Positions 1 to 64,000 of a DNA stretch of 64,000 nucleotides are shown here, in pieces. Each line of letters begins with the position of its first letter. Positions within the stretch are counted from its first letter, which is position 1. A program made the translations under genes and the position numbers. The notes under the pieces were generated by a model. That model was not told where the DNA came from, made no database searches, and saw only the letters and a program-made list of their open reading frames with translations. The stretch is from Clostridiales bacterium. Lineage in GTDB: Bacteria > Bacillota > Clostridia > Saccharofermentanales > Saccharofermentanaceae. The stretch is taken from NCBI GenBank assembly GCA_017428155.1, contig JAFRRJ010000040.1:1-64000 (forward strand), written 5' to 3'.

Positions 1-1
1 A

Positions 2-2494
2 TACTATAAGATCAATCACTATAAGCCCGTTTATGCTCTTAAGAGCACGGCTTCCCTTCTTTTGCAGATCCCTTTCTTTATCGCAGCTTATAATCTTCTT
101 TCCGGCATGCAGAGCCTTCAGGGTATGCAGTTCGGTCCCATAGCCGATCTCGGCAAGGAAGATGCTGTGTTCATGATAGGATCCTTCCCTGTTAATGTCC
201 TCCCTATACTAATGACACTTATCAATATCGTATCGGGAATCATCTATACAAAGGGACACCCTGTCAAAGAGAAGATACAGGTCTACGGACTTGCGGCAGT
301 ATTCCTTGTACTGCTCTACAGATCACCTTCGGGACTCGTCTTCTACTGGCTCTTAAACAACGTATTCTCACTTGTTAAGAATGTATTCTACAAGCTTAAG
401 GATCCCAGGAAGGCACTTAACACCGTGCTTGCAATAGCAGGAGCCGTAATACTTGTCTTAACGCTTATAAGACCTGACCTTGATGCAAGGCAGAAGTTCC
501 TTCTTGCAGCAGGATGCGTATTGCTTGCAGTACCGTTTGCAGCGGGATTCATCAAAAAGAAGAACTCCCTGTCCGAAGCCAAAGCCGTATCCGGTGAGAA
601 ATCCTTATTCTTCACCGGTGCAACTCTTATGGCACTTATTACGGGCCTTCTCATTCCTTCTTCCGTAATCAATGACTCCGCACTTGAATTCATCGATATC
701 ATGGGTTCAACCAAACCTATCATATATGTCGGGAACTCAATGCTCCTTGCGTTCGGAAGCTTTGTCTTATGGGGAGGCATCTTTTACTCCTTCATGAGCA
801 GCAGGATCAGATCCGTCTTCTGCAAAGGCATATGGATAATATGCGGCGTGTCTGTACTGGACTATATGCTTTTCGGAACAAATCTCGGCTATCTCTCATC
901 TGCTCTCCAGTATGAGAAAGCTCCGTCTTTCAAGCTTTCCGAATATCTGATAAACGCACTTGCCGTTATCGCCGTTTCCGCTGTCTTCTATTTCTTCTAT
1001 AAAAAGTTTTCGAAGGTCGTTAAGGCTGTTCTCATCATAGGCATAATGACGGTCGCTGCCATAGGCGGTCTTAATGCGGCTCTTGTTGCCCAGTCCTACA
1101 GCTGGTATGAGGATCACACCGATCCTTCGCCCGAGATGCCGGTCATTCCATTAAGCACTGAAGGCAAAAACGTTATCGTGCTCATGCTCGACCGTGCTAT
1201 GGGACCGGAAGTCCCTTATATCCTGAATGAGAAGCCGGAGCTCAAAGAACAGTTCGACGGCTTCACATATTACCCCAACACGATAGCATACGGTTCATGG
1301 ACGCTTTTAGGTGCTCCGGCGCTTTTCGGCGGGTACGAATATACTCCTGAAGGCATCAACTCAAGACCTGAAACCAGTCTCGTCGATAAGCACGACGAAG
1401 CTTTGAGGGTTATGCCTGTTCTCTTTGGCAAGAACGGTTACAATGTCACTGTTTGTGATCCTTCGCTTGCAGGCTACAGCTTCATTCCGGACCTTTCCAT
1501 CTACAGTGATCATCCGGAATTCAACTGCTACAACATCAACGGCAGGTTCAGTTTTTTCGATGATGAGGCAAACAGTTCCGCCGTCATAAACACTTCATCC
1601 AGATTAAACGAGATGCGCAACCGCAATTTCTTCTGTTACTCGCTTATGAAGATATCCCCTGTGGTTTTGCAGGAAACTATCTACGATGACGGTATATATA
1701 ATGAAGCGGTTTCCGGAACTGACAGTCTCTACGATGTAAGCCTCGCCCAGCAGGTCTACGGAACCACAAAAGCTACAGGTTATTACATTGATTTCCTTAA
1801 CGCATATACCGAGCTCACCAAGCTCCCTGAGATAACTGTTATTAATGATGATTCCGGAGACAACTTCGTCATGATGACGAATGACACCACACACGCCCCC
1901 TGCCTCCTGCAGGAGCCTGACTACGTGCCTGCCATCACCATCGACAACACTGCTTATGACGTCAACATGGAAGAGCGGTACACACTTAACGGCAGAACGA
2001 TGGAAATGAACACCGAATACCAGGTGATCCACTATCATGCAAATATGGCAGCCTTTATCCAGCTCGGCAAATGGTTTGACTATATGCGCGAAAACAATGT
2101 CTACGACAACACAAGGATAATAATCGCAGCCGATCACGGAAGGGCATTGGGTCAGTTCGATGTAGAATGCGGCGGCAATGACATGGAATACTTTACGCCC
2201 CTCCTTCTCGTAAAAGACTTCAACGCGACGGGCTTTACCGTATCAGACGAATTCATGACAAACGGCGATACACCGACGATCGCAACAGCGGGACTTATTG
2301 AGAATCCTGTTAATCCTTTTACAAACAATCCCATCAATTCCGACGCCAAGAACGGTCCGCAGAACGTTTTCTTTGCAGAAGCCATCGACACATCCGAGGC
2401 AACCGGAAACGTATTTATGCCCGGTTCATGGTATTCGTATGAAGGCGATGATCCTTTAGATCCTGATAACTGGACATATCTAGGCGACTACTGA
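2..2494 (+). CDS. YidC/Oxa1-type membrane insertase fused to a sulfatase (LtaS-like) domain, 5' partial
   Basis: The frame is open to the left window edge, so the true start lies outside; residue numbers here count from the TTG at 62. The first ~120 residues read as the conserved core of YidC: LLQIPFFIAAY matches the family's L-Q-x-P-I/F-F-x-A-x-Y element, and PSGLVFYWLLNN matches the last YidC helix, which normally reads PSGLVLYY. YidC inserts proteins into the cytoplasmic membrane. After it come several more hydrophobic segments (to about residue 355) and then an alkaline-phosphatase-superfamily domain: NVIVLMLDRAMG (370-381, with a likely metal-binding Asp377) and ADHGRA (690-695), the typical D-H-G motif. 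Such domains in LtaS-like proteins move phosphoglycerol or other phospho groups onto surface polymers. The downstream LCP gene on the same strand supports a role in envelope polymers. Seeing both parts in one frame is direct; the combined function is inference. Confidence 0.85.
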   Translation, partial: YYKINHYKPVYALKSTASLLLQIPFFIAAYNLLSGMQSLQGMQFGPIADLGKEDAVFMIGSFPVNVLPILMTLINIVSGIIYTKGHPVKEKIQVYGLAAVFLVLLYRSPSGLVFYWLLNNVFSLVKNVFYKLKDPRKALNTVLAIAGAVILVLTLIRPDLDARQKFLLAAGCVLLAVPFAAGFIKKKNSLSEAKAVSGEKSLFFTGATLMALITGLLIPSSVINDSALEFIDIMGSTKPIIYVGNSMLLAFGSFVLWGGIFYSFMSSRIRSVFCKGIWIICGVSVLDYMLFGTNLGYLSSALQYEKAPSFKLSEYLINALAVIAVSAVFYFFYKKFSKVVKAVLIIGIMTVAAIGGLNAALVAQSYSWYEDHTDPSPEMPVIPLSTEGKNVIVLMLDRAMGPEVPYILNEKPELKEQFDGFTYYPNTIAYGSWTLLGAPALFGGYEYTPEGINSRPETSLVDKHDEALRVMPVLFGKNGYNVTVCDPSLAGYSFIPDLSIYSDHPEFNCYNINGRFSFFDDEANSSAVINTSSRLNEMRNRNFFCYSLMKISPVVLQETIYDDGIYNEAVSGTDSLYDVSLAQQVYGTTKATGYYIDFLNAYTELTKLPEITVINDDSGDNFVMMTNDTTHAPCLLQEPDYVPAITIDNTAYDVNMEERYTLNGRTMEMNTEYQVIHYHANMAAFIQLGKWFDYMRENNVYDNTRIIIAADHGRALGQFDVECGGNDMEYFTPLLLVKDFNATGFTVSDEFMTNGDTPTIATAGLIENPVNPFTNNPINSDAKNGPQNVFFAEAIDTSEATGNVFMPGSWYSYEGDDPLDPDNWTYLGDY

Positions 2495-2648
2495 TCACCT
2501 GTCGCATTATCAGGAAACCGTTTTGAAACGGCTGTAATCTATTAATAATATTTTACTTATTTTGTGCGGTGTATACTTTAAGATGAGTGTTCATGTGAAT
2601 ATGAATGCTAAAGATCTTTTTGTTTGAACAAAACAAAGGGGGCATAAC

Positions 2649-4010
2649 ATGCACTGCATTGACACCGGAAACAAACGGCTTAAAAGAACTGTCTGTGCTT
2701 TTACGGCACTCCTCTTCGTTTTGCTGATCCCCATGATCAGCCTTGCTGCAGGTCCTGACTCATCCGGTACGTCCGGATTTGCAACTGACCTGGCTTTCTA
2801 TGCGGGAGCGTTCTCCACTGCGGTCACGGCTTCCGTGAATCCGTCCGCGACAATGGCAGTCCTTGCTATTCTTGGTTCGATCGAAAATGCAGCAGTCTAT
2901 TCCCCTGATTCTGCCGCGCTCAATAATGTTGCTGATTTCCTGAACGGTATACCGATCATAAGAGAAGTCGGAAAACTTCCAATAGCTAATCCCTATGCGG
3001 CTGTGTTCCTTACTCTTATCGCCGCTGCTCTTATAGTCGTCCACTCCTTTGCCGAATCCAAAATGGTATCGGAAGAGACGATCGACAAACTCGATAAATT
3101 CATCGGCTACATCTGTACCGTCGCCATATCCCTCCTGCCCTTCGTAACGACTGAGGCATTAGAAGCTGATCCTCCCGGAGTTACGGGAGGCATCATGATC
3201 ATGAAGGCTGCAGGCAGATTCGGCGGAGCCTCCTCTCCCGGTGCCGGCACATACATTCTTGCAGGGATCACGGTGATCCTGATCACCATCTTCTACAACT
3301 GCATCTATTCATGTGTTGATGACTGGGAACTCATCGTCGCCGCCATTCCCGTAAAAGGAACAAGTCTTATATGGCAGATAGTAAAGGCTTTTCTTCATAC
3401 GATTCTTTTGGTACTCCAAATTTTCGCGCCCATAGTAAGCTTTATCGTAAGCATTCATCTTGCCGTCGCGGGGCTCATACTGTTCAGGATCTTATCGAGG
3501 ATCTCCCAATACTACAAAGATATCTATGTCTATACTGTCCTTCGCAGGATCTTTAAGCGCAATGAGCCTGTGCCGCTGATCGAAAAGCACGTTCCAGGAA
3601 GACTGAAAAAACTCTATCCTTCCATGGAGACTGCTATGTCGGTCTACACATTCCACGGAGTCGCAAGACTTCCGAAGCGCTCCAGAGTCTGGCTCATTAA
3701 AGAAGGAAGCAGGACCGACCTGGTCTATAAAAGACTCATACGCAAGCCTTTTGTTATCTCCTGGAATGATCTTAAGGACAAACATGAGGGCAAGACTATA
3801 TACCTCGAGAACTGTGCGAGGTTTATGAAGCTCAGAACGGAAGACCTTAAGCTCGAACTGGTTATGTCCTCAAGATATAAGCAGGAGACAGAGATGCTGT
3901 CCAAACTCCTTGATCTTAAAGATTTTGCTCCGGTAAAACAGGAGATCAAAGAGACCAAAAAACTTAAAAGAAGACTCCGCAAAAAGAAGGCCGGCGCAGA
4001 ACCGGTATAA
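2649..4010 (+). CDS. Unknown secreted/multi-spanning membrane protein
   Basis: I do not recognise this 453-residue protein. It starts with a signal-peptide-like stretch (charged KRLKR then a hydrophobic run ending SLAAG near residue 34), has about five further hydrophobic segments between residues 55 and 285, and ends in a ~160-residue basic cytosolic tail closing with KKLKRRLRKKK. The ATG follows a strong AAAGGGGG ribosome binding site. The LCP ligase starts 26 bases downstream on the same strand, so the two are probably co-transcribed, and the YidC-sulfatase gene lies just upstream. That setting suggests a part in assembling or exporting a surface polymer, but nothing in the sequence shows an enzyme activity. 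Confidence 0.8.
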   Translation: MHCIDTGNKRLKRTVCAFTALLFVLLIPMISLAAGPDSSGTSGFATDLAFYAGAFSTAVTASVNPSATMAVLAILGSIENAAVYSPDSAALNNVADFLNGIPIIREVGKLPIANPYAAVFLTLIAAALIVVHSFAESKMVSEETIDKLDKFIGYICTVAISLLPFVTTEALEADPPGVTGGIMIMKAAGRFGGASSPGAGTYILAGITVILITIFYNCIYSCVDDWELIVAAIPVKGTSLIWQIVKAFLHTILLVLQIFAPIVSFIVSIHLAVAGLILFRILSRISQYYKDIYVYTVLRRIFKRNEPVPLIEKHVPGRLKKLYPSMETAMSVYTFHGVARLPKRSRVWLIKEGSRTDLVYKRLIRKPFVISWNDLKDKHEGKTIYLENCARFMKLRTEDLKLELVMSSRYKQETEMLSKLLDLKDFAPVKQEIKETKKLKRRLRKKKAGAEPV

Positions 4011-4036
4011 GAGAACAATAAAGGGATAATAGATCT

Positions 4037-5650
4037 ATGAAGCACACATTCGAAAAGATCAAGCTCGATCAGGAAAAGAAGACCAGAGAAAAAAAGAAGA
4101 AGCGCGCATGGAGAACTTTCGGAGGCTTTCTGCTCCTTATCCATGCCGCCGGTTCAGGATATGCATTCTACAATGCTTACAGACTCGGCATGCTCCCGGG
4201 CAAACTCCTTTTTATGTTAGCCGGTCTCCTCCTAATAGTATTCTTTATCAATTATCTTCTCTTCTTTGCAGGCTCCAAACCCGGCGGTGCCAGAATATTC
4301 CGCCGCTTTATCGCAATCGTACTTGCGCTGTCGATCGGGGCCGGATGCTTTTACAGCGGAAACATCATAAAAGAGATCAATTCCACTGTCGATCAAATAA
4401 CTGCAACTGACAAAGAATCAGTTGCCGCAACGATGAATGTTTATGTCGTTACCAAAGACAGGGCCGTAAGCCTTTCAGACTGCAAAAACTATACGTTCGG
4501 TGTTGTCGGGGGCAATGACGGTGCTGCTTCATTTGCAGCCGTCTCCAAGGTAAAGAGCGAGCTCGGATCTGATATAAAAGACAAGGCTTTTGATTCCATA
4601 TCCCTGGTTGCCGATGAACTCATAAACAAGGGCAATATAGGTGCGGCCATTATCGATCAGAACTATGTTGAGATCCTGAAAGAGACCGACCGGTTCTCTG
4701 ATTTTGAAGACAAGGCAAAGAAAATTGCAACTATCAGCATTACTCCTGAAGAACTGAACCGGGCGGCATCATCCGACCCTTATAAGACCGGGCCTGTCGA
4801 TAAGCCCGTTGATCTGGAACCTGCCACAGGCAAGGTAAACAAGATCGATATCGAACCTTTTATTGTCTATATCAGTGGATCTGACACAAGGGATAAGATG
4901 TTCCAGGTCTCAAGAAGCGATGTGAATATTCTCATGGTGGTAAATCCCCAGACCAAGCAGATCCTGCTGCTTAATACGCCGAGAGACTACTATATCCCCA
5001 ACCCGAGATCGAGCTACGGTACCAAGGATAAGCTGACACACTTAGGCATCTACGGTGTCGACTGCTCCATAACCGGTCTTGAGACACTCTACGGCTGCGA
5101 CATAAATTACTACGTCCAGATCAACTTCACCGGTACAGAGACCCTGATAGATGATATCGGCGGCGTAACAATAGACAATCCTCAGGGTTTCAGCGCAAGA
5201 GGCTATACCTTCCCTTCGGGCGAGATCACTCTCAACGGTCCCCAGGCCGTAGTCTACGCACGCGAGCGTTATGCCTTCACTACCGGTGACAATATGCGCG
5301 GCCAGAATCAGATGAGGCTTATCACCGCGATCATCAAGAAGCTCACATCTCCTTCAGCGGAATATATAATCAAATACAAGGCGATCCTTACGGATCTTCA
5401 GGGGTTCCTGGTTACCAACATGGAATCTGATGAGATCGACGCCCTTGTTAAGATGCAGCTTAACGATCTTGCCTCATGGAATGTTAAGTCCTATGCGGTA
5501 ACCGGAACAGGCGGCTCTGATGTCACCTACTCGATGCCCGGCCAGAATCTCTATGTCACATATCCTGACCAGAGTTCCGTTAACAGAGGTGCCGCGCTGG
5601 TAGACAAAGTCCTTACCGGCGGAACCCTGACTGATGAGGACGTGGGCTGA
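4037..5650 (+). CDS. LytR-CpsA-Psr (LCP) family wall-polymer ligase
   Basis: 537 residues. A lysine-rich cytosolic start is followed by three hydrophobic segments within the first ~115 residues, then a linker, then the LCP catalytic domain in the second half: RSDVNILMVVNP, ILLLNTPRDYYI with the conserved Arg-Asp pair, KLTHLGIYG, the DDIGGVTIDNPQGF element and YARERYAFTTGDNMRGQNQ, whose arginines bind the lipid pyrophosphate in known LCP proteins. The family transfers teichoic acids, capsules or secondary wall polymers from undecaprenyl pyrophosphate to peptidoglycan, on the outer face of the membrane. The ATG has an AGGGATAA-type ribosome binding site and lies 26 bases after the previous membrane-protein gene. 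A terminator hairpin follows at 5811-5841. Family assignment is firm; the polymer is unknown. Confidence 0.93.
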   Translation: MKHTFEKIKLDQEKKTREKKKKRAWRTFGGFLLLIHAAGSGYAFYNAYRLGMLPGKLLFMLAGLLLIVFFINYLLFFAGSKPGGARIFRRFIAIVLALSIGAGCFYSGNIIKEINSTVDQITATDKESVAATMNVYVVTKDRAVSLSDCKNYTFGVVGGNDGAASFAAVSKVKSELGSDIKDKAFDSISLVADELINKGNIGAAIIDQNYVEILKETDRFSDFEDKAKKIATISITPEELNRAASSDPYKTGPVDKPVDLEPATGKVNKIDIEPFIVYISGSDTRDKMFQVSRSDVNILMVVNPQTKQILLLNTPRDYYIPNPRSSYGTKDKLTHLGIYGVDCSITGLETLYGCDINYYVQINFTGTETLIDDIGGVTIDNPQGFSARGYTFPSGEITLNGPQAVVYARERYAFTTGDNMRGQNQMRLITAIIKKLTSPSAEYIIKYKAILTDLQGFLVTNMESDEIDALVKMQLNDLASWNVKSYAVTGTGGSDVTYSMPGQNLYVTYPDQSSVNRGAALVDKVLTGGTLTDEDVG

Positions 5651-5804
5651 GCGGAAGACAGCGTAAAAACCGGACCGGGGTTTGCTGCCTAAAGGTCATA
5701 TTTTCGGGGGCGGGTGCAGAATTCAGACACACCGGTGTTACAAAACGTGTCCAAATATGTATCTTTGCAAATCGCGCTTTGTGATTCCCGGGAAATGCCT
5801 AAAT

Positions 5805-5850
5805 AAAAAACTGCCGCCCGGGCTTATTTCTCCGGCGGCAGTATGTTTTT
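5805..5850. terminator. Bidirectional terminator between LCP and CBS genes
   Basis: CTGCCGCC (5811-5818) pairs perfectly with GGCGGCAG (5834-5841). An A-run precedes it and GTTTTT follows it on the + strand, so it can end transcripts from both sides. The hairpin overlaps the last codons and stop of the CBS gene. Confidence 0.8.
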
Positions 5851-6258
5851 CTCGTAATAATGCTTGATGATCGACCTTCTTGTAACGATCCCTATGAACA
5901 TTCCCCTGTCATCCGTGATCGGTACGAAGTTTGAATCCATGGTCTTGTTGATCAGTTCCTCAACAGACTGTGTTATCAGGACCGGCCTGTACTTATACTT
6001 GTTGAGGTTTACGTCTGAGAGCTTGAACTGCTTTAAGCTCTCGATTGCCATTGTGTGGGGCTCTCCGCCCTCACCCTTTACGATGAACCACAGAAGATCA
6101 CCTTCGCTTACCGTTCCGACATAGTGTCCTTCCCTGTCGATGACAGGAACTGCCGCATAAGAGGTGCTGTGCATCTTCTCTAATGCCTGATCAACCGTAA
6201 TGTCGTTATAAAGATATGTAATCTCCTGCTTGGGTCTGGTGAAAAAAGCTATATTCAT
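5824..6258 (-). CDS. Tandem CBS-domain protein
   Basis: A 144-residue protein made of two CBS motifs (about residues 15-65 and 80-140), with typical elements such as AAVPVIDREGHYVGTVSEGDLL and VPITDDRGMFIGIVTRRSII. CBS pairs bind adenosine nucleotides or S-adenosylmethionine and usually regulate another protein or act as small stand-alone sensors. Its ATG overlaps the stop of the upstream esterase-like gene in a TAATG arrangement, so translation is likely coupled. No effector domain is attached. The ligand and partner cannot be told from the sequence. Confidence 0.88.
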   Translation of the reverse strand: MNIAFFTRPKQEITYLYNDITVDQALEKMHSTSYAAVPVIDREGHYVGTVSEGDLLWFIVKGEGGEPHTMAIESLKQFKLSDVNLNKYKYRPVLITQSVEELINKTMDSNFVPITDDRGMFIGIVTRRSIIKHYYEKNILPPEK

Positions 6259-7835
6259 TAAGCGCCGCCTAAATCCTTATCAATTCTTACCTGGAAAGGT
6301 GTAGCGGTAAGACCGTTCTGCGCGTGCAGTGGAGTCGGCCCGTATGAGAAGAATGCATATCTTACCTTGGAAGGGAATTCAACCAGCGGGCATGAGAGCA
6401 GGACAGTCTTTCCGTCGAAGTCCACCGAAGCCTCAGCCGGATAGAATGTGCCGTCATCACCTGCAAGTTCAAAGCCCGAATCATCCGGTCCGAAGCCTGT
6501 TGTAAGGTTGAGGAGGAGGTAATCTCCGCCGAATGTGATCTCAACACCTTCGCCTCTTCTCGCATCAATGATGAAAGGAGACACCGCATCGACCTTCTCG
6601 AATCCGTAAACGAACTTCTCTGCCAGGAGGGCAAGTCTGTCACCCGGCGTCTTCTTGTCTGACGGGAACAGATTATTGAACTCGCCGCAGTCGACAATAA
6701 CAGCCATATAAACATTGGGCATGTCAATCGCAACAATCTGCTGCTGCTCGCGGAGAAGCGGCCAGGACATATCATCATAGTTCATATATTTACGGTCTTT
6801 TGAAATATACATAGGAAGCTGGCAGAAGATGAAAGGCAGCTGATCGTCGAAGAACACGTCACGCCATTCCTTTATCATGGTCTCGAAAACATGACCATAC
6901 TCTGACTGGTGTCCGTCAGTATCCGCCTCACCCTGGTAGAAGATGACACCTCTCAATGTATAAGGCGCGATCCTTAAGATCATGCATTCAAATGCAGCAC
7001 CCGGATGTCTGGAAGAACGGTGTCCGACAGGCGCCGGCCAGGGCGCGGGACCGAACTTCAGATCCGCTTCCGGATATGTCATCCAGGGATTTTCAGCAAG
7101 AGCCTCATTGAGGACCTCGTTGTATTTTGCATATCTTTCATTGAACTCGGCATCAGCTTTATCGAATTCCTCCGGTGTGAGCTCGGAAGCCGCATCGTCG
7201 AAATCCTTGATGTATTGTGTGCCCTCCTTGGTCGTAAGGAGCGATTCGACACTCTGCCAGTTATCGATAGTAGCTCTTGTAGCACAACACTGAATGATAC
7301 CGATCTTGGAATCAAGTCTTGACTCAAGCTCTCTTGCAAAGTAAAAAGCAACAGCGCTCATCTGACCTGCAGTCTCACTGTTGACTTCGACCCACTCGGA
7401 CGCATCTTCGGCTCTGGCCTGATCCTCATTCAGATGACCGAATGAAGGCACCCTGTAGTACCTTATCTCAGTCTTACCGATCTTTGGAATGATGAACTTG
7501 GCAAATTCGGATCTTACAAGAGGATAATCCATATTGCCGCCGCCGGCAGCAAGCCACACCTCTCCGGCATATGCATCCCTGATCAGAAGGGATTCCACAT
7601 CATCTTCAGAGACCTTGATCTCATAGGGTCCGCCCGGTTCATCAACAGGTTCAAGACAAACCAGAAAACTACCGTCCTGCTCTGTACCGCACGTGCCGGA
7701 GGTAATCTCTTCGCCGTCCTTGCACAGTGTGCACTTGATAACACAGGTCTTGTCGGAATAACCGAACACACGGAGCTCTGCGCCCCACTGGAAGACCATC
7801 TTATCTCTGAATATGCCGTTAAGTTTAATTGCCAT
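6258..7835 (-). CDS. Sialate O-acetylesterase (SASA/CE20)-like protein, catalytic residues missing
   Basis: 525 residues with the full layout of the SASA acetylesterase family: an N-terminal beta region, GEVWLAAGGGNMDYPL (91-106) where active members read GEVWLCSGQSNMEWPL, FYQGEAD in the middle, CQLPMY, and the C-terminal block ending GDRLALLAEKFVYG. The nucleophile Ser of GQSNM is Gly100, and the catalytic His of the DIHP block is replaced: the sequence reads NNLFPSDKK with Phe390. The frame is intact across 1.58 kb and its 3' end is coupled to the CBS gene. Active family members remove acetyl groups from sialic acids or xylan-type glycans. With both catalytic residues gone this is more likely a glycan-binding or regulatory relative than an esterase. 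There is no signal peptide, so it should be cytosolic. Confidence 0.82.
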   Translation of the reverse strand: MAIKLNGIFRDKMVFQWGAELRVFGYSDKTCVIKCTLCKDGEEITSGTCGTEQDGSFLVCLEPVDEPGGPYEIKVSEDDVESLLIRDAYAGEVWLAAGGGNMDYPLVRSEFAKFIIPKIGKTEIRYYRVPSFGHLNEDQARAEDASEWVEVNSETAGQMSAVAFYFARELESRLDSKIGIIQCCATRATIDNWQSVESLLTTKEGTQYIKDFDDAASELTPEEFDKADAEFNERYAKYNEVLNEALAENPWMTYPEADLKFGPAPWPAPVGHRSSRHPGAAFECMILRIAPYTLRGVIFYQGEADTDGHQSEYGHVFETMIKEWRDVFFDDQLPFIFCQLPMYISKDRKYMNYDDMSWPLLREQQQIVAIDMPNVYMAVIVDCGEFNNLFPSDKKTPGDRLALLAEKFVYGFEKVDAVSPFIIDARRGEGVEITFGGDYLLLNLTTGFGPDDSGFELAGDDGTFYPAEASVDFDGKTVLLSCPLVEFPSKVRYAFFSYGPTPLHAQNGLTATPFQVRIDKDLGGA

Positions 7836-7956
7836 ACCTTTTTATTATATCAAATTTGCCGGGGTTTACGAGTTTCCTGTTTATACAATATACGAAATAT
7901 GTTAGGCACTAAGAACTAAACCCTAAACAAGTCATGAATAATATATAAAGAACTTA

Positions 7957-8292
7957 TTAGCTGAAGAATCTTGAACAGAATACAATGGCCTGTGCAGCAT
8001 CTCCGTTGACCGTGATGCTTCCCTGTGCAATGGCGACAGTAAAGTCTTTCTGTCCGCTTAAGACAGCTGCAAATGTCTCAGCATCAGCATCGATATAAAA
8101 AGGCGCGTTGATGTATTCGTAAGGGGCGACCTCCGCAATGCCGTCTTCGATCTTCACATATAACGGAAGGTTGTCGAGATTGCCGTTTAGCGTAATCTGC
8201 GTAGCCGTATCCTGAAGGAATGAAGCTTTGGACGCTCTTTCCCTTACTGCCTTGAAGATACTTCCGAATTCAGGTTCGATTTTCTTCTGCAT
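7957..8292 (-). CDS. SCP2 sterol-carrier-like domain protein
   Basis: 111 residues with the single-domain SCP2 fold signature: a hydrophobic beta core (ITLNGNLDNLPLYVKIEDG), then the DADAETFAAVLSGQKDFTVAIAQGSITVNGD block that matches the family's motif before the final helix. SCP2 domains bind lipids or other hydrophobic ligands, here in the cytosol. The start has a GAGGTGATC ribosome binding site in the 19-base gap after the SDR gene, so both are probably one transcript. The lipid handled is unknown. Confidence 0.85.
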   Translation of the reverse strand: MQKKIEPEFGSIFKAVRERASKASFLQDTATQITLNGNLDNLPLYVKIEDGIAEVAPYEYINAPFYIDADAETFAAVLSGQKDFTVAIAQGSITVNGDAAQAIVFCSRFFS

Positions 8293-8311
8293 TTAGATCA
8301 CCTCTTTTTTA

Positions 8312-9121
8312 TCAGTCTTTTACAGCCTTGCTTTCAAAAGCCAGTATCCAGGATACGGGAACGATCTTTGAAGCAAGATGCAGTAATTTTTGTGAGAATG
8401 GATATACGAACATCTTCTTTCCCTTAACAGATGCCTTAAGAGATTTGACGGACAGCTTAACAGGATCGATAACGAAGTTCTTGCGCCAGTCGTTAAAATC
8501 CGTCTCCTTGCCATCTGTGGCTCTTCTCTGGAAATCCGTCGCGACCGGACCTGGGCATACAGCCATGACATCTATGCCATATGGCTTAAGCTCAATGCTC
8601 ATTGCCCTCGAGAAAGATATGACATATGCCTTACTTGCAGCATAGCAGGCAAAGCCGGGCTGGGGCAGAAAACCTGCCGACGAAGCTATATTGATTATCT
8701 TAGAGTGCGCACTGCCGTTTTGCTTCATATATGGTGCTGTGATCCTGATAAGACAGCTTAATGCGCTGCAGTTGATGCTGACAGTATCGTCCAGCGCTTT
8801 GGCGGGCTTATCCATAAAACGTCCCTTAACACCCATTCCGGCAGAGTTAATGAGAAGACCCACCTTGGGTTCTTCTGCCTTTAACTTATCTTCTATTATC
8901 TTTATTCCTGAATCATCGGAAAGATCCGCAACAACAGGGATTATCCTTACGCTGTCCAGTGACGATGCGATCTCATCAAGTGCTTCTGCGCGCCTTGCCA
9001 CCGCCCATATCTCATCAAATGGTGTCTTGAAATATTCACCGTTATCACGCGCCAAAAGCTCAATAAAAGACTTTCCTATGCCTGACGAAGCGCCTGTAAT
9101 TATCGCAATTCTCTGGTACAC
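8312..9121 (-). CDS. Short-chain dehydrogenase/reductase (SDR)
   Basis: 269 residues with the classical SDR motifs: TGASSGIG at the N-terminus for the dinucleotide, an NSAG element (LLINSAGMG), the catalytic Ser in NIASSAG, and YAASKAYV with the Tyr and Lys of YxxxK. PGPVATDF follows as in the family. The start is a GTG (encoding MYQRIAI) with GGGGAGAAG upstream; no ATG fits better. It belongs to the DltE/YqjQ-like ketoreductase branch by general appearance, probably acting on a fatty or acyl substrate given the SCP2 gene next door, but the substrate is inference. Confidence 0.92.
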   Translation of the reverse strand: MYQRIAIITGASSGIGKSFIELLARDNGEYFKTPFDEIWAVARRAEALDEIASSLDSVRIIPVVADLSDDSGIKIIEDKLKAEEPKVGLLINSAGMGVKGRFMDKPAKALDDTVSINCSALSCLIRITAPYMKQNGSAHSKIINIASSAGFLPQPGFACYAASKAYVISFSRAMSIELKPYGIDVMAVCPGPVATDFQRRATDGKETDFNDWRKNFVIDPVKLSVKSLKASVKGKKMFVYPFSQKLLHLASKIVPVSWILAFESKAVKD

Positions 9122-9179
9122 TAAGCTTCTCCCCGAAGAAGTTTTAAGTACCTTAAATAATACACTCTATAAAAAAATA

Positions 9180-10253
9180 TTAAAAGAGAATGTCTTTAAA
9201 GCATACCCTCTGCTTATTGTTATCGTAGTCAAAGCAGTGTCTCGATCCGCCGGCACACCACTTCTCCCATTCGCATTCCTGACACTCTTTGCAAAGTGAG
9301 GACAAAGGTTTTCTGAATTCGGCAAACCGGTTGAACCATACATCGCTGAACTTGTCCTTATAGATATTGCCCTGAACGAACTCAGGCCTTTCTTCTATAT
9401 CAAGGCATGCGGTGATATCACCGTTGACTCTGATCGCGGCAGTATGTGTTCCCGCTCCGCAATAGAAAAACCAGTCTCTAACCTCGCGCTCATATTCAAG
9501 TCCGAGGAAATGCGAACAGCCGTAATTGACCGGGATCCCCTGCTCTCTCTTTTCGCGGATAAAATTAAAAAGATATCTCTGATCATCAGGAGTTAATAGC
9601 ATATCAGGGAAATCCAGGGCTCTTCCCATAGGCTCGATTCCGATAACACGCCAGGAATCGATATCCATCTCATCCAGGATCTCATACAGTTCATCGAGTT
9701 CGCTGATATTCTTATGGTTAACAACTGTTGTTACCTGAATATGTCTGAAAGCCTTTCTCGCGATAAGGTTCTCGATTCCGCGCATAGCCTTATCGTATCC
9801 GCCCTTCATGCCTCTTTGACTGTCGTGAGTATCGCGAAGACCGTCTATGCTTACGGATACAGTTCCCATACGTGTATCTTCCAGCATCTTTGCAACATCC
9901 TCTGTTATAAGGGTCGCATTTGTGGTCATGCCCCAGTGAAAACCCAGATCGACGGCATAGCCCAGAAGTTCGGCGAAGTCGGGATAAAGAAGCGGTTCTC
10001 CGCCGGTGATGCAGAGCTGTACCTTTTTCAGGTCGAAGTTCTCCTTAACATCTCTTAATACGGCTTTGAAAGCTTCCTTATCAGGCCCGTGCCCGAGTCC
10101 CGGTGCACAAGAAGAACCGCAATGGAAACACTTCTCATTGCAGCTCCTTGTCAACTCGAAAAAAAGGTAGATCAGATTGGGCTTCTTAAAAAGCTCCGCT
10201 CTCATTTCAGCCTTCCTGTTGAGATACGGTATCTTGGCTTCGTTCAGATCCAC
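9180..10253 (-). CDS. Radical SAM/SPASM-domain maturase-like enzyme
   Basis: 357 residues. The radical SAM cluster motif is C38-x3-C42-x2-C45 inside TRSCNEKCFHCGSSC, followed by the GGEPLLYPDF element and a TIM-barrel-type region. The last ~100 residues are a SPASM domain rich in cysteines (YCGAGTHTAAIRVNGDI..C, then CKECQECEWEKWC and a last Cys near the C-terminus), which binds extra Fe-S clusters. Enzymes of this build install cross-links or other changes in ribosomally made peptides, oxidise sulfatases, or act on haem-like molecules. The gene starts 5 bases after the VYGPP-repeat protein, the obvious candidate substrate. No PqqD-like (RRE) domain is visible in the window. Confidence 0.92.
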   Translation of the reverse strand: MDLNEAKIPYLNRKAEMRAELFKKPNLIYLFFELTRSCNEKCFHCGSSCAPGLGHGPDKEAFKAVLRDVKENFDLKKVQLCITGGEPLLYPDFAELLGYAVDLGFHWGMTTNATLITEDVAKMLEDTRMGTVSVSIDGLRDTHDSQRGMKGGYDKAMRGIENLIARKAFRHIQVTTVVNHKNISELDELYEILDEMDIDSWRVIGIEPMGRALDFPDMLLTPDDQRYLFNFIREKREQGIPVNYGCSHFLGLEYEREVRDWFFYCGAGTHTAAIRVNGDITACLDIEERPEFVQGNIYKDKFSDVWFNRFAEFRKPLSSLCKECQECEWEKWCAGGSRHCFDYDNNKQRVCFKDILF

Positions 10254-10258
10254 CGTGA

Positions 10259-10597
10259 TCAGTCTCCAAAATCAGCCGGAGGTCCGTATACAAGCTGTTC
10301 GTGATCTTCTTCGATCTCATCATCCACCGGAGGACCGTATACATCTTCCTCAGGTCCGTCAACAACATCCGGTGCAGGTCCGTATACACAGACTTCATCA
10401 GTAGCTTCAGGCTTTGAAATAGGCTTATCGATATCATTGCTCTCCAGCGTCTGCTCTGAAGCGGTAGGATCCGGCGGAGGTCCGTATACATTAGTCTCCG
10501 GCGGAGGTCCGTATACACAGCCTTCAACAGCCATGCTCAATGCGCCTATACTTGCTGCTATTGCAGTAAACGTCAGCGGTTTCTTTGATCTTTTCAT
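10259..10597 (-). CDS. Small secreted/lipoprotein-like protein with five VYGP(P/A) motifs, candidate radical SAM substrate
   Basis: 112 residues. An N-terminal signal (KRSKK then a hydrophobic run to residue ~24) ends at VEGC27, a poor lipobox (Glu at -2) but with Cys in the right place. The rest is acidic, Pro-rich and carries VYGPPP at 28-33 and 37-42, VYGPAP at 71-76, VYGPP at 86-90 and 103-107; the first and third are preceded by Cys (C27, C70). At DNA level an 11-base unit (GGTCCGTATAC, once GGACCGTATAC) recurs at 10281, 10332, 10377, 10478 and 10506. The ATG has an AAGGGGG ribosome binding site and lies 19 bases after the giant surface-protein gene; the radical SAM gene follows 5 bases later. 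Repeats plus leader plus adjacent SPASM maturase suggest a ribosomally made, modified surface peptide. This is inference from context. Confidence 0.8.
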   Translation of the reverse strand: MKRSKKPLTFTAIAASIGALSMAVEGCVYGPPPETNVYGPPPDPTASEQTLESNDIDKPISKPEATDEVCVYGPAPDVVDGPEEDVYGPPVDDEIEEDHEQLVYGPPADFGD

Positions 10598-10616
10598 ATG
10601 TTAATATCCCCCTTGT

Positions 10617-13600
10617 TTAGGAAATATCTTCTTTGTCTTCTTCGTTAACGGAGGAGACATCTGTATTAGGTTCGCTTGATGTGATCGGCTTGAAGCCCTT
10701 AAGCGGTCTTGAAGCCGTGGGAGCAGCCTTGGAATTCGGATCCATGATAGACGGTCTCTGGCCCTCTAATGCCGAACCCATAGCCGGAGCAGCGGATTTT
10801 CGTATATCGCGCTCTTCATCAACAATAGCCGAGGGTCTTACGATTCCGCCGTATGCGGAAGAATGCTCGTCCTGTGATGCCTGTTCCCTGTCGGTCTGAG
10901 CTCTCTTGAAGAACGCAGACTTATGAGTTTTTGCGCTGTCAGCGATGCTTGTGTAAGAAGACTTGGACTTCTCTTCTGCAAGTCTCTTTGCCTCTTCTTC
11001 CTCAAGACGCTTCTGCTCTTCACGCATCCTTGCTTCCTTTGCTTCATCGCTTTCCTTGAAAGCAGATACGTTCATGCCCGGAGCTGCCCATACAGGTGCT
11101 CTTCCTGAACCGTTATAACTCTTACCGGCAAGCAGGCTTCCCAGCTGGTTGGAGTTGGATGAAGCCTTTGCACGCTCCTTTGATATAGAAGGTCCGCTGA
11201 CGGAAGACGAAGCAGCTGCTCCGACACCGGAAGAAGAACCGCTCCTGAATGAACTCAGAGGATTCGTATTCTTTCTGACAGCTTCACCCTTAACCTGATC
11301 TTCAGAAGGCTTGACGCCGATGTTATATCCTTCTGCAGAAGCAATTGCGGAAATGCCCGGGAGAACCTTGTTCTCATTGGACATCATTGCAGACTTGAAT
11401 ACTTCGGATGTCTTGCTCTGCTGCTTTGCCATGGCTGCCTTTGCTTCTCTCGCCGCATCTGCAGCTTCGATTGCCTTCTGTGCTTCAGCGAGCTTTGCCT
11501 CGGCTTCTGCTTTGGCAACAGCTGCCTGTCTTGCAGCTTCTTCCGCCTTTGCAGCTTCAGCCTGGCGTTCGAGCTCTAAAGCTCTTGCTTCTTCCTTAAG
11601 TCTCTCAGCTTCCTGAGCCTGTCTTGCAGCTTCTATCTTCTTAGCCTCTTCGGCTGCCTTGCGTGCCTCTTCTGCCTTCCTGGCTTCCTCAGCCAGTCTG
11701 GCTTCCTCCGCTTTCTTTGCAGCTTCCCGGGCTTTTCTTGCCTCTTCGGCTCTTAATTCAGCCTCTGCCTTGGCAAGAGCTGCGGCCTTTGCAGCTTCAA
11801 CTGCTCTCCTGGCTTCTTCCTGTCTTGCGCGCTCAGCGGCCTCAGCAGCTTCCTTAGCCTTACGTGCTTCTTCGGCTCTTCTTGCTTCTTCTGCCTGCTC
11901 TGCGGCCTTACGTGCCTCTTCGGCCTTTCTTGCTTCTTCAACTGCCCTTGCAGCTTCCTGCATTCTCTTTGCTTCGGCAGCCTTCGCCTCAGCCTCTGCC
12001 TGAAGTAGAGCCGCAGCCTTTGCTGCCTCTTCAGCCTTCCTTGCCTCTTCAAGTCTTGCGCGCTCGGCAGCTTCTGCTGCCTCCTTGGCTAAGCGTGCTT
12101 CTTCAGCTTTTCTGGCCTCTTCAGCCTTACGGGCTTCCTCTGCCTTTCTTGCTTCAGCATTTCTTCTGATCTCTTCAACTCTTGCAGCCTGTGCAGCCCT
12201 CTTCTCTTCAAGGATCTTGAGAGCCTTCTCGCGCTCAGCCTTCTGCTCGGGAGTAAGTTCGTTCTTCGGACGTCTGATAGGTCCGGACTGTACAGGAGTC
12301 TTCTGCTCTACAGGCGTCTCTTCCTTCTTTTCAGACTCTTCCTTGACAACCGCAGGCTTGAATACCGAGCTGAATATGCCTGCACCTGCAGCCGGGGCAG
12401 TGCCTGCCGCACTCACGGACTTGGTGAATGCAAGACTTGCGGGATTCCTTGGAGTATCCTTCTGTTCAATACTCTTTACAACCTTGACATCAGGCTTAGC
12501 CTTCTCCTGCTGTGCAGCCTGAACCTTGCGCACAGACTGGAACGGTGATGATGATACACCGGATGCCGTGATCGGCTTCTTGGGCGTCAGTGTTGCCTCA
12601 GGCATATAGACCTTGCCTGCAAATCTTGAATTCATAGCAGGTTCGGAAGTTCCTTCTGCCGGAGCAGCCTTCTGTTCAGCAGGCTGTGCCTGTACAGGTG
12701 CAGGCTTGAACGGTGAAGGCACTGCATTGCCGTCAGTCTTGGTCTCAGCCTTGAACGGTGATGCGGTATTCTCCTCGTTCTTCTTTTCCGGAACGAAAGG
12801 TGATGCAGCTGCCGCTGTTGTTCCTGCAGCAGCAATCTTCTCAGCCTCAGTATTCTTTGCAGGTGCGGCCTTTGATCCGGGCATAAATACCTTGCCTGCG
12901 AAAATCGACTTCTTCTCGTTCTGCGTTTCAGGGACGATCTTCTTTGCCTCAGGCTGAACCTTCTGTTCTTCAGGCTGTACGGGAGCAGGCTTGAAAGGAG
13001 ATGTTGCAGGGGCAGAAGATGTATTTCCTCCTGAAGCGACATTCTTGTTGAATGCCATGCTTGCAGGACTCTTTGATTCATCGAGTTTATCAACGCTTCC
13101 TGCAGCTGCGATTGCAGCCATATCAGGAATGATCTTCTTTACTTCAGGCTTTGCTTCAGTCTGTGCAGTCTTTGCAGCCGTCTGCGCCTTCGCGGATGCA
13201 GGCTTGAAAGACTTGGTGATAATGCCCTTTGATTCAGCAGAAGCAGTGCTCTTGCTTGTAGTGGTCTTGAACGTCTTCGTTCCGGCAGGTTTGCCCTCAG
13301 AAGGCTTGGTAACGGCCGGTTTATCGGTTGATGCGCTTACATTGGTCTTCGCCGGAACATTCTTCTGTGAATTAACCGGAGTCTTTGCGGAAACATTCTT
13401 TTGCGCGTTGACTGAAGGCTTAGCGGCAGGCTTGGCATTTGATGTTACAGAAGGCTTAGCTTCCGGACGGGAAGATCCTGCTGCCTTACTGTCAGCAACT
13501 GCCTTTGCATGGTTAACGGAAAGCTCGGGCGGACGCTTGACCGGTGCCTTGGCCGCTGTGGAAGAAGATGTGTTTGCTTTGGAAGCAGCATTCTTTTCCG

Positions 13601-15119
13601 CAGCTTCCATTGCCTTAAGCTCCTTCATCGCAGTAGCTGTATTAAAGCTCCTGGATGATTTGTTATCAACTACCGGCTGCATCTGCTTAACAGGTCCGAG
13701 ATAACCGAACTTCTCGGCAATTACGGGAACACCCGGAATAAACGCGATAACAAGATCCATGCCTTCAAGTTTTCTCTTGTCATGAAGATATCTGTATCTG
13801 AGATAAAGGATTCCTATAGCAAGGATGAGCAGAACTATCCACAGCCAGCTCATAACGGAAGCCTTCTTGGGGCCGGTCTTTCCTGTAATGACAAGTCCGG
13901 CAACAACAGGCGTGGGCGTAGGTGTTCCGTCACCATCAACGGTTTCTTCCCCGTCTCCGCCTTCACCGGAAGGCGAAGTTTCCTGTCCGGCCTGACCTGC
14001 TATTGCGCCTCCGATCAGGACTGCACCGGCCTCACCTGTACCATCAGAAGATCCCGTCTCAGTTATAACTTCGCCATTCTCCAAAGTGGTTGTCGTAGCG
14101 TCCGTATTATTAACATCCGTTTCCACGGTTGTCACGTCAGAAGGAACTGTTGTAGGTTTCTTTGTGGGATTAGCGGGTTTACTGGTAGGATCTCCCTGAC
14201 CGTTCGCAGGCGTATTCGTAGGACTTGTACCGTTCTTTGTGGGTACAGGTGTATTTGTATTGGTATTATTCGGCCTTGGCGTGGGCGTAGGCGTATTTGT
14301 ATTAGTATTCCTGGGCTGCTTCGTTGGCGTAGGAGTATTTGTGTTAGTATTCCCGGGCTTTTTCGTTGGTGTAGGTGTATTTGTATTAGTGTTCCTGGGC
14401 TTCTTTGTAGGTGTAGGCGTATTTGTATTAGTGTTCCTGGGCTTCTTTGTAGGTGTAGGCGTGTTTGTATTGGTGTTCCTGGGCTTCTTTGTAGGTGTAG
14501 GCGTGTTTGTATTGGTGTTCCTGGGCTTCTTTGTAGGCGTAGGAGTATTTGTGTTGGTGTTCCTGGGCTTTCTTGTAGGCGTAGGAGTGTTTGTGTTGGT
14601 ATTCCTGGGCTTTCTCGTAGGCGTAGGAGTATTTGTGTTGGTGTTCCTGGGCTTTCTCGTAGGTGTAGGAGTGTTTGTGTTGGTGGGTGTATTGGTGTTT
14701 GTGCTGGTGGGATTGGCCTTGATGACCCTGAAACTTGCGCCGTCAATAGAGGCGGAAGCAATACCGGTTTCATAGTAATAGAGATAGTACGATTTGGAGT
14801 TGGTAGGCGTTAATTCAGCTTTAACCGTATAACTGCTGACCGAGGTAATATTAACACCGCTTCCGCCCGAGACGTCAAAATTGTCTCTGTCTATTGAAAA
14901 AGTAACTTCAACCTTGTCTCCGGAATCCAGACCCCAAATGGTAAAACCGATAATCAGGCTGTCATCATCGCCGGTAGTCTGTGTCCAGTAGTCCCAACCC
15001 GGAGCAGCATTAACTTCTTTAGTCTCAATGGTATTGATCGCAAATGAAAAACCGATTATGAAGCAAAGGAGCAAACATAAAGGCTTAAGCGAGAAGCGTC
15101 CCGAAAAGCGTCCCGACAT
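10617..15119 (-). CDS. Giant single-pass surface protein: secreted beta domain, PT-rich repeat stalk, TM, long Ala/Glu-rich coiled coil
   Basis: The chosen ATG (MSGRFSGRF) has GGAGG eight bases upstream; an upstream in-frame start adds nine residues but lacks such a site. About 1500 residues. A signal peptide (to ~37) is followed by a ~100-residue aromatic beta-rich domain of carbohydrate-binding-module style, about ten 14-residue NTNTNTPTPTKKPR-type repeats (residues ~143-290), a Gly/Thr linker, one TM helix near 422-444 (WLWIVLLILAIGILYL), and ~1050 cytosolic residues. The inside part has recurring short motifs (FAGKVFMP/FAGKVYMP, SPASMAF/NPASLAF, SPFKP) and a ~270-residue Ala/Glu/Lys/Arg coiled coil (~963-1233, KAEEARKAEEAR). 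I know no family for the whole. It could tether an extracellular binding module to a cytosolic scaffold. It has its own promoter at 15182-15211 and likely leads the VYGPP and radical SAM genes. Confidence 0.85.
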   Translation of the reverse strand: MSGRFSGRFSLKPLCLLLCFIIGFSFAINTIETKEVNAAPGWDYWTQTTGDDDSLIIGFTIWGLDSGDKVEVTFSIDRDNFDVSGGSGVNITSVSSYTVKAELTPTNSKSYYLYYYETGIASASIDGASFRVIKANPTSTNTNTPTNTNTPTPTRKPRNTNTNTPTPTRKPRNTNTNTPTPTRKPRNTNTNTPTPTKKPRNTNTNTPTPTKKPRNTNTNTPTPTKKPRNTNTNTPTPTKKPRNTNTNTPTPTKKPGNTNTNTPTPTKQPRNTNTNTPTPTPRPNNTNTNTPVPTKNGTSPTNTPANGQGDPTSKPANPTKKPTTVPSDVTTVETDVNNTDATTTTLENGEVITETGSSDGTGEAGAVLIGGAIAGQAGQETSPSGEGGDGEETVDGDGTPTPTPVVAGLVITGKTGPKKASVMSWLWIVLLILAIGILYLRYRYLHDKRKLEGMDLVIAFIPGVPVIAEKFGYLGPVKQMQPVVDNKSSRSFNTATAMKELKAMEAAEKNAASKANTSSSTAAKAPVKRPPELSVNHAKAVADSKAAGSSRPEAKPSVTSNAKPAAKPSVNAQKNVSAKTPVNSQKNVPAKTNVSASTDKPAVTKPSEGKPAGTKTFKTTTSKSTASAESKGIITKSFKPASAKAQTAAKTAQTEAKPEVKKIIPDMAAIAAAGSVDKLDESKSPASMAFNKNVASGGNTSSAPATSPFKPAPVQPEEQKVQPEAKKIVPETQNEKKSIFAGKVFMPGSKAAPAKNTEAEKIAAAGTTAAAASPFVPEKKNEENTASPFKAETKTDGNAVPSPFKPAPVQAQPAEQKAAPAEGTSEPAMNSRFAGKVYMPEATLTPKKPITASGVSSSPFQSVRKVQAAQQEKAKPDVKVVKSIEQKDTPRNPASLAFTKSVSAAGTAPAAGAGIFSSVFKPAVVKEESEKKEETPVEQKTPVQSGPIRRPKNELTPEQKAEREKALKILEEKRAAQAARVEEIRRNAEARKAEEARKAEEARKAEEARLAKEAAEAAERARLEEARKAEEAAKAAALLQAEAEAKAAEAKRMQEAARAVEEARKAEEARKAAEQAEEARRAEEARKAKEAAEAAERARQEEARRAVEAAKAAALAKAEAELRAEEARKAREAAKKAEEARLAEEARKAEEARKAAEEAKKIEAARQAQEAERLKEEARALELERQAEAAKAEEAARQAAVAKAEAEAKLAEAQKAIEAADAAREAKAAMAKQQSKTSEVFKSAMMSNENKVLPGISAIASAEGYNIGVKPSEDQVKGEAVRKNTNPLSSFRSGSSSGVGAAASSSVSGPSISKERAKASSNSNQLGSLLAGKSYNGSGRAPVWAAPGMNVSAFKESDEAKEARMREEQKRLEEEEAKRLAEEKSKSSYTSIADSAKTHKSAFFKRAQTDREQASQDEHSSAYGGIVRPSAIVDEERDIRKSAAPAMGSALEGQRPSIMDPNSKAAPTASRPLKGFKPITSSEPNTDVSSVNEEDKEDIS
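14260..14690 (-). repeat. Tandem 42-bp coding repeat (about 10 copies)
   Basis: About ten tandem units of 42 bases encode NTNTNTPTPT followed by RKPR (three), KKPR (four), KKPG, KQPR or PRPN. Units differ mostly at third codon positions, which points to selection on the protein rather than very recent slippage. They form the Thr/Pro stalk of the giant surface protein. Confidence 0.9.
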
Positions 15120-15181
15120 TATACTAACCTCCAAAAAAGCACACACAAGACTTCTATATAAGAATATTAGAAGATATTAAG

Positions 15182-15211
15182 ATTATACAGTTGCGTTAAC
15201 TGTATTTTCAA
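15182..15211 (-). promoter_or_regulatory. Promoter of the giant surface-protein gene with a dyad in the spacer
   Basis: On the minus strand TTGAAA (15211-15206) and TATAAT (15187-15182) are 18 bases apart. A perfect dyad, TACAGTT-5-AACTGTA (15186-15204), fills the spacer and touches the -10, where a repressor would block RNA polymerase. It marks a separate transcription start for the giant gene inside the long same-strand block. Confidence 0.7.
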
Positions 15212-15249
15212 GTGCTCGCGGGTAGTATGGAAGTAATGTAAAAAGGCTT

Positions 15250-16146
15250 TTAGATTTGGTCTTTGCCCTGTTCTTCAGACAGATCTTTGCTTGGCACAAA
15301 ACCTTTAACAGCCTCCGTGGCAGCAGGGATTATGGCTTCCTCACCGGATTTAAGGATCTCCGGCTTCTCTTCCTGAACTTCGGCAGGACGGTCTATAACC
15401 GCATTTGATACTTCTGTTCCTATCTGTGGCTTGATCGCGGAGCTGTATGCTGTGTCTTCGCTCTCTGTCACCTCTTCGTCAGACTGTGTGACTCTGGCAG
15501 CAGTAGGACGCTTTAAAGCGGTGGGCTTGACCTTCTGAACGGGTGCTTCCGTGATCTTTACCACCGAAGGAGCGGCAGAATCCATAACGAGAGCAGGAGT
15601 CTCTGCCTCTTTGCCCACTTCGTCGGATTCGAGCTCTTTGCGCTGCTGCTGACGTGCTTCAAGAGTATTTGAATATACAGGTCTTATCGGAGCTGTATTG
15701 GACTTTTGGAGATACCCGTTTATGATTATCTGCTCTTTGGCTTTGTCTATCTCTTCAGCCTTTTTCGAGGAGATACCCAGTGAACCGAATACTTCGGATG
15801 CCTCTTTCTCTTCCTGCTGGGCTTCACTCTTGCCTCCGAGCAATGTGTTCTTTGCTGCAGCCTCTTCCTCAGACTTCTTTCTGGGATCTCTTGTCTCGCG
15901 CTTTATCTGCTGGATCTTCTTATCCCCGGAAGCTTTCTTTGATCTTCTGTTCACACCGTGAAGGACCTGTTCGGCATGCCAGTCCGTATCTATCTTCTTA
16001 TCGGTCTTTTCCTTTTGTTTGTCTCTTACCTTGAGGATAACTGTCGCAATTATCAGGCCGACTGCCACACAGATCACCAGCGCCATTACAACGCTTCCAA
16101 TCTGCTCATTGTCACTGAAGTTTATCGCAAGCAGAGCGTTTAACAT
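15250..16146 (-). CDS. Single-pass membrane protein with long charged cytosolic tail
   Basis: I chose the ATG at 16146 (MLNALLAINF) because GGAGGA lies eight bases upstream inside the end of the cellulase gene, giving a TAAcATG junction; a longer frame would overlap the cellulase by 47 bases. The 298-residue product has a short outside segment, one TM helix (about residues 18-40) and a ~255-residue Lys/Glu-rich, Pro-containing tail predicted to be disordered or coiled. No known domain is visible. It sits between the membrane-anchored GH5 cellulase and the giant surface protein, and shares their pattern of one membrane span, so a structural role with them is plausible but unproven. Confidence 0.8.
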   Translation of the reverse strand: MLNALLAINFSDNEQIGSVVMALVICVAVGLIIATVILKVRDKQKEKTDKKIDTDWHAEQVLHGVNRRSKKASGDKKIQQIKRETRDPRKKSEEEAAAKNTLLGGKSEAQQEEKEASEVFGSLGISSKKAEEIDKAKEQIIINGYLQKSNTAPIRPVYSNTLEARQQQRKELESDEVGKEAETPALVMDSAAPSVVKITEAPVQKVKPTALKRPTAARVTQSDEEVTESEDTAYSSAIKPQIGTEVSNAVIDRPAEVQEEKPEILKSGEEAIIPAATEAVKGFVPSKDLSEEQGKDQI

Positions 16147-16147
16147 G

Positions 16148-18232
16148 TTAATCGTCCTCCCGTACACCGTCCGGTAATTCCTTATTATTCCCACCGGTTC
16201 CGACAGATTCTACACTATCTTTCAGTATTAAGTCAGAGTCTGAACCTTTATTGGCAGAATTGGTTTCTTCTTCTGCCTCTTTTTTACCGCCCCCACGCTT
16301 TAATGATATTCTGACAGCAACGATGACAATAATCAATAAGACGGCAATTATTGCCGTGATTATAAGGCCTCTTGTTATCTTCTTGAATGTCTCGAAAACG
16401 GCTTCAGGATCGGTATTTTCTTTCTGATCCGGAGCATCGCCGGAGCTTTGTGATGCAATGGATGAACTCTGTTCCGTTGCTTCGGACTCTGCTACGGGAG
16501 TTACGGGTGCAGGTGTGATCGTAACGCCGTCGTAGTCACTTAAGGCGATGCCGTTAAGGCCTAACGGAACAGCATGATCAAGGCCTATGAACTTTCCGTC
16601 CTCCGTCTGCCATAAGACCTCTTTTACAAAACTGTATTTCTCTTCATCCCAGGTCTTGAAGTCATCTTTTACAAGACCGCCGGTGTCACCGGAATTGGCG
16701 TTAAAGCACCAGAAAGTATGGTGCAGGTGCTTTTGTGCGATAAGCTGTCTGAAGTATTCCATCCATTTAAGGTTATCGCCCTCCATAAAGCCGCCCCACT
16801 CACCGACAAAGATTGGCGCAATGTCTTCTTCCGAGATGTAGAGCCAGTAATCGTACCAGGCGTCTTTCATGAGGGAATCGTAGGTAAAGCCACCCTGGAA
16901 CCAGGGCTGTTCATATACTCTGGGACCGTAGTCGTGAGGCGAATAGACTATCTGCTTATTGCGCTCCGCAGAACCGAAATCGATCGGGAAATCCTTTACG
17001 GCCATAAGGTTTGCACCCCACCAGGTGTTGTAGTAATCCTTATCGTCGTCGGTGGAGACGAAGTTATTTGTCTTAATGTCCCTGGGATATATCTGAATGC
17101 CCTCGATGATGATCAGGGCGTGCGGATTGGCGTCAAGAACGGCATTTCCGGCACGCTCGGCAACCTGCTTCCAGTTGTCCGGATCGTCTGAATCATTCCA
17201 GATGGCATGAGGCGATTCGGAAGCCTTGCCGTGCGGCTCGTTCTTTAAGTCGTAGCCTATTATCGTGTCATTATCCTTGTATCTTCCTGCAACCCAGGAA
17301 AGTGATTCGACAAAGTCATCGGCACTCATGTCTTCCCTGTACCATACAGGGTAATTGTGACCGGACGCGTCAGTCTTGACTGTATGGATATCGATTATGA
17401 CTTTCATGCCGTTCTGCTCGCAGAGCGCAAGAACATAGTCGAAGATCTCAAGCGAATTCATTGAGTTAAGCCTCTCGTTATAGGCATTGTTATAATTCGC
17501 CCTGGGGTATTCACCTTTCTTCCACTGAAGAAGAAGCTCGGCGCTCATAGGGACTCTTAAAACGTTAAAACCTCTGTCAGCTATGGCTTTGAGGGAGTCT
17601 TCAAGATTGCAGTTCCATACTCCGTCGAACATGTTGGTGCCGGTGTTATAACCGAACCAGTTGCAGCCGGTAAGCCAGACTTCAGTGCCGTTCATGTCGA
17701 TTATGTGGGAACCTTCAGTGGTGAGCCAGTCGTCACCTTCAGCGCCTATCCTGTTGCGTGCAGGATCTGTAACCGTGCCCTGAGGCACCGGGGTCGTTGC
17801 AGCAGCAGTAGAAGAAGTTGTGGTTGCAGCAGGTTCGTTTACAGTGCCTGCTTCACCGTCTCCCGATACAGATATGAGCTTGGCAGAATTAACGCCGCTT
17901 CCCGTGACCTGTATTCCGGTACTGTTATCAAAAGCCCAGCTGTTGGGACCTGTTGAGGATACAACAGCAGTGACCTGATTGCCTTTAATGGTATATGTAT
18001 CAAAACCCCATCCGGTTGCGGAATCTATGCTTCCGGAGAATTCGGCAACAACAGTGATCTTCTGATATCCGCTGCAGCCTGAAAGCTTTATCTCAAGCTG
18101 ACCGCCGCTGCCCCAGCAATTGGATGTGGCCGTACCCGAGGGCGCAGCAAGAGATGTCATAGGAAATGCCAGTATTATAAATGCAAATGCAATTAACAAC
18201 GGAATGATCTTCCGTCCTAAAATGCGGCGCAT
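16148..18232 (-). CDS. Membrane-anchored GH5 cellulase/endoglucanase with N-terminal binding-type domain
   Basis: 694 residues: signal peptide (to ~29, SLAAP), a ~100-residue beta-rich module of carbohydrate-binding style with conserved Trp, a Thr/Ala linker, then a GH5 TIM barrel (about 165-555). The acid/base is Glu332 in LKNEPHG and the nucleophile Glu478 in PIFVGEWGGF; the LTGCNWFGYNTGT and RVPMS elements also fit GH5 endoglucanases. After a linker comes a C-terminal TM helix (about 633-657) and a short charged cytosolic tail, so the enzyme is held on the cell surface by its own helix rather than by sortase or dockerin. ATG with GGAGG upstream, 12 bases after the dCMP deaminase gene. It should cleave beta-1,4-glucans; exact substrate is inferred. 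Confidence 0.93.
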   Translation of the reverse strand: MRRILGRKIIPLLIAFAFIILAFPMTSLAAPSGTATSNCWGSGGQLEIKLSGCSGYQKITVVAEFSGSIDSATGWGFDTYTIKGNQVTAVVSSTGPNSWAFDNSTGIQVTGSGVNSAKLISVSGDGEAGTVNEPAATTTSSTAAATTPVPQGTVTDPARNRIGAEGDDWLTTEGSHIIDMNGTEVWLTGCNWFGYNTGTNMFDGVWNCNLEDSLKAIADRGFNVLRVPMSAELLLQWKKGEYPRANYNNAYNERLNSMNSLEIFDYVLALCEQNGMKVIIDIHTVKTDASGHNYPVWYREDMSADDFVESLSWVAGRYKDNDTIIGYDLKNEPHGKASESPHAIWNDSDDPDNWKQVAERAGNAVLDANPHALIIIEGIQIYPRDIKTNNFVSTDDDKDYYNTWWGANLMAVKDFPIDFGSAERNKQIVYSPHDYGPRVYEQPWFQGGFTYDSLMKDAWYDYWLYISEEDIAPIFVGEWGGFMEGDNLKWMEYFRQLIAQKHLHHTFWCFNANSGDTGGLVKDDFKTWDEEKYSFVKEVLWQTEDGKFIGLDHAVPLGLNGIALSDYDGVTITPAPVTPVAESEATEQSSSIASQSSGDAPDQKENTDPEAVFETFKKITRGLIITAIIAVLLIIVIVAVRISLKRGGGKKEAEEETNSANKGSDSDLILKDSVESVGTGGNNKELPDGVREDD

Positions 18233-18244
18233 ATTATGCCTCCG

Positions 18245-18730
18245 TTAAAGGTTGATTTCAGCCTTACGGCCGGAAGGCTTATACTGCTCGTAAATTACGC
18301 CTGCCGCGTCGAGCATTTTTCGAGCTGCCTTGGAAGCATCAGTATCGTGATATTTGTCGTCGAAATAAACGACCTTAGCAACGCGCTTCTGGATCAGCGC
18401 CTTGGTGCATTCATTGCAGGGAAAGAGCGTAACATATACGGTGGAACCGGCGAGATTACCCTCTTTGGAATTAAGGATCGCATTAAGTTCTGCGTGAGCG
18501 ACAAATGCATACTTGGTGTCGAGCATTCCGCCTGCTCTTGCCCACGGAAAGTCCTCGTCGTCACAGCCTATAGGGAAACCGTTATAGCCTACGGATAAGA
18601 TGTAATTATCCTTATCAACGATGCAGGCACCGACTTGCGTGCTCGGATCCTTGCTTCTCATTGAAGCAAGTTTTGCAACGCCCATAAAGTATTCATCCCA
18701 GCTGATATAGTCCGTTCTCTTGTCGCTCAT
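18245..18730 (-). CDS. dCMP deaminase family protein (ComEB-like)
   Basis: 161 residues with the cytidine/deoxycytidylate deaminase zinc site: HAELNAI supplies the His and catalytic Glu, and PCNECTKALI the two Cys ligands. The N-terminal TQVGACIVDKDNYILSVGYNGFP block is typical of dCMP deaminases, which convert dCMP to dUMP for thymidylate synthesis and are allosterically controlled by dCTP/dTTP. Length matches the family. In Bacillus the homologue is called ComEB. Neighbouring Ddl and cellulase genes do not point to a shared pathway; they may simply be in one transcript. Confidence 0.93.
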   Translation of the reverse strand: MSDKRTDYISWDEYFMGVAKLASMRSKDPSTQVGACIVDKDNYILSVGYNGFPIGCDDEDFPWARAGGMLDTKYAFVAHAELNAILNSKEGNLAGSTVYVTLFPCNECTKALIQKRVAKVVYFDDKYHDTDASKAARKMLDAAGVIYEQYKPSGRKAEINL

Positions 18731-18804
18731 AAGCTCCTCCGAATAGATATGTGAAACATTCTCATTTTATCCGAACAGAGTTTTCACCGCAACAAAACAA
18801 AATA

Positions 18805-19860
18805 TTAATAATATGCAGGTTTATCCTCACCGCATGCCATAACAAGACTCTCGCAAAGGTCTTCATACGCTATTCCGTCAGCCTTTGCAGCTTCAGGAAG
18901 GAGCGAAGCGTTGGTCATGCCCGGGAGGTTATTTGCCTCGATGAACCAGAATTCGTGTCTGGCGTCATCGTACATCATGTCAACTCTTCCGTACTGGGTC
19001 ATTCTTAAGAGATTGAAGATCTTCAAAGCCATCTTCTGGCCTTTCTTATAGTCTTCCTCTTCTATCTGTGCAGGACATACATGTGTCGTAAGACCGTCCT
19101 GATACTTGTTCTTATAATCGTAAAAGCCCTGATGGGGAATGATCTCGGTAATAGGCAGTACCTTGTTGTTTACTATTGAGATGGTGATCTCGCGAGCCTT
19201 TATGAACTTCTCAATGAGTATCCTCTGGTGGTATGAAGCCGCGTAATTGATGGCTGCCTCATATTCATCACGCGATTTAACGATAGATACACCGCAGGAG
19301 GATCCGTTGCCTATAGGCTTAACGACGCATGGCAGGCCGATCTCTTTTTCCACGCGCTCGAAAGTAAGTCTCTCCGGAACATCTACGATCCAGTCAGCCG
19401 TAAGATAGCCTGCTGCCCTTGCAAGGGACTTCGAAAGGTCCTTATCCATTGCGATGGCGCATCCAAGATAGTCACAGCCCGTATACTTGATGTCAAAAGC
19501 ATCCAGAAGCGCCTGGACCTGGCCGTTCTCACCGTGGCTTCCGTGAAGGCCCAGGAATACTCTGTCGGCAAATTTACACATCTCGATAACTCTGGGGCCG
19601 ACCCAGCTCTTTCTTCCGCCGTGCTGCCTGATGATCTCTTCAAGATCAGGCTCTGTCTCGGGAATATCGTAGGAGAACGGGTTAACTGTTCCTCTTCTGA
19701 AAAAGTATTCGCATGGCTCGGAAGTCTCTATTCCGTCGTAAAGATCGACAAGCGCAACTTCATGTCCCTTGGACAAAAGAGCGTTCGCAATAAGGCTTGC
19801 TGATTTAAGTGATACATCTCTTTCAGGTGATAAACCGCCGCCAAGAACAGTAATTTTCAT
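18805..19860 (-). CDS. ddl: D-alanine--D-alanine ligase
   Basis: 351 residues of the ATP-grasp D-Ala-D-Ala ligase family, which makes the dipeptide end of peptidoglycan precursors. Visible marks: an N-terminal GGGLSPERDVSLKSA (glycine loop with the Ser/Glu-rich element), FLGLHGSHGENGQVQ, the YTG substrate stretch, PCVVKPIGNGSSCGVS for ATP, EKFIKAREITIS, YDYKNKY, and FIEANNLPGMT with the Mg-binding Glu/Asn. The start has AAGGGG upstream. It is first on this strand in the block, with the dCMP deaminase 74 bases downstream. Cytosolic. Confidence 0.94.
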   Translation of the reverse strand: MKITVLGGGLSPERDVSLKSASLIANALLSKGHEVALVDLYDGIETSEPCEYFFRRGTVNPFSYDIPETEPDLEEIIRQHGGRKSWVGPRVIEMCKFADRVFLGLHGSHGENGQVQALLDAFDIKYTGCDYLGCAIAMDKDLSKSLARAAGYLTADWIVDVPERLTFERVEKEIGLPCVVKPIGNGSSCGVSIVKSRDEYEAAINYAASYHQRILIEKFIKAREITISIVNNKVLPITEIIPHQGFYDYKNKYQDGLTTHVCPAQIEEEDYKKGQKMALKIFNLLRMTQYGRVDMMYDDARHEFWFIEANNLPGMTNASLLPEAAKADGIAYEDLCESLVMACGEDKPAYY

Positions 19861-20002
19861 TCATTTTCCCCTTTTAACTCAAGATTGACATATTATACTC
19901 TTTTTTTGGACGGGGTCTTCATATATACGCACAAATTGCCACATGTTTGTAAATTTGCAACTTATGATATTATTATTTAAATCTTAAAATAAGGGGATTT
20001 GT

Positions 20003-22963
20003 ATGCTCGCGGTTATCTATTTAGTTTTTTGTGCGGCATTCGGAATGTGCTTTGTAGGTCTTTCTGTACCTGATATCAGAAGATTATACGTTGCATGCAG
20101 TCCGGCTGCCAAATCAATCGCCCATATTCCGAACACTCTTTTCACTGTTCCTGCCGGTATAGTAACAGGACTTATGTGTGTGCCCTTCTTCAACTATTAT
20201 GTGACACTCGGGCTCTCATATCTCCTTGATAACGGTGAACTTTGCAAGAAACTCGGTGTGCTTATCACATTTGTGTTCTTCCTCTGGATGATCCTTACAT
20301 GCCTTATCCTCATCAACCGCAAGAGAGTAAAGCGTGAAGCTCTAAGAGAATCCGGAGCGACCATGATAGATGATTACAAGTTCAATATCCTTGATTCCAT
20401 CTTCTACGGCGCCGTTATACTCGCTATCACTGTTGCCGCAACATTCCTTATGTTCTACACATACAGGATCAACGGCAATAACCTCATGAACGGATATTCA
20501 ACATTCTCCGACCTCTCGCCTCATACAGCTATGGTCTCCTCATTCGGCAAGGGATTCAACTTCCCTACACAGTACAACCATTTCTCAGGCGATGGCATAA
20601 AGTATCACTTCCTGTTCTATTTCCTTGCCGGAACGCTTGAATATCTCGGACTACCTATAGATTACGCACTTAACTTCCCTTCGATAATCACCATGGTATG
20701 CGCGCTTGTCCTTTTAGGACTCCTTGCAGTGCTTATCAGTTCAAGACGTGCAGCTTTCCTCGTTGCACCCGTACTCGTGTTCTTCAGAAGTTCACTTAAC
20801 GTCTTCTTCCATATCAAGGAGCTCATGGTTGCAGGCGCAACCCCTGTCCAGGCCATCAAGGACATCCTTGCTTTCAGGGAATGGTACGAGGTAACTCCTT
20901 ACGATGCATGGGGCATCTGGGCGATCAACGTTTATCCCAACCAGCGTCACCTGATGCTAGGCGTATCGGTAATACTTATTCTGATCATATTATTCTTGCC
21001 TTTTGTAAGAAGACTCGGCATATCTCTTTCCAGAGCTGACGGCTTCGGCAACGGCGTAAAGACTTTTGCATTCTCCAGAAATGCATGGATCACGAGATCA
21101 CAGGATCCTCTCTATCCTTTATCCATCGTGCTCCTCGCATCTGTTCTTGTTATAGTTATGCCTTATTTCCACGGCTCATGCCTCATTGCGCTGCTGCTGG
21201 TACTCTTCGGCATGGCAATCTTTTCCGAGAGCAGGCTTCTCTATCTCATCGTTGCAATCTGCGGAGTAGTTTCCTCATATATCCAGACACTGGTATTCTC
21301 AGGCGGATACAAGAATGTCGTATCATTCATGTTCGAGCCCGGATTCATCCTCGGCAAGGAAGTAACGGCTACAGAACTTGTACGTTATATCGTTATCGTT
21401 ACCGGCCTTACTCTTATTCTTGCTCTTGTCTTTGCGGTCACGTCCCTTGTATCGGATCTCGCACACAAGAAGCCCGTTTACCGCTTCCTGCTGTTCATCT
21501 GTTTCCTTAATCCGATGATATTCGCATTCCTTTGCAAAGTGTCTCTTGAGATGCTCGCAAATCACAAGTTCATACAGGTCACGCTCATTCTCGTTGATGC
21601 ATTCGTGGCTGCTCTTATAGCAAATCTGCTTTATATCCCGCTTAAGATCAGAAAGGCAGGAGCTGAACCGGAGGAAGCAGCTTCAGAGAACGATATTATC
21701 GAAGCTTCTGCTGATGACAGCGAGATCGCTGTTGCAACAGCTTCCGATGATAAAGGCATCAGAACTCCTGTTCTTTCCACAGAGAGCGCCTTCGGTGAGG
21801 CTTTGCCCGCTGAGGAAAAGAGCGAAGACAAGCCTGATATCGAAGCCCTTGATTCCCACACAGGCATTGATGCCGATATTAATGACATAAGCAATAAACT
21901 TCCTGAAGAGATTAGGCCCGATAATGCTGAAGAGAATCAGGAAGCGCCTTCTGACGATATCTCTGATCTGATAGTTGAGGAAGAGATCACTTCTGATCTC
22001 CTCTTTGGCGACGGCAGCGGTTCTGAAAAGAATGAGGAAGAAGACGAGGAAGCTAAGGCCGGCGTTGCGGCTATCGCAGCACTCTTCGGTGAAGATATAG
22101 AAGAAAAGAACAAAACCGAAGAAGAAAAGCCCGAGGAAAAGGCATCTGAACCGGTATCCGAAGAGAATGTCGATGACGGGACTGCCGATGAGATGTTCGA
22201 AGTGATCGATTCCGATGACTCGGACGATTCAGACCAGGCACTTATGGCCTCCGCATCTGAATCTGCACATGTCTCAATGCGTCCGGGATCAGTTGCTTTA
22301 GGTCTTGCATTCGGAGAAGAGACACCTGATGAGGCAGATTCCAATGCTGCAGAAGAGCCTTCGCAAACCGAGCCTTCCGCTGAAGAGATCAAGCCCGAGG
22401 CTTTGAAGCATGAACCGGTCAAGACAAAGAAGGCAAAGGGTATCCCGCTTCCGGCATGGATCGCTCTTGAGATTGCAGGCGTTATCCTGGCTGTTGCTCT
22501 TATGCTTCCCCTCACCGCTACAGGCGTATCAGAGTGGGCAACATATATTAATCTCAACAGCACTCCGATGTCACTTAATGTTGATTCTCCTGTAACCAAG
22601 TGGATCATTGAGAACACTGATCCTCAGGATGTATTCCTCACGCCTCAGTGGTCAATGAACCGCTTCCTGCTTGCAGGACGTCCCATGTATTTCGGCTGGC
22701 CATATTATGCATGGTCTGCCGGACACGACACATATACGAGAAACACGATCTATCTGTGGCTTATCTCAGGCTGCGGCGGTGATATCAACGAGTTCACCAG
22801 ATACTGCAAAGAGCGCCATATCAAGTATCTCATCGTTGAACCTGAATTCATCAACGGTGAGTTTGAGAACGGTGTAACTTTCAATAAGGAGTTCTTTGAG
22901 CAGAATCTCAGCCAGGCTGCACACTTCGCAGAGGAAGATACAACGATCTACAGGATCTACTGA
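20003..22963 (+). CDS. Polytopic membrane protein, GT-C-like, with large acidic insertion
   Basis: 986 residues. The N-terminal half has about ten TM helices with an outside loop reading FSDLSPHTAMVSSFG..FNFPTQYNHFSGDGIKYHF, of the kind found in GT-C-fold lipid-linked glycosyltransferases and related uncharacterised families. Residues ~549-812 are a hydrophilic, Asp/Glu/Ser/Ala-rich disordered segment, after which one more TM helix (about 815-835) and a ~150-residue outer domain follow (WIIENTDPQDVFLTP, GWPYYAWSAGHD). The start has AAGGGGA upstream. The 3' end overlaps the convergent GGDEF gene by 7 bases. I would call it a probable membrane glycosyltransferase or polymer-processing protein; no catalytic residue is certain. 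Confidence 0.78.
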   Translation: MLAVIYLVFCAAFGMCFVGLSVPDIRRLYVACSPAAKSIAHIPNTLFTVPAGIVTGLMCVPFFNYYVTLGLSYLLDNGELCKKLGVLITFVFFLWMILTCLILINRKRVKREALRESGATMIDDYKFNILDSIFYGAVILAITVAATFLMFYTYRINGNNLMNGYSTFSDLSPHTAMVSSFGKGFNFPTQYNHFSGDGIKYHFLFYFLAGTLEYLGLPIDYALNFPSIITMVCALVLLGLLAVLISSRRAAFLVAPVLVFFRSSLNVFFHIKELMVAGATPVQAIKDILAFREWYEVTPYDAWGIWAINVYPNQRHLMLGVSVILILIILFLPFVRRLGISLSRADGFGNGVKTFAFSRNAWITRSQDPLYPLSIVLLASVLVIVMPYFHGSCLIALLLVLFGMAIFSESRLLYLIVAICGVVSSYIQTLVFSGGYKNVVSFMFEPGFILGKEVTATELVRYIVIVTGLTLILALVFAVTSLVSDLAHKKPVYRFLLFICFLNPMIFAFLCKVSLEMLANHKFIQVTLILVDAFVAALIANLLYIPLKIRKAGAEPEEAASENDIIEASADDSEIAVATASDDKGIRTPVLSTESAFGEALPAEEKSEDKPDIEALDSHTGIDADINDISNKLPEEIRPDNAEENQEAPSDDISDLIVEEEITSDLLFGDGSGSEKNEEEDEEAKAGVAAIAALFGEDIEEKNKTEEEKPEEKASEPVSEENVDDGTADEMFEVIDSDDSDDSDQALMASASESAHVSMRPGSVALGLAFGEETPDEADSNAAEEPSQTEPSAEEIKPEALKHEPVKTKKAKGIPLPAWIALEIAGVILAVALMLPLTATGVSEWATYINLNSTPMSLNVDSPVTKWIIENTDPQDVFLTPQWSMNRFLLAGRPMYFGWPYYAWSAGHDTYTRNTIYLWLISGCGGDINEFTRYCKERHIKYLIVEPEFINGEFENGVTFNKEFFEQNLSQAAHFAEEDTTIYRIY

Positions 22964-24885
22964 TTATCGTCAGGATGAGACTTGTGGAAATCGTTCTTGA
23001 TCTCGTACATCAGCACGTCTGCTTCTTCGACATAGTCGTTGACAGTCTTGTCTGATTCGGGATCAGTAAGAACGTAGCCTATACTTACCGAGAACTTAAA
23101 CGGATTGATGCCGATCTTGTTCTCTTTCTCGATATAGTTGATAATGCTCTTTCTTATCTTCTCTGCGTATTCCTCATCCGCATTAGAAGCGATAACGAGG
23201 AATTCGTCTCCGCCGTAACGTATGCCTATTGCATCGTCGTCACCTAATGCTTTCTTTATGGCATCAGATACGGTGGTTATCGCCCTGTCACCGAAGACAT
23301 GGCCGTAGCGGTCATTAATGCGCTTCATGTTGTTGATGTCAGAGAACATAATAAGAGCACGCTCTCCGTTGGCTTTGCAGTCTTCAACGATCGGAACGGC
23401 ATGGCTTACAAAGCAAAATCTGTTATAGAGCCCTGTCATAGGATCCTTGTCATAGAGGAAACGCAGTTCACGGTTTACCATCTCCAGGCGCATATTGATC
23501 CTTAATTCCATGAAGGAATGCTCCATCTTCTCGAGATATTCGTAGATACGGAAATTTTCCTCGATTATGTAGGTTATGTCTCTGAAAACAACATAGCCGT
23601 AGTTATACTGCTCTGTATGCAGAGGATAGTAGAAATAGATATGCTGCTCGCCCGGCGTCCTGATAAAGCCCGGCATATTAAGCCTTTTGTCGATGCCTTC
23701 TTCTGAGATCTCGCCGTTAAACATTGCAGCTGTGACATCAAATTCGGCGTCATAGCAGTCAGCTAATGTCTCGCTCTCATCAGCTCCGACATCATCGAAA
23801 TACGCCCTGTTGAGCATTACGCAGTAGTTGTCGCCGATATAGTCGTGATTTATGGCATAAAGATTCCTTAATGACTTCTTGAGCTCATCATAGTCAGCGG
23901 ACTTAAGGATCGTGGTCCTCTCCGCACGCATGAAACGGTTAAAGAAATCCGCTGATTTGCTCTTTGCATGGATGTTCCTGCAGAAATCTTTCCTCTTGAT
24001 GTTATACTCGCTGTCGACATCGTCGTTACAGCCACAGCTCTCGGCAATTATTGCTTTCGATGCGACGGATGCGAGATCACTGTTATCACTGATGCCGTCG
24101 ATTATGTTGTATAGAAGCTTACATGCGTTATAACCGACAGTCTTATAATCCTGATCAACTGTGGTAAGTGCGGGATAGGATACTTCGCTCTCACGTATAT
24201 GGTCAAATCCCGTAACGATTACATCATTTGGAAGATCATATCCGAGTGCACGCAGCTCGCATGCTGCTGCCAGCGCCATAATGTCATTAGCGCAGATGAT
24301 CGCATCAGGAAGGCCCTCAGGTCTCTTGCTGAGCCCATCAGCGATCGCTATGGCCTTCTCATTGATCCAGTCGCCGTAATAGATATTCTCTTCTTTCAGC
24401 TCAATGCCATGTTCTTTCAAAACATCCTGAACCACTTCGAGTCTCTCGACCGTATCAACATGTCCTTCGGAACCGCCGATATATATGACATCCTTAACAC
24501 CGTGCTCAGTTACAAGGTGCTCTACAAGATCTCTCATTCCGTCCTTGTTGTTAATGCCCACATAAGGAATGTCATCGATCTTCATGCCGACACTTACGAC
24601 AGGAACATTATTATCCCTTGCTTCCCTGCAGATCCTCTCTGCAAGCGCGTTATCGTTAAGGAGTCCCGAGAAGACAATAATACCGTCATATTCCTCGTAT
24701 TTTACGAGCTTATAGATATTGAACTGACCGACATTAAACATCTCGGTCTCGTTATATGCTGCAAATCCGATATAGAAATGAATGTCGAAATCCCTGATCG
24801 CGGCATACTTCTTAAAACCCTCGAGTGCCTTGAGGGTGATATTACCGTTATATCCGTTTGAGTATATCGCAATCCTGTGTTTCAT
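22957..24885 (-). CDS. LacI-type ligand-binding domain fused to GGDEF diguanylate cyclase
   Basis: 642 residues. The first ~280 are a periplasmic-binding-protein-like sensor of LacI/GalR type (HRIAIYSNGYNG, DGIIVFSG, DAIICANDIMALAA, DVIVTGFDHI), but without an N-terminal helix-turn-helix and without a signal peptide, so it should sense a ligand, perhaps a sugar, in the cytosol. Residues ~300-460 are an unassigned middle region. The C-terminus (~465-642) is a GGDEF domain with the intact RYGGDEF signature and DPMTGLYNRF start, so it can make cyclic di-GMP. The RxxD inhibitory site before GGDEF is absent. It converges on, and overlaps, the upstream membrane-protein gene by 7 bases. Confidence 0.9.
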   Translation of the reverse strand: MKHRIAIYSNGYNGNITLKALEGFKKYAAIRDFDIHFYIGFAAYNETEMFNVGQFNIYKLVKYEEYDGIIVFSGLLNDNALAERICREARDNNVPVVSVGMKIDDIPYVGINNKDGMRDLVEHLVTEHGVKDVIYIGGSEGHVDTVERLEVVQDVLKEHGIELKEENIYYGDWINEKAIAIADGLSKRPEGLPDAIICANDIMALAAACELRALGYDLPNDVIVTGFDHIRESEVSYPALTTVDQDYKTVGYNACKLLYNIIDGISDNSDLASVASKAIIAESCGCNDDVDSEYNIKRKDFCRNIHAKSKSADFFNRFMRAERTTILKSADYDELKKSLRNLYAINHDYIGDNYCVMLNRAYFDDVGADESETLADCYDAEFDVTAAMFNGEISEEGIDKRLNMPGFIRTPGEQHIYFYYPLHTEQYNYGYVVFRDITYIIEENFRIYEYLEKMEHSFMELRINMRLEMVNRELRFLYDKDPMTGLYNRFCFVSHAVPIVEDCKANGERALIMFSDINNMKRINDRYGHVFGDRAITTVSDAIKKALGDDDAIGIRYGGDEFLVIASNADEEYAEKIRKSIINYIEKENKIGINPFKFSVSIGYVLTDPESDKTVNDYVEEADVLMYEIKNDFHKSHPDDNQ

Positions 24886-25055
24886 TTTCCTATACTCTCT
24901 TAAAAGAGGTCCCTATCTATTCGGTATTATATAACGATGCGCAATTCTTTTACACCTTTAAATCATTATTTATTGCTAATTAATAAAAAACAAACGCAAA
25001 GATTCTTTATCATCTCTCTTATTTTACACAACTATGCTGTTTTCGCGAAATCGCG

Positions 25056-25087
25056 AAAAAAAGGCCGGCTCCATTGCGGAATCGGCC
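25056..25087 (-). terminator. Terminator of the hydCBA operon
   Basis: GGCCGATTCC pairs with GGAGCCGGCC (one mismatch, one G-U) across a GCAAT loop on the minus strand and runs into seven Ts. It lies 26-57 bases after the hydA stop. A second dyad, TTCGCGA/TCGCGAA, follows directly. Confidence 0.82.
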
Positions 25088-25112
25088 GTTTGATTCATTT
25101 GAACGTAATAAA

Positions 25113-26888
25113 TTACTTAACTTCGTTGAATCCTTCTCTTGCAGCATATGTTGTGTGCAGGAGCTCGTGAGCCTTATGTGAGTTAGGCTCGCCCAGGAAC
25201 TTCTCATAGAGTTCGATGATCTGGGGATTCTTGTGAGACTGACGGAGTGTCTGACGCTCATCTTCGGAATAGAGTGCCTGAGCTCTCTTCTCCTTGTATG
25301 TGTCGAGGATGTCGTCTGCCTCGTTAGGCATGAAGCAAGGACGTACATAAGGCTGACCGCCGCCGTTGATACAGCCGCCGGGGCAACCCATGATCTCGAT
25401 GAACTGGTACTTGGACTTGCCTTCGCGGATCTCGTCGAGAAGAACCTTAGCGCTCTTCATGCCGGAAGCGATAGCAACGTTGACTGTTGTACCGTTGATA
25501 TCAAGAGAAGCCTCTCTGATACCTGCATCGTGGCCACGTACTGCTGTGAATTCAACAGGCTCGGACTCCTTGCCTGTGAGCTTGAAGTAAACAGTTCTGA
25601 GGGCTGCTTCCATAACGCCGCCTGTTACACCGAAGATAACAGCTGCGCCTGTATAATCGCCCATGATATCCTGATCCCACTCCTCATCAGGGAGACGGTT
25701 GAACATGATACCTGCACGGCGGATCATTCTTGCGAGCTCACGTGTTGTGAGAACTGCATCAACATCAGGAAGACCATTTGTAACGAGCTGTTCTCTTTCC
25801 TTCTCGAACTTCTTAGCTACGCAGGGCATGATGGATACAACGAAGATATCCTTGGGATCGATGCCCTTCTCCTGAGCCCAGTAAGACTTGATTACTGCGC
25901 CCTGCATCTCGTGAGGAGACTTGCAGGAAGAAAGGTGAGGCAGAAGATCACCATAGTTGTACTCAGCGTAGTTGATCCATCCGGGTGAGCAGGATGTGAT
26001 CATAGGAAGTGTTCCGCCATTTGTGAGACGGCCGAGGAGCTCTGTGCCCTCTTCCATGATTGTAAGGTCTGCACCGAAGTTAACGTCGTAAACTCTCTCG
26101 AATCCGAGTCTTCTCAAAGCTGCGATCATCTTGCCTGTGCAAGGTGTTCCAACAGGATTGTCGAACTCTTCGCCGATAGCTGCACGTACAGCAGGAGCTG
26201 CCTGAACGATAACGTGCTTGCCTGCCTTGAAAGCTGCATCTACCTTGTCGATCTCGGAGTGTTCCATCAAAGCGCCTGTAGGGCAGACATTGACGCACTG
26301 ACCGCACTGGATACAAGGAGAATCAGCAAAGCTCCTGTTCTCTGCAGGTGATACGAATGTATTAAATCCACGGTTCTCGAAGCCGAGGATGCCCATACCG
26401 TGAGCATTGGAGCAGCGTGCGATACAACGTCCGCAGAGGATACACTTGGATGTGTCACGGATAAGTCCGGGAGCAAGTGTATCAATATGTGTTTCAGAGT
26501 GAACGCCTGCGAATGCATCTTCTCTGGCGCCTGTGATCTGAGCAACGTGGAGAAGCTCGCACTGGCCGTTCTTGTCGCACTGCTGGCAGTTCTTATTGTG
26601 ATTGGAGAGCATAAGCTCTACAGATCTTCTGCGTGCCTGTACAGCTGCAGGTGAGGAGATCTTGATCTCCATGCCCTCGGAAATCGGATATACGCAGGAT
26701 GCAACGAGTCCTCTTGCGCCTGTAGCCTCTACGAGACATACACGGCAGGAACCCTGGTTGCACTCGCCATGATTAAATGCACAAAGTGAAGGAATCTCAT
26801 AGCCACAAGCCTTAGCAGCTTCAAGAATGGTGAGGCCGGCTTCAACCTGATAGGGCTGACCTTCAATTTTAATATTTACTAAACTCAT
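25113..26888 (-). CDS. hydA: [FeFe]-hydrogenase catalytic subunit HydA (NAD-linked trimeric type)
   Basis: 591 residues. Order: a 2Fe-2S plant-type ferredoxin domain (CNQGSCRVC), a His/Cys-ligated cluster (NHNKNCQQCDKNGQC), two 4Fe-4S ferredoxin motifs (CILCGRCIARC, CIQCGQCVNVCP), then the H-cluster domain with its three signatures: TSCSPGW (L1, Cys300), MPCVAKKFE (L2, Cys356) and MGCPGGCINGGGQP (L3, Cys502 and Cys506). It reversibly makes H2 from electrons of reduced ferredoxin and NADH together with HydB and HydC in the cytosol. L1 has Ser where CpI-type enzymes have the second Cys (TSCCPGW), and the nearby SSCKSP has an additional Cys. Start has AGGAGG; 15 bases after hydB. Bifurcating operation is inferred from the HydABC make-up. 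Confidence 0.95.
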   Translation of the reverse strand: MSLVNIKIEGQPYQVEAGLTILEAAKACGYEIPSLCAFNHGECNQGSCRVCLVEATGARGLVASCVYPISEGMEIKISSPAAVQARRRSVELMLSNHNKNCQQCDKNGQCELLHVAQITGAREDAFAGVHSETHIDTLAPGLIRDTSKCILCGRCIARCSNAHGMGILGFENRGFNTFVSPAENRSFADSPCIQCGQCVNVCPTGALMEHSEIDKVDAAFKAGKHVIVQAAPAVRAAIGEEFDNPVGTPCTGKMIAALRRLGFERVYDVNFGADLTIMEEGTELLGRLTNGGTLPMITSCSPGWINYAEYNYGDLLPHLSSCKSPHEMQGAVIKSYWAQEKGIDPKDIFVVSIMPCVAKKFEKEREQLVTNGLPDVDAVLTTRELARMIRRAGIMFNRLPDEEWDQDIMGDYTGAAVIFGVTGGVMEAALRTVYFKLTGKESEPVEFTAVRGHDAGIREASLDINGTTVNVAIASGMKSAKVLLDEIREGKSKYQFIEIMGCPGGCINGGGQPYVRPCFMPNEADDILDTYKEKRAQALYSEDERQTLRQSHKNPQIIELYEKFLGEPNSHKAHELLHTTYAAREGFNEVK

Positions 26889-26903
26889 TCTTTTGCCTCC
26901 TGA

Positions 26904-28787
26904 TTAAACCTTCGAAATTGCGTTGAACTTACATGTGCTGATGCACGCACCGCACTTAACGCACTTATCAGCGTCAATTGCCATGGATGCAAGCTTGTGT
27001 CCGGGAGCAACATACTCTGTACGTGTGATGCAGCCTGCAGGACAGCCCTTAGCGCACATACCGCAGCCGATACACTTCTCAGCGTCGATGGTGTACTGCA
27101 TAAGGTTCTTACATACGTGAGCAGGGCACTTCTTGTCAACGATGTGAGCAAGGTACTCATCACGGAAGTGAGCAAGTGTTGAGTTAACGGGGTTGGATGC
27201 TGTCTGACCCAAAGCGCAGAGTGAGTTAGCCTTGATCGTCTGGCTCAGTTCCTCGAGCTCGTCGAGATCATGCATTGTGCCCTTACCCTCAGTGATTCTT
27301 GTGAGGATCTCGAGCATTCTCTTTGTACCGATACGGCAGGGTGTGCACTTACCGCAGGACTCGTCGCAGATGAATTCGAGATAGAACTTTGCAACGTCAA
27401 CCATGCAGTTGTCTTCGTCCATTACGATAGCACCGCCGGAACCCATCATGGATCCCTTTGCAACGAGGTTATCGAAGTCGATAGGCTCGTCAAGGTACTC
27501 TGCTGTCAAGCATCCGCCGGAAGGACCACCTGTCTGGATAGCCTTGAACTGTTTGCCATCCGGGATACCGCCGCCGATATCATAGATGAGCTCTCTTAAT
27601 GTTGTACCCATAGGAACTTCTACGAGACCAACGTTATTAACTTTTCCGCCCAAAGCGAAAACCTTGGTGCCCTTGGACTTCTCTGTACCTACAGAAGCGA
27701 ACTTCTCAGCGCCTTCTCTTAAGATATAAGGAACGCAAGCGAGTGTCTCAACGTTATTAACGCATGTAGGCTTGCCCCAGAGACCCTTGATTGCCGGGAA
27801 CGGCGGCCTCGGACGAGGCATACCGCGCTTACCTTCGATGGAGTTAAGGAGTGCTGTCTCCTCACCGCAAACGAATGCGCCTGCACCAAGTCTGATCTGG
27901 CAGTCGAAGCTGAAATCTGAACCAAGGATGTTCTTTCCGAGGAGACCTTCTGCTCTTGCCTGCTCGATAGCGATCTTAAGTCTCTTAACTGCGATCGGGT
28001 ACTCGGCACGTACATAGAAATAACCTTCGGAAGCGCCGAAAGCGTAACCTGCGATCATCATACCTTCGATAACAGCAAGGGGGTTACCTTCGAGAATGGA
28101 ACGGTCCATGAATGCACCCGGGTCGCCCTCGTCGCCGTTACATACAACGTACTTCTGGTCAGCTTCGACATTAAGGGCGAACTGCCACTTTCTGCCTGTG
28201 GGGAATCCGCCGCCGCCACGGCCACGGAGACCGGAATTAAGAACTTCATTAACAACGTCCTGCTGAGACATTGTCAGAGCTCTCTTTATACCCTGGAAAG
28301 CGCCCATGCCGATAGCTTCATTGATATCCTCAGGATTGATAACGCCGCAGCCGTTCAAAGCTACACGTCTCTGCTTCTTATAGAAGAGGATATCCTCCTG
28401 CTTTGTAACCTTCTCCTGTGTCTTGGGGTCAACATAGAGAAGTCTTTCAACGATCTCGCCGCCGATAAGATCTTTTTCTACGATCTCATCAACGTCTTCG
28501 ATCTTAACCATCTTATAAAGTGTATCTTCAGGATAGATCTTAACGAAAGGTCCCTGTGAGCAGAAACCGAAGCAGCCTACCTGGTTAACGGTAGCTTTGT
28601 CCTCAATTCCCTTCTCCTTGAGAAGTTCCTTAAATCTTTCCATGATCTCTGTGGAGTGTGCAGAAAGGCATCCTGTACCGCCGCAGAGTACGATGTGACG
28701 CTTGCCGTCACCGCCCTTGATCTTGTCGTCAAGGCTCTTTGAGAGAACTTCATATCTCTCGTTAAGGTCAGTAACTGTGCTTATCAT
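26904..28787 (-). CDS. hydB: Hydrogenase flavin/NAD subunit HydB (NuoF-like)
   Basis: 627 residues: an N-terminal thioredoxin-like 2Fe-2S domain (CGGTGCLSAHS..GCFGFC), a NuoF core with the NADH- and FMN-binding glycine stretches (GLRGRGGGGFPTGRKW, CNGDEGDPGAFMDR), the 4Fe-4S motif ESCGKCTPCRIG, and a C-terminal pair of 4Fe-4S ferredoxin motifs (CIGCGMCAKGCP, CVKCGACISTC). It passes electrons between NADH, FMN and the hydrogenase HydA. The start codon overlaps the hydC stop as ATGA. The C-terminal ferredoxin extension separates it from the complex I NuoF, which ends after the third motif. Confidence 0.95.
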   Translation of the reverse strand: MISTVTDLNERYEVLSKSLDDKIKGGDGKRHIVLCGGTGCLSAHSTEIMERFKELLKEKGIEDKATVNQVGCFGFCSQGPFVKIYPEDTLYKMVKIEDVDEIVEKDLIGGEIVERLLYVDPKTQEKVTKQEDILFYKKQRRVALNGCGVINPEDINEAIGMGAFQGIKRALTMSQQDVVNEVLNSGLRGRGGGGFPTGRKWQFALNVEADQKYVVCNGDEGDPGAFMDRSILEGNPLAVIEGMMIAGYAFGASEGYFYVRAEYPIAVKRLKIAIEQARAEGLLGKNILGSDFSFDCQIRLGAGAFVCGEETALLNSIEGKRGMPRPRPPFPAIKGLWGKPTCVNNVETLACVPYILREGAEKFASVGTEKSKGTKVFALGGKVNNVGLVEVPMGTTLRELIYDIGGGIPDGKQFKAIQTGGPSGGCLTAEYLDEPIDFDNLVAKGSMMGSGGAIVMDEDNCMVDVAKFYLEFICDESCGKCTPCRIGTKRMLEILTRITEGKGTMHDLDELEELSQTIKANSLCALGQTASNPVNSTLAHFRDEYLAHIVDKKCPAHVCKNLMQYTIDAEKCIGCGMCAKGCPAGCITRTEYVAPGHKLASMAIDADKCVKCGACISTCKFNAISKV

Positions 28788-29272
28788 GCCTGAGCTGCCT
28801 CCTCTTTTAATTCTTTGATGATCAGGGGAACCTGGTCAACCTTAACCTTAGGGTAAACTCTGCCGTTGATGCTTACCGCAGGTGCGATACCGCATGCGCC
28901 GATGCAGCGGAGAGCGTCCAGAGTGAACAGACCGTCCTCTGATGTCTCACCGGGCTTAATGCCTAAGAGCTCCTGGAACTTATCGATAACGTTCTGAGCG
29001 CCCTTAACGTAGCATGCTGTACCAAGGCAGCAGCCTACAACGTACTTTCCCTTCGGAGTAAGAGAAAAGAATGAGTAGAATGTAACAACTCCATAGATCT
29101 CTGCAACCGAAATACCTGTCTTCTTGGAAACCAATTCCTGAACTTCTAGCGGAATGTATCCGTACTCATTCTGAATGTCACTCAGGATCATCATCAAAGG
29201 AGTCTTATCGTCCTTGTGACGATCACAGATCTCCGTAATCTGAGCGACAGCAGCTTCTTGTAATTTAGCCAT
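28784..29272 (-). CDS. hydC: Hydrogenase subunit HydC (NuoE-like, 2Fe-2S)
   Basis: 162 residues of the NuoE/HydC thioredoxin-like 2Fe-2S family. The four cluster ligands lie in the CCLGTACYVKG region and in LRCIGACGIAPA. It is the small electron-transfer subunit beside HydB. ATG with AGGAGG seven bases upstream; its stop overlaps hydB by four bases, so the operon is hydC-hydB-hydA. A perfect 13-bp dyad lies 56-85 bases before the start. Confidence 0.94.
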   Translation of the reverse strand: MAKLQEAAVAQITEICDRHKDDKTPLMMILSDIQNEYGYIPLEVQELVSKKTGISVAEIYGVVTFYSFFSLTPKGKYVVGCCLGTACYVKGAQNVIDKFQELLGIKPGETSEDGLFTLDALRCIGACGIAPAVSINGRVYPKVKVDQVPLIIKELKEEAAQA

Positions 29273-29327
29273 AAAAAACCTCCTGCCTCTTTTGGGAATA
29301 TTCCAGCCCGTTTATTTTACTTTGCAA

Positions 29328-29357
29328 GGCGACAGTTAGTAAAGACTAACTGTCGCC
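29328..29357. promoter_or_regulatory. Perfect 13-bp inverted repeat before hydCBA
   Basis: GGCGACAGTTAGT (29328-29340) and its exact complement ACTAACTGTCGCC (29345-29357) flank a 4-base loop. On the minus strand a TTTACT-18-TAAAAT promoter could overlap it, which would make it an operator for hydCBA. It could also end the EF-G transcript, but neither side has a T-run, so a normal intrinsic terminator is unlikely. Confidence 0.55.
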
Positions 29358-29415
29358 CAAAATCAGACATTATGTATCAAAAGCGTAAAATTGTATTAAC
29401 GCAAATGAATAACTA

Positions 29416-31491
29416 TTATTCTTCCTCGACATTGCTTGCTGCAATTACCTTGTCAGCGACTTCCGGAGGTGCTGCCTCATAACGGACATGGGACATAGCA
29501 AACCATCCTCTGCCCTGTGTCATTGACTTAAGGTCAGTAGCATACTCAAGCATCTCGGCTGTAGGAACTTCCGCATTAACAACAGAACCAAGCTCGTCTG
29601 CATCAATGCCCATGATGCGGCCGCGTCTCTTGTTAAGGTCGCCCATGATGTCTCCCTGCTTATCCTCGGGGATATGTACCTCAACCTTGCTGATGGGTTC
29701 GAGAAGAACAGGGTTGCCTTGTGTCATGCCGGCCTTGAATGCAAGGTTTGCAGCGATCTTGAATGCCATTTCCGAAGAGTCTACATCGTGGTAGGAACCG
29801 TCAACCAGAGTAGCCTTGAGGTTAACTACGGGATAGCCTGCGAGTACACCCTTCTTGATGGATTCCTGTAATCCCTTCTCAACTGCAGGGAAGAAGTTCT
29901 TAGGTACGGCACCGCCGAATACCTTCTCTTCGAATACGAGATCCTCGGAATCGGGATTGGGTTCGAACTCGATCCAGACGTCACCATACTGGCCGTGACC
30001 GCCGGACTGCTTCTTGTGCTTACCCTGAACCTTTACCTTCTTGCGGATAGCTTCACGGTAAGGAACCTTGGGTTCACCTAATTCGCAGTCTACGTTGTAC
30101 TTGTTCTTGAGCTGGCTTACGATAACCTTGAGCTGCATGTCGCCGATACCTGAAAGCACCATCTGCTTTGTCTCGGGATTTGTCTCGACTGTGAAGCAAT
30201 GGTCTTCGTCACCGAGCTTTGTAAGGCCTGTGATGATCTTGTCTTCGTCGCCCTTCTTAAGAGGAACGATAGACTTGGAAAGACAAGGCTGAGGGAACTT
30301 GATCTTAGGCATCTCAAGGATACGTGCGCGGTCGCAGATAGTATCGTTGGTGTCTGTGTTGGCGAGCTTGGAAGCTGCGCCGATATCGCCTGCTGTGATG
30401 CAGTCGGTCGTGATCTGCTCCTTACCCTTAAGGAAGAACAGACCGCCGATCCTCTCATCCTTACCCTTTGTAGCGTTATAAACTGTGGAGTTTGCACGGA
30501 GTGTTCCGGCATTAACCTTAAAGATACTGATCTTACCAACGAAGGGGTCAGAAATCGTCTTGAAGCAGAATGCTGCAAGAGGATCATCAATGGAGCAGCC
30601 TACCATCATGGTGCTGCCGTCAGGAAGTGTAGCTTCCAGAGCGGGCTTCTTGCCTGCCGGAGGTGTGTCCTTGGAGATGCAGTTCAGGAGGAAGTCAACA
30701 CCCCAGTTCATATATGCGGAACCGCAATAGATCGGGTGGAGCTTACCTTCACGGAAGCCTGCGTGTACGCCGTGACGGAATTCATCTTCAGTGAACTTCT
30801 CGCCTGCGAAGAACTTCTCCATAAGTTCGTCATCTGCCTCTGCAACGACTTCGTTAACCTTCTCCTGGAGCTCGTCAACACGTGCGTTGTACTGCTCGGG
30901 GAGCGGGAATTCAACGAACTTGCCTGTTGCCTTATCTATCGAAAAAGCCTTGCGGTTCATGACGTCTACGATACCTGTCATCTTGCCGTCTTCCATGATA
31001 GGGAATGAAAGCGGGATAACTGAAGGTCCGTAGCGCTCCATCATACGCTCAGCTACAGAGTCAAAGTCAGCGTTAGGTTCATCCATTCTGTTCATGAAGA
31101 ACAGGAAAGGAACCTTCTTACCGTTCAAAAGTCTTATTGCCTTCTCGGAACCGACGGATGTGCCGCCCTTAGCCGAGATCATAATAACGCCGGAATCTGC
31201 GATTCTGATTCCGCTCATTTCCTCACCCAGGAAGTCGAAGTCACCTGGAGTGTCGATAATGTTGATCTTGCTTCCCTTATATTCACAGCAGGCAACTGAA
31301 AGGCCTACTGACATCTGTCTCTTAATCTCCTCAGGATCGTAGTCAAGCGTCGTATTACCATCATTGATCCGGCCCTGACGGTTTATTGCTTTGGTATAAA
31401 AAAGAATAGCCTCAGCTAAAGTCGTCTTGCCGGAACCTACATGTCCGAACAACGCAATGTTGCGAATCTTGTCTGCGGAATAGTTTTCCAT
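29416..31491 (-). CDS. Elongation factor G paralogue (EF-G2-like translational GTPase)
   Basis: 691 residues, the full length of EF-G with five domains: G1 as GHVGSGKTT, G3 DTPGDFDF, G4 as NRMD (canonical NKxD), a domain IV segment (KHKKQSGGHGQYGDVWIE) and domain V (EVPTAEMLEYATDLKSMTQGRGWF). The switch I motif that reads RGITI in true EF-G is RQMSV here, and G1 reads GSGKT rather than DAGKT. Both differences match the secondary EF-G2 group rather than the housekeeping factor. It probably acts on the ribosome under special conditions. Start with AGGAGG; a TATAAT -10 lies at 31533-31538. hydC follows 143 bases downstream. Confidence 0.88.
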   Translation of the reverse strand: MENYSADKIRNIALFGHVGSGKTTLAEAILFYTKAINRQGRINDGNTTLDYDPEEIKRQMSVGLSVACCEYKGSKINIIDTPGDFDFLGEEMSGIRIADSGVIMISAKGGTSVGSEKAIRLLNGKKVPFLFFMNRMDEPNADFDSVAERMMERYGPSVIPLSFPIMEDGKMTGIVDVMNRKAFSIDKATGKFVEFPLPEQYNARVDELQEKVNEVVAEADDELMEKFFAGEKFTEDEFRHGVHAGFREGKLHPIYCGSAYMNWGVDFLLNCISKDTPPAGKKPALEATLPDGSTMMVGCSIDDPLAAFCFKTISDPFVGKISIFKVNAGTLRANSTVYNATKGKDERIGGLFFLKGKEQITTDCITAGDIGAASKLANTDTNDTICDRARILEMPKIKFPQPCLSKSIVPLKKGDEDKIITGLTKLGDEDHCFTVETNPETKQMVLSGIGDMQLKVIVSQLKNKYNVDCELGEPKVPYREAIRKKVKVQGKHKKQSGGHGQYGDVWIEFEPNPDSEDLVFEEKVFGGAVPKNFFPAVEKGLQESIKKGVLAGYPVVNLKATLVDGSYHDVDSSEMAFKIAANLAFKAGMTQGNPVLLEPISKVEVHIPEDKQGDIMGDLNKRRGRIMGIDADELGSVVNAEVPTAEMLEYATDLKSMTQGRGWFAMSHVRYEAAPPEVADKVIAASNVEEE

Positions 31492-31720
31492 CAGTCATTT
31501 CCTCCTTCGAAGTAAAAAATCAATACTTTCCTATTATATAGGATTCGATATGCCAATTCCACAAAAAATTTCTTCTGGCGAAAACTTTTTTTGTGCATAG
31601 TTTTTACCATAACTGTTTCCGCGTTTCAGCAGCGAAAAAAGGGAAATCAAGGGCAAAAACTTTTCGCGCGATTAAAAAGTAATGCTTTGGTTTTGCCGGA
31701 CAGATCGGTCCGAAGGACAT

Positions 31721-31750
31721 AAAAAGAGCCGCCTCACGAGAGACGGCTCT
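31721..31750 (-). terminator. Terminator after the zinc-ribbon coiled-coil gene
   Basis: AGAGCCG (31725-31731) pairs with CGGCTCT (31744-31750), extended by CTC/GAG after one mismatch. On the minus strand it runs into TTTTT. It ends the gene that stops at 31779. Confidence 0.8.
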
Positions 31751-31778
31751 TCAGATAATTATTCAATGTAAACAGATA

Positions 31779-33482
31779 TCACTTAAGCGGTCTGCCAAAG
31801 ATAAGTACAAGTCTGTCTTCCTTCTGTGCAAACGGGCTTCCCGACAGAGATGACAATCCTGATTCGGAACCGCCGCCCATAGAAGAGATGAGCTTTCCGC
31901 CGTCATCATCGACTACGGAGATCAATGTCCAGCCGTCTGCCGACTTCTTCTTGAGGAGCTTGGTAAGTGCTTCAACGTTAACTTCGGAAGACTTGTTATG
32001 CTCAACAACTTCAACGGAATAATCCATCGGACCGCCGGCAGCTCCGCCACCTGATCTGACCTTCTTCTCTAATTCTGCAACCGCGTTATCAAGCGCTAAA
32101 AGCTTCTTCTCCAGCTCTGCCTTCTCCATCTCTAACTCCTTGATCTCATTTTCCTTTGCTTCGATCTTATCGAGCATCGCGCCCTTCTCGCTCTCGCTCA
32201 GAGCAGCCTGCTTGAGGAATACTGCCTGCTTCTCGGCATTAAGAACGATCTCCTGGGCAGCTGCCTCTGCAAGAACAGTGGCATTCTTCGAATCAGCAAT
32301 AATGATGTTAGCTTCCTTGAGCTCAGCCTGAAGACCCTTGATCTGATCCTGGATCTCTTCTGACTGCTTGGCATATTCATTGAATTCCTTCTCAGCTTCG
32401 GATCTCTTTGTCTCGGCATCCTTAAGTTCATTCCTGGCTTTCTTAAGGGATTCCTCGAGTTCCTTTGTCTGCTGGGCTGCAGCCTTCTCGAAGTTTGCAA
32501 TCTGGGCATTTAATTCATCACGCTTGGTTATGGCAATCTCTGCCTCAGCCATAACAGCCTTGGCCTTCTCGGTCATGTCGTCGAGCTCGGCCTGAGCCTG
32601 CTTGTTGCGCTCTTCGAGCTGAACAATGATATGATCTCTTTCAGCCTGTGCTTCAGCAATGAGCTTCTCTTTCTCGGCATTGGCTATATCTCTGTCACGC
32701 TCGGCTTCCTGCTTCATCTTAAGAGCTTCTGCAGACTGCTTCTCCGCGAGCTTCTTATGCTCTTCGGCGATCTTGACCTTCTCTTTCTCAAAGTCTTCAT
32801 TGAGCTTGACGATCTTATCTTCAGCAGCCTTGATCTCTTTTTCCTTCTCAGCCTTGATCTTGTCGGCGTTGTCCATCATGTTCTGGACTTCCTGAGCCTG
32901 AGCGATGAGCTCATCTCTCTTTGCCATTGCTTCGGCATATTCCTTCTCGACCTGAGCTGCAAGCTGTTCTGTCTGCTTCTGTGTCTCTTCGTAGATCTTC
33001 TGCTGTTCTATTCTTGCCTGTTCGACGAGAGCATCGTGTTCCTTCTGGGATTCCTTCTTGGCCTTCTCGAGCATCGTGTTGGCTTCCTTGCGGAGAGCAT
33101 CACGCTTGTCGCGCGCTTCGATGACCTCATTACGTATGGACTCTACGGAAGCCTCCAATGCCTCCTGCTCTGCAAGTCTCTTCTTCTGAAATGTCGTGAA
33201 CTCTTTATCAAGCTTCTCCCTCTCGTTCTCGAACTGTTCCTTCATGCTCTCGTAGTCACGCTTAAGCTTATCCATAGCCTCGAGGATCCTCTTCTCCTCT
33301 TCGGAACGCTTAGCTTCTGCACGGGCTATATTCTCTGCCTGCTTCTGATCAAGGACCTTCTTCGCTTCGGCCGCAGCCTCATCGTTATTGCCCTGGGAAG
33401 CTTTCTGGAAATCGTATTTGCACATTGAGCAGCGGGCAACGTTGTCCCCCATCATTACGCCGCAAACCGGACATCTCTTCAT
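31779..33482 (-). CDS. Zinc-ribbon protein with long coiled coil and C-terminal DUF4177-like domain
   Basis: The ATG at 33482 (MKRCPVCG) is chosen for its GGAG site eight bases upstream; an upstream in-frame start would add eleven residues. The 567-residue product opens with a double CxxC zinc ribbon (CPVCG, then CSMCKYDF), continues with ~420 residues of almost unbroken Glu/Lys/Ala-rich coiled coil (about 35-460), and ends with a compact ~85-residue domain (MDYSVEVVEH, LLKKKSADGWTLISV, LVLIFGRPL) that resembles the small DUF4177 fold. No TM or signal is present, so it is cytosolic. It may be a filament or scaffold. It stands alone with its own terminator. Function unknown. Confidence 0.82.
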   Translation of the reverse strand: MKRCPVCGVMMGDNVARCSMCKYDFQKASQGNNDEAAAEAKKVLDQKQAENIARAEAKRSEEEKRILEAMDKLKRDYESMKEQFENEREKLDKEFTTFQKKRLAEQEALEASVESIRNEVIEARDKRDALRKEANTMLEKAKKESQKEHDALVEQARIEQQKIYEETQKQTEQLAAQVEKEYAEAMAKRDELIAQAQEVQNMMDNADKIKAEKEKEIKAAEDKIVKLNEDFEKEKVKIAEEHKKLAEKQSAEALKMKQEAERDRDIANAEKEKLIAEAQAERDHIIVQLEERNKQAQAELDDMTEKAKAVMAEAEIAITKRDELNAQIANFEKAAAQQTKELEESLKKARNELKDAETKRSEAEKEFNEYAKQSEEIQDQIKGLQAELKEANIIIADSKNATVLAEAAAQEIVLNAEKQAVFLKQAALSESEKGAMLDKIEAKENEIKELEMEKAELEKKLLALDNAVAELEKKVRSGGGAAGGPMDYSVEVVEHNKSSEVNVEALTKLLKKKSADGWTLISVVDDDGGKLISSMGGGSESGLSSLSGSPFAQKEDRLVLIFGRPLK

Positions 33483-33717
33483 AAATGAATCTCCTACCAA
33501 AATAAGCGCGCGCAAACCACACGCGCAAAAAATTTATGTGTTTATTATATACCAGCGCACTTGAAATTATTAACTTTTCTTAAATCATTTTTATAAATTT
33601 TTAGTTAATTTTCGGATAGAGCCCTTATTTTAAAGGCTTCTTTTTGTGTGCGTTGCCTTATGTGTACATCAGATACCCGCAAATATAATTAATTAATTGC
33701 TTGTTAGGAGGGCACAA

Positions 33718-35241
33718 ATGAAAAGATTCATTACAAGATCCATCGTTGCAGTATCTGCATTAGGTCTTCTTGTCACATCTTTAGCGGGATGCGGCAAAAA
33801 GAATGCTGATGCAAATAACTGCGCAGTCGTAGGCATCACACAGGAACCGGGCATCTTCGATCCGCACACAGTGGTTGCTGCAGGGGACGAGGAGATCATC
33901 TTCAATGTTTATGAGGGACTTTACAAATACGATCACGAGGGCAATCTCAATCCCTGTCTTGCAACAGGAGTCGAGATATCTGCTGACGCTTCCGTATACA
34001 CTTTCACGATCAGGGACGGAGTCAAATTCCATGACGGTTCAGATCTTGATGCATCAGATGTCGTATATTCACTCAAGCGTGCTTCCGGACTTCTTGACGG
34101 TCAGGACGGCACCGCGCTCGTAAGCGAGCTTGATTCAATAAGGGACGTCACGGCGTCATCCGACGGAAAGGTCGTTGTTACTCTCGAGAGCTCAAACAGC
34201 GAGCTTCTGAGCTATTTCACGACCGGTATCATCCCGGAAAATTACGATAACTGCCAGCAGGCACCCGTAGGAACCGGCCCTTTCAAGTTCGATTCCTACA
34301 ACCCGGGCCAGAGCGTTATCCTCAAGAAGAACGAGAATTACTGGCAGAAGGGCCTTCCCTACCTCGACAGCGTCACATTCAAGGTATGCGCCGATATGGA
34401 TGCAGGCCTTACAGAGCTTGCTTCAGGAAGCATCGATATCTTCCCTTATCTCACAACAGACCGCGCAAACCAGCTCGATTCTTCAAAGTACAACATCTTG
34501 TCCAACGGTTCGAACATGGTCCAGATCTTTGCTCTCAACAACAGCGTTGAGCCTTTAAATGACGTAAGAGTGCGCAAAGCAATCAACTATGCGATCAACA
34601 GAAAAGACATCATCTCCGTCACAATGGACGGTGCAGGAGTCGAGCTTACAACAGCAATGAGCCCTGCCATGGGAAGTTACTATGACAAGTCACTCGACGG
34701 TACTTTCGACCAGGATATCGAGAAGGCAAAAGCACTTCTTGCGGAAGCAGGATATGAGAACGGCTTTGATATCTCATGCACGGTTCCTTCTTCATATCTC
34801 ATCCACGTAAACACAGCCGTAGAGCTTGCTTCCGAGCTTAAAGCCGTCGGTATCAACATGGAGATCAAGCAGGTTGACTGGGCTACATGGCTCGATCAGG
34901 TATATGCCGGCCGCCAGTATGACACTACAGTAATCGCACTTACGAGCACATATGCTCCCTACGATGTTCTCGGCCGCTATAAATCAACAGATGACGGCAA
35001 CTTCATCAATTACTCAAACTCAACAGTCGACGAGCTTCTTACACGCATCCCGCAGACTGCCGATGTTAACGAGAGGACCGCTCTCTACCATCAGGTTTTA
35101 GGCTGTCTTACGGAGGACGCATGCTCTGCATACATTCAGGATCCCACAACGATCACTGCAGTATCCACCAGACTTGAAGGTTATAATGTATATCCTATGT
35201 ACGTTCAGGATATGTCAAAGGTAAAGCTTGCAGGGAACTGA
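33718..35241 (+). CDS. Oligopeptide/dipeptide ABC transporter substrate-binding lipoprotein (SBP family 5)
   Basis: The ATG at 33718 has AGGAGGG just upstream. 507 residues with a lipoprotein signal (VTSLAGC, Cys about residue 23) and the family 5 solute-binding fold: EPGIFDPHT, VYEGLYKYDHEGN, YTFTIRDGVKFHDGSDLDASDV, PVGTGPFKF, NDVRVRKAINYAINR. It captures peptides, or possibly nickel or another small ligand, outside the membrane and delivers them to the two permeases encoded downstream. A hairpin at 35271-35290 between this gene and the permeases could lower expression of the latter, as is common for binding proteins made in excess. Confidence 0.93.
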   Translation: MKRFITRSIVAVSALGLLVTSLAGCGKKNADANNCAVVGITQEPGIFDPHTVVAAGDEEIIFNVYEGLYKYDHEGNLNPCLATGVEISADASVYTFTIRDGVKFHDGSDLDASDVVYSLKRASGLLDGQDGTALVSELDSIRDVTASSDGKVVVTLESSNSELLSYFTTGIIPENYDNCQQAPVGTGPFKFDSYNPGQSVILKKNENYWQKGLPYLDSVTFKVCADMDAGLTELASGSIDIFPYLTTDRANQLDSSKYNILSNGSNMVQIFALNNSVEPLNDVRVRKAINYAINRKDIISVTMDGAGVELTTAMSPAMGSYYDKSLDGTFDQDIEKAKALLAEAGYENGFDISCTVPSSYLIHVNTAVELASELKAVGINMEIKQVDWATWLDQVYAGRQYDTTVIALTSTYAPYDVLGRYKSTDDGNFINYSNSTVDELLTRIPQTADVNERTALYHQVLGCLTEDACSAYIQDPTTITAVSTRLEGYNVYPMYVQDMSKVKLAGN

Positions 35242-35270
35242 TCCGTACTTCACAAATGATCTCATTATGG

Positions 35271-35290
35271 ACCGTCTCTGATGAGGCGGT
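35271..35290 (+). terminator. Hairpin between binding-protein and permease genes (possible attenuator)
   Basis: ACCGTCTC pairs with GAGGCGGT across TGAT (one G-U pair), followed by TCATTTATATTT. The T-run is imperfect, so partial termination is more likely than a full stop. Confidence 0.5.
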
Positions 35291-35366
35291 TCATTTATAT
35301 TTGGCGCAAAAGCATATATAATAGGTTTTTACTATGGATCCGGTATTATGACGGGGGGATATAGAA

Positions 35367-36320
35367 TTGCAGGGCAAGGCAGGATATTTTGTCGGAAAAC
35401 TCATAGAGCTTCTGGTGACACTTCTTCTTGTGTCACTGCTTGTTTTCGCTGCCTTCTCGATAATACCGGGAGATACTGCAAGAGTTATGCTCGGACCGGA
35501 TGCATCGCAGGCACAGGTCGATCTTCTGAGGGCGGAGTTAGGTCTCGACAGACCGCTCGTCATACGCTATTTCTCATGGCTCTTCGGTCTTTTCACCTTC
35601 AATCCCGGCACGTCCTACGCTTATAACATGAGTGTCGGCGAGCTGATCGCTCAAAGGCTTCCGGTCACCATCGGAATGAGCGCTGTAGCAATGATCATGG
35701 TAATCCTGATCTCCTATCCGCTTGCCGTCATAAGCGCTCGAAAACCAGGGCGGGCAGGAGACCAGATATGCTCTGTCATCGGTCATATTCTTTTTGCGAT
35801 CCCGCCTTACGTCGCATCTCTGCTTCTGATCCTTCTTGCAAGTTCGGTATTCTCGCTCATGACAGCAGGTACATACGTTAAGCCTTCCGATGACTTCGCA
35901 GGCTATATCGGCTGCCTGCTGCTTCCGTCTTTTGCGATCGCGCTTCCGAAGATCGCTATGAGCTTCAAGTTCCTCAGATCCTCCATAATCGAGCAGAGAA
36001 CTGCAGATTATGTCCGGACATCCAAGAGCCACGGCTTATCGGACCTCAAGATCCTTGTCCGCCACGTTCTTCCGAACTCAAATGTCTCGTCGATCACGAT
36101 AATATCGATAATCCTCTCGGATATCCTCGGCGGAAGCCTCATAGTCGAGCAGGTCTTTAATCTGCCGGGTCTCGGACGTCTTCTGCTTTCCGCTATATCG
36201 CGCCGCGATTTCCCGCTTCTGTCGGGTATCGTCTTCTATCTTGCATTTATAACAGTTATCCTGTACTTCATTTCCGACATCGCCGCAAGCCTTGCCGACC
36301 CGAGGATCAGGCTGAAATAG
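35367..36320 (+). CDS. Peptide ABC transporter permease (DppB-like)
   Basis: 317 residues with six TM helices of the binding-protein-dependent permease family 1: FAAFSIIPGDTARVMLG, then a first outer loop, and the EAA-type cytosolic loop ADYVRTSKSHGLSDLKILVRHVLPN that docks on the ATPase. Start is TTG with a GGGGGG site nine bases upstream; no ATG in range fits the conserved N-terminus. It forms the channel with the next gene's product. Confidence 0.92.
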   Translation: MQGKAGYFVGKLIELLVTLLLVSLLVFAAFSIIPGDTARVMLGPDASQAQVDLLRAELGLDRPLVIRYFSWLFGLFTFNPGTSYAYNMSVGELIAQRLPVTIGMSAVAMIMVILISYPLAVISARKPGRAGDQICSVIGHILFAIPPYVASLLLILLASSVFSLMTAGTYVKPSDDFAGYIGCLLLPSFAIALPKIAMSFKFLRSSIIEQRTADYVRTSKSHGLSDLKILVRHVLPNSNVSSITIISIILSDILGGSLIVEQVFNLPGLGRLLLSAISRRDFPLLSGIVFYLAFITVILYFISDIAASLADPRIRLK

Positions 36321-36333
36321 AGGCTTAGACAAG

Positions 36334-37185
36334 ATGCAGCAGATAAAGAGAACAAAGCCAAAGACATACAGGTCACCTGACGCTTCCATCTTCTATTCGG
36401 TGGGCATAGTGCTGCTCGCTTTTGTTGTGCTTACATTCATTGTTTCCTTATTTGCTACACCTTATTCCCCGGATGCTACAGATGCCGCTTCCAAACTGCT
36501 GGCACCCTGTCCCGCGCACCCGTTCGGAACCGACAATTTCGGCCGCGATGTCCTGTCGCGCGTAATGTCCGCATCCAAATACACGATCTTTATATCCGTT
36601 GCAGGTGTCGCCATCTCTTTGATCCTCGGAACCGTATCCGGCATTCCGGCAGGCTATTTCGGGGGTCTTGCAGACAGGGGGATAATGCTCCTCGGCAACA
36701 GCATAATGTGCTTTCCGGGCATTCTTCTGGCTCTTGTAGCCGTTGCCGTATTCGGTGCTTCGGTCACAAACGTCATATGGGCTTTGGGACTTGTTTTTGC
36801 GCCGACATTTGCAAGGGTATGCAGAGTCGGGACCATGGAGATAAAAGAACTTGATTACATTACACATGCCCGCGTCATGGGCGTAAAGCCTCTTCGTATA
36901 ATGACACTTCACATATTCCCGAATCTCGTTCCGCAGCTTCTGCCGGCGACGGTGATCGGCCTTGCGAACATGACGCTGTTTGAATCCGGAATGAGTTATC
37001 TGGGACTTGGCGTTCAGCCACCGGACGCTTCTTTCGGCAAGATGCTATCCGATGCACAGGCGTATATCCGTGTCGCACCCTGGCTCATAGTATTTCCCGC
37101 AATGATGCTGGTATTCTACATCCTGGGTCTCTACTTTATCTCTGAGGGGCTCCGTGTCACCCTCTCAAAAGGAGGTAAACGATGA
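36334..37185 (+). CDS. Peptide ABC transporter permease (DppC-like)
   Basis: 283 residues: a cytosolic start, one TM, the conserved HPFGTDNFGRDVLSRV element of DppC/OppC proteins, then five TM helices with the EAA loop around THARVMGVKPLRIMTLHIFPN. It pairs with the upstream permease. The ATG lies 13 bases after the previous stop, and its own stop overlaps the ATPase start as ATGA. Confidence 0.93.
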   Translation: MQQIKRTKPKTYRSPDASIFYSVGIVLLAFVVLTFIVSLFATPYSPDATDAASKLLAPCPAHPFGTDNFGRDVLSRVMSASKYTIFISVAGVAISLILGTVSGIPAGYFGGLADRGIMLLGNSIMCFPGILLALVAVAVFGASVTNVIWALGLVFAPTFARVCRVGTMEIKELDYITHARVMGVKPLRIMTLHIFPNLVPQLLPATVIGLANMTLFESGMSYLGLGVQPPDASFGKMLSDAQAYIRVAPWLIVFPAMMLVFYILGLYFISEGLRVTLSKGGKR

Positions 37186-38810
37186 CCCGTCATATACATA
37201 TAGTTAAAGTCCATCTCCTGACTCTCGCTTTCCCGACCGGAAAGGATCCCGATCCGAAGCCGGTTCTGGACGATGTTGATTTCGGTATCCGTGACGGAGA
37301 GATATTAGGTCTTATCGGCAATTCCGGCAGCGGCAAGACAATGACTTCACTTGCCATAGCAGGACTTCTTCCCGAAGCCGCTTCGATTACCTCAGGCTCT
37401 ATCAAATTTGCAGGGAAAGACCTTCTTGAGATGGATCCGAAGGAACGCCGCGCCATGCTCGGCAGGGATATCGGCATGATATTCCAGGAACCCTCAACAG
37501 CTTTAGATCCTCTGATGACATGCGGCAAACAGCTGGAAGAAGTCCTTACGGCACATAAAGATCTTAAAATGACTCCGGAAGAACGTCATAAAGCAATAAT
37601 GGACATGCTTGAGACTGTAGGGTTCGATAATGCCGAAGAGCTGTTCAGCCGCTATCCTCACCAGCTTTCAGGCGGTCAGCGCCAGAGAGTCCTTATTGCA
37701 GGAGCTGCGCTTCTCAAGCCGCGTCTTCTTATCTGCGATGAACCCACTTCATCTCTTGATACCGTGACGACAGTATCGATCCTTGCGCTTCTTAAGGACC
37801 TTTGCCATAAGCTTCACATAACGATATTGTTTATCTCTCATGACCTTTCTGCCGTAAGAGGCTTCTGTGACCGTGTAATGGTCATGAAAGACGGCAGGAT
37901 AATAGACAGGGATACTGCATCCGATATCCTGACCAACCCTAGAAACAGTTATACAGCCGAGCTTCTTACCAACGCAAGACTCGACACGAGGATACTCGGA
38001 TTTGAGCCTGCGACTGTTGATTATTCCAGAAGCCCCGTGCTTACTGCAAAGGGGATCACGGCAGGATATAAAAGATCACTTTTCGAGCGCGTAAAGAAAA
38101 ACGGCGGCGATGAAGCTGAAGACAAAAACGTGCTTCACGACGTATCTTTGGAAGTATTCCCGAACGAGATACTCGGACTGATCGGTGGCTCAGGAAGCGG
38201 CAAGACAACACTCATCAGATCGCTCCTGGGACTTCTGCCGCATGAAGGCACGGTCAATATCAGGAGTTCCAGTACAGGCGCGATATTCCAGGATCCGGTG
38301 TCCTGTCTGAACCCCGCTCACACGGTAAAATGGCACTTGACAGAAGCACTCAGGGCTTCGGGCAAAAAGACCGCCGGCACCCTGAAAGAGCGCAGAGAGC
38401 GGACTTATGCAAGAATAACCGGAGTGCTTGAAGAATGCGGCCTGGGCGAAGAATATCTCCTCCGCCGTCCCAATGAACTGTCAGGCGGTCAGCGGCAGAG
38501 GGTCGCTATTGCAATGTGCCTTATCCAGGAACCGTCACTGATAATTGCTGATGAGCCTTTCTCATCTCTTGACGCAAGTTCATCAGCAGAGCTTCTAAAG
38601 ATCATGACCGATATCAACAGAGAACGCAATACCGCGTTCCTTCTTATAACTCACAATATCCATATAGTAAGAAAGATTGCACCGAGAGTTATCGTGATGA
38701 GCAACGGAAGGATATGTGAGGAAGGAACAACGGCAGAGGTCCTCGGCAATCCGAGATCCGAAGCTGCGGCAGCGCTCCTCGAGGCGGAACGCCTTATTCA
38801 CGGAAATTAA
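37182..38810 (+). CDS. Fused double ABC ATPase (DppD-DppF type)
   Basis: 542 residues holding two nucleotide-binding domains in one chain. First: Walker A GNSGSGKT, signature LSGGQRQRV, Walker B LLICDEPTSSLD (to ~260). Second: Walker A GGSGSGKTT, signature LSGGQRQRV again, Walker B LIIADEPFSSLD. Peptide importers normally encode these as two genes. The C-terminal oligopeptide-type Cys-containing extension is absent after both. It powers uptake through the DppB/C-like permeases with which it is co-translated by a 4-base overlap. A terminator-like hairpin follows. Confidence 0.93.
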   Translation: MTRHIHIVKVHLLTLAFPTGKDPDPKPVLDDVDFGIRDGEILGLIGNSGSGKTMTSLAIAGLLPEAASITSGSIKFAGKDLLEMDPKERRAMLGRDIGMIFQEPSTALDPLMTCGKQLEEVLTAHKDLKMTPEERHKAIMDMLETVGFDNAEELFSRYPHQLSGGQRQRVLIAGAALLKPRLLICDEPTSSLDTVTTVSILALLKDLCHKLHITILFISHDLSAVRGFCDRVMVMKDGRIIDRDTASDILTNPRNSYTAELLTNARLDTRILGFEPATVDYSRSPVLTAKGITAGYKRSLFERVKKNGGDEAEDKNVLHDVSLEVFPNEILGLIGGSGSGKTTLIRSLLGLLPHEGTVNIRSSSTGAIFQDPVSCLNPAHTVKWHLTEALRASGKKTAGTLKERRERTYARITGVLEECGLGEEYLLRRPNELSGGQRQRVAIAMCLIQEPSLIIADEPFSSLDASSSAELLKIMTDINRERNTAFLLITHNIHIVRKIAPRVIVMSNGRICEEGTTAEVLGNPRSEAAAALLEAERLIHGN

Positions 38811-38814
38811 ATAA

Positions 38815-38845
38815 AGAAGGGCTGCTCCTAAAGAGCAGCCCATCT
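38815..38845 (+). terminator. Terminator-like hairpin after the peptide importer
   Basis: GGGCTGCTC (38819-38827) pairs perfectly with GAGCAGCCC (38833-38841) over a CTAAA loop, nine bases after the ATPase stop. No clear T-run follows, so strength is uncertain. Confidence 0.6.
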
Positions 38846-39000
38846 CAAGGGTGATCTATATAAAGTGAAGTCACTTTTATATATTCGTCTATATTGTAAC
38901 GCCCCTTTCACCCATTATCTTTACGTATCTAAATACAATTTTTAATGTTTTTGTAAACACTGAAGGAACTGTTTTCCTTTGTTCAGATCCTGCGGGAGCG

Positions 39001-39735
39001 TCAGGAAAGTTCCAAACCGTACTTGTCGCTAAGCCATGCCTTCTGTTCGCCGGAAAGATTCTTTACATTCCAGTTGCCCCATTTAAATCCGGGGAATCCG
39101 GGGTAAGGATTATCTCCGTATTGTTGCTGGAATACCCATGGACTTCCTGAGTCGATCGTCATATCGTAAGAACCGTCATCATTCTTCTTAAGTGTGATCT
39201 TCTCTGTGTTATTTGAACCTTCGCAAAGAACTACTTCGCCTGACTCTGACATGCTGACTACGCCTCTGGGACAGTTATCGCCGGGAGTAACATATCCGTT
39301 GCTGGCTGTATAGGGACCGACAGTCTGTGGACCAGTTAAGCTGTCTGGAGTGGTGCCCTTCTTTGTTGTCTCTGTCGGCTCCTCGGAAGACTCTGAAGAT
39401 GTTGATCCTTCAGTAGATTCTTCGGAAGGTGTATTTGCTGAAGTCTCCTCTTCGGTTGAAACAGTAGATTCAGAAGTTCCTTCCTCCGGGATGTAAGTAC
39501 CGCTCGTGTCACCGGGATCCTGATCAGCGCCATAGGACTTGACCTTCTTCCATGCCTCTGATTCGAAAAGCCCGACATCATGTTCCTTCTTCAGACGCTT
39601 GTTTGTTTCTTCGGAATTCTTCAGTGTTACTGCAACACCTACGAAAGCCGCTGCGGAAACGATAATTATGATCGATACTACGATCAGGATTTCTGTGAGG
39701 GTAAAACCTCTCTTATTGAATCTGGATTTCTTCAT
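39001..39735 (-). CDS. Type IV pilin-like protein with Ser/Thr/Glu-rich stalk
   Basis: Starting at the ATG at 39735 (MKKSRFNKRGFTL), 244 residues. The class III prepilin signal is clear: a basic leader, Gly before Phe in KRGFTLTEILIVV, Glu at mature position 5, then a hydrophobic helix. After ~60 residues comes a Ser/Thr/Glu-rich low-complexity stretch (about 80-130) and a C-terminal globular part with two Cys (DNCPRGV..VVLCEG) and an aromatic end (WVFQQQYGDNPYPGFPG). No prepilin peptidase or pilus assembly genes are in the window. An RBS-like AAGGGAGAG lies about 12 bases upstream. It may be a minor pseudopilin. Confidence 0.85.
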   Translation of the reverse strand: MKKSRFNKRGFTLTEILIVVSIIIIVSAAAFVGVAVTLKNSEETNKRLKKEHDVGLFESEAWKKVKSYGADQDPGDTSGTYIPEEGTSESTVSTEEETSANTPSEESTEGSTSSESSEEPTETTKKGTTPDSLTGPQTVGPYTASNGYVTPGDNCPRGVVSMSESGEVVLCEGSNNTEKITLKKNDDGSYDMTIDSGSPWVFQQQYGDNPYPGFPGFKWGNWNVKNLSGEQKAWLSDKYGLELS

Positions 39736-39864
39736 ATAGATCACTCTCCCTTTTATCAAGCTTTGCCTTCGCTGATAATCTGATTATAAAAGACCAAATC
39801 GTTAAAATTCAATCATCAAGATATTGATTTTATGAGAGCGTTTTAAACAATATGTAACAAAGAA

Positions 39865-41250
39865 TTAAACTGATTTTGTCGATATTATATTCCGGGCTTC
39901 ATTTATTAAAAAACCTTTAGAATTAGGGCATTTCTCTTCAAGATAGTGCTCGAAGACTTTTGTCAGGATCTCTCCTACTTCAGGTCCTTCCTTTACGCCC
40001 AGAGCGATGATATCCCTGCCGTCTATCTCAAGGTCTTTTACATCGAAAACCGCACCCGACAGCTTCAGTTCCTCACCGATCTTCATCAGCTCCTCAAGCC
40101 TTTTGATCCTGTTCTGTCCCAGAGGCGAATGAGCCAGTATGTCGGCCCTCTGAAGAACAACAAGTTTATTAAGGATCTGTTCAGGATACTCACTCATGAA
40201 CCTATGGACTTCGACCCTGTCCGGCTTCTTATAGGTATCGTGAAGCTTTACCAGCAGGCACACATCGGCAATAAACTGCTTCGGATACTTCAGTTCATTC
40301 AAGACCCTTTCGGCTATCACGGCGCTTACCAGCGGATGGCCTTTCATGTGGCCTTCACCGTTCTCACCGAGTTTGAAGCAAGTAGGCTTTCCGAGATCGT
40401 GAAAGAGCGCCGCCATTGAAAGTTCGGCATCCCTGCCTTTCCCTTCCTCACAGGGAATCTCAGAAAGCACATCCAGAGTGTGCTCCAGAACATCCCTGTC
40501 GTGGAAGTTCGACTTCTGGTCGAAGCCTCTGCATACCGCTATCTCAGGTATTACCACACTTAAGATCTTCCACCCTGTCCTTATGGCCTGAGGCGCATAC
40601 CTGCCCGTAACTATGCGTTCAAGCTCGGCCGCAATACGCTCCCCTGCTATATGCTTCAGTTCATCCGCATGAGACTCCATCGCCCCGAGAGTCTTGTCTT
40701 CAATATCAAAACCCAGTACCGATGCGAACCTTATGCCTCTTAATATCCTTAATGCATCCTCGCCAAACCGACTGTCCGGATCACCCACTGCCCTTATCAG
40801 GTGATCTTCGCAGTCCTTCTGACCGCCTTCGGGATCAAAGATCTTTCCGTCACAATCCATGTACATCGCATTAATCGTGAAATCCCTCCGGCTTACATCA
40901 TCTTCTATCGTCGTCTTGAATACGACCTCGTCAGGCCTTCTCAGATCTGTATATGTTCCGTCCTCGCGAAAAGTCGTCACTTCGACGTCGCCCTCTTCTG
41001 TCACAGCCGTAACCGTTCCGTGCTTTGCCGCGTTATCGTAGTAATTGATTCCGGAATCCTTAAATATGTTTACGACCTCATCCGGTCTTGCGGAGGTGGC
41101 AACATCGTAGTCGTGAGGGATTTTCGAGAGCACGATATCGCGTACGGCACCGCCGGCCACATAGGCTTTGTGGCCTTTTGAAACTATCAGTGAAAGGATC
41201 TCTCTTACGTATAAGGGGATCCTGTTTTTATCAGAAGAAATATCAGTCAT
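39865..41250 (-). CDS. cca: CCA-adding tRNA nucleotidyltransferase with HD domain
   Basis: 461 residues. The N-terminal polymerase beta-type head shows YVAGGAVRDIVL and PHDYDVATSA with the metal-binding Asp pair, then the motif RRDFTINAMYMD and RILRGIRFASVLGF. The second half has an HD phosphohydrolase domain (LFHDLGKP). It adds or repairs the CCA end of tRNAs; the HD part may remove phosphates from tRNA ends. It is transcribed away from the GH31-like gene. Confidence 0.93.
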   Translation of the reverse strand: MTDISSDKNRIPLYVREILSLIVSKGHKAYVAGGAVRDIVLSKIPHDYDVATSARPDEVVNIFKDSGINYYDNAAKHGTVTAVTEEGDVEVTTFREDGTYTDLRRPDEVVFKTTIEDDVSRRDFTINAMYMDCDGKIFDPEGGQKDCEDHLIRAVGDPDSRFGEDALRILRGIRFASVLGFDIEDKTLGAMESHADELKHIAGERIAAELERIVTGRYAPQAIRTGWKILSVVIPEIAVCRGFDQKSNFHDRDVLEHTLDVLSEIPCEEGKGRDAELSMAALFHDLGKPTCFKLGENGEGHMKGHPLVSAVIAERVLNELKYPKQFIADVCLLVKLHDTYKKPDRVEVHRFMSEYPEQILNKLVVLQRADILAHSPLGQNRIKRLEELMKIGEELKLSGAVFDVKDLEIDGRDIIALGVKEGPEVGEILTKVFEHYLEEKCPNSKGFLINEARNIISTKSV

Positions 41251-41339
41251 ATTAAAAGTATAGCAATTAAATTGGTAACTTGCTTATCCGTATCAGATAA
41301 GAAATATACGGCTTGAATCGTCATATTCTTGAAATAATA

Positions 41340-41366
41340 TTGACGCTGTTGTTTGGATATAATAAT
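41340..41366 (+). promoter_or_regulatory. Possible promoter of the GH31-like gene
   Basis: TATAAT at 41358-41363 lies 47-52 bases before the ATG. TTGACG at 41340-41345 is 12 bases away, too close to be a classical pair with it, but 15-17 bases from overlapping AATAAT/TAATTC. The exact boxes are uncertain. Confidence 0.4.
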
Positions 41367-41409
41367 TCTGTTTATTCTAAACAAGTGCTTTATTTTTGGA
41401 GGGGATAAC

Positions 41410-43701
41410 ATGTTTTTTACCAGAAGACCTTACCGTATCGATTCCGTTTATTATGAAGACAGCACCCTCAAGATCGGATGCGAATGCCAGGAATATTCCG
41501 AGTCCGTTACCGGCGGAAAGGGTTCTTTCAAGGATACAAAAGGCAGGATAACAGTATCCCTCTTCTCACCTGCAAATAACATCATCACCGTTAAGGTGAC
41601 CAATCACCATGCAGAGCCCCGTGCAAGATCGTCTTCCGTAATAGAACTTTCCCCTTCGGGATTCGGAACATTGGAAGACATGGGCAGTTTCCTGGCATTC
41701 AAGAGCGGTCATCTCGAAGCCCATATCAATAAGACTGTTTTCTCTCTTAAATTCATATACTGCGGCAACGAACTCTTAAACCAGACTTCCTCAATGCCCA
41801 TCTTCTACAAAACTGATTCAGGTACTGAACACTGCTATACGGTATCTGCCGAAGCAAGTTCAGGCGCATCCATAGATCTTAAGCCCAGAGAGCTTTTATA
41901 CGGACTCGGCGCGGCAGGTGCATCGGTCATCCGCAACGGTCAGAAAGTCAAGTGCCTCGACACATCCAAAGCATCCGGAAGGAATAACGTGCCTTTTATC
42001 CTTTCTGATTCCAAGTACGGTCTATTCATCAACACCAACCGTCCGGTTACTGTGGATGCCGGATCAGAGAACGGAAGGCTCAGCTTTGAATCAGAAGGCG
42101 AAGAGCTCGAGTACGGCATCATTTCCGGCGATACACTTACCGAGATCATGGAAGTGTTCACACAGCTTAACGGCCGCACACCTGCTGTTCCTTACACATC
42201 AGGCGGCATAGCACTTGCTCTTGATGACGATTACACGATCACCGCACAGGGAATAATCGATTCACTCAAAGCTGCTAAAAGCGCAGGTCTTGCTGTCAGC
42301 GAGCTCTGGCTCGGCAACTCCTGGCATCCGGATTATGCTCCTTACGGCTTTACTTTCGACACAACGAGATTCCCCGATCCTTCAGGCTTTGCAAAAACTC
42401 TCAGCGATATGGGTGTTGCAGCCGGAATATCGATTAATCCGTTTGTCTCAGAAAGAGCACCCGAATATACCGAGCTTCTTGACGCAGGTCTTCTTGTCTC
42501 TTTCCCCGACGGAAGAGCGGTCCTCTGCGATGCGGACAAGGGCGGCGTTGCATGCCTCGACTTTAACTTTCCCGATGGAAGAAGCTGGCTGATCAACACA
42601 TGCACAGGCCTTGCAAAGAACGGCTTTGGTCTATTCGAATCCAACTTCAGTAATGCCCTTTCAGGAGCCTTTACAAAAGCTTCCGGCAAGAAGGATTACC
42701 TTATCAATTACACAAGCATACTTAACTCCACTTTGAGTGATGTATCCGCCAGGGAGCGCGGCCGCTTAGGTTCATTTATCATCACGGACCAGGTCAACGC
42801 AGGCGATCAGAGCGCGCCCTTCATGAATATCTTCTGCGGCACGGCACCTGATCACTCCGATCTCGGCGCGGCTGTAAAGAACTCTATCTCGTACGGCATC
42901 ACCGGCTTCGGAGGTATCAATATCGATATTCCGTCATGCGAACTTATTGATCAGAAGCTTTTCGACCGCTGGACAGGATTTGCGGCATATGCGCCTCATG
43001 CCAGGTTTACGGGCTCTCTCAAGTTCCTGGAAAATGCAGCTTTAATAGACTCCATTAAAGCATTCTGCGCCATAAGGACAGCACTTGCTCCGTATATCTA
43101 TTCCTCATTATGCGAAAACATCAACTTCGGCACACCCGTCATCCGCGCAATGGCGCTTGAATTTGCAGGGGATCCCGCTGCATCCTCATTCGATTCCGAA
43201 TATATGCTGGGCTCCTCACTTCTGGTTGCTCCGGTCACTTCTTCAAATGACTCTTCAAGGATATATATCCCTTCAGGAGTATGGACAGATTTCATGACAC
43301 ACGAGAAGGTTCAGGGACCCCGCTATATATCACGTAAGACTACCGAGAACACTGTTCCCGTATTTGTCCGTCCCAATTCGATCATCCCTACGAGAACACC
43401 TGATTCCAACAGCGGCATCGGTTCTCTCGATAATCTGACATTCACATGCTTCGGTCTCGGCCAGGGGTCTGCTGCCGCTTGCGAGGTTTTCGCTGTCGGA
43501 GGACAGGGATCAGGCGTCATAACCGCGGAAGTTGAGGGCAACAAGATCATTGTGCGCACCAAGAACCTCGGCGGCACAAAGCACCTTATCCTCTCAGGGA
43601 TCTTCAATGTTGTCGGACTGTCTGAATCCGTACCTGACAAGCTCAGCTACGGCACATCGATAGAATTCAGTTCTACTGAACTCGTGATCAGCCTTGGTTA
43701 A
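41410..43701 (+). CDS. GH31 family glycosidase-like protein lacking both catalytic aspartates
   Basis: The ATG at 41410 is preceded by GGAGGGG. 763 residues with the GH31 order: beta-sandwich N-domain (ELLYGLGAAG), barrel start (PAVPYTSGGIAL, ELWLGNSWHPDY, DTTRFPDP), then SYGITGFGGINIDI, AAYAPHARFTG, SLLVAPV and VFVRPNSIIP. In active enzymes such as YicI the nucleophile reads KTDFGE (Asp416) and the acid/base GGD (Asp482). Here those sites read ESNFSN (Asn412) and CGT (Thr478), 66 residues apart as in YicI. No signal peptide. The rest of the fold is well kept, so it probably binds an alpha-glycoside without cleaving it, or has a changed activity. Its 3' end overlaps the convergent hydrolase gene by 14 bases. 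Confidence 0.85.
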   Translation: MFFTRRPYRIDSVYYEDSTLKIGCECQEYSESVTGGKGSFKDTKGRITVSLFSPANNIITVKVTNHHAEPRARSSSVIELSPSGFGTLEDMGSFLAFKSGHLEAHINKTVFSLKFIYCGNELLNQTSSMPIFYKTDSGTEHCYTVSAEASSGASIDLKPRELLYGLGAAGASVIRNGQKVKCLDTSKASGRNNVPFILSDSKYGLFINTNRPVTVDAGSENGRLSFESEGEELEYGIISGDTLTEIMEVFTQLNGRTPAVPYTSGGIALALDDDYTITAQGIIDSLKAAKSAGLAVSELWLGNSWHPDYAPYGFTFDTTRFPDPSGFAKTLSDMGVAAGISINPFVSERAPEYTELLDAGLLVSFPDGRAVLCDADKGGVACLDFNFPDGRSWLINTCTGLAKNGFGLFESNFSNALSGAFTKASGKKDYLINYTSILNSTLSDVSARERGRLGSFIITDQVNAGDQSAPFMNIFCGTAPDHSDLGAAVKNSISYGITGFGGINIDIPSCELIDQKLFDRWTGFAAYAPHARFTGSLKFLENAALIDSIKAFCAIRTALAPYIYSSLCENINFGTPVIRAMALEFAGDPAASSFDSEYMLGSSLLVAPVTSSNDSSRIYIPSGVWTDFMTHEKVQGPRYISRKTTENTVPVFVRPNSIIPTRTPDSNSGIGSLDNLTFTCFGLGQGSAAACEVFAVGGQGSGVITAEVEGNKIIVRTKNLGGTKHLILSGIFNVVGLSESVPDKLSYGTSIEFSSTELVISLG

Positions 43702-44662
43702 CGGAAGGTGTCACTGAATCAAAGAACTCAATAAGATCTTTAAAGTATTCCTCCTTCACGGGCTCATTCTGGATCTCGTGACGGTAAGGACCGTAGTTCT
43801 TTGACTTAACATTTCCGCCGGCTTCCTTCATTTTTGCAATGACCTTCTCGACTCCCGTACCGTAGCTTCCGACAGGATCCTCCTGACCATATGTGAAGAA
43901 GCACGGAATGTCCGGGATCTGCGAAAAAGCTTCCTTGCTCTGCATGAACTTTATGATATTGAACAGCGTTCTGAATCCGTCGTTTGTAAAGCAGAAGCCG
44001 CACATCGGATCTTCAGCATATTTGCTGACTTCCTCAGGGATTGTGGACAGCCAGTCAAGGCCCCCTCTCGGATTCTTGATCCTTTTCGTGTAACTTCCGA
44101 ATGCAATGATGTTAATGAATCTGTTCTTCTTTTTCTTATTGAACAGGCATCCTAACCCGGCGAGGAATCTGCCCATGCCGACTGCGGGATTCGGACCTGC
44201 CGTAGATGCAAATACGAAGCCGTCAAACTGCTTGCTGTATCTCGGTGTCGAGAAGATCGATCTTACAATAAATGATCCCATTGAATGTCCGTAAAGAATG
44301 TATTTCAGGCCGTCAGTTCCGAAGCGCTCTGCCGCGTATTCGTGAAGACCCATAATGTCAGTGAGGAGCAGCTTCCAGGAATCCTTTGCTCCGCCGAAAT
44401 ATCCCTTCGGATATCCTGCGTCTTTATTGAGAAAGTATGTCTCACCGTGTCCGGGCATATCCATTCCGGCCACATGATAACCTGCCTCGTTGAAATGCGC
44501 GATCATCTCGGAGTAGCGTTCGATATACTCTGCCATTCCGTGACAGATCTGAACTACACCCTTGATCTCGGGTGCGGAAGAAGGATAGAAGAACGCCACT
44601 ATCTTATATCCGTTGCCTATAGAACTTACAAATTCTTTTCTTTCCGGGGTAAGCTGTGTCAT
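43688..44662 (-). CDS. Alpha/beta hydrolase, monoacylglycerol lipase-like
   Basis: 324 residues of the lysophospholipase/monoacylglycerol lipase branch: VVQICHGMAEYIERY (oxyanion-side HGM), MDMPGHGET, and the nucleophile elbow YGHSMGSF with its Ser. The catalytic Asp is likely in TYGQEDPVGSYG and His in YGPYRHEIQNE. No signal peptide, so it is cytosolic and probably releases fatty acids from lysolipids or glycerides. The next gene upstream on the strand, the YugP-type protease, ends 12 bases before its start, so both may be one transcript. Confidence 0.92.
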   Translation of the reverse strand: MTQLTPERKEFVSSIGNGYKIVAFFYPSSAPEIKGVVQICHGMAEYIERYSEMIAHFNEAGYHVAGMDMPGHGETYFLNKDAGYPKGYFGGAKDSWKLLLTDIMGLHEYAAERFGTDGLKYILYGHSMGSFIVRSIFSTPRYSKQFDGFVFASTAGPNPAVGMGRFLAGLGCLFNKKKKNRFINIIAFGSYTKRIKNPRGGLDWLSTIPEEVSKYAEDPMCGFCFTNDGFRTLFNIIKFMQSKEAFSQIPDIPCFFTYGQEDPVGSYGTGVEKVIAKMKEAGGNVKSKNYGPYRHEIQNEPVKEEYFKDLIEFFDSVTPSVNQG

Positions 44663-44674
44663 ACAGTTCCTCCT

Positions 44675-45409
44675 TTACCTTCTTCTTCTGCCTCTTATAA
44701 GTAAAAGTCTTAATAAAGTTACTGCAGAGCTTGCAAGTGCGACTGCATAAGTATCACCTGCTGCCCAGAGCACCTTCTTTGCTGCCTTAAGCTGGTCGTC
44801 TGACACCCAGCCGAATTCCTTCATTGCCTTAAGGCCTCTTCTGCTCGCATCACGCTCGATAGGGAGAGTAACCAGATAAAAGAGAAAAACAGCGCCGTAA
44901 AGGACTATACCAATAGTGCTTATCTTGTATCCGAGATCGCCGGCCTCTACAGTACTTGCGGCATACATGATGATCACGCCAATTATTACCACCCATACAC
45001 TGAGGCGTGACGTGATGCTCGCTACAGGAGCTATTGCCTGACGGATCTTATAAATAAACATACCGGAATGCGCCTGGCAGGCATGACCGCACTCGTGGGC
45101 TGCTACGGCAACAGCTGTAATCGAATTCATCCCGTAAGTCGTATCTGACAGATTGATCGTATCTTCCTTCGGATTATAGTTATCTGTCAGGTCGCCCCTT
45201 GTATGCTGTATCTCGACATTGTAGATCTCATTTGCCTGCAGCATCTCGCGTACGCAGGTGTTCGAATCCTTGAGACTCATAACAGTCTCTTCGCTGTATT
45301 TCTTTATCAGCCTGTTAAGTCTTGCCCTGACTATAAGGCTCCAGACCATTATTCCGATTGCAAGAATGTAATAGATAAGTCCCGAATTAATGATCGATTG
45401 CAGCAGCAT
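44675..45409 (-). CDS. YugP-type membrane zinc metallopeptidase
   Basis: 244 residues: an N-terminal TM helix, then NLSDTTYGMNSITAVAVAAHECGHACQ with the zinc motif HECGH, then two or three TM helices, and a C-terminal RRGLKAMKEFGWVSDDQLKAAKKVLWAAG block typical of the YugP family (often annotated as neutral zinc metallopeptidase). Active site and length match. The substrate is unknown; related proteases act at the membrane. Confidence 0.92.
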   Translation of the reverse strand: MLLQSIINSGLIYYILAIGIMVWSLIVRARLNRLIKKYSEETVMSLKDSNTCVREMLQANEIYNVEIQHTRGDLTDNYNPKEDTINLSDTTYGMNSITAVAVAAHECGHACQAHSGMFIYKIRQAIAPVASITSRLSVWVVIIGVIIMYAASTVEAGDLGYKISTIGIVLYGAVFLFYLVTLPIERDASRRGLKAMKEFGWVSDDQLKAAKKVLWAAGDTYAVALASSAVTLLRLLLIRGRRRR

Positions 45410-45652
45410 ATAACCTTTGCACCCCCGTTTCTTAAGACAATTATTTTAAGATTATTCTATCATCTTTCTCGCCGGGCACGTTCTGAATATAAATACCCGG
45501 ATATATTCTTATTGTCATTCCGGGATTTTTTTATACAATAGAAAACATTAAAATTTTTAAATGAAACATAATATACCAACTTGTATTGTAGTATGTTACC
45601 ATATGTGTGATCCCATGGATCGCCTGAATATTACTTCCGGGAGGGATAGGAG

Positions 45653-46531
45653 ATGTTTGAGATAAAGACAAAAGAACTGCTAGGACCAAAGGTCTGGCGA
45701 ATGGATATCTATGCTCCGCTCGTTGCAGGCAAAGCTATGCCGGGACAGTTCCTTATCGTCAGGGTTGATAAAGACGGAGAGAGGATCCCGCTTACTGTAT
45801 GTGATTACGACAGAGACCGGGGTCTCATCACGATCGTCTTCCAGACAGTCGGAGCTGAGACAGAGCGCATGAGCCGACTTGCCGAAGGCGACTGCTTTGC
45901 TGATGTTGTAGGTCCTCTGGGACGTCCGTCAGATCTTGTCGATCTCCCTGTTGAAGAACTCAAGGCCAAGAAGATCCTTTTCATCGCAGGCGGCGTCGGA
46001 ACCGCTCCCTGCTACAACCAGCTCAAGTGGCTTCACGACAACGGTGTTGCAGTCGACTGCATTCAGGGCGCAAGGACAAAAGAACTGCTCATTCTTGAAG
46101 ATGAGATGAAGGCAGTCTGTGAGAATCTTTATTTTGCTACAGATGACGGCTCCTACGGCATCCACGGCAATGTCTGCGTCGCTTTGCAAAAACTCTGGGA
46201 TGATGGTGTCCGCTACGACCACTGCGTCGTAATAGGTCCCATGATCATGATGAAGTTCGCCTGCCAGCTTACCAAAAAGCTCGGAATACCTACTGTAGTA
46301 TCCATGAACACAATAATGGTCGACGGCACCGGAATGTGCGGTGCATGCAGGCTTCTTGTCGGCGGTGAGGTAAAGTTCGCATGTGTTGACGGTCCGGAAT
46401 TCGACGGCTGGGAAGTCGACTTCGATCAGGCTATGCAGCGTTCCCGCCTCTACAAGACTCAGGAAGGCGAGCTCATGTTAAAGCTCACCGAAGGCGATAC
46501 CCACAGCGGTAACTGCGGTGTCTGCAAGTAA
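45653..46531 (+). CDS. nfnA: NfnA: NADH-dependent ferredoxin:NADP+ oxidoreductase small subunit
   Basis: 292 residues of the ferredoxin-NADP reductase fold: FAD-binding first half (MPGQFLIVRVD, IPLTVCDYD), an NAD-binding half (FIAGGVGTAPCYNQLKWL, CVVIGPMIMMKFACQL), then the C-terminal 2Fe-2S motif GTGMCGACRLLVGGEVKFAC and a last CGVCK. With NfnB it balances NADH, NADPH and ferredoxin by electron bifurcation in the cytosol. ATG with AGGGATAGGAG upstream. The stop lies 31 bases before the chosen nfnB start. Confidence 0.93.
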   Translation: MFEIKTKELLGPKVWRMDIYAPLVAGKAMPGQFLIVRVDKDGERIPLTVCDYDRDRGLITIVFQTVGAETERMSRLAEGDCFADVVGPLGRPSDLVDLPVEELKAKKILFIAGGVGTAPCYNQLKWLHDNGVAVDCIQGARTKELLILEDEMKAVCENLYFATDDGSYGIHGNVCVALQKLWDDGVRYDHCVVIGPMIMMKFACQLTKKLGIPTVVSMNTIMVDGTGMCGACRLLVGGEVKFACVDGPEFDGWEVDFDQAMQRSRLYKTQEGELMLKLTEGDTHSGNCGVCK

Positions 46532-46562
46532 GGTTTTCGGGCAAGGAACAGGAGAATATAAG

Positions 46563-47957
46563 ATGAAAATAGATGTATTTAAGAAAGTACCGGTCGCAGA
46601 GCAGGATCCTAAGGTCCGTGCCACAAACTTCGACGAGGTCAACTTAGGTTATACAAAGGAAGAAGCAGTACTCGAGGCATCACGCTGCCTTAACTGTAAG
46701 AACGCCCGCTGTATGCAGGGCTGCCCTGTATCTATCAACATCCCGGGCTTTATATCAAAGCTCAAGGACGGCGATATTGAGGGCGCATATCATGTGATAT
46801 CCCTGTCATCATCACTCCCCGCCGTATGCGGCCGCGTTTGTCCCCAGGAGACACAATGCGAAGCGCAGTGCATTAGAGGCGTCAAGGGCGAGGCAGTATC
46901 TATCGGCCGCCTCGAAAGATTCGTTGCAGACACTGCAAGGGAAATGGGAATCAAGCCCCAGCTTCCTGCTGATATGGTTAAGAAAGGCAAGAAAGTAGCA
47001 GTCATCGGCGCAGGCCCCTCCGGCCTTACATGCGCAGGCGATCTCGCGAAAATGGGATACGACGTGACGATCTTCGAAGCCCTTCACAAGGCAGGCGGAG
47101 TGCTCGTTTACGGCATCCCCGAATTCCGTCTCCCCAAGGAGAAGGTAGTTGCCAAAGAAGTCGAGAACGTTAAAGCTCTTGGCGTAAAGATCGTAACTGA
47201 TGCAGTCATCGGCCGCGCTCTCACGATCGACGACCTGTTCGACAAGGAAGGCTTCTCTGCCGTATTCATCGGCTCCGGCGCAGGTCTCCCCCGCTTCATG
47301 AACATCCCCGGTGAACAGTCACTCGGCGTTTTCTCCGCCAACGAATACCTCACAAGATCCAATCTCATGGGTGCATTCTCACCTGATTCCAGAACACCGA
47401 TCATGAGAGCAAAAAAGGCTGTTATAGTAGGCGGCGGCAATGTTGCAATGGATGCAGCACGTACCGCTAAGCGTCTTGGCGCAGAGGTCCACGTAGTTTA
47501 CCGCCGTTCCGAAGCTGAGTTTCCCGCACGTGTTGAAGAGGTTCATCACGCAAAGGAGGAGGGCATTATCTTCGACCTTCTCACAAATCCTGTCGAGATC
47601 ATCGCTGACGAGAACGGCTGGGTTAAGGGCTGCACATGCATTCGCATGGAATTAGGCGAGCCCGATGCAACAGGCAGAAGGTCACCCGTTCCGGTTGAAG
47701 GCTCTGAGTTTACTATCGAATGTGACGCGGTGATCATGTCACTCGGCACATCTCCTAACCCCCTTATCAAGACGACTACTTCCGGACTTGAGACTAACAA
47801 GCGCGGCGGCATCATCGTAGATGAGTCGGAAATGACAACAAGAGAAGGTGTTTTCGCAGGCGGCGACGCAGTAACCGGTGCGGCAACCGTAATCCTCGCT
47901 ATGGGTGCCGGAAAATCAGCCGCAAAGGGCATCGACGAATATCTGTCAGCTCAGTAA
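46563..47957 (+). CDS. nfnB: NfnB: NADPH-binding flavoprotein large subunit (GltD-like)
   Basis: The ATG at 46563 has CAGGAG upstream and gives the family's usual N-terminus (MKIDVFKKVPVAEQDP). 464 residues: N-terminal Cys-rich 4Fe-4S motifs (CLNCKNARCMQGCPVS, CGRVCPQETQCEAQC), an FAD-binding VAVIGAGPSGLTCAGDLA, an NADP-binding VIVGGGNVAMDAARTAKRLGA, and the C-terminal GVFAGGDAVTGAATVILAMGAG. It resembles GltD of glutamate synthase, but no GltB is present and it directly follows NfnA, so the transhydrogenase assignment is preferred. Confidence 0.93.
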   Translation: MKIDVFKKVPVAEQDPKVRATNFDEVNLGYTKEEAVLEASRCLNCKNARCMQGCPVSINIPGFISKLKDGDIEGAYHVISLSSSLPAVCGRVCPQETQCEAQCIRGVKGEAVSIGRLERFVADTAREMGIKPQLPADMVKKGKKVAVIGAGPSGLTCAGDLAKMGYDVTIFEALHKAGGVLVYGIPEFRLPKEKVVAKEVENVKALGVKIVTDAVIGRALTIDDLFDKEGFSAVFIGSGAGLPRFMNIPGEQSLGVFSANEYLTRSNLMGAFSPDSRTPIMRAKKAVIVGGGNVAMDAARTAKRLGAEVHVVYRRSEAEFPARVEEVHHAKEEGIIFDLLTNPVEIIADENGWVKGCTCIRMELGEPDATGRRSPVPVEGSEFTIECDAVIMSLGTSPNPLIKTTTSGLETNKRGGIIVDESEMTTREGVFAGGDAVTGAATVILAMGAGKSAAKGIDEYLSAQ

Positions 47958-48041
47958 TCACCCTAAGCTGTATTTCTCCTTTACGCGCTCGTCGGGTTCA
48001 TAGCCCGCCAGGTAATCATCAGCAAGCCTGATCAGCCATGA
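47958..48041 (-). pseudogene. Possible 28-codon gene remnant
   Basis: Between the nfnB stop and the terminator, the minus strand reads SWLIRLADDYLAGYEPDER and then VKEKYSLG before TGA. The codons look like real coding sequence, but no start or ribosome binding site precedes it, and upstream the frame runs into the terminator. It could be the tail of a lost gene; chance is possible. Confidence 0.25.
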
Positions 48042-48048
48042 CCCACAA

Positions 48049-48082
48049 AAAAAGCCCGCACCCAAAACGGGCACGGGCTTTT
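48049..48082. terminator. Bidirectional terminator between nfnB and pgk-tpi
   Basis: AAAAGCCCG (48050-48058) pairs with CGGGCTTTT (48074-48082). On the minus strand it runs into seven Ts after the pgk-tpi gene; on the plus strand into TTTT after nfnB. Confidence 0.85.
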
Positions 48083-48104
48083 AATAGATCAGTTTAAAAT
48101 CAAC

Positions 48105-50054
48105 TTATGCGTTGCAGATGATGGAGAAATCCTCAGCCTTGAGGGAAGCACCGCCTACGAGACCGCCGTTGATGTCCTTCTGAGAGAAGAGACCTGCTGC
48201 GTTCTTAGCATTGCAGGAGCCGCCGTACTGAATTGTAAGAGCAGCTGCTGTATCAGCATCATAGAGTTCAGCGATAACGCCACGGATGAATGCGCAAACT
48301 TCCTCAGCCTGCTCGTCTGTAGCTGTCTTGCCTGTGCCGATAGCCCAGATAGGCTCATAAGCGATAGTGATCTGGCAGAGCTTGTCAGCAGGGATATCCT
48401 TGAAAGCGCCAACGATCTGACCCTTGATCCAGTCAAATGTCTCGCCCGCTTCACGCTGAGCAAGAGACTCACCGCAGCAGATGATAGGTCTTACACCATA
48501 CTTGAGGAGAGCAAGAGCCTTCTTGTTAACTGTCTCGTCTGTCTCTGCGTTGTATTCACGTCTCTCGGAGTGGCCGATGATGCAGTAATTTACGCCCATC
48601 TTAGCAAGCCAGAGAGGTGAGATCTCGCCTGTGAATGCACCCTTCTCTTCGAAGTGGCAGTTCTGAGCAGCGATCTTGATGTTTGTGTAAGCAGCAGCCT
48701 CAACTGCAGCAGCGAGTGCTGTAGCAGGAACGCCGAGAGCGATTCTTGATGTAGCGTCCTTAACGAGGGGCTTGAGTGCTTCGATAAGCTTAACTGCATC
48801 TGCAGGGATACCGCAGTTCATCTTCCAGTTGCCTGCTGCGAATGTTCTGCCGATTACTCTGTCGTTGAGGCAGTCGATACCGGGGAGAACCTTACCCTCG
48901 ATGTACTCGAGAGAAGCGCCGCCGCCTGTGGAGATGTGTGTAACCTTATCTGCGAAGCCGAGCTTCTCGATAGCAGCTGCGGAGTCACCGCCGCCGATGA
49001 TTGATGTGCAGTCTGCATCAGCGATTGCCTGAGCGATAGCCTTTGTACCAACTGCGAACTTCTCGAACTCGAATACGCCTGCAGGGCCGTTCCAGATAAC
49101 TGTCTTAGCGCCCTTGATAGCTTCGGAGAACTTAGCGATAGTCTCAGGTCCGATGTCGAGACCCTGCCAGCCGTCAGGAATTTCCATCGTAGGAACTACC
49201 TTGCTGTTAGCGTTTGCATCGAATGCGTCAGCAACAACAGTGTCTGTAGGGAGAAGGAGCTGAACGCCCTTCTCTTCTGCCTTAGCGAGGATCTCCTTAG
49301 CGAGGTCAACCTTGTCAGCCTCGAAGAGGGAGTCGCCGATCTGGCCGCCCTGAGCGCCGATGAATGTATAAGCCATACCACCGCCGATGATGATGGTGTC
49401 AGCCTTGTCCAAGAGGTTTGTGATAACGCCGATCTTGTCGGAAACCTTAGCGCCGCCAAGAATAGCAACGAACGGTCTTGCCGGATTATCGAGTGCGCCG
49501 CCGATGAAGTCGATCTCTTTCTTGATGAGATAGCCGCATGCGGAAGGCAGGAAGTTTGCAAGACCTGCTGTGGATGCATGAGCACGGTGAGCTGTACCGA
49601 ATGCGTCGTTAACGTAGAGGTCAGCCATGGAAGCGAGCTCTGCTGCGAACTTAGGATCGTTCTTTGTCTCTTCCTTGTGGAAACGGACGTTCTCGAGCAT
49701 GAGAACTTCGCCATCCTGAAGAGCTGCAGCCTTAGCCTTAGCATCTTCGCCGATAACGTCAGCAGCTAATGTAACGGGCTGGCCGAGAAGCTCAGCAAGA
49801 CGGTCTGCTGCGGGCTTCATTGAGAACTTAGCCTCAGGACCGTTCTTCGGACGTCCGAGGTGTGATACGAGGATAACCTTTGCCTTGTTGTCTACGAGGT
49901 ACTTGATCGTAGGGAGAGCTCCCTTGATACGCTTGTCATCTGTGATCTTTGTGCCTGTCTCCTTGTCGAGCGGTACGTTAAAGTCAACGCGGACGATAAC
50001 TCTCTTGCCGGCTACGTTCAGGTCTTCGACGCTTTTCTTGTCATACATTGCCAT
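48105..50054 (-). CDS. Fused phosphoglycerate kinase-triosephosphate isomerase
   Basis: One 649-residue frame. Residues 1 to ~395 are phosphoglycerate kinase ([54 protein letters not shown]). After a very short linker, ~402-649 are triosephosphate isomerase ([30 protein letters not shown] with the catalytic Glu, [11 protein letters not shown]). Both active sites look complete. PGK makes ATP from 1,3-bisphosphoglycerate and TPI interconverts the triose phosphates in glycolysis. A similar PGK-TPI fusion is known from Thermotoga; most Clostridia have two genes. CAGGAG precedes the ATG, and a TATAAT -10 lies at 50133-50138. No gapA is adjacent. Confidence 0.95.
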
Positions 50055-50165
50055 GAATAGTCACACTCCTGATTCATTATTTTGTGTTTTTTGGGAAACG
50101 CTTTGCTGCGCCTCTTATTTACTAACTCGAAAATTATACTATCTTCGCGCGATATATTAAAGCAA

Positions 50166-50204
50166 TAAAAAAGGCGAGTTTGGCGAATATGGTGCCAAAC
50201 CCGC
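50166..50204 (-). terminator. Terminator after the plsC-like gene
   Basis: On the minus strand GCGGGTTTGGC (50204-50194) pairs with GCCAAACTCGC (50184-50174), with one mismatch, and runs into TTTTTT. It separates the acyltransferase from pgk-tpi. Confidence 0.85.
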
Positions 50205-50255
50205 AATATTTTCTCCTCTAAACGGTCTAGTGAAAATTATTTCCGGGAAGCGGTC

Positions 50256-51605
50256 TCAGGATTGCTCCTGATTTCCCTTGTTCTTGCCAAGGAGTGTTAC
50301 GATCTCGTGGATCTTGAATACCTTCTGGCCGTCAACGTAGAATCTGTAGAGCTCGCCGTCCTTGTCGTAAATCTCGAAGTGCTTGCCGTATGATGCGACC
50401 AGGCCCCTCATCGTGTCGATCTCGAAAACCTTCCTCTCAAAAGGCGCGCTCGAATCAAGCGTTCTGTCCTTGTACTTTCTTAAAGGCTTGCCCTTCTTGT
50501 AAGGAATTCCTTCCTCGGCAGGACAGTCTGTACCGAAATAAGTGATCTCCTTATCGGTGATAGTGACCCTGCCCTTACCTGTTTTCGCGAACGTGAAACG
50601 GTCAAAGACCTTGAACAGATCCGCATTCATCTCCATCTTGAAGCCGCCTGCGTCAAGCTGCTCCTTGATGAGGCCCTTCTCCCATTCAGTCCATTTGTGC
50701 AGGTCATCGAAAACAACACACTGGGGATCGGCCTTCTCGATGAGACCTGTCGGCAGATATCTTGCGGCATTTCCGCAGTTGGAACACTGGATCATGTCGT
50801 GCTTGCCGGAATTCATGTACTGCATCGTGTACTCGGAACCGCACTTGGGGCACGCATAAGCGATGTTCTGAAGACCTGCGGCGAGCTTCTTGCTCTTGTA
50901 GGTCCTGGGGTTCTCGCGGATCCAGTCGTTCTCGTTATAATCAACGGCATCAAGGATCTTCTGCTGGAGCTCTTCTATCGTGGATTCCTTAACTTCGTCA
51001 GAATAGATCTTCCTAACGAACTCAGCGCTGATCCTGCCCCTTCTCATACCGGACTTGGACCATCTCGGCCATGCCATGTATGCACCGTGGATGTGCGCGA
51101 TATATACGGATGCTCCCGCTTTCTTTGCAAGTCTTGCGACACCGTCGTCAAATGTGATCGACTTGCCGTCGACGTGTCTTGTAGCTTCAGGATATACGAT
51201 GATGACACCGTTGCGCTTCATGACGCGCATCATGGCCTTGACTGCAGCGGTATCGACCACGAACTGCTTCTTGGGGATCGCTCCGCCAAGCTTGAACCAG
51301 TGACCCCAGCCCTTTGCCCTGAAAACAAACTCGCCTGTTACGAAGTTTGCAGGTCTTGCCTTGGTAAGGCGGTTGGTGACCATAGGGTCAAGATATGACT
51401 CGTGATTAGATATAACGATGATAGGTCCCTCGTGCTTGACGAACTCCATATCAGGCTTGACCTTGATATGGGTAAGCGCACAAACGATGGGCACAATGAT
51501 ATGAGAACCGACAAATCCGAACCAGAACTTGCTCGGTTCACAGCCTATATCATAGTCGCGCGGTGCCTTGGATCTGGAAGCCGCGTTGCTCACTTTCTCC
51601 TGCAT
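50256..51605 (-). CDS. PlsC-type acyltransferase with C-terminal zinc-ribbon extension
   Basis: 449 residues. The first ~220 are a glycerolphosphate acyltransferase domain: NHESYLD (His68, Asp73 of the HX4D motif) and YPEATRHVDG (the FPEGTRS-type motif). It probably makes phosphatidic acid from lysophosphatidic acid at the membrane surface. The C-terminal half is unusual for PlsC: a four-Cys ribbon (CPKCGSEYTM, CSNCGNAARY) followed by ~150 residues of mixed alpha/beta. PlsC proteins are usually 200-260 residues, so the extension is about 190 residues beyond the norm. Its job is unknown. The terminator at 50166-50204 follows. Confidence 0.9.
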   Translation of the reverse strand: MQEKVSNAASRSKAPRDYDIGCEPSKFWFGFVGSHIIVPIVCALTHIKVKPDMEFVKHEGPIIVISNHESYLDPMVTNRLTKARPANFVTGEFVFRAKGWGHWFKLGGAIPKKQFVVDTAAVKAMMRVMKRNGVIIVYPEATRHVDGKSITFDDGVARLAKKAGASVYIAHIHGAYMAWPRWSKSGMRRGRISAEFVRKIYSDEVKESTIEELQQKILDAVDYNENDWIRENPRTYKSKKLAAGLQNIAYACPKCGSEYTMQYMNSGKHDMIQCSNCGNAARYLPTGLIEKADPQCVVFDDLHKWTEWEKGLIKEQLDAGGFKMEMNADLFKVFDRFTFAKTGKGRVTITDKEITYFGTDCPAEEGIPYKKGKPLRKYKDRTLDSSAPFERKVFEIDTMRGLVASYGKHFEIYDKDGELYRFYVDGQKVFKIHEIVTLLGKNKGNQEQS

Positions 51606-51725
51606 TTCACTACTCCGTTATATCTCTATTGAAAAATGATAGCGTGAGTATTATACAACATTGTCAAGACCCTTGCAGGTTAGTTTCTCAGATTTATACT
51701 TTGTTAACGCTCTTTAAGGCTGAAT

Positions 51726-52400
51726 CTATGATTCTATAATCCTTCCATCGGCAATCTTTACTATTCTGGACGCACCTTCAGCCATTTCCTTATCGTGGGT
51801 TACCATTACTATGGTTTTGCCGTTTTGGTTAAGTCTCTGAAACAGTTCAATAATCTGCTTCTTGGTCTGAATGTCGAGCTGACCCGTTGGCTCATCCGCC
51901 AGAAGGATTGGATTATCATTTACTATTGCTCTTGCTATCGCAACTCTTTGCTTTTGACCGCCGCTAAGCTTGATAACAGGCCTTCGGCTCAATTCCGAAA
52001 TTCCGGTGAATTCAAGAGCTGTCTCTATCTTTTTCCTCATGTCTTTCCGGTTGCTCGAAAAATAGAACGGTACAACAAGATTATCGTATACAGTACGGCC
52101 GGGAATCAGGCCGAAATCCTGCAATACGATACTTACTTTGCTGTTGCGCATTCCGGCGAGTTCCTTCTCGCTCATCAAGGAAGTCGACTCGCCATTAATT
52201 CTTACAGTTCCATCAGTAGGCTTATCAAGGCAACCGATAAGATGCAAAAGTGTTGATTTGCCGGAGCCTGAAACACCGCAAACACTAAGGAACTCCCCTT
52301 CTTTAACTGTCAGATTCACTTTGTTAAGCGCGGTTATTTCCGGAGTATCCTTTGTATGGTAAACCTTGGTAACTTCTTCAAGTTCTATTATCCCGTTCAT
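51726..52400 (-). CDS. ABC transporter ATP-binding protein (MacB/LolD type)
   Basis: 224 residues with Walker A GVSGSGKST, signature LSGGQKQRVAIARA, Walker B ILLADEPTGQLD and the H-loop VTHD. The length and the LolD/MacB-like sequence match ATPases that work with FtsX-type permeases to export peptides, lipids or antimicrobials, or to confer immunity to them. Its ATG overlaps the permease stop as ATGA. It is last in a four-gene overlapping operon that begins with a secreted 45-residue peptide. Confidence 0.93.
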   Translation of the reverse strand: MNGIIELEEVTKVYHTKDTPEITALNKVNLTVKEGEFLSVCGVSGSGKSTLLHLIGCLDKPTDGTVRINGESTSLMSEKELAGMRNSKVSIVLQDFGLIPGRTVYDNLVVPFYFSSNRKDMRKKIETALEFTGISELSRRPVIKLSGGQKQRVAIARAIVNDNPILLADEPTGQLDIQTKKQIIELFQRLNQNGKTIVMVTHDKEMAEGASRIVKIADGRIIES

Positions 52401-52888
52401 TTATCTTCCTTTCTGTGAATAAAGTGATGAACCGTAAGTTCCGCAACCGTGATGCAAATGAAAATTATATACACCGGGATTAAGCCCTTAACTTCGTATT
52501 GCTGTTTTAAAACCTTTAATAACACACGGAATATCAATGTTCCGCCTAAAAGTGACAGTAATATCAGCACCAGAAGATGAAGCATTTTGCATATAAGAAT
52601 ATATGCAGGTGTTGCACCGCAAAGCCTCAACGCTTTGAATTCACCCTGTCTTTTATTCATTATGTAATTTATCAGAGTGATGATGCTTGTCACTGATATC
52701 AATATCAGCAATGCGAATATCAGTTTTGATGAATTGATCTGATCCAGTGTTTTCCTGCTGTTATCAAGATAACTATCCACCCATCCACAGAGCAAAAGCT
52801 GCACTGAAAAAACCAGTGACAGCAGACATACGGCTGAGAGATTAATTCCTTTTTGTTCCCAAATAGATTTAAGCGTGAGCTTTACCAT
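52397..52888 (-). CDS. Short FtsX-like permease subunit
   Basis: The start at 52888 (MVKLTLKSIW) has AAGGAG eight bases upstream; a GTG nine bases earlier sits almost on that site. 163 residues, about four TM helices, with the FtsX-family cytosolic turn NKRQGEFKALRLCGATPAYI. It lacks the big outer domain seen in the partner permease, so the two probably form an unequal pair. The stop overlaps the ATPase start. Confidence 0.85.
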   Translation of the reverse strand: MVKLTLKSIWEQKGINLSAVCLLSLVFSVQLLLCGWVDSYLDNSRKTLDQINSSKLIFALLILISVTSIITLINYIMNKRQGEFKALRLCGATPAYILICKMLHLLVLILLSLLGGTLIFRVLLKVLKQQYEVKGLIPVYIIFICITVAELTVHHFIHRKEDK

Positions 52889-52889
52889 T

Positions 52890-54104
52890 TCATTCACTCC
52901 TTATTATCTCAATGGGAGACTGCCTTAAGACATGCAGATAAAACAACCCGCAAAGAAGGAAATATAAAGCAATAACGGATGAGCAGAATATAATGATTGC
53001 TTTGGCAGTAAAAATGTAAGATCCGTTGCCGACACTCAAAAAAATTGGATAATACCTGTACATAAGGATTCCGGCGATCATTCCAAGGATCATAACAGGC
53101 AATGTAGCAAAACACGACATCCCTATCACGCTTTTCCAAGTGCTGCCTTCAAGATAGTAGACTACCATCTCCTTTTTAAGAACCGACAACTGGATTATCG
53201 TATAAGACACCAATACAGAGAGTGTCAACACGGCCATTGCAACGAAGAGGACGTTAATCATGTCATTCATATCTTTGTTATCGTTATAACAAAGCTCTAC
53301 ATAGTGACTGAAATCATACGCTTCTCCCCTGCCGATAATTTCAGGAATCGTATTTTTCAGTTTTGCTATATCGAAATAGTTTCTCGGAGTAACTTTTATG
53401 TGGTCATACGACGGCCGGAAAGAAATCTGCGTTCCGTCATAAGCATCAATCCGTTTTGCAAACGCATATGCCGTAACGCCGCCAAAATCCGCAAGTTCAC
53501 TTCTGAAAGAAGACTCATTAGTTGGTGGCATGTAAGAATCTTCGTCAAAAAAACCGGTAATCTTAAATACCCCTTCCAATCTGTTTAATTCACCTTTTGA
53601 GTTCACTGCGTTTATTCGCAATGTTATCTCATCACCAACATCATAGAGACCCATAAAGTTCGAAGTAATCAACAATTCATTGGATTCATCTGGAACTTCT
53701 CCCTTGATAATTTTCCAGGGAAACTCCTTCTCACTTTCACATAACGGTATTACATACATGCCGGGCCGCTTATATCGTTCATAGTCGGAAGACATATCGT
53801 CAAGGAAAACTGAAGTAGACCGGTACAAATATTCCGCCCGCTCTACCTCGTCAAGCAGATTTATCTGTTCCAGTATTTCTCCGGCTTTTTCGTCGGTTAC
53901 ATCTAAACTATGAATTCCATAACCAGGCGTATATAAGATTTCCTTATCAAGCCCATAATACCTGTACACATTAAGTCTCTGATTAAACCCTATATAGTGA
54001 TTTATGCAATAGAGTCCCAGTGAACACAAAATGCTCGAAAGAAAAAAGAGGAAAACCGTCTTGAGCCAATTATCCCTGATGTATCTGAAATAAAGCAAAA
54101 TCAC
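52890..54104 (-). CDS. FtsX/MacB-like permease with large outer domain
   Basis: 404 residues starting at GTG, which overlaps the stop of the small secreted-peptide gene as GTGA. One N-terminal TM, a ~220-residue outer domain of MacB type (ITSNFMGLYDVGDEITLRI), then three TM helices with the turn VSYTIIQLSVLKKEMVVYYLEGSTWKSVI. It should export or clear a peptide or lipid at the membrane together with the small permease and the ATPase. Translation coupling to the peptide gene suggests that peptide is its cargo. Confidence 0.88.
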   Translation of the reverse strand: MILLYFRYIRDNWLKTVFLFFLSSILCSLGLYCINHYIGFNQRLNVYRYYGLDKEILYTPGYGIHSLDVTDEKAGEILEQINLLDEVERAEYLYRSTSVFLDDMSSDYERYKRPGMYVIPLCESEKEFPWKIIKGEVPDESNELLITSNFMGLYDVGDEITLRINAVNSKGELNRLEGVFKITGFFDEDSYMPPTNESSFRSELADFGGVTAYAFAKRIDAYDGTQISFRPSYDHIKVTPRNYFDIAKLKNTIPEIIGRGEAYDFSHYVELCYNDNKDMNDMINVLFVAMAVLTLSVLVSYTIIQLSVLKKEMVVYYLEGSTWKSVIGMSCFATLPVMILGMIAGILMYRYYPIFLSVGNGSYIFTAKAIIIFCSSVIALYFLLCGLFYLHVLRQSPIEIIRSE

Positions 54105-54238
54105 AGTTTAATACATGAATAACGGGCATGTGTTGTATGAGACTCAAACCACCCTTCACGATAATAAGATGCAAAACATGGTGCAGCTAATGAAAGCAGC
54201 AAAATAACGGAAATAACCGCAGAAACAAATTTTTTCAT
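54101..54238 (-). CDS. 45-residue secreted peptide coupled to an ABC exporter
   Basis: A short gene of 45 codons. The peptide opens MKKFVSAVISVILLLSLAAP, a clear signal sequence ending CFA at residue 23, so cleavage would leave a 22-residue mature part starting SYYREGW and ending RYSCIKL with one Cys. A GGGGTTT site lies a few bases before the ATG. The TGA stop overlaps the GTG start of the permease in GTGA, and the whole operon is built with such overlaps, so the peptide is genuinely part of it. The nearest known arrangements are small bacteriocin or signal-peptide operons of Gram-positives with FtsX-type exporter or immunity transporters (for example the lactococcin 972 type), but I see no sequence match to a known peptide. 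Confidence 0.72.
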   Translation of the reverse strand: MKKFVSAVISVILLLSLAAPCFASYYREGWFESHTTHARYSCIKL

Positions 54239-54537
54239 ATTAAACCCCATATAATTAAATCCCGGTTCGCAAACAAACATCTAAAGATAATGAACCGATT
54301 AGAGTAACTATATTCCAAGTATTTCTACTAGTACATCTTTAACTTATTCTCAATCTTCACAGATTTCCTTAATTTTTCTTGTTTTGTTTGCAGTGTCAAA
54401 TACCATATGATAAAAACTCGGACATCGTGAAGATTTCATCAAATGGGATAACGGCTGTTTTGCATGCTGAGCAACAAATAAGGCGATGCCTTTAGACATC
54501 GCCTTACACACTGAAACTCATGCTTTTACTTCAAAAC
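54239..54537. other. Noncoding stretch between clpC and the peptide operon
   Basis: 299 bases. The clpC end carries the terminator at 54479-54506. The rest is AT-rich and should hold the promoter of the peptide-ABC operon; a TTGACA near 54390 on the minus strand is the best -35, but its -10 partner is poor. No further gene is visible. Confidence 0.5.
54479..54506 (-). terminator. Terminator of the ctsR-mcsA-mcsB-clpC operon
   Basis: TAAGGCGATG (54479-54488) pairs perfectly with CATCGCCTTA (54497-54506); on the minus strand TTATTTGTTG follows. It lies about 30 bases after the clpC stop. Confidence 0.78.
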
Positions 54538-57210
54538 TTACGCTTTCACTTCAGAGTCTTTATTCTCGATACTGACCGACAGCTCCCCGCCGTCCTTAAT
54601 GACGATCACCTTGCCGTCCTCGGCAGCCGCTCCCTGTGCAAGAAGAGCATCAGGATCAGTGGTCTCAACTGCGTCTATTATTGCGAGGTGGCCGGGCTTG
54701 ACAATGCCGTCAAGCATAGCCTCCGAGAAACGGTCCTCGACCATGGCGGTAATGACTCTTCTCAAAGGTCTTGCGCCGTACTGCGGATCGTAGCCCTTCT
54801 TTGCAAGGAGCTCCTTCGCGCTCTCGGTAAGCTCGATATCCATGCCGAGATCTTTGATCCTTCTTCCTACCTGCTTCATCAGGATATCGACGATCTTGAT
54901 GAGTGAATCCTTGCCGAGCATACGGAAGAAGATGATCTCGTCGACACGGTTAACGAATTCAGGAGTGAACGTCTTCTTGAGCTCGTCGATGACGACCTTC
55001 TTTGCTTCGTCATAAGACTTGCCGCCGTAGAGACCTTCTCTGGAGAGCTCATCCTTGTCGCTCTCGTCAGCTATAGCAAAGCCGATCTTGCGGCCTTCGG
55101 CACCCGTGAGCATTCTCGCACCGATGTTGGATGTCATGATGATTATCGTGTTCCTGAAGTCGACCGTTCTGCCGTGACCGTCAGTCAGACGTCCGTCATC
55201 TAATACCTGAAGCATCGTGTTGAAGATCTCAGGATGTGCCTTCTCGATCTCATCGAAAAGAACTACAGAATAGGGATGTCTCCTTACAGACTCGGTAAGC
55301 TGGCCGCCCTCGTCATATCCGACATATCCCGGAGGCGCACCGATGAGTCTTGAGACGTCGTGCTTTTCCATATATTCGGACATATCGATCCTTACAAGAG
55401 CACTCTCGTTGCCGAACATTACCTCTGCAAGTGCCTTTGCAAGCTCAGTCTTACCTACACCTGTCGTACCTAAGAAGATGAAGGTTCCTGAAGGTCTCTT
55501 CTCATCCTTAAGTCCTAATCTTCCGCGGCGGATCGCCTTGGCGATCGCATGAACGGCCTCGTCCTGGCCTACGACTCTTTTCGCGAGCTCGGACTCAAGA
55601 TTCTTAAGCTTATCTGCATCAGATTCGGTGATCTTGGTTACGGGGATTCCGGTCCACTTCGCAAGGACGACTGCAACATCGTCAACCGTAAGGGTACCGG
55701 TGTATCCGTCTGCGTCAGGCTTTACCTTATCCTGGAGAAGGGACAGCCTCTCGTTAAGCTTCTCCTCCTCTTCCTTAAGAGTCTGGGCAGCTTCGAAATC
55801 CTGTGTGTCGACTGCCGCCTTCTTCTTCTCGATTACCTCGCTGATCTTCTTCTCAAGTTCGTTCTTTGCCTTGGAATCAGCGTAATTAATGCGCTTTGCG
55901 GCAGCTGCTTCATCGACGAGGTCTATAGACTTGTCAGGCAGGAACCTGTCAGATACATATCTTGCCGACAGCCTTACGGACTGCTCGAGAACATCGTCAG
56001 GAATATAGATCTTGTGGTGCTCTTCGTACTTGCTCCTCAAGCCCTTCATGATGGCGATCGCGTCCTCGATAGAAGGCTCTTCGATTAGAACCTTCTGGAA
56101 ACGTCTCTCAAGCGCGTGATCCTTCTCAATGAACTTGGAATATTCATCAAGTGTAGTAGCACCGATTACCTGAAGCTCATTCTTTGTAAGAAGCGGCTTC
56201 ATGATGTTTGCCGCATCCATGGATCCGCCTGTGGATTCACCCGCACCTACAAGTGTGTGAATCTCATCAATAAAGAGGATAACATTGGGGTCTGCAACCG
56301 CCTCATCGAGCATGCTCTTGATACGCTCTTCGAACTCGCCCCTGTACTTGGAGCCTGCGACCATCGAGCCCATCTCCATGCTGTATACGACCTTGCCCTT
56401 TATGACATCAGGAACATTATTCTCTGCAATCTTGAGCGCAAGACCTTCAGCGATAGCTGTCTTGCCGACACCCGGGTCACCTACAAGGCACGGATTGTTC
56501 TTCGTGCGGCGGATAAGGATCTGCATTACACGGGAGATCTCCTCCTCACGTCCGATTACAGGATCGATCTTGCCCTGCTTTGCAAGCTCAGTGAGGTTCT
56601 TGCCGTACTTGTCGAGTGTCTTATGGCCGGACTTGCCGCCCTTCTTCGCAGATGTTTTTGCTCTTTCAGAAGAAGCGTCGCCCATAGGCATCTCGGGATC
56701 TTCGCTTCCGCCTTCCATGAAGGAATTGGCTTCCTGTCTTGCAGCTTCCACCTGATCGTTAAACACGTTGATAATAGTGCTCCTGATACCCTCAAGATCA
56801 CATCCTGCCGCCTCAAGAGCATTAAATATCTCAGGGTGATTGGAGATCTTTCTCGAGATGATCACAAACAGGAGGTGCTCAGGATTTACGGCACCCTTAA
56901 ATCCGGTCCTTCTCGAAAGGTCGGATGCGTTCGCAAATATCCTTCTGACATCGATCCTGAGGTTCGAGAATGCCCTGTCCGCAAGCATCTTTACTGCCGC
57001 ATCGTCAAGCTCATAGTCACTGTCGACACCGAGACGCTCGAGCACAAGTGACAAGTCGGGAACATTCTCTCCCAGGATGTCTCTTGCGGGCGTGTCAGTT
57101 ACGCACAATGCCGCGAAAAGGATCGTGTCTCTTATAAGTGATGTATGTTTTTCTTCCGCAATAAGGCTCGATACGGCGAGCACTTTTGCAGTATCTTCAG
57201 TTATTCTCAT
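54538..57210 (-). CDS. clpC: ClpC: AAA+ unfoldase of the ClpCP protease
   Basis: 890 residues: an N-domain (1-150), first AAA+ ring (Walker A GDPGVGKT near 245, Walker B ILFIDEIHTLVGAG), a coiled-coil middle/UVR-like stretch (EKKISEVIEKKKAAV) and a second AAA+ ring (GTTGVGKT near 578, VVLFDEIEKAHPE). It unfolds damaged or marked proteins and feeds them to ClpP. The N-domain is divergent: the first of the two sites that read GTEH in Bacillus ClpC and bind phosphoarginine has RDT here (Asp28), while the second keeps PEH. The ATG follows the mcsB stop by one base (TGAtATG). Operon control is by CtsR. Confidence 0.95.
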   Translation of the reverse strand: MRITEDTAKVLAVSSLIAEEKHTSLIRDTILFAALCVTDTPARDILGENVPDLSLVLERLGVDSDYELDDAAVKMLADRAFSNLRIDVRRIFANASDLSRRTGFKGAVNPEHLLFVIISRKISNHPEIFNALEAAGCDLEGIRSTIINVFNDQVEAARQEANSFMEGGSEDPEMPMGDASSERAKTSAKKGGKSGHKTLDKYGKNLTELAKQGKIDPVIGREEEISRVMQILIRRTKNNPCLVGDPGVGKTAIAEGLALKIAENNVPDVIKGKVVYSMEMGSMVAGSKYRGEFEERIKSMLDEAVADPNVILFIDEIHTLVGAGESTGGSMDAANIMKPLLTKNELQVIGATTLDEYSKFIEKDHALERRFQKVLIEEPSIEDAIAIMKGLRSKYEEHHKIYIPDDVLEQSVRLSARYVSDRFLPDKSIDLVDEAAAAKRINYADSKAKNELEKKISEVIEKKKAAVDTQDFEAAQTLKEEEEKLNERLSLLQDKVKPDADGYTGTLTVDDVAVVLAKWTGIPVTKITESDADKLKNLESELAKRVVGQDEAVHAIAKAIRRGRLGLKDEKRPSGTFIFLGTTGVGKTELAKALAEVMFGNESALVRIDMSEYMEKHDVSRLIGAPPGYVGYDEGGQLTESVRRHPYSVVLFDEIEKAHPEIFNTMLQVLDDGRLTDGHGRTVDFRNTIIIMTSNIGARMLTGAEGRKIGFAIADESDKDELSREGLYGGKSYDEAKKVVIDELKKTFTPEFVNRVDEIIFFRMLGKDSLIKIVDILMKQVGRRIKDLGMDIELTESAKELLAKKGYDPQYGARPLRRVITAMVEDRFSEAMLDGIVKPGHLAIIDAVETTDPDALLAQGAAAEDGKVIVIKDGGELSVSIENKDSEVKA

Positions 57211-57211
57211 A

Positions 57212-58243
57212 TCATTCTTCCCCCTTCAAAATCTTTCTTATTCCATCTGATCTCATTCTCTGCGATGCGGCAAGGGTATTCGTACCGCTCTTTCTCGGCG
57301 GTGTACCGGGTTCCCAGAGCACATCCATCGTGATCTTATTTAATGTATTCCATGAGAGCTTTATCTCACCTGCATCATCGTAATCGTGATAAAGTCTCAG
57401 CCATCCCAGAGCGCCTATTGCCTCTGCTCTTGAGATAAGCGCGCAGTATCTGAGAGTGCCGTAGGATCTTCCGTAGATGTCTTCGGACTGATCCTTCTTG
57501 CTTGTAGCTATCTCTTCCCTGCATGCCCTTTCTGCCTTGATTACATCCGCGATAAGCATCTCGCCGCGCTTCAGGACATCGTCTTCAGTGACACCCAGTG
57601 TATTTACGCACGCGATGATGTATACGTTGGAGTCAGAGAGTTCTCCCCGCTCGGCAAACGGATATATGCTCCATTCATACTGGCCTACACGCTGTGTCAG
57701 CGCGGCAATTCCGCCTTCTGTTTTCGAGATCGCGGGAAGCGCAACAGTGTATAAGATCTTAAGTCCGGTGCCTGCGAGCCTTACATTCGAAGTAAGGAAT
57801 CCGTAGCTGTCCGAATAAGCTATATCAAGCTTGCTCTCAAGATCTACAGCGAGCTTTTCAGCTTTCTTATATACGCTGATATCGTGACCTGCGGCACTTG
57901 CTCTTACTGTGATATGCTCACCGCTTCCGACACAGACCGCAAGACTTGCATCTTCATTGTAGTAGAAGGCCTTGCGCTCGGGACCGGCCATCTGGTTGCC
58001 TTCCCTTCCGAGGACCTGAAGCCTTATAAGCCTCATAACTGTATCCTTGTCCATCTTCGATGCCTGGCCGCCCTCGAAAACATTCTTGTCAACCGCTCCG
58101 TCAATAGTCTCCAGAAGGCTCTGGCAGTCAGCATCATCAAGCCTTGGCATGAAGTTATATCCTTTGACATTACGTACTATGCAGGCTTTTGTGGAAAGAA
58201 CAACGTCGCTGTCCTTACCTTCCTTAACATACCAATCAGCCAT
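57212..58243 (-). CDS. mcsB: McsB homologue lacking the arginine-kinase active site
   Basis: 343 residues, clearly colinear with McsB from its operon place and from stretches such as ESKLDIAYSDSYGFLTS and EDIYGRSYGTLRYCAL. McsB is normally a protein arginine kinase that marks CtsR and other proteins for ClpCP. Here the ATP and catalytic residues are gone: SRIRLARN is TKACIVRN (17-25), NEEDH is GSGEH (106-110), SCPTN is SNVRL (152-156) and the RGIYGEG loop is SIYPFAERG. The C-terminal RDxxRA phosphoarginine motif is also altered. The frame is intact and the gene is translationally linked to mcsA (8-base overlap) and clpC. It is probably an adaptor without kinase activity. Confidence 0.9.
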   Translation of the reverse strand: MADWYVKEGKDSDVVLSTKACIVRNVKGYNFMPRLDDADCQSLLETIDGAVDKNVFEGGQASKMDKDTVMRLIRLQVLGREGNQMAGPERKAFYYNEDASLAVCVGSGEHITVRASAAGHDISVYKKAEKLAVDLESKLDIAYSDSYGFLTSNVRLAGTGLKILYTVALPAISKTEGGIAALTQRVGQYEWSIYPFAERGELSDSNVYIIACVNTLGVTEDDVLKRGEMLIADVIKAERACREEIATSKKDQSEDIYGRSYGTLRYCALISRAEAIGALGWLRLYHDYDDAGEIKLSWNTLNKITMDVLWEPGTPPRKSGTNTLAASQRMRSDGIRKILKGEE

Positions 58244-58931
58244 TTAAGCCACCTTCCTTTCTGCCCTTGAGTTCGTCTCTGAGCTTCGAGGCAAGTATGT
58301 ATTCCTCAGCTTCTGCAGCTGTCTTGATGCCCTTCTCAAGATCCTCATCCGAAAGCATTCCGAGATCCGCCTTCTTGAGCTTATCTATCGTAAGGCCGCC
58401 TGATGCGTGATTTGCGGCAGCTCCGGTCTCAGCCTTCTTCTGCTGTTCGGGCTTTGCCGGCTCAGCCTTATCATCTGTGTCGGACTCAGTCTTCTCGATG
58501 ACGGGCTTGGGAGATAAAGGCTTCTGAATCCTCTCGACATCGGAATTCTTTGCTTCGGTATCAGCTGAGCTGACAGGAAGGCGTCCCAGATATTCGCTGT
58601 TGCCCTGCTGCTTGAACATCTCTCTTACGATGTTGTTATTGAATGTGTTATAGCATTCGATACAGCCAACTCTTCCCTCATTCTCGAATTCTCTTAATGT
58701 CATTCCGCACTTGGGGCAGGTAAGTGTGCTGTTGCCGAAATCAAGCTCGCTCATCTGCATAAGCGAGGAAGCTATCTGATCCAGCGGCGCAAAGGGATTG
58801 CCCAGCATATCGGCAGGGTCTCTTAAGAACCTGTCATAGCCCATGAGCCTTGCGCAGTTGTCACAGTACGTGACCCCGTTTATCTTTATGATCCTGTTGG
58901 TAAGTTCCTTACCACATCTTTCACATCTCAT
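58236..58931 (-). CDS. mcsA: McsA: zinc-finger adaptor of McsB
   Basis: 231 residues: zinc ribbons CERCGKEL..CDNCARLM and CPKCGMTL..CIECYNTF in the first ~110 residues, a Pro/Glu/Lys-rich linker (about 125-180) and a C-terminal UVR-type helix pair (EDLEKGIKTAAEAEEYILASKLRDEL). McsA binds and activates McsB and helps release CtsR. It starts 41 bases after ctsR and overlaps mcsB by eight bases. Confidence 0.92.
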   Translation of the reverse strand: MRCERCGKELTNRIIKINGVTYCDNCARLMGYDRFLRDPADMLGNPFAPLDQIASSLMQMSELDFGNSTLTCPKCGMTLREFENEGRVGCIECYNTFNNNIVREMFKQQGNSEYLGRLPVSSADTEAKNSDVERIQKPLSPKPVIEKTESDTDDKAEPAKPEQQKKAETGAAANHASGGLTIDKLKKADLGMLSDEDLEKGIKTAAEAEEYILASKLRDELKGRKEGGLNG

Positions 58932-58972
58932 AATGTTCTTTCTCCTTTAATTCTTTCTATTCCTTATTCTCA

Positions 58973-59434
58973 CTAAGTCACCATCAGTCCTAACAGCGCA
59001 TGCTTGAAGATATCCGCTCTTAAGACCGACCTGATGTCCGAATCAACTCTCGCAAGAGCCCTGTCAGATACTGCAGCCATAATAGCGGTGCCCTCTTTGG
59101 AGGTCATTGCCCCCACTGTCACCGCATTGGTCAGAAGGTTCTTGGCCTGCTGCTGTGACAGATCGTCGCCGACACTGTCAATTATCGCCTTGAGATACTC
59201 CGCGGGTCCGACGTGATTTACACGTGTGATCGTGATCTGTCCGCCGCCGCCCCTTCGGCTCTCGACAATATATCCGCTTCCGCCCGAAAACCTTGTAGAC
59301 AGCACATATGTTATCTGGGACGGAACGCAGTTCGCCTGCTCAGCCAGCTGGCTTCTGCAGATCGTCGCAGTACCGTCGTTCTCATCGACCATCTCCTTGA
59401 TCATCTGTTCAATTACATCAACCAGTCTTGCCAC
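58973..59434 (-). CDS. ctsR: CtsR: repressor of class III stress genes
   Basis: 153 residues with the CtsR winged helix (CVPSQITYVLSTRF) and the glycine-rich wing ESRRGGGGQITI that reads DNA, then the C-terminal helical dimer domain. It represses its own operon by binding AGTCAAA direct repeats; heat or misfolded protein releases it. A matching operator array is directly upstream at 59477-59505. The ATG has AGGAGG upstream. Confidence 0.95.
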   Translation of the reverse strand: MARLVDVIEQMIKEMVDENDGTATICRSQLAEQANCVPSQITYVLSTRFSGGSGYIVESRRGGGGQITITRVNHVGPAEYLKAIIDSVGDDLSQQQAKNLLTNAVTVGAMTSKEGTAIMAAVSDRALARVDSDIRSVLRADIFKHALLGLMVT

Positions 59435-59476
59435 AAGATCATCCTCCTTCCGCTTATCGTATTGACTTTGCTCTTT

Positions 59477-59505
59477 TCTGACTTTGACTTTGACTTTCTT
59501 TGACT
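59477..59505 (-). promoter_or_regulatory. CtsR operator array
   Basis: On the minus strand AGTCAAAGAAAGTCAAA (59505-59489) is an exact match to the CtsR consensus AGTCAAA-3-AGTCAAA. Two further AGTCAAA/AGTCAGA units overlap downstream at six-base steps. It sits just after the -10 box of the ctsR promoter, as expected for autorepression. Confidence 0.9.
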
Positions 59506-59511
59506 AATAGA

Positions 59512-59540
59512 ATTATGGTCCTGTTTTATTCATTTGTCAA
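59512..59540 (-). promoter_or_regulatory. Promoter of the ctsR operon
   Basis: TTGACA (59540-59535) and CATAAT (59517-59512) are exactly 17 bases apart on the minus strand, ahead of the CtsR operator and about 78 bases before the ctsR start. Confidence 0.85.
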
Positions 59541-59620
59541 CACGATGTTTTGGGCCTGCTCGAAAATGTCCCTCAAAGGCCTGCTCAGCTTGCTTTGGTT
59601 ATTTGCAGCGACAGGTTTGG

Positions 59621-59725
59621 TTTCCCCCTCTTAAATGCACCCCAAATCAAGAAAACGAGCTATTTGGGATACATTTGCCCCCTCAAAACCACCCCAAATC
59701 TTCAAAAAATCACATTTGGGATACA
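59621..59725. repeat. Two ~52-bp direct repeats, each with an inverted repeat
   Basis: Each unit runs from a CCCCCTC block, through ACCCCAAATC, a 13-base variable loop, to ATTTGGGATACA. CCCAAAT and ATTTGGG can pair inside each unit. The two copies lie head to tail in the gap upstream of the ctsR promoter. Role unknown. Confidence 0.7.
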
Positions 59726-59893
59726 ATCTGAAAAACCGGCAAAGAAAACCGGGATATCCGTGGAATAATCCCGTTTTTTCCACGGTAACACCTTTTTGCG
59801 GGTCGCTTTTGTGGAAAAACCGGCCGGCAAAATTAACAGACCCCGGTGCACATCTTCACCGGGGCCTAAAAAAATAAATTATCTAAACTAATA
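59726..59893. other. Hairpin-rich noncoding stretch
   Basis: CCGTGGAA (59758-59765) pairs with TTCCACGG (59778-59785), and CCGTTTTTTCCAC (59771-59783) can instead pair with GTGGAAAAACCGG (59811-59823) with one mismatch, so alternative structures compete. The terminator of the DUF1846 gene follows. No open frame with a ribosome binding site is visible. Confidence 0.5.
59841..59864 (-). terminator. Terminator after the DUF1846 gene
   Basis: CCCCGGTG (59841-59848) pairs perfectly with CACCGGGG (59857-59864). On the minus strand TCTGTTAATTTT follows. Confidence 0.7.
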
Positions 59894-61378
59894 TTACCTG
59901 TGATACAGCTTCTTCGTCTCGTAGACGGGCTCACATGTAAGGTTAATCCCGAGCTTGTGGAACATGTTGATGTCAACAGAGCTCATCATGGTTGTAGAGT
60001 GAGCGTCAGAATTCATAAGATTGCCGATCTGCTGCATAGCAAGCTCTGCGACCGGGTTGGTGGCAGCACTGATAGCAAGCGCGATGAGAACCTCATCTGT
60101 GTGAAGTCTCGGGTTATGGTTGCCTAAGTGGTTGATCTTAAGATCAGAGATAGGCTCGATAACGTTGGGTGAGATGAGCGGGATATCGTGTGATATACCG
60201 GCAAGCATCTTGAGCGCATTAAGAAGTGCGGCGGATGCCGGGCCAAGGAGCGGAGTCGTCTTGCCTGTTGCAATTCGTCCGTCAGGGAGCTCCAATGCAA
60301 CTGCGGGACCACCTGTGGATTCCGCACGGACCAGAGCTGTGCTGATAACGCGGCGGTCAGTGACATCAATGCCGCTCTTCTTCATAAGGAACTCGATCTT
60401 GGTTACGTCGGAACCGTCCGATGTACCTGTACGGGTTGCCATCTTTGCCTCGTAATATCTTCTGATGATCTCCTGTCTGGAAGCCTCCTGGCAGGCTTCA
60501 TCATCTACGATCGCAAAACCGGCCATGTTGACACCCATATCCGTAGGTGACTTGTAGGGGCTCTCTCCGTAGATCTTCTCGAAAATTGCATTTACCACAG
60601 GGAATATCTCAACGTCCCTGTTGTAATTAACTGTTGTCTTTCCATATGCTTCAAGATGGAAAGGATCGATCATGTTAACATCAGCAAGATCTGCAGTAGC
60701 TGCCTCATAAGCAACATTTACGGGGTGCTGAAGCGGGATCGACCAGATAGGGAATGTCTCGAACTTTGCATAACCAGCCTTGATCCCGCGCTTATTCTCG
60801 TGATAGAGCTGTGAAAGGCATGTAGCCATCTTTCCTGATCCGGGACCCGGAGCAGTTACGACAACGAGCTTACGGGATGTCTCTATGTAATCGTTCTTGC
60901 CGTAGCCGTCTTCGCTTACGATAAGCGGAATATCCGAAGGATATCCTGCGATAGGATAGTGTCTGTAGGACTTAACGCCGAGGCCTCTTAATCTGGATTC
61001 GAACTTCTCAGCAAGAGGCTGGCCTGCAAACTGGGTGATGACAACGCTTCCTACAAAAAGACCGAACTCGGTGAAAGCATCGATAAGACGGAGAACTTCC
61101 TGGTCGTAGGTAATGCCCAGGTCTCCTCTTCTCTTGTTCTTCTCAATGGCATCTGCATTGATCGCTATAACTATCTCAGCGTCTTCGGAAAGAGCCTTGA
61201 GCATCCTGATCTTACTGTCAGGTTCAAAGCCGGGCAATACTCTTGATGCGTGATAATCGTCGAATAATTTTCCGCCAAACTCAAGATAAAGCTTGCCGCC
61301 GAACTGGTCGACGCGCTCTCTGATGTGCTGGCTCTGCAGCTCTACATACTTGTCATTGGAAAAACCGATCTTAAACAT
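59894..61378 (-). CDS. DUF1846 (UPF0371) family protein
   Basis: 494 residues, the usual length of this family. Recognisable conserved stretches: [19 protein letters not shown] at the start, [38 protein letters not shown] (a glycine/lysine loop that suggests nucleotide or phosphate binding), [11 protein letters not shown], and [20 protein letters not shown]. The biochemical role of DUF1846 is not established as far as I know. No signal peptide or TM, so cytosolic. A terminator follows at 59841-59864. Confidence 0.92.
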
Positions 61379-61448
61379 AGGACTTGAAACCCCCTTGCGA
61401 AAAATTATATTACAAAGAAGCCCAATCTTATGTTACAAAATCAGATTC

Positions 61449-62087
61449 TTACATTTTTCTGGCAGGGTCCATCAGAAGGAGTGTCTTTCCTTCGGGAAGA
61501 CTCCCGGCAAAACTTCCGGAATCTACAATCTGACGTATACCTTCAGCCCTGATGAGATCGGCAAAGCCTTCCCTTCCGGAGATAACATCATATCCGAATC
61601 CGTCCCCGCTGTAGTGCATCGGGATGACAACGGCAGGATCGATCTTTTGGCAGAGTTCATAAGCTTTTTTGCTGTCAATAGTATAGAATCCTCCAACCGG
61701 GATCATAAGAAGATCACAACCTTTGATAAGAGCGGTCTGCTCGTCTGTAAGGTCACAGCCGATATCGCCCATGTGAACGATCTTTTTGCCGTTATCATTA
61801 ACTATGGTAATGTCATTCTTTCCTCTGGCAGCCCCTCCCACATCATCGTGGAAGGTATTAATGAATGTAACTTCCGGCTTCTCGCCCGTATAAGGAACGG
61901 CGGGTTTTCTGACAGATCCCGAATCGCTGTGATCTCTGTGAGAGTGTGAACAAAAGACCTGATCTGCCACTGCGTTTGCATCTGATAATCCCGGAACCGA
62001 ACCATGTGAATAAGGATCGAAGCAGACGCTCATTCCCGTGGATAACTTAATAACGAAGCATGCGTGACCTATGTAGGTGATTTCCAT
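61449..62087 (-). CDS. Metallo-beta-lactamase fold hydrolase (UlaG/YtkL-like)
   Basis: 212 residues of the MBL fold: ITYIGHACFVIK at the start, the metal motif SHSHRDHSD (HxHxDH), HMGDIG and IPMHYSG with further ligands. It belongs to the small UPF0173/UlaG-like branch of metal-dependent hydrolases. No neighbour indicates the substrate. Confidence 0.9.
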   Translation of the reverse strand: MEITYIGHACFVIKLSTGMSVCFDPYSHGSVPGLSDANAVADQVFCSHSHRDHSDSGSVRKPAVPYTGEKPEVTFINTFHDDVGGAARGKNDITIVNDNGKKIVHMGDIGCDLTDEQTALIKGCDLLMIPVGGFYTIDSKKAYELCQKIDPAVVIPMHYSGDGFGYDVISGREGFADLIRAEGIRQIVDSGSFAGSLPEGKTLLLMDPARKM

Positions 62088-62138
62088 AGATATGGCCTCC
62101 TTCCCGTTTTCGAGATTATAAAGAGATAATAAGGGATA

Positions 62139-62849
62139 TCAGTACTTAACGTTATCGTCTTTCCCGTCTTTGCTGTCTTTACCCTTTTTGCTGTTCTTGC
62201 TGCCATCGTTTTCTACAGCAGCAGTTGACTCAACGGTATATATGGCATCGTCTAAGATCTTCGAATTAGCCTTGAATTCCTTCTTGGCCTGTGACGCAAG
62301 GATCGCGTTTGCTATTCCGCCGATGCTGCCGACGATCAGGGTTATTCCGATAATGATATTAAGTGTCTTGGTAAGTCCGTTGAAGAATACGATAACAACG
62401 CCAAGCACAAGTGCTGCAAGTCCGAACAGAAGCGAGAACCACCAGTATTTTGCCCCGGCAGGCTTTAATGTTCCGAGTGATACAAAAATGATCACGACAG
62501 AATATACAGCGACGATTATTCCGAAGATAAAATTAAATACCGTAATTATCGGGAGCGGATTAATGATGAATATCAGTCCCGTTACCGCGATCGCAGTGCC
62601 TATTATGAGGACGATCCAGTCAAATACCGTCTTATTCTTGATCCTCAAAAAGTTAATAAGCTCAAGAAGACCAAGTGCAATCAGGACACCGCCCACGACC
62701 CTTACAAAGCCGGATGCTATCTCATCGCCCTTGCCTGCAAGTGTTCCGATAACAAAGATAAGACCCAGGAACAATATCGCAATGTCCACAATGATCGTGC
62801 TGACATTATAAGTGCTTATCTTGTTCTTCTTATCAGATGATTTAGCCAT
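62139..62849 (-). CDS. DUF308/HdeD-like membrane protein
   Basis: 236 residues with six hydrophobic helices arranged as three pairs (DIAILFLGLIFVIGTLAG, VVGGVLIALGLLELINFL, WIVLIIGTAIAVTGLIFII and so on), typical of the HdeD/DUF308 family, and a hydrophilic Lys/Asp-rich tail (KNSKKGKDSKDGKDDN). The role in Gram-positives is unknown. It starts just before the GGDEF gene's end, so the two are probably co-transcribed (gap 3 bases). Confidence 0.88.
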   Translation of the reverse strand: MAKSSDKKNKISTYNVSTIIVDIAILFLGLIFVIGTLAGKGDEIASGFVRVVGGVLIALGLLELINFLRIKNKTVFDWIVLIIGTAIAVTGLIFIINPLPIITVFNFIFGIIVAVYSVVIIFVSLGTLKPAGAKYWWFSLLFGLAALVLGVVIVFFNGLTKTLNIIIGITLIVGSIGGIANAILASQAKKEFKANSKILDDAIYTVESTAAVENDGSKNSKKGKDSKDGKDDNVKY

Positions 62850-62852
62850 GCT

Positions 62853-63971
62853 TTAATCCTCGCTTTCGTCTGTGGAGATTATCATGTTCTTGCCGGATTT
62901 CTTAGCTTTTGCGAGTGCCTGTTTTGCCGGCTTCAATGCATTCTCAAGGTCTGTGTTCTCTTCAACCAGAGTATATCCGCCGCTGAACGTAACGGACTCC
63001 TGCAAAAATTCAAACTTCTTTTTGGAGAAATCCTTGCGCATATGATTCAGGGCAATAATGTTCTCGTCTTTTATTCCGCTGTCGAAAATAACAACGAACT
63101 CGTCACCGCCGTATCTTCCGATGATCGTGCTCTCATCTATGCGGGCCGAAAGAACCGTGCCGAGAGCGTGGAGTACTTCATCGCCTTTGTCGTTGCCCAA
63201 TGAATCATTGATCTTGCCGAAATCATCGATGTCGATGATCGCGAGGCCGCAGGGCTCAAGTTCATTGGTGCTTGCGAGGATCTTGTCCGCTTCCTCATTA
63301 AGAAATGCCTTGCTGTATACGCCTGTGACACTGTCGATCTCAAAGCCCTTCTCGAACTTGTTGGAGCTTGCGAAGTTCCTCTCGCTTATTATGAATTTGC
63401 GCGTGTTGTAAGCTTCAAGCTTAAATGACAGGAGGCATACGATAAGCGCGAGGATCTCGGCAATAACGATGCACATGATGGTAAATGTCCTCTCTGTCGG
63501 ATAATCGTACAGATGAAGGATGCCCGCATAAAGGATGAACACAATGCTCAGACCCGCCTGGATCTTCTGAACGAAATCATCGTGGAAGATCGAACTGTAC
63601 ATAACAGAGAACAGCGGCAGTACCCACAACGGGATAAAGTAGCTGTGCGCAAGCGAGATAACTCCGAGCAGGACAAGCGATGCAAAAGCACAGACCCTAT
63701 TCTTGGTGTTGTCCGTGCTGTTTTCTGACCTGTTCGAAAATCTCGTTACCACATAAACGAGCATATTGACCGCAAAGGGAACCAGTATCCTGAACACAAC
63801 ATAAGTGTCGACCGGCTGCCCCAGATCCATCGTAAAGTAATAGTAAGCGCCAATACCGATCTCAAGAACCAGGCACACGATAGTAATGATGAGAATAAGT
63901 CTCTCAATCTCGTTTCTTATGGTTCTTTCCAGATTCCGCATCGCGGGATCGACCGTCGGTTTGGTATCCAT
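62853..63971 (-). CDS. Membrane-bound GGDEF diguanylate cyclase
   Basis: 372 residues: six hydrophobic helices in the first ~195 residues, then a GGDEF domain (DSVTGVYSKAF start, GRYGGDEFVVIF signature intact). It should make cyclic di-GMP at the membrane in response to an unknown signal. No RxxD product-inhibition site stands before the GGDEF. ATG with AAGGAA upstream; the region further upstream leaves the window. Confidence 0.93.
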   Translation of the reverse strand: MDTKPTVDPAMRNLERTIRNEIERLILIITIVCLVLEIGIGAYYYFTMDLGQPVDTYVVFRILVPFAVNMLVYVVTRFSNRSENSTDNTKNRVCAFASLVLLGVISLAHSYFIPLWVLPLFSVMYSSIFHDDFVQKIQAGLSIVFILYAGILHLYDYPTERTFTIMCIVIAEILALIVCLLSFKLEAYNTRKFIISERNFASSNKFEKGFEIDSVTGVYSKAFLNEEADKILASTNELEPCGLAIIDIDDFGKINDSLGNDKGDEVLHALGTVLSARIDESTIIGRYGGDEFVVIFDSGIKDENIIALNHMRKDFSKKKFEFLQESVTFSGGYTLVEENTDLENALKPAKQALAKAKKSGKNMIISTDESED

Positions 63972-64000
63972 TTTATCGTTCCTTACTATCTCCTAAATTG

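Follow-up and report, generated by a model that had tools for sequence, protein, structure and literature searches.

The closest described systems involve proteins with short motifs built around Tyr-Gly. The PlpXY splicease excises tyramine at XYG, naturally MYG and LYG, with a mass change of -135.0757 Da; its tags include GGPIRPLYGLPI, and a PlpA2-derived tag reads PLYGLP (PMC10533398). PlpX, an IPR026482 enzyme, acts with the RRE protein PlpY on Nif11- or nitrile-hydratase-type precursors (PMC11002830). The resulting spliceotides inhibit proteases, and a single precursor may hold several such sites (PMC10373908, PMC11117315). In the TIGR04133/TIGR04134 system, the gene of a radical SAM enzyme adjoins a lipoprotein gene whose product carries YGxP just after the lipobox (YGSP, YGMP, YGTP). 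Our literature search returned no text on YGPP or VYGPP, on TIGR04133, or on dockerin, radical SAM and R. flavefaciens together; the splicease survey of Scott et al. 2022 (Chem 8:2659), which reportedly comprises 939 predicted splicease systems, lay outside that search.

Here we analyze a 64,000-nucleotide stretch of DNA (the window) from a Saccharofermentans-like Clostridiales bacterium of the gut or rumen, in which a protein with repeated VYGPP motifs is encoded next to a radical SAM/SPASM enzyme. We conclude that this pair is a real and new multi-site branch, in Bacillota and Actinomycetota, of a poorly known kind of system. It extends the little-studied idea of a radical SAM enzyme with a lipoprotein partner to these phyla, with many target copies per protein, and it suggests a chemical modification of cell-surface proteins of a kind not studied so far.

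The VYGPP-repeat protein and its neighbors

The features of the locus are as follows.

10259..10597, minus strand: precursor gene and putative substrate, a predicted exported lipoprotein of 112 aa that has five VYGP(P/A) copies; its homologues adjoin the enzyme
10520..10597, minus strand: signal sequence, residues 1-26, kept across relatives and possibly also the enzyme's recognition leader
10517..10519, minus strand: lipobox-like Cys27 (VEGC), invariant in the alignment of relatives
10502..10516, minus strand: VYGPP copy 1, residues 28-32
10475..10489, minus strand: VYGPP copy 2, residues 37-41
10373..10387, minus strand: VYGPA copy 3, residues 71-75
10328..10342, minus strand: VYGPP copy 4, residues 86-90
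10277..10291, minus strand: VYGPP copy 5, residues 103-107
9180..10253, minus strand: radical SAM/SPASM enzyme gene, 357 aa, GTG start, TIGR04133-like
10119..10142, minus strand: CX3CX2C cluster motif (C38, C42, C45), then the clade-typical GS of HCGS; invariant in the alignment
9201..9461, minus strand: SPASM region with invariant C265, C283, C324, C327, C333 and C351
15182..15211, minus strand: promoter-like TTGAAA-18-TATAAT upstream of the giant ORF; a consensus match, the number of matches in the region being not above chance

The small ORF (10597-10259, minus strand) translates to MKRSKKPLTFTAIAASIGALSMAVEGCVYGPPPETNVYGPPPDPTASEQTLESNDIDKPISKPEATDEVCVYGPAPDVVDGPEEDVYGPPVDDEIEEDHEQLVYGPPADFGD, its N-terminal stretch reading MKRSKKPLTFTAIAASIGALSMAVEGC and then VYGPPPETNVYGPPP. 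All that the first-pass annotation had described in it is present: 112 residues, a signal sequence, a Cys at the lipobox position, and five VYGP(P/A) copies, two of them after Cys. These Cys residues directly precede copies 1 and 3, the first being the lipobox-like Cys27. Having both a signal sequence and a lipobox Cys, the precursor would class as a bacterial lipoprotein; the relatives have canonical sites (VSGC, LTGC, AAGC), and the Glu at -2 in the VEGC of the window is unusual.

Exactly 5 bases (10254-10258) separate the precursor from the enzyme gene, both on the minus strand, and a GGAG lies just ahead of the precursor's stop codon. This gap, together with the Pfam domains found in the window enzyme (Radical_SAM 1.6e-21, SPASM 1.1e-8), bears out the earlier claim of a radical SAM/SPASM gene with CX3CX2C five bases on. 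The AlphaFold model of the enzyme (pLDDT 92) finds its best PDB matches in SuiB, anSME, CteB and ChlB, with Z of 25-27 over ~310 residues; these share the fold but have different substrates. With about 28 residues ahead of the radical SAM domain, there is no room for an RRE domain.

A giant surface ORF (10617-15146, minus strand), in the same orientation, stops 19 bp short of the small gene, which agrees with the downstream position originally assigned to the pair, and we infer that all three genes are co-transcribed, possibly from the promoter-like site at 15182..15211. Its product of 1509 aa comprises NTNTPTPTKKPR tandem repeats, ~1000 aa of Ala/Glu/Lys-rich sequence and one apparent transmembrane segment; it gave no Pfam match, and the ORF is kept upstream of the pair in ~20 close relatives. 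The same gene run includes a GH5 cellulase (PF00150; 16148-18232, minus strand), seemingly anchored to the cell envelope given its apparent C-terminal transmembrane helix. Directly downstream of the enzyme (7957-9121, minus strand) are an SCP2-like domain protein and a short-chain dehydrogenase (SDR); the downstream SDR, SCP2-like and esterase genes recur in close Saccharofermentans relatives only.

Pairing of enzyme and motif across genomes

Of 70 host-genus genomes, 43 have the enzyme. Two or more VYGPP codings on one strand were found in 42 of these 43 genomes and in none of the 27 enzyme-free ones (Fisher p=1.5e-18; close relatives among the genomes are not independent), and the repeat protein lies immediately upstream of the enzyme in all 29 other genus loci retrieved. 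A scan of a public genome collection yielded 80 enzyme loci from other genomes, belonging to Saccharofermentans, Lachnospiraceae, Ruminococcus, Butyrivibrio, Coriobacteriia (Actinomycetota) and Erysipelotrichaceae, mostly of ruminant or other herbivore origin. A protein with at least two YGP copies is encoded within 6 kb on the same strand, generally at most 70 bp upstream, at 75 of these 80 loci, a count that again includes close relatives and many metagenome assemblies. Contig edges truncate two of the five exceptions (L085, L109), a third (L113) encodes a protein with one copy only, and the remaining two (L073, L100) form a small lineage whose sister locus L096 has a repeat protein 5.6 kb off. 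The search for homologous pairs that had been proposed thus finds them within the genus and beyond it, and no enzyme-free genome of the genus has repeated VYGPP codings. Chance is excluded by the conservation of motif and pair over genera and phyla.

The proteins that carry the motif barely align beyond it and the signal sequence. A tally of the repeats, as had been suggested, gives a Y-G-P core followed mostly by P (97/107, 49/49, 9/11, 52/55 and 112/127 copies in five locus groups). The residue before Y is V in 107/107 Saccharofermentans copies and V, L, I, T, M, D or A in Ruminococcus, as would be expected for an XYG target. The partner proteins have 2-7 YGP copies, with variable, mostly acidic spacers between them; a DNA-pattern scan for closely spaced YGPP pairs returned nothing in Ruminococcus because the spacers are longer there. 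A signal-like N-terminus is present in 89/90 precursors and, by a simple rule, a lipobox-like Cys in 64/90. The two genes travel together, and YGPP is the conserved feature of otherwise unlike secreted proteins. Given this pairing, and carriers that share essentially only motif and signal, the motif is very probably the target of the enzyme, which in turn very probably rewrites each copy.

The two-gene system recurs in many rumen bacteria, sometimes with the motif on proteins of the cellulosome, the fiber-degrading complex. Dockerin_1 was found in 9/9 larger YGPP proteins tested from R. flavefaciens and relatives, in which the motif would therefore be cellulosome-docked; no such tie to the Ruminococcus flavefaciens cellulosome appeared in the literature searched. 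In two R. flavefaciens genomes, ~25 further loci of dockerin type were found to lack the repeated motif. An LTAA-type signal marks 29/32 Ruminococcus-locus precursors, in contrast to 0/16 signal-like ORFs at other dockerin loci, and could be a recognition leader or could reflect simple common descent. Some R. flavefaciens-type loci (L099, at 4827-5213 and 5165-5947; L087, L102, L114) have two or three tandem YGPP genes for a single enzyme, with lipoprotein and dockerin forms among the adjacent products. The first-pass annotation had suspected a clostridial counterpart of a Bacteroidetes system; the pair is indeed present in Clostridia, but its range extends to Coriobacteriia and Erysipelotrichaceae, and dockerins are found in many of its partners.

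Only enzyme and precursor recur; no third gene is conserved with the pair across lineages, and no protease, exporter or RRE gene conserved with it was found. A "conserved gene" cluster from 17 loci was rejected, as it consisted of antisense ORFs of the enzyme itself. The logic of multi-core ribosomal peptides, initially invoked for this locus, is supported for the enzyme-substrate pair and the repeated target motif but not for core release. With these genes missing and the surface protein looking intact, a cut-up multi-core peptide is not indicated; a classical multi-core RiPP would call for a leader protease or exporter gene to free small core peptides, and none accompanies the pair across lineages. 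There was no sign of a phage system, the viral collections giving one close IMG/VR relative and one distant unannotated phage-labelled fragment.

Affinities of the enzyme

Among NCBIfam models the window enzyme scores best with TIGR04133 (259 bits, below the cut-off of 425; two relatives reach 254 and 274), followed by MftC (142). TIGR04103, the nif11-class maturase 3 family, which we take to be IPR026482, scores 113 against a cut-off of 725 bits; in the enzyme tree it is a neighboring clade only. The precursor has no NCBIfam match at E<=1, and TIGR04134 gave chance-level matches in the host genus, none at the locus and none in its own genome. The substrate does contain XYG, as spliceotide precursors do, and the enzyme does adjoin a lipoprotein with YGxP, as in the TIGR04133/TIGR04134 system; given the failed score tests for TIGR04133, TIGR04134 and TIGR04103 and the missing RRE, we file the pair in neither system.

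In a 29-enzyme phylogeny, TIGR04133 forms one clade with the window family (99/97), in which the window family is placed as the sister group of TIGR04133 (Bacteroidota/Treponema). Both group with a TIGR04103/GDL-type set, apart from MftC, NirJ and others (100/98), and forcing them together with MftC was rejected (p-AU 0.009, a post hoc test with few outgroup families). G46, W201 and E255 separate the enzyme clade from outgroups; identity is 25% to a Nostoc TIGR04103 protein and 28% to MftC. Within the family, the clade that includes the host groups as sister to a set from Lachnospiraceae, and another Saccharofermentans set lies near Coriobacteriia, a tree out of step with the organisms that suggests horizontal spread.

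Annotated relatives of the enzyme were drawn from plasmid records. TIGR04133-type enzymes of Parabacteroides, Phocaeicola and Treponema saccharophilum adjoin single-motif lipoproteins with CEYGSP, CEYGTP and CYGMP, so that the suggested kinship with Bacteroidetes YGxP lipoproteins is upheld by both the best-scoring family and the motif of its Bacteroidota partners. Unlike the window family, with its 2-7 YGP copies and its dockerin carriers, the three partners seen there have one copy each. The spirochaete pair (L153, 2749-5041) lies on the T. saccharophilum plasmid pTS1 beside an Mpi-type serine recombinase. On the splicease side, the Nostoc TIGR04103 enzyme adjoins a Nif11 precursor with the C-terminus ALYGLPPELF, and next to a GDL-type enzyme of Azospirillum is a peptide with PYGPA. 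DUF1843 peptides beside GDL-type radical SAM enzymes (L158, 2287-2499; L159, 2153-2866) have PYGPA or PYGAG in some copies, which suggests that enzymes of this clade may generally target XYG.

Phylogeny and motif thus tie the system to a characterized backbone-splicing reaction. Like PlpA/PlpX/PlpY, it combines an XYG target, possibly at several sites, with a related SPASM enzyme, and the PlpA2-derived tag and the Nostoc precursor have P two residues after G (PLYGLP, LYGLPP). However, PlpA has Leu or Val right after Gly where YGPP has Pro, and the window precursor has a signal peptide instead of the Nif11/NHLP leader of spliceotide systems. Its product would be a membrane-anchored or dockerin protein, and neither a PlpY-like RRE partner nor any conserved third gene lies alongside. 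The substrate of mycofactocin MftC (TIGR03962) also has Val-Tyr, but in MftA the VY is C-terminal and the chaperone gene mftB is adjacent, whereas the window motif is internal and continues with GPP; a mycofactocin reading was rejected on the internal motif, the lack of a conserved third gene and the tree.

Proposed reaction and alternatives

The XYGxP-like substrates and the splicease-related neighbors of the enzyme clade favor tyramine excision. We lean slightly toward a splicease-type two-gene system, in which tyramine would be removed at each VYG to leave an exported, anchored protein with several alpha-keto-beta-amino residues. In our judgement the window pair works like the TIGR04133 lipoprotein pair; that its enzyme works like a splicease is close to an even call. 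As co-occurrence and conservation suggest, the enzyme would act on each X-Tyr-Gly-Pro-Pro of the small protein soon after its synthesis, while it is still in the cytoplasm. Tyramine would be excised from Tyr and the chain rejoined, Val becoming a backbone alpha-keto-beta-amino residue, with a mass change of about -135 Da per site (-135.07 Da per YGPP is predicted) at up to five sites in the window protein. The modified protein would then be exported via its signal sequence and anchored by lipidation at Cys27; in Ruminococcus, a dockerin would instead attach it to the cellulosome. Judging from the signal sequences, an acidic and probably flexible stalk would present several electrophilic keto-amides on the outside of the cell. 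There, speculatively, they could block proteases, a known activity of spliceotides, or bind partners covalently.

More broadly, and with somewhat less than even confidence, we propose that bacteria of rumen and gut present, on intact lipoproteins and cellulosome-docked proteins, multiple backbone sites that have been rewritten, whether to keto-amides or to another product. As a general modification of surface proteins, spread horizontally, it would serve fiber attachment, cross-linking or protease defense and not the making of small peptides. If tyramine excision is true, the motif would provide a short genetically encoded tag bearing several reactive keto-amides.

The main rival, unlikely but to be taken seriously, is a cross-link or dehydrogenation at each motif (-2 Da per site), such as a Tyr-Gly-Pro cyclophane or a Tyr-Pro or Val-Tyr C-C or C-O bond. 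SPASM enzymes commonly make cross-links and dehydrogenations, the closest fold is that of the cross-linking enzyme SuiB, and Tyr and Pro are near-invariant neighbors in the motif, Y-G-P fitting the aromatic-X-X spacing of three-residue cyclophanes (triceptides); the 29-enzyme tree contained no cyclophane maturases. However, conservation covers YG as a whole, and the enzyme clades closest to this one have XYGxP-like substrates, one being related to a proven tyramine-excising enzyme. The Tyr or Pro cross-link of 2 Da first suggested for the repeats is thus possible but less well supported, as the relatives point to -135 Da per site.

A wholly new reaction at VYGPP (another oxidation, epimerization or proline modification), with only the target logic in common with TIGR04133, seems rather improbable. 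It is true that these enzymes reach the cut-off of no named family and that Pro-Pro sets their motif apart, but the XYGxP-like motif is shared with the precursors of related enzymes. We consider sactipeptide- or ranthipeptide-like thioethers via the Cys before the motif very improbable: two of the five window copies read CVYGP, and StsB and PapB are distant SPASM matches of the enzyme, but VYG is preceded by C, D, N, T, P, V or A, with most copies lacking Cys, and the first such Cys is that of the lipobox. This reading was rejected because the Cys is not conserved. That the two genes are unrelated neighbors, an ordinary proline-rich surface lipoprotein and a radical SAM enzyme acting on something else, is scarcely credible given their near-perfect co-occurrence over genera and phyla with otherwise unlike carriers.

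A search of the host's own genome for an RRE found a sole PqqD-family protein, on another contig (L149, contig C47, ~26.6 kb) and not at the locus. It adjoins HPr-kinase-like, signal-peptidase-like and ABC-transporter-like ORFs, no radical SAM ORF being seen in the 3-kb stretch around it, and its neighborhood is a separate candidate peptide cluster. At the beginning of the window, an ORF on the plus strand (2-2494) that runs off the contig start encodes a YidC/Oxa1-type insertase domain (PF02096) fused to a sulfatase-superfamily domain (PF00884) in one membrane protein.
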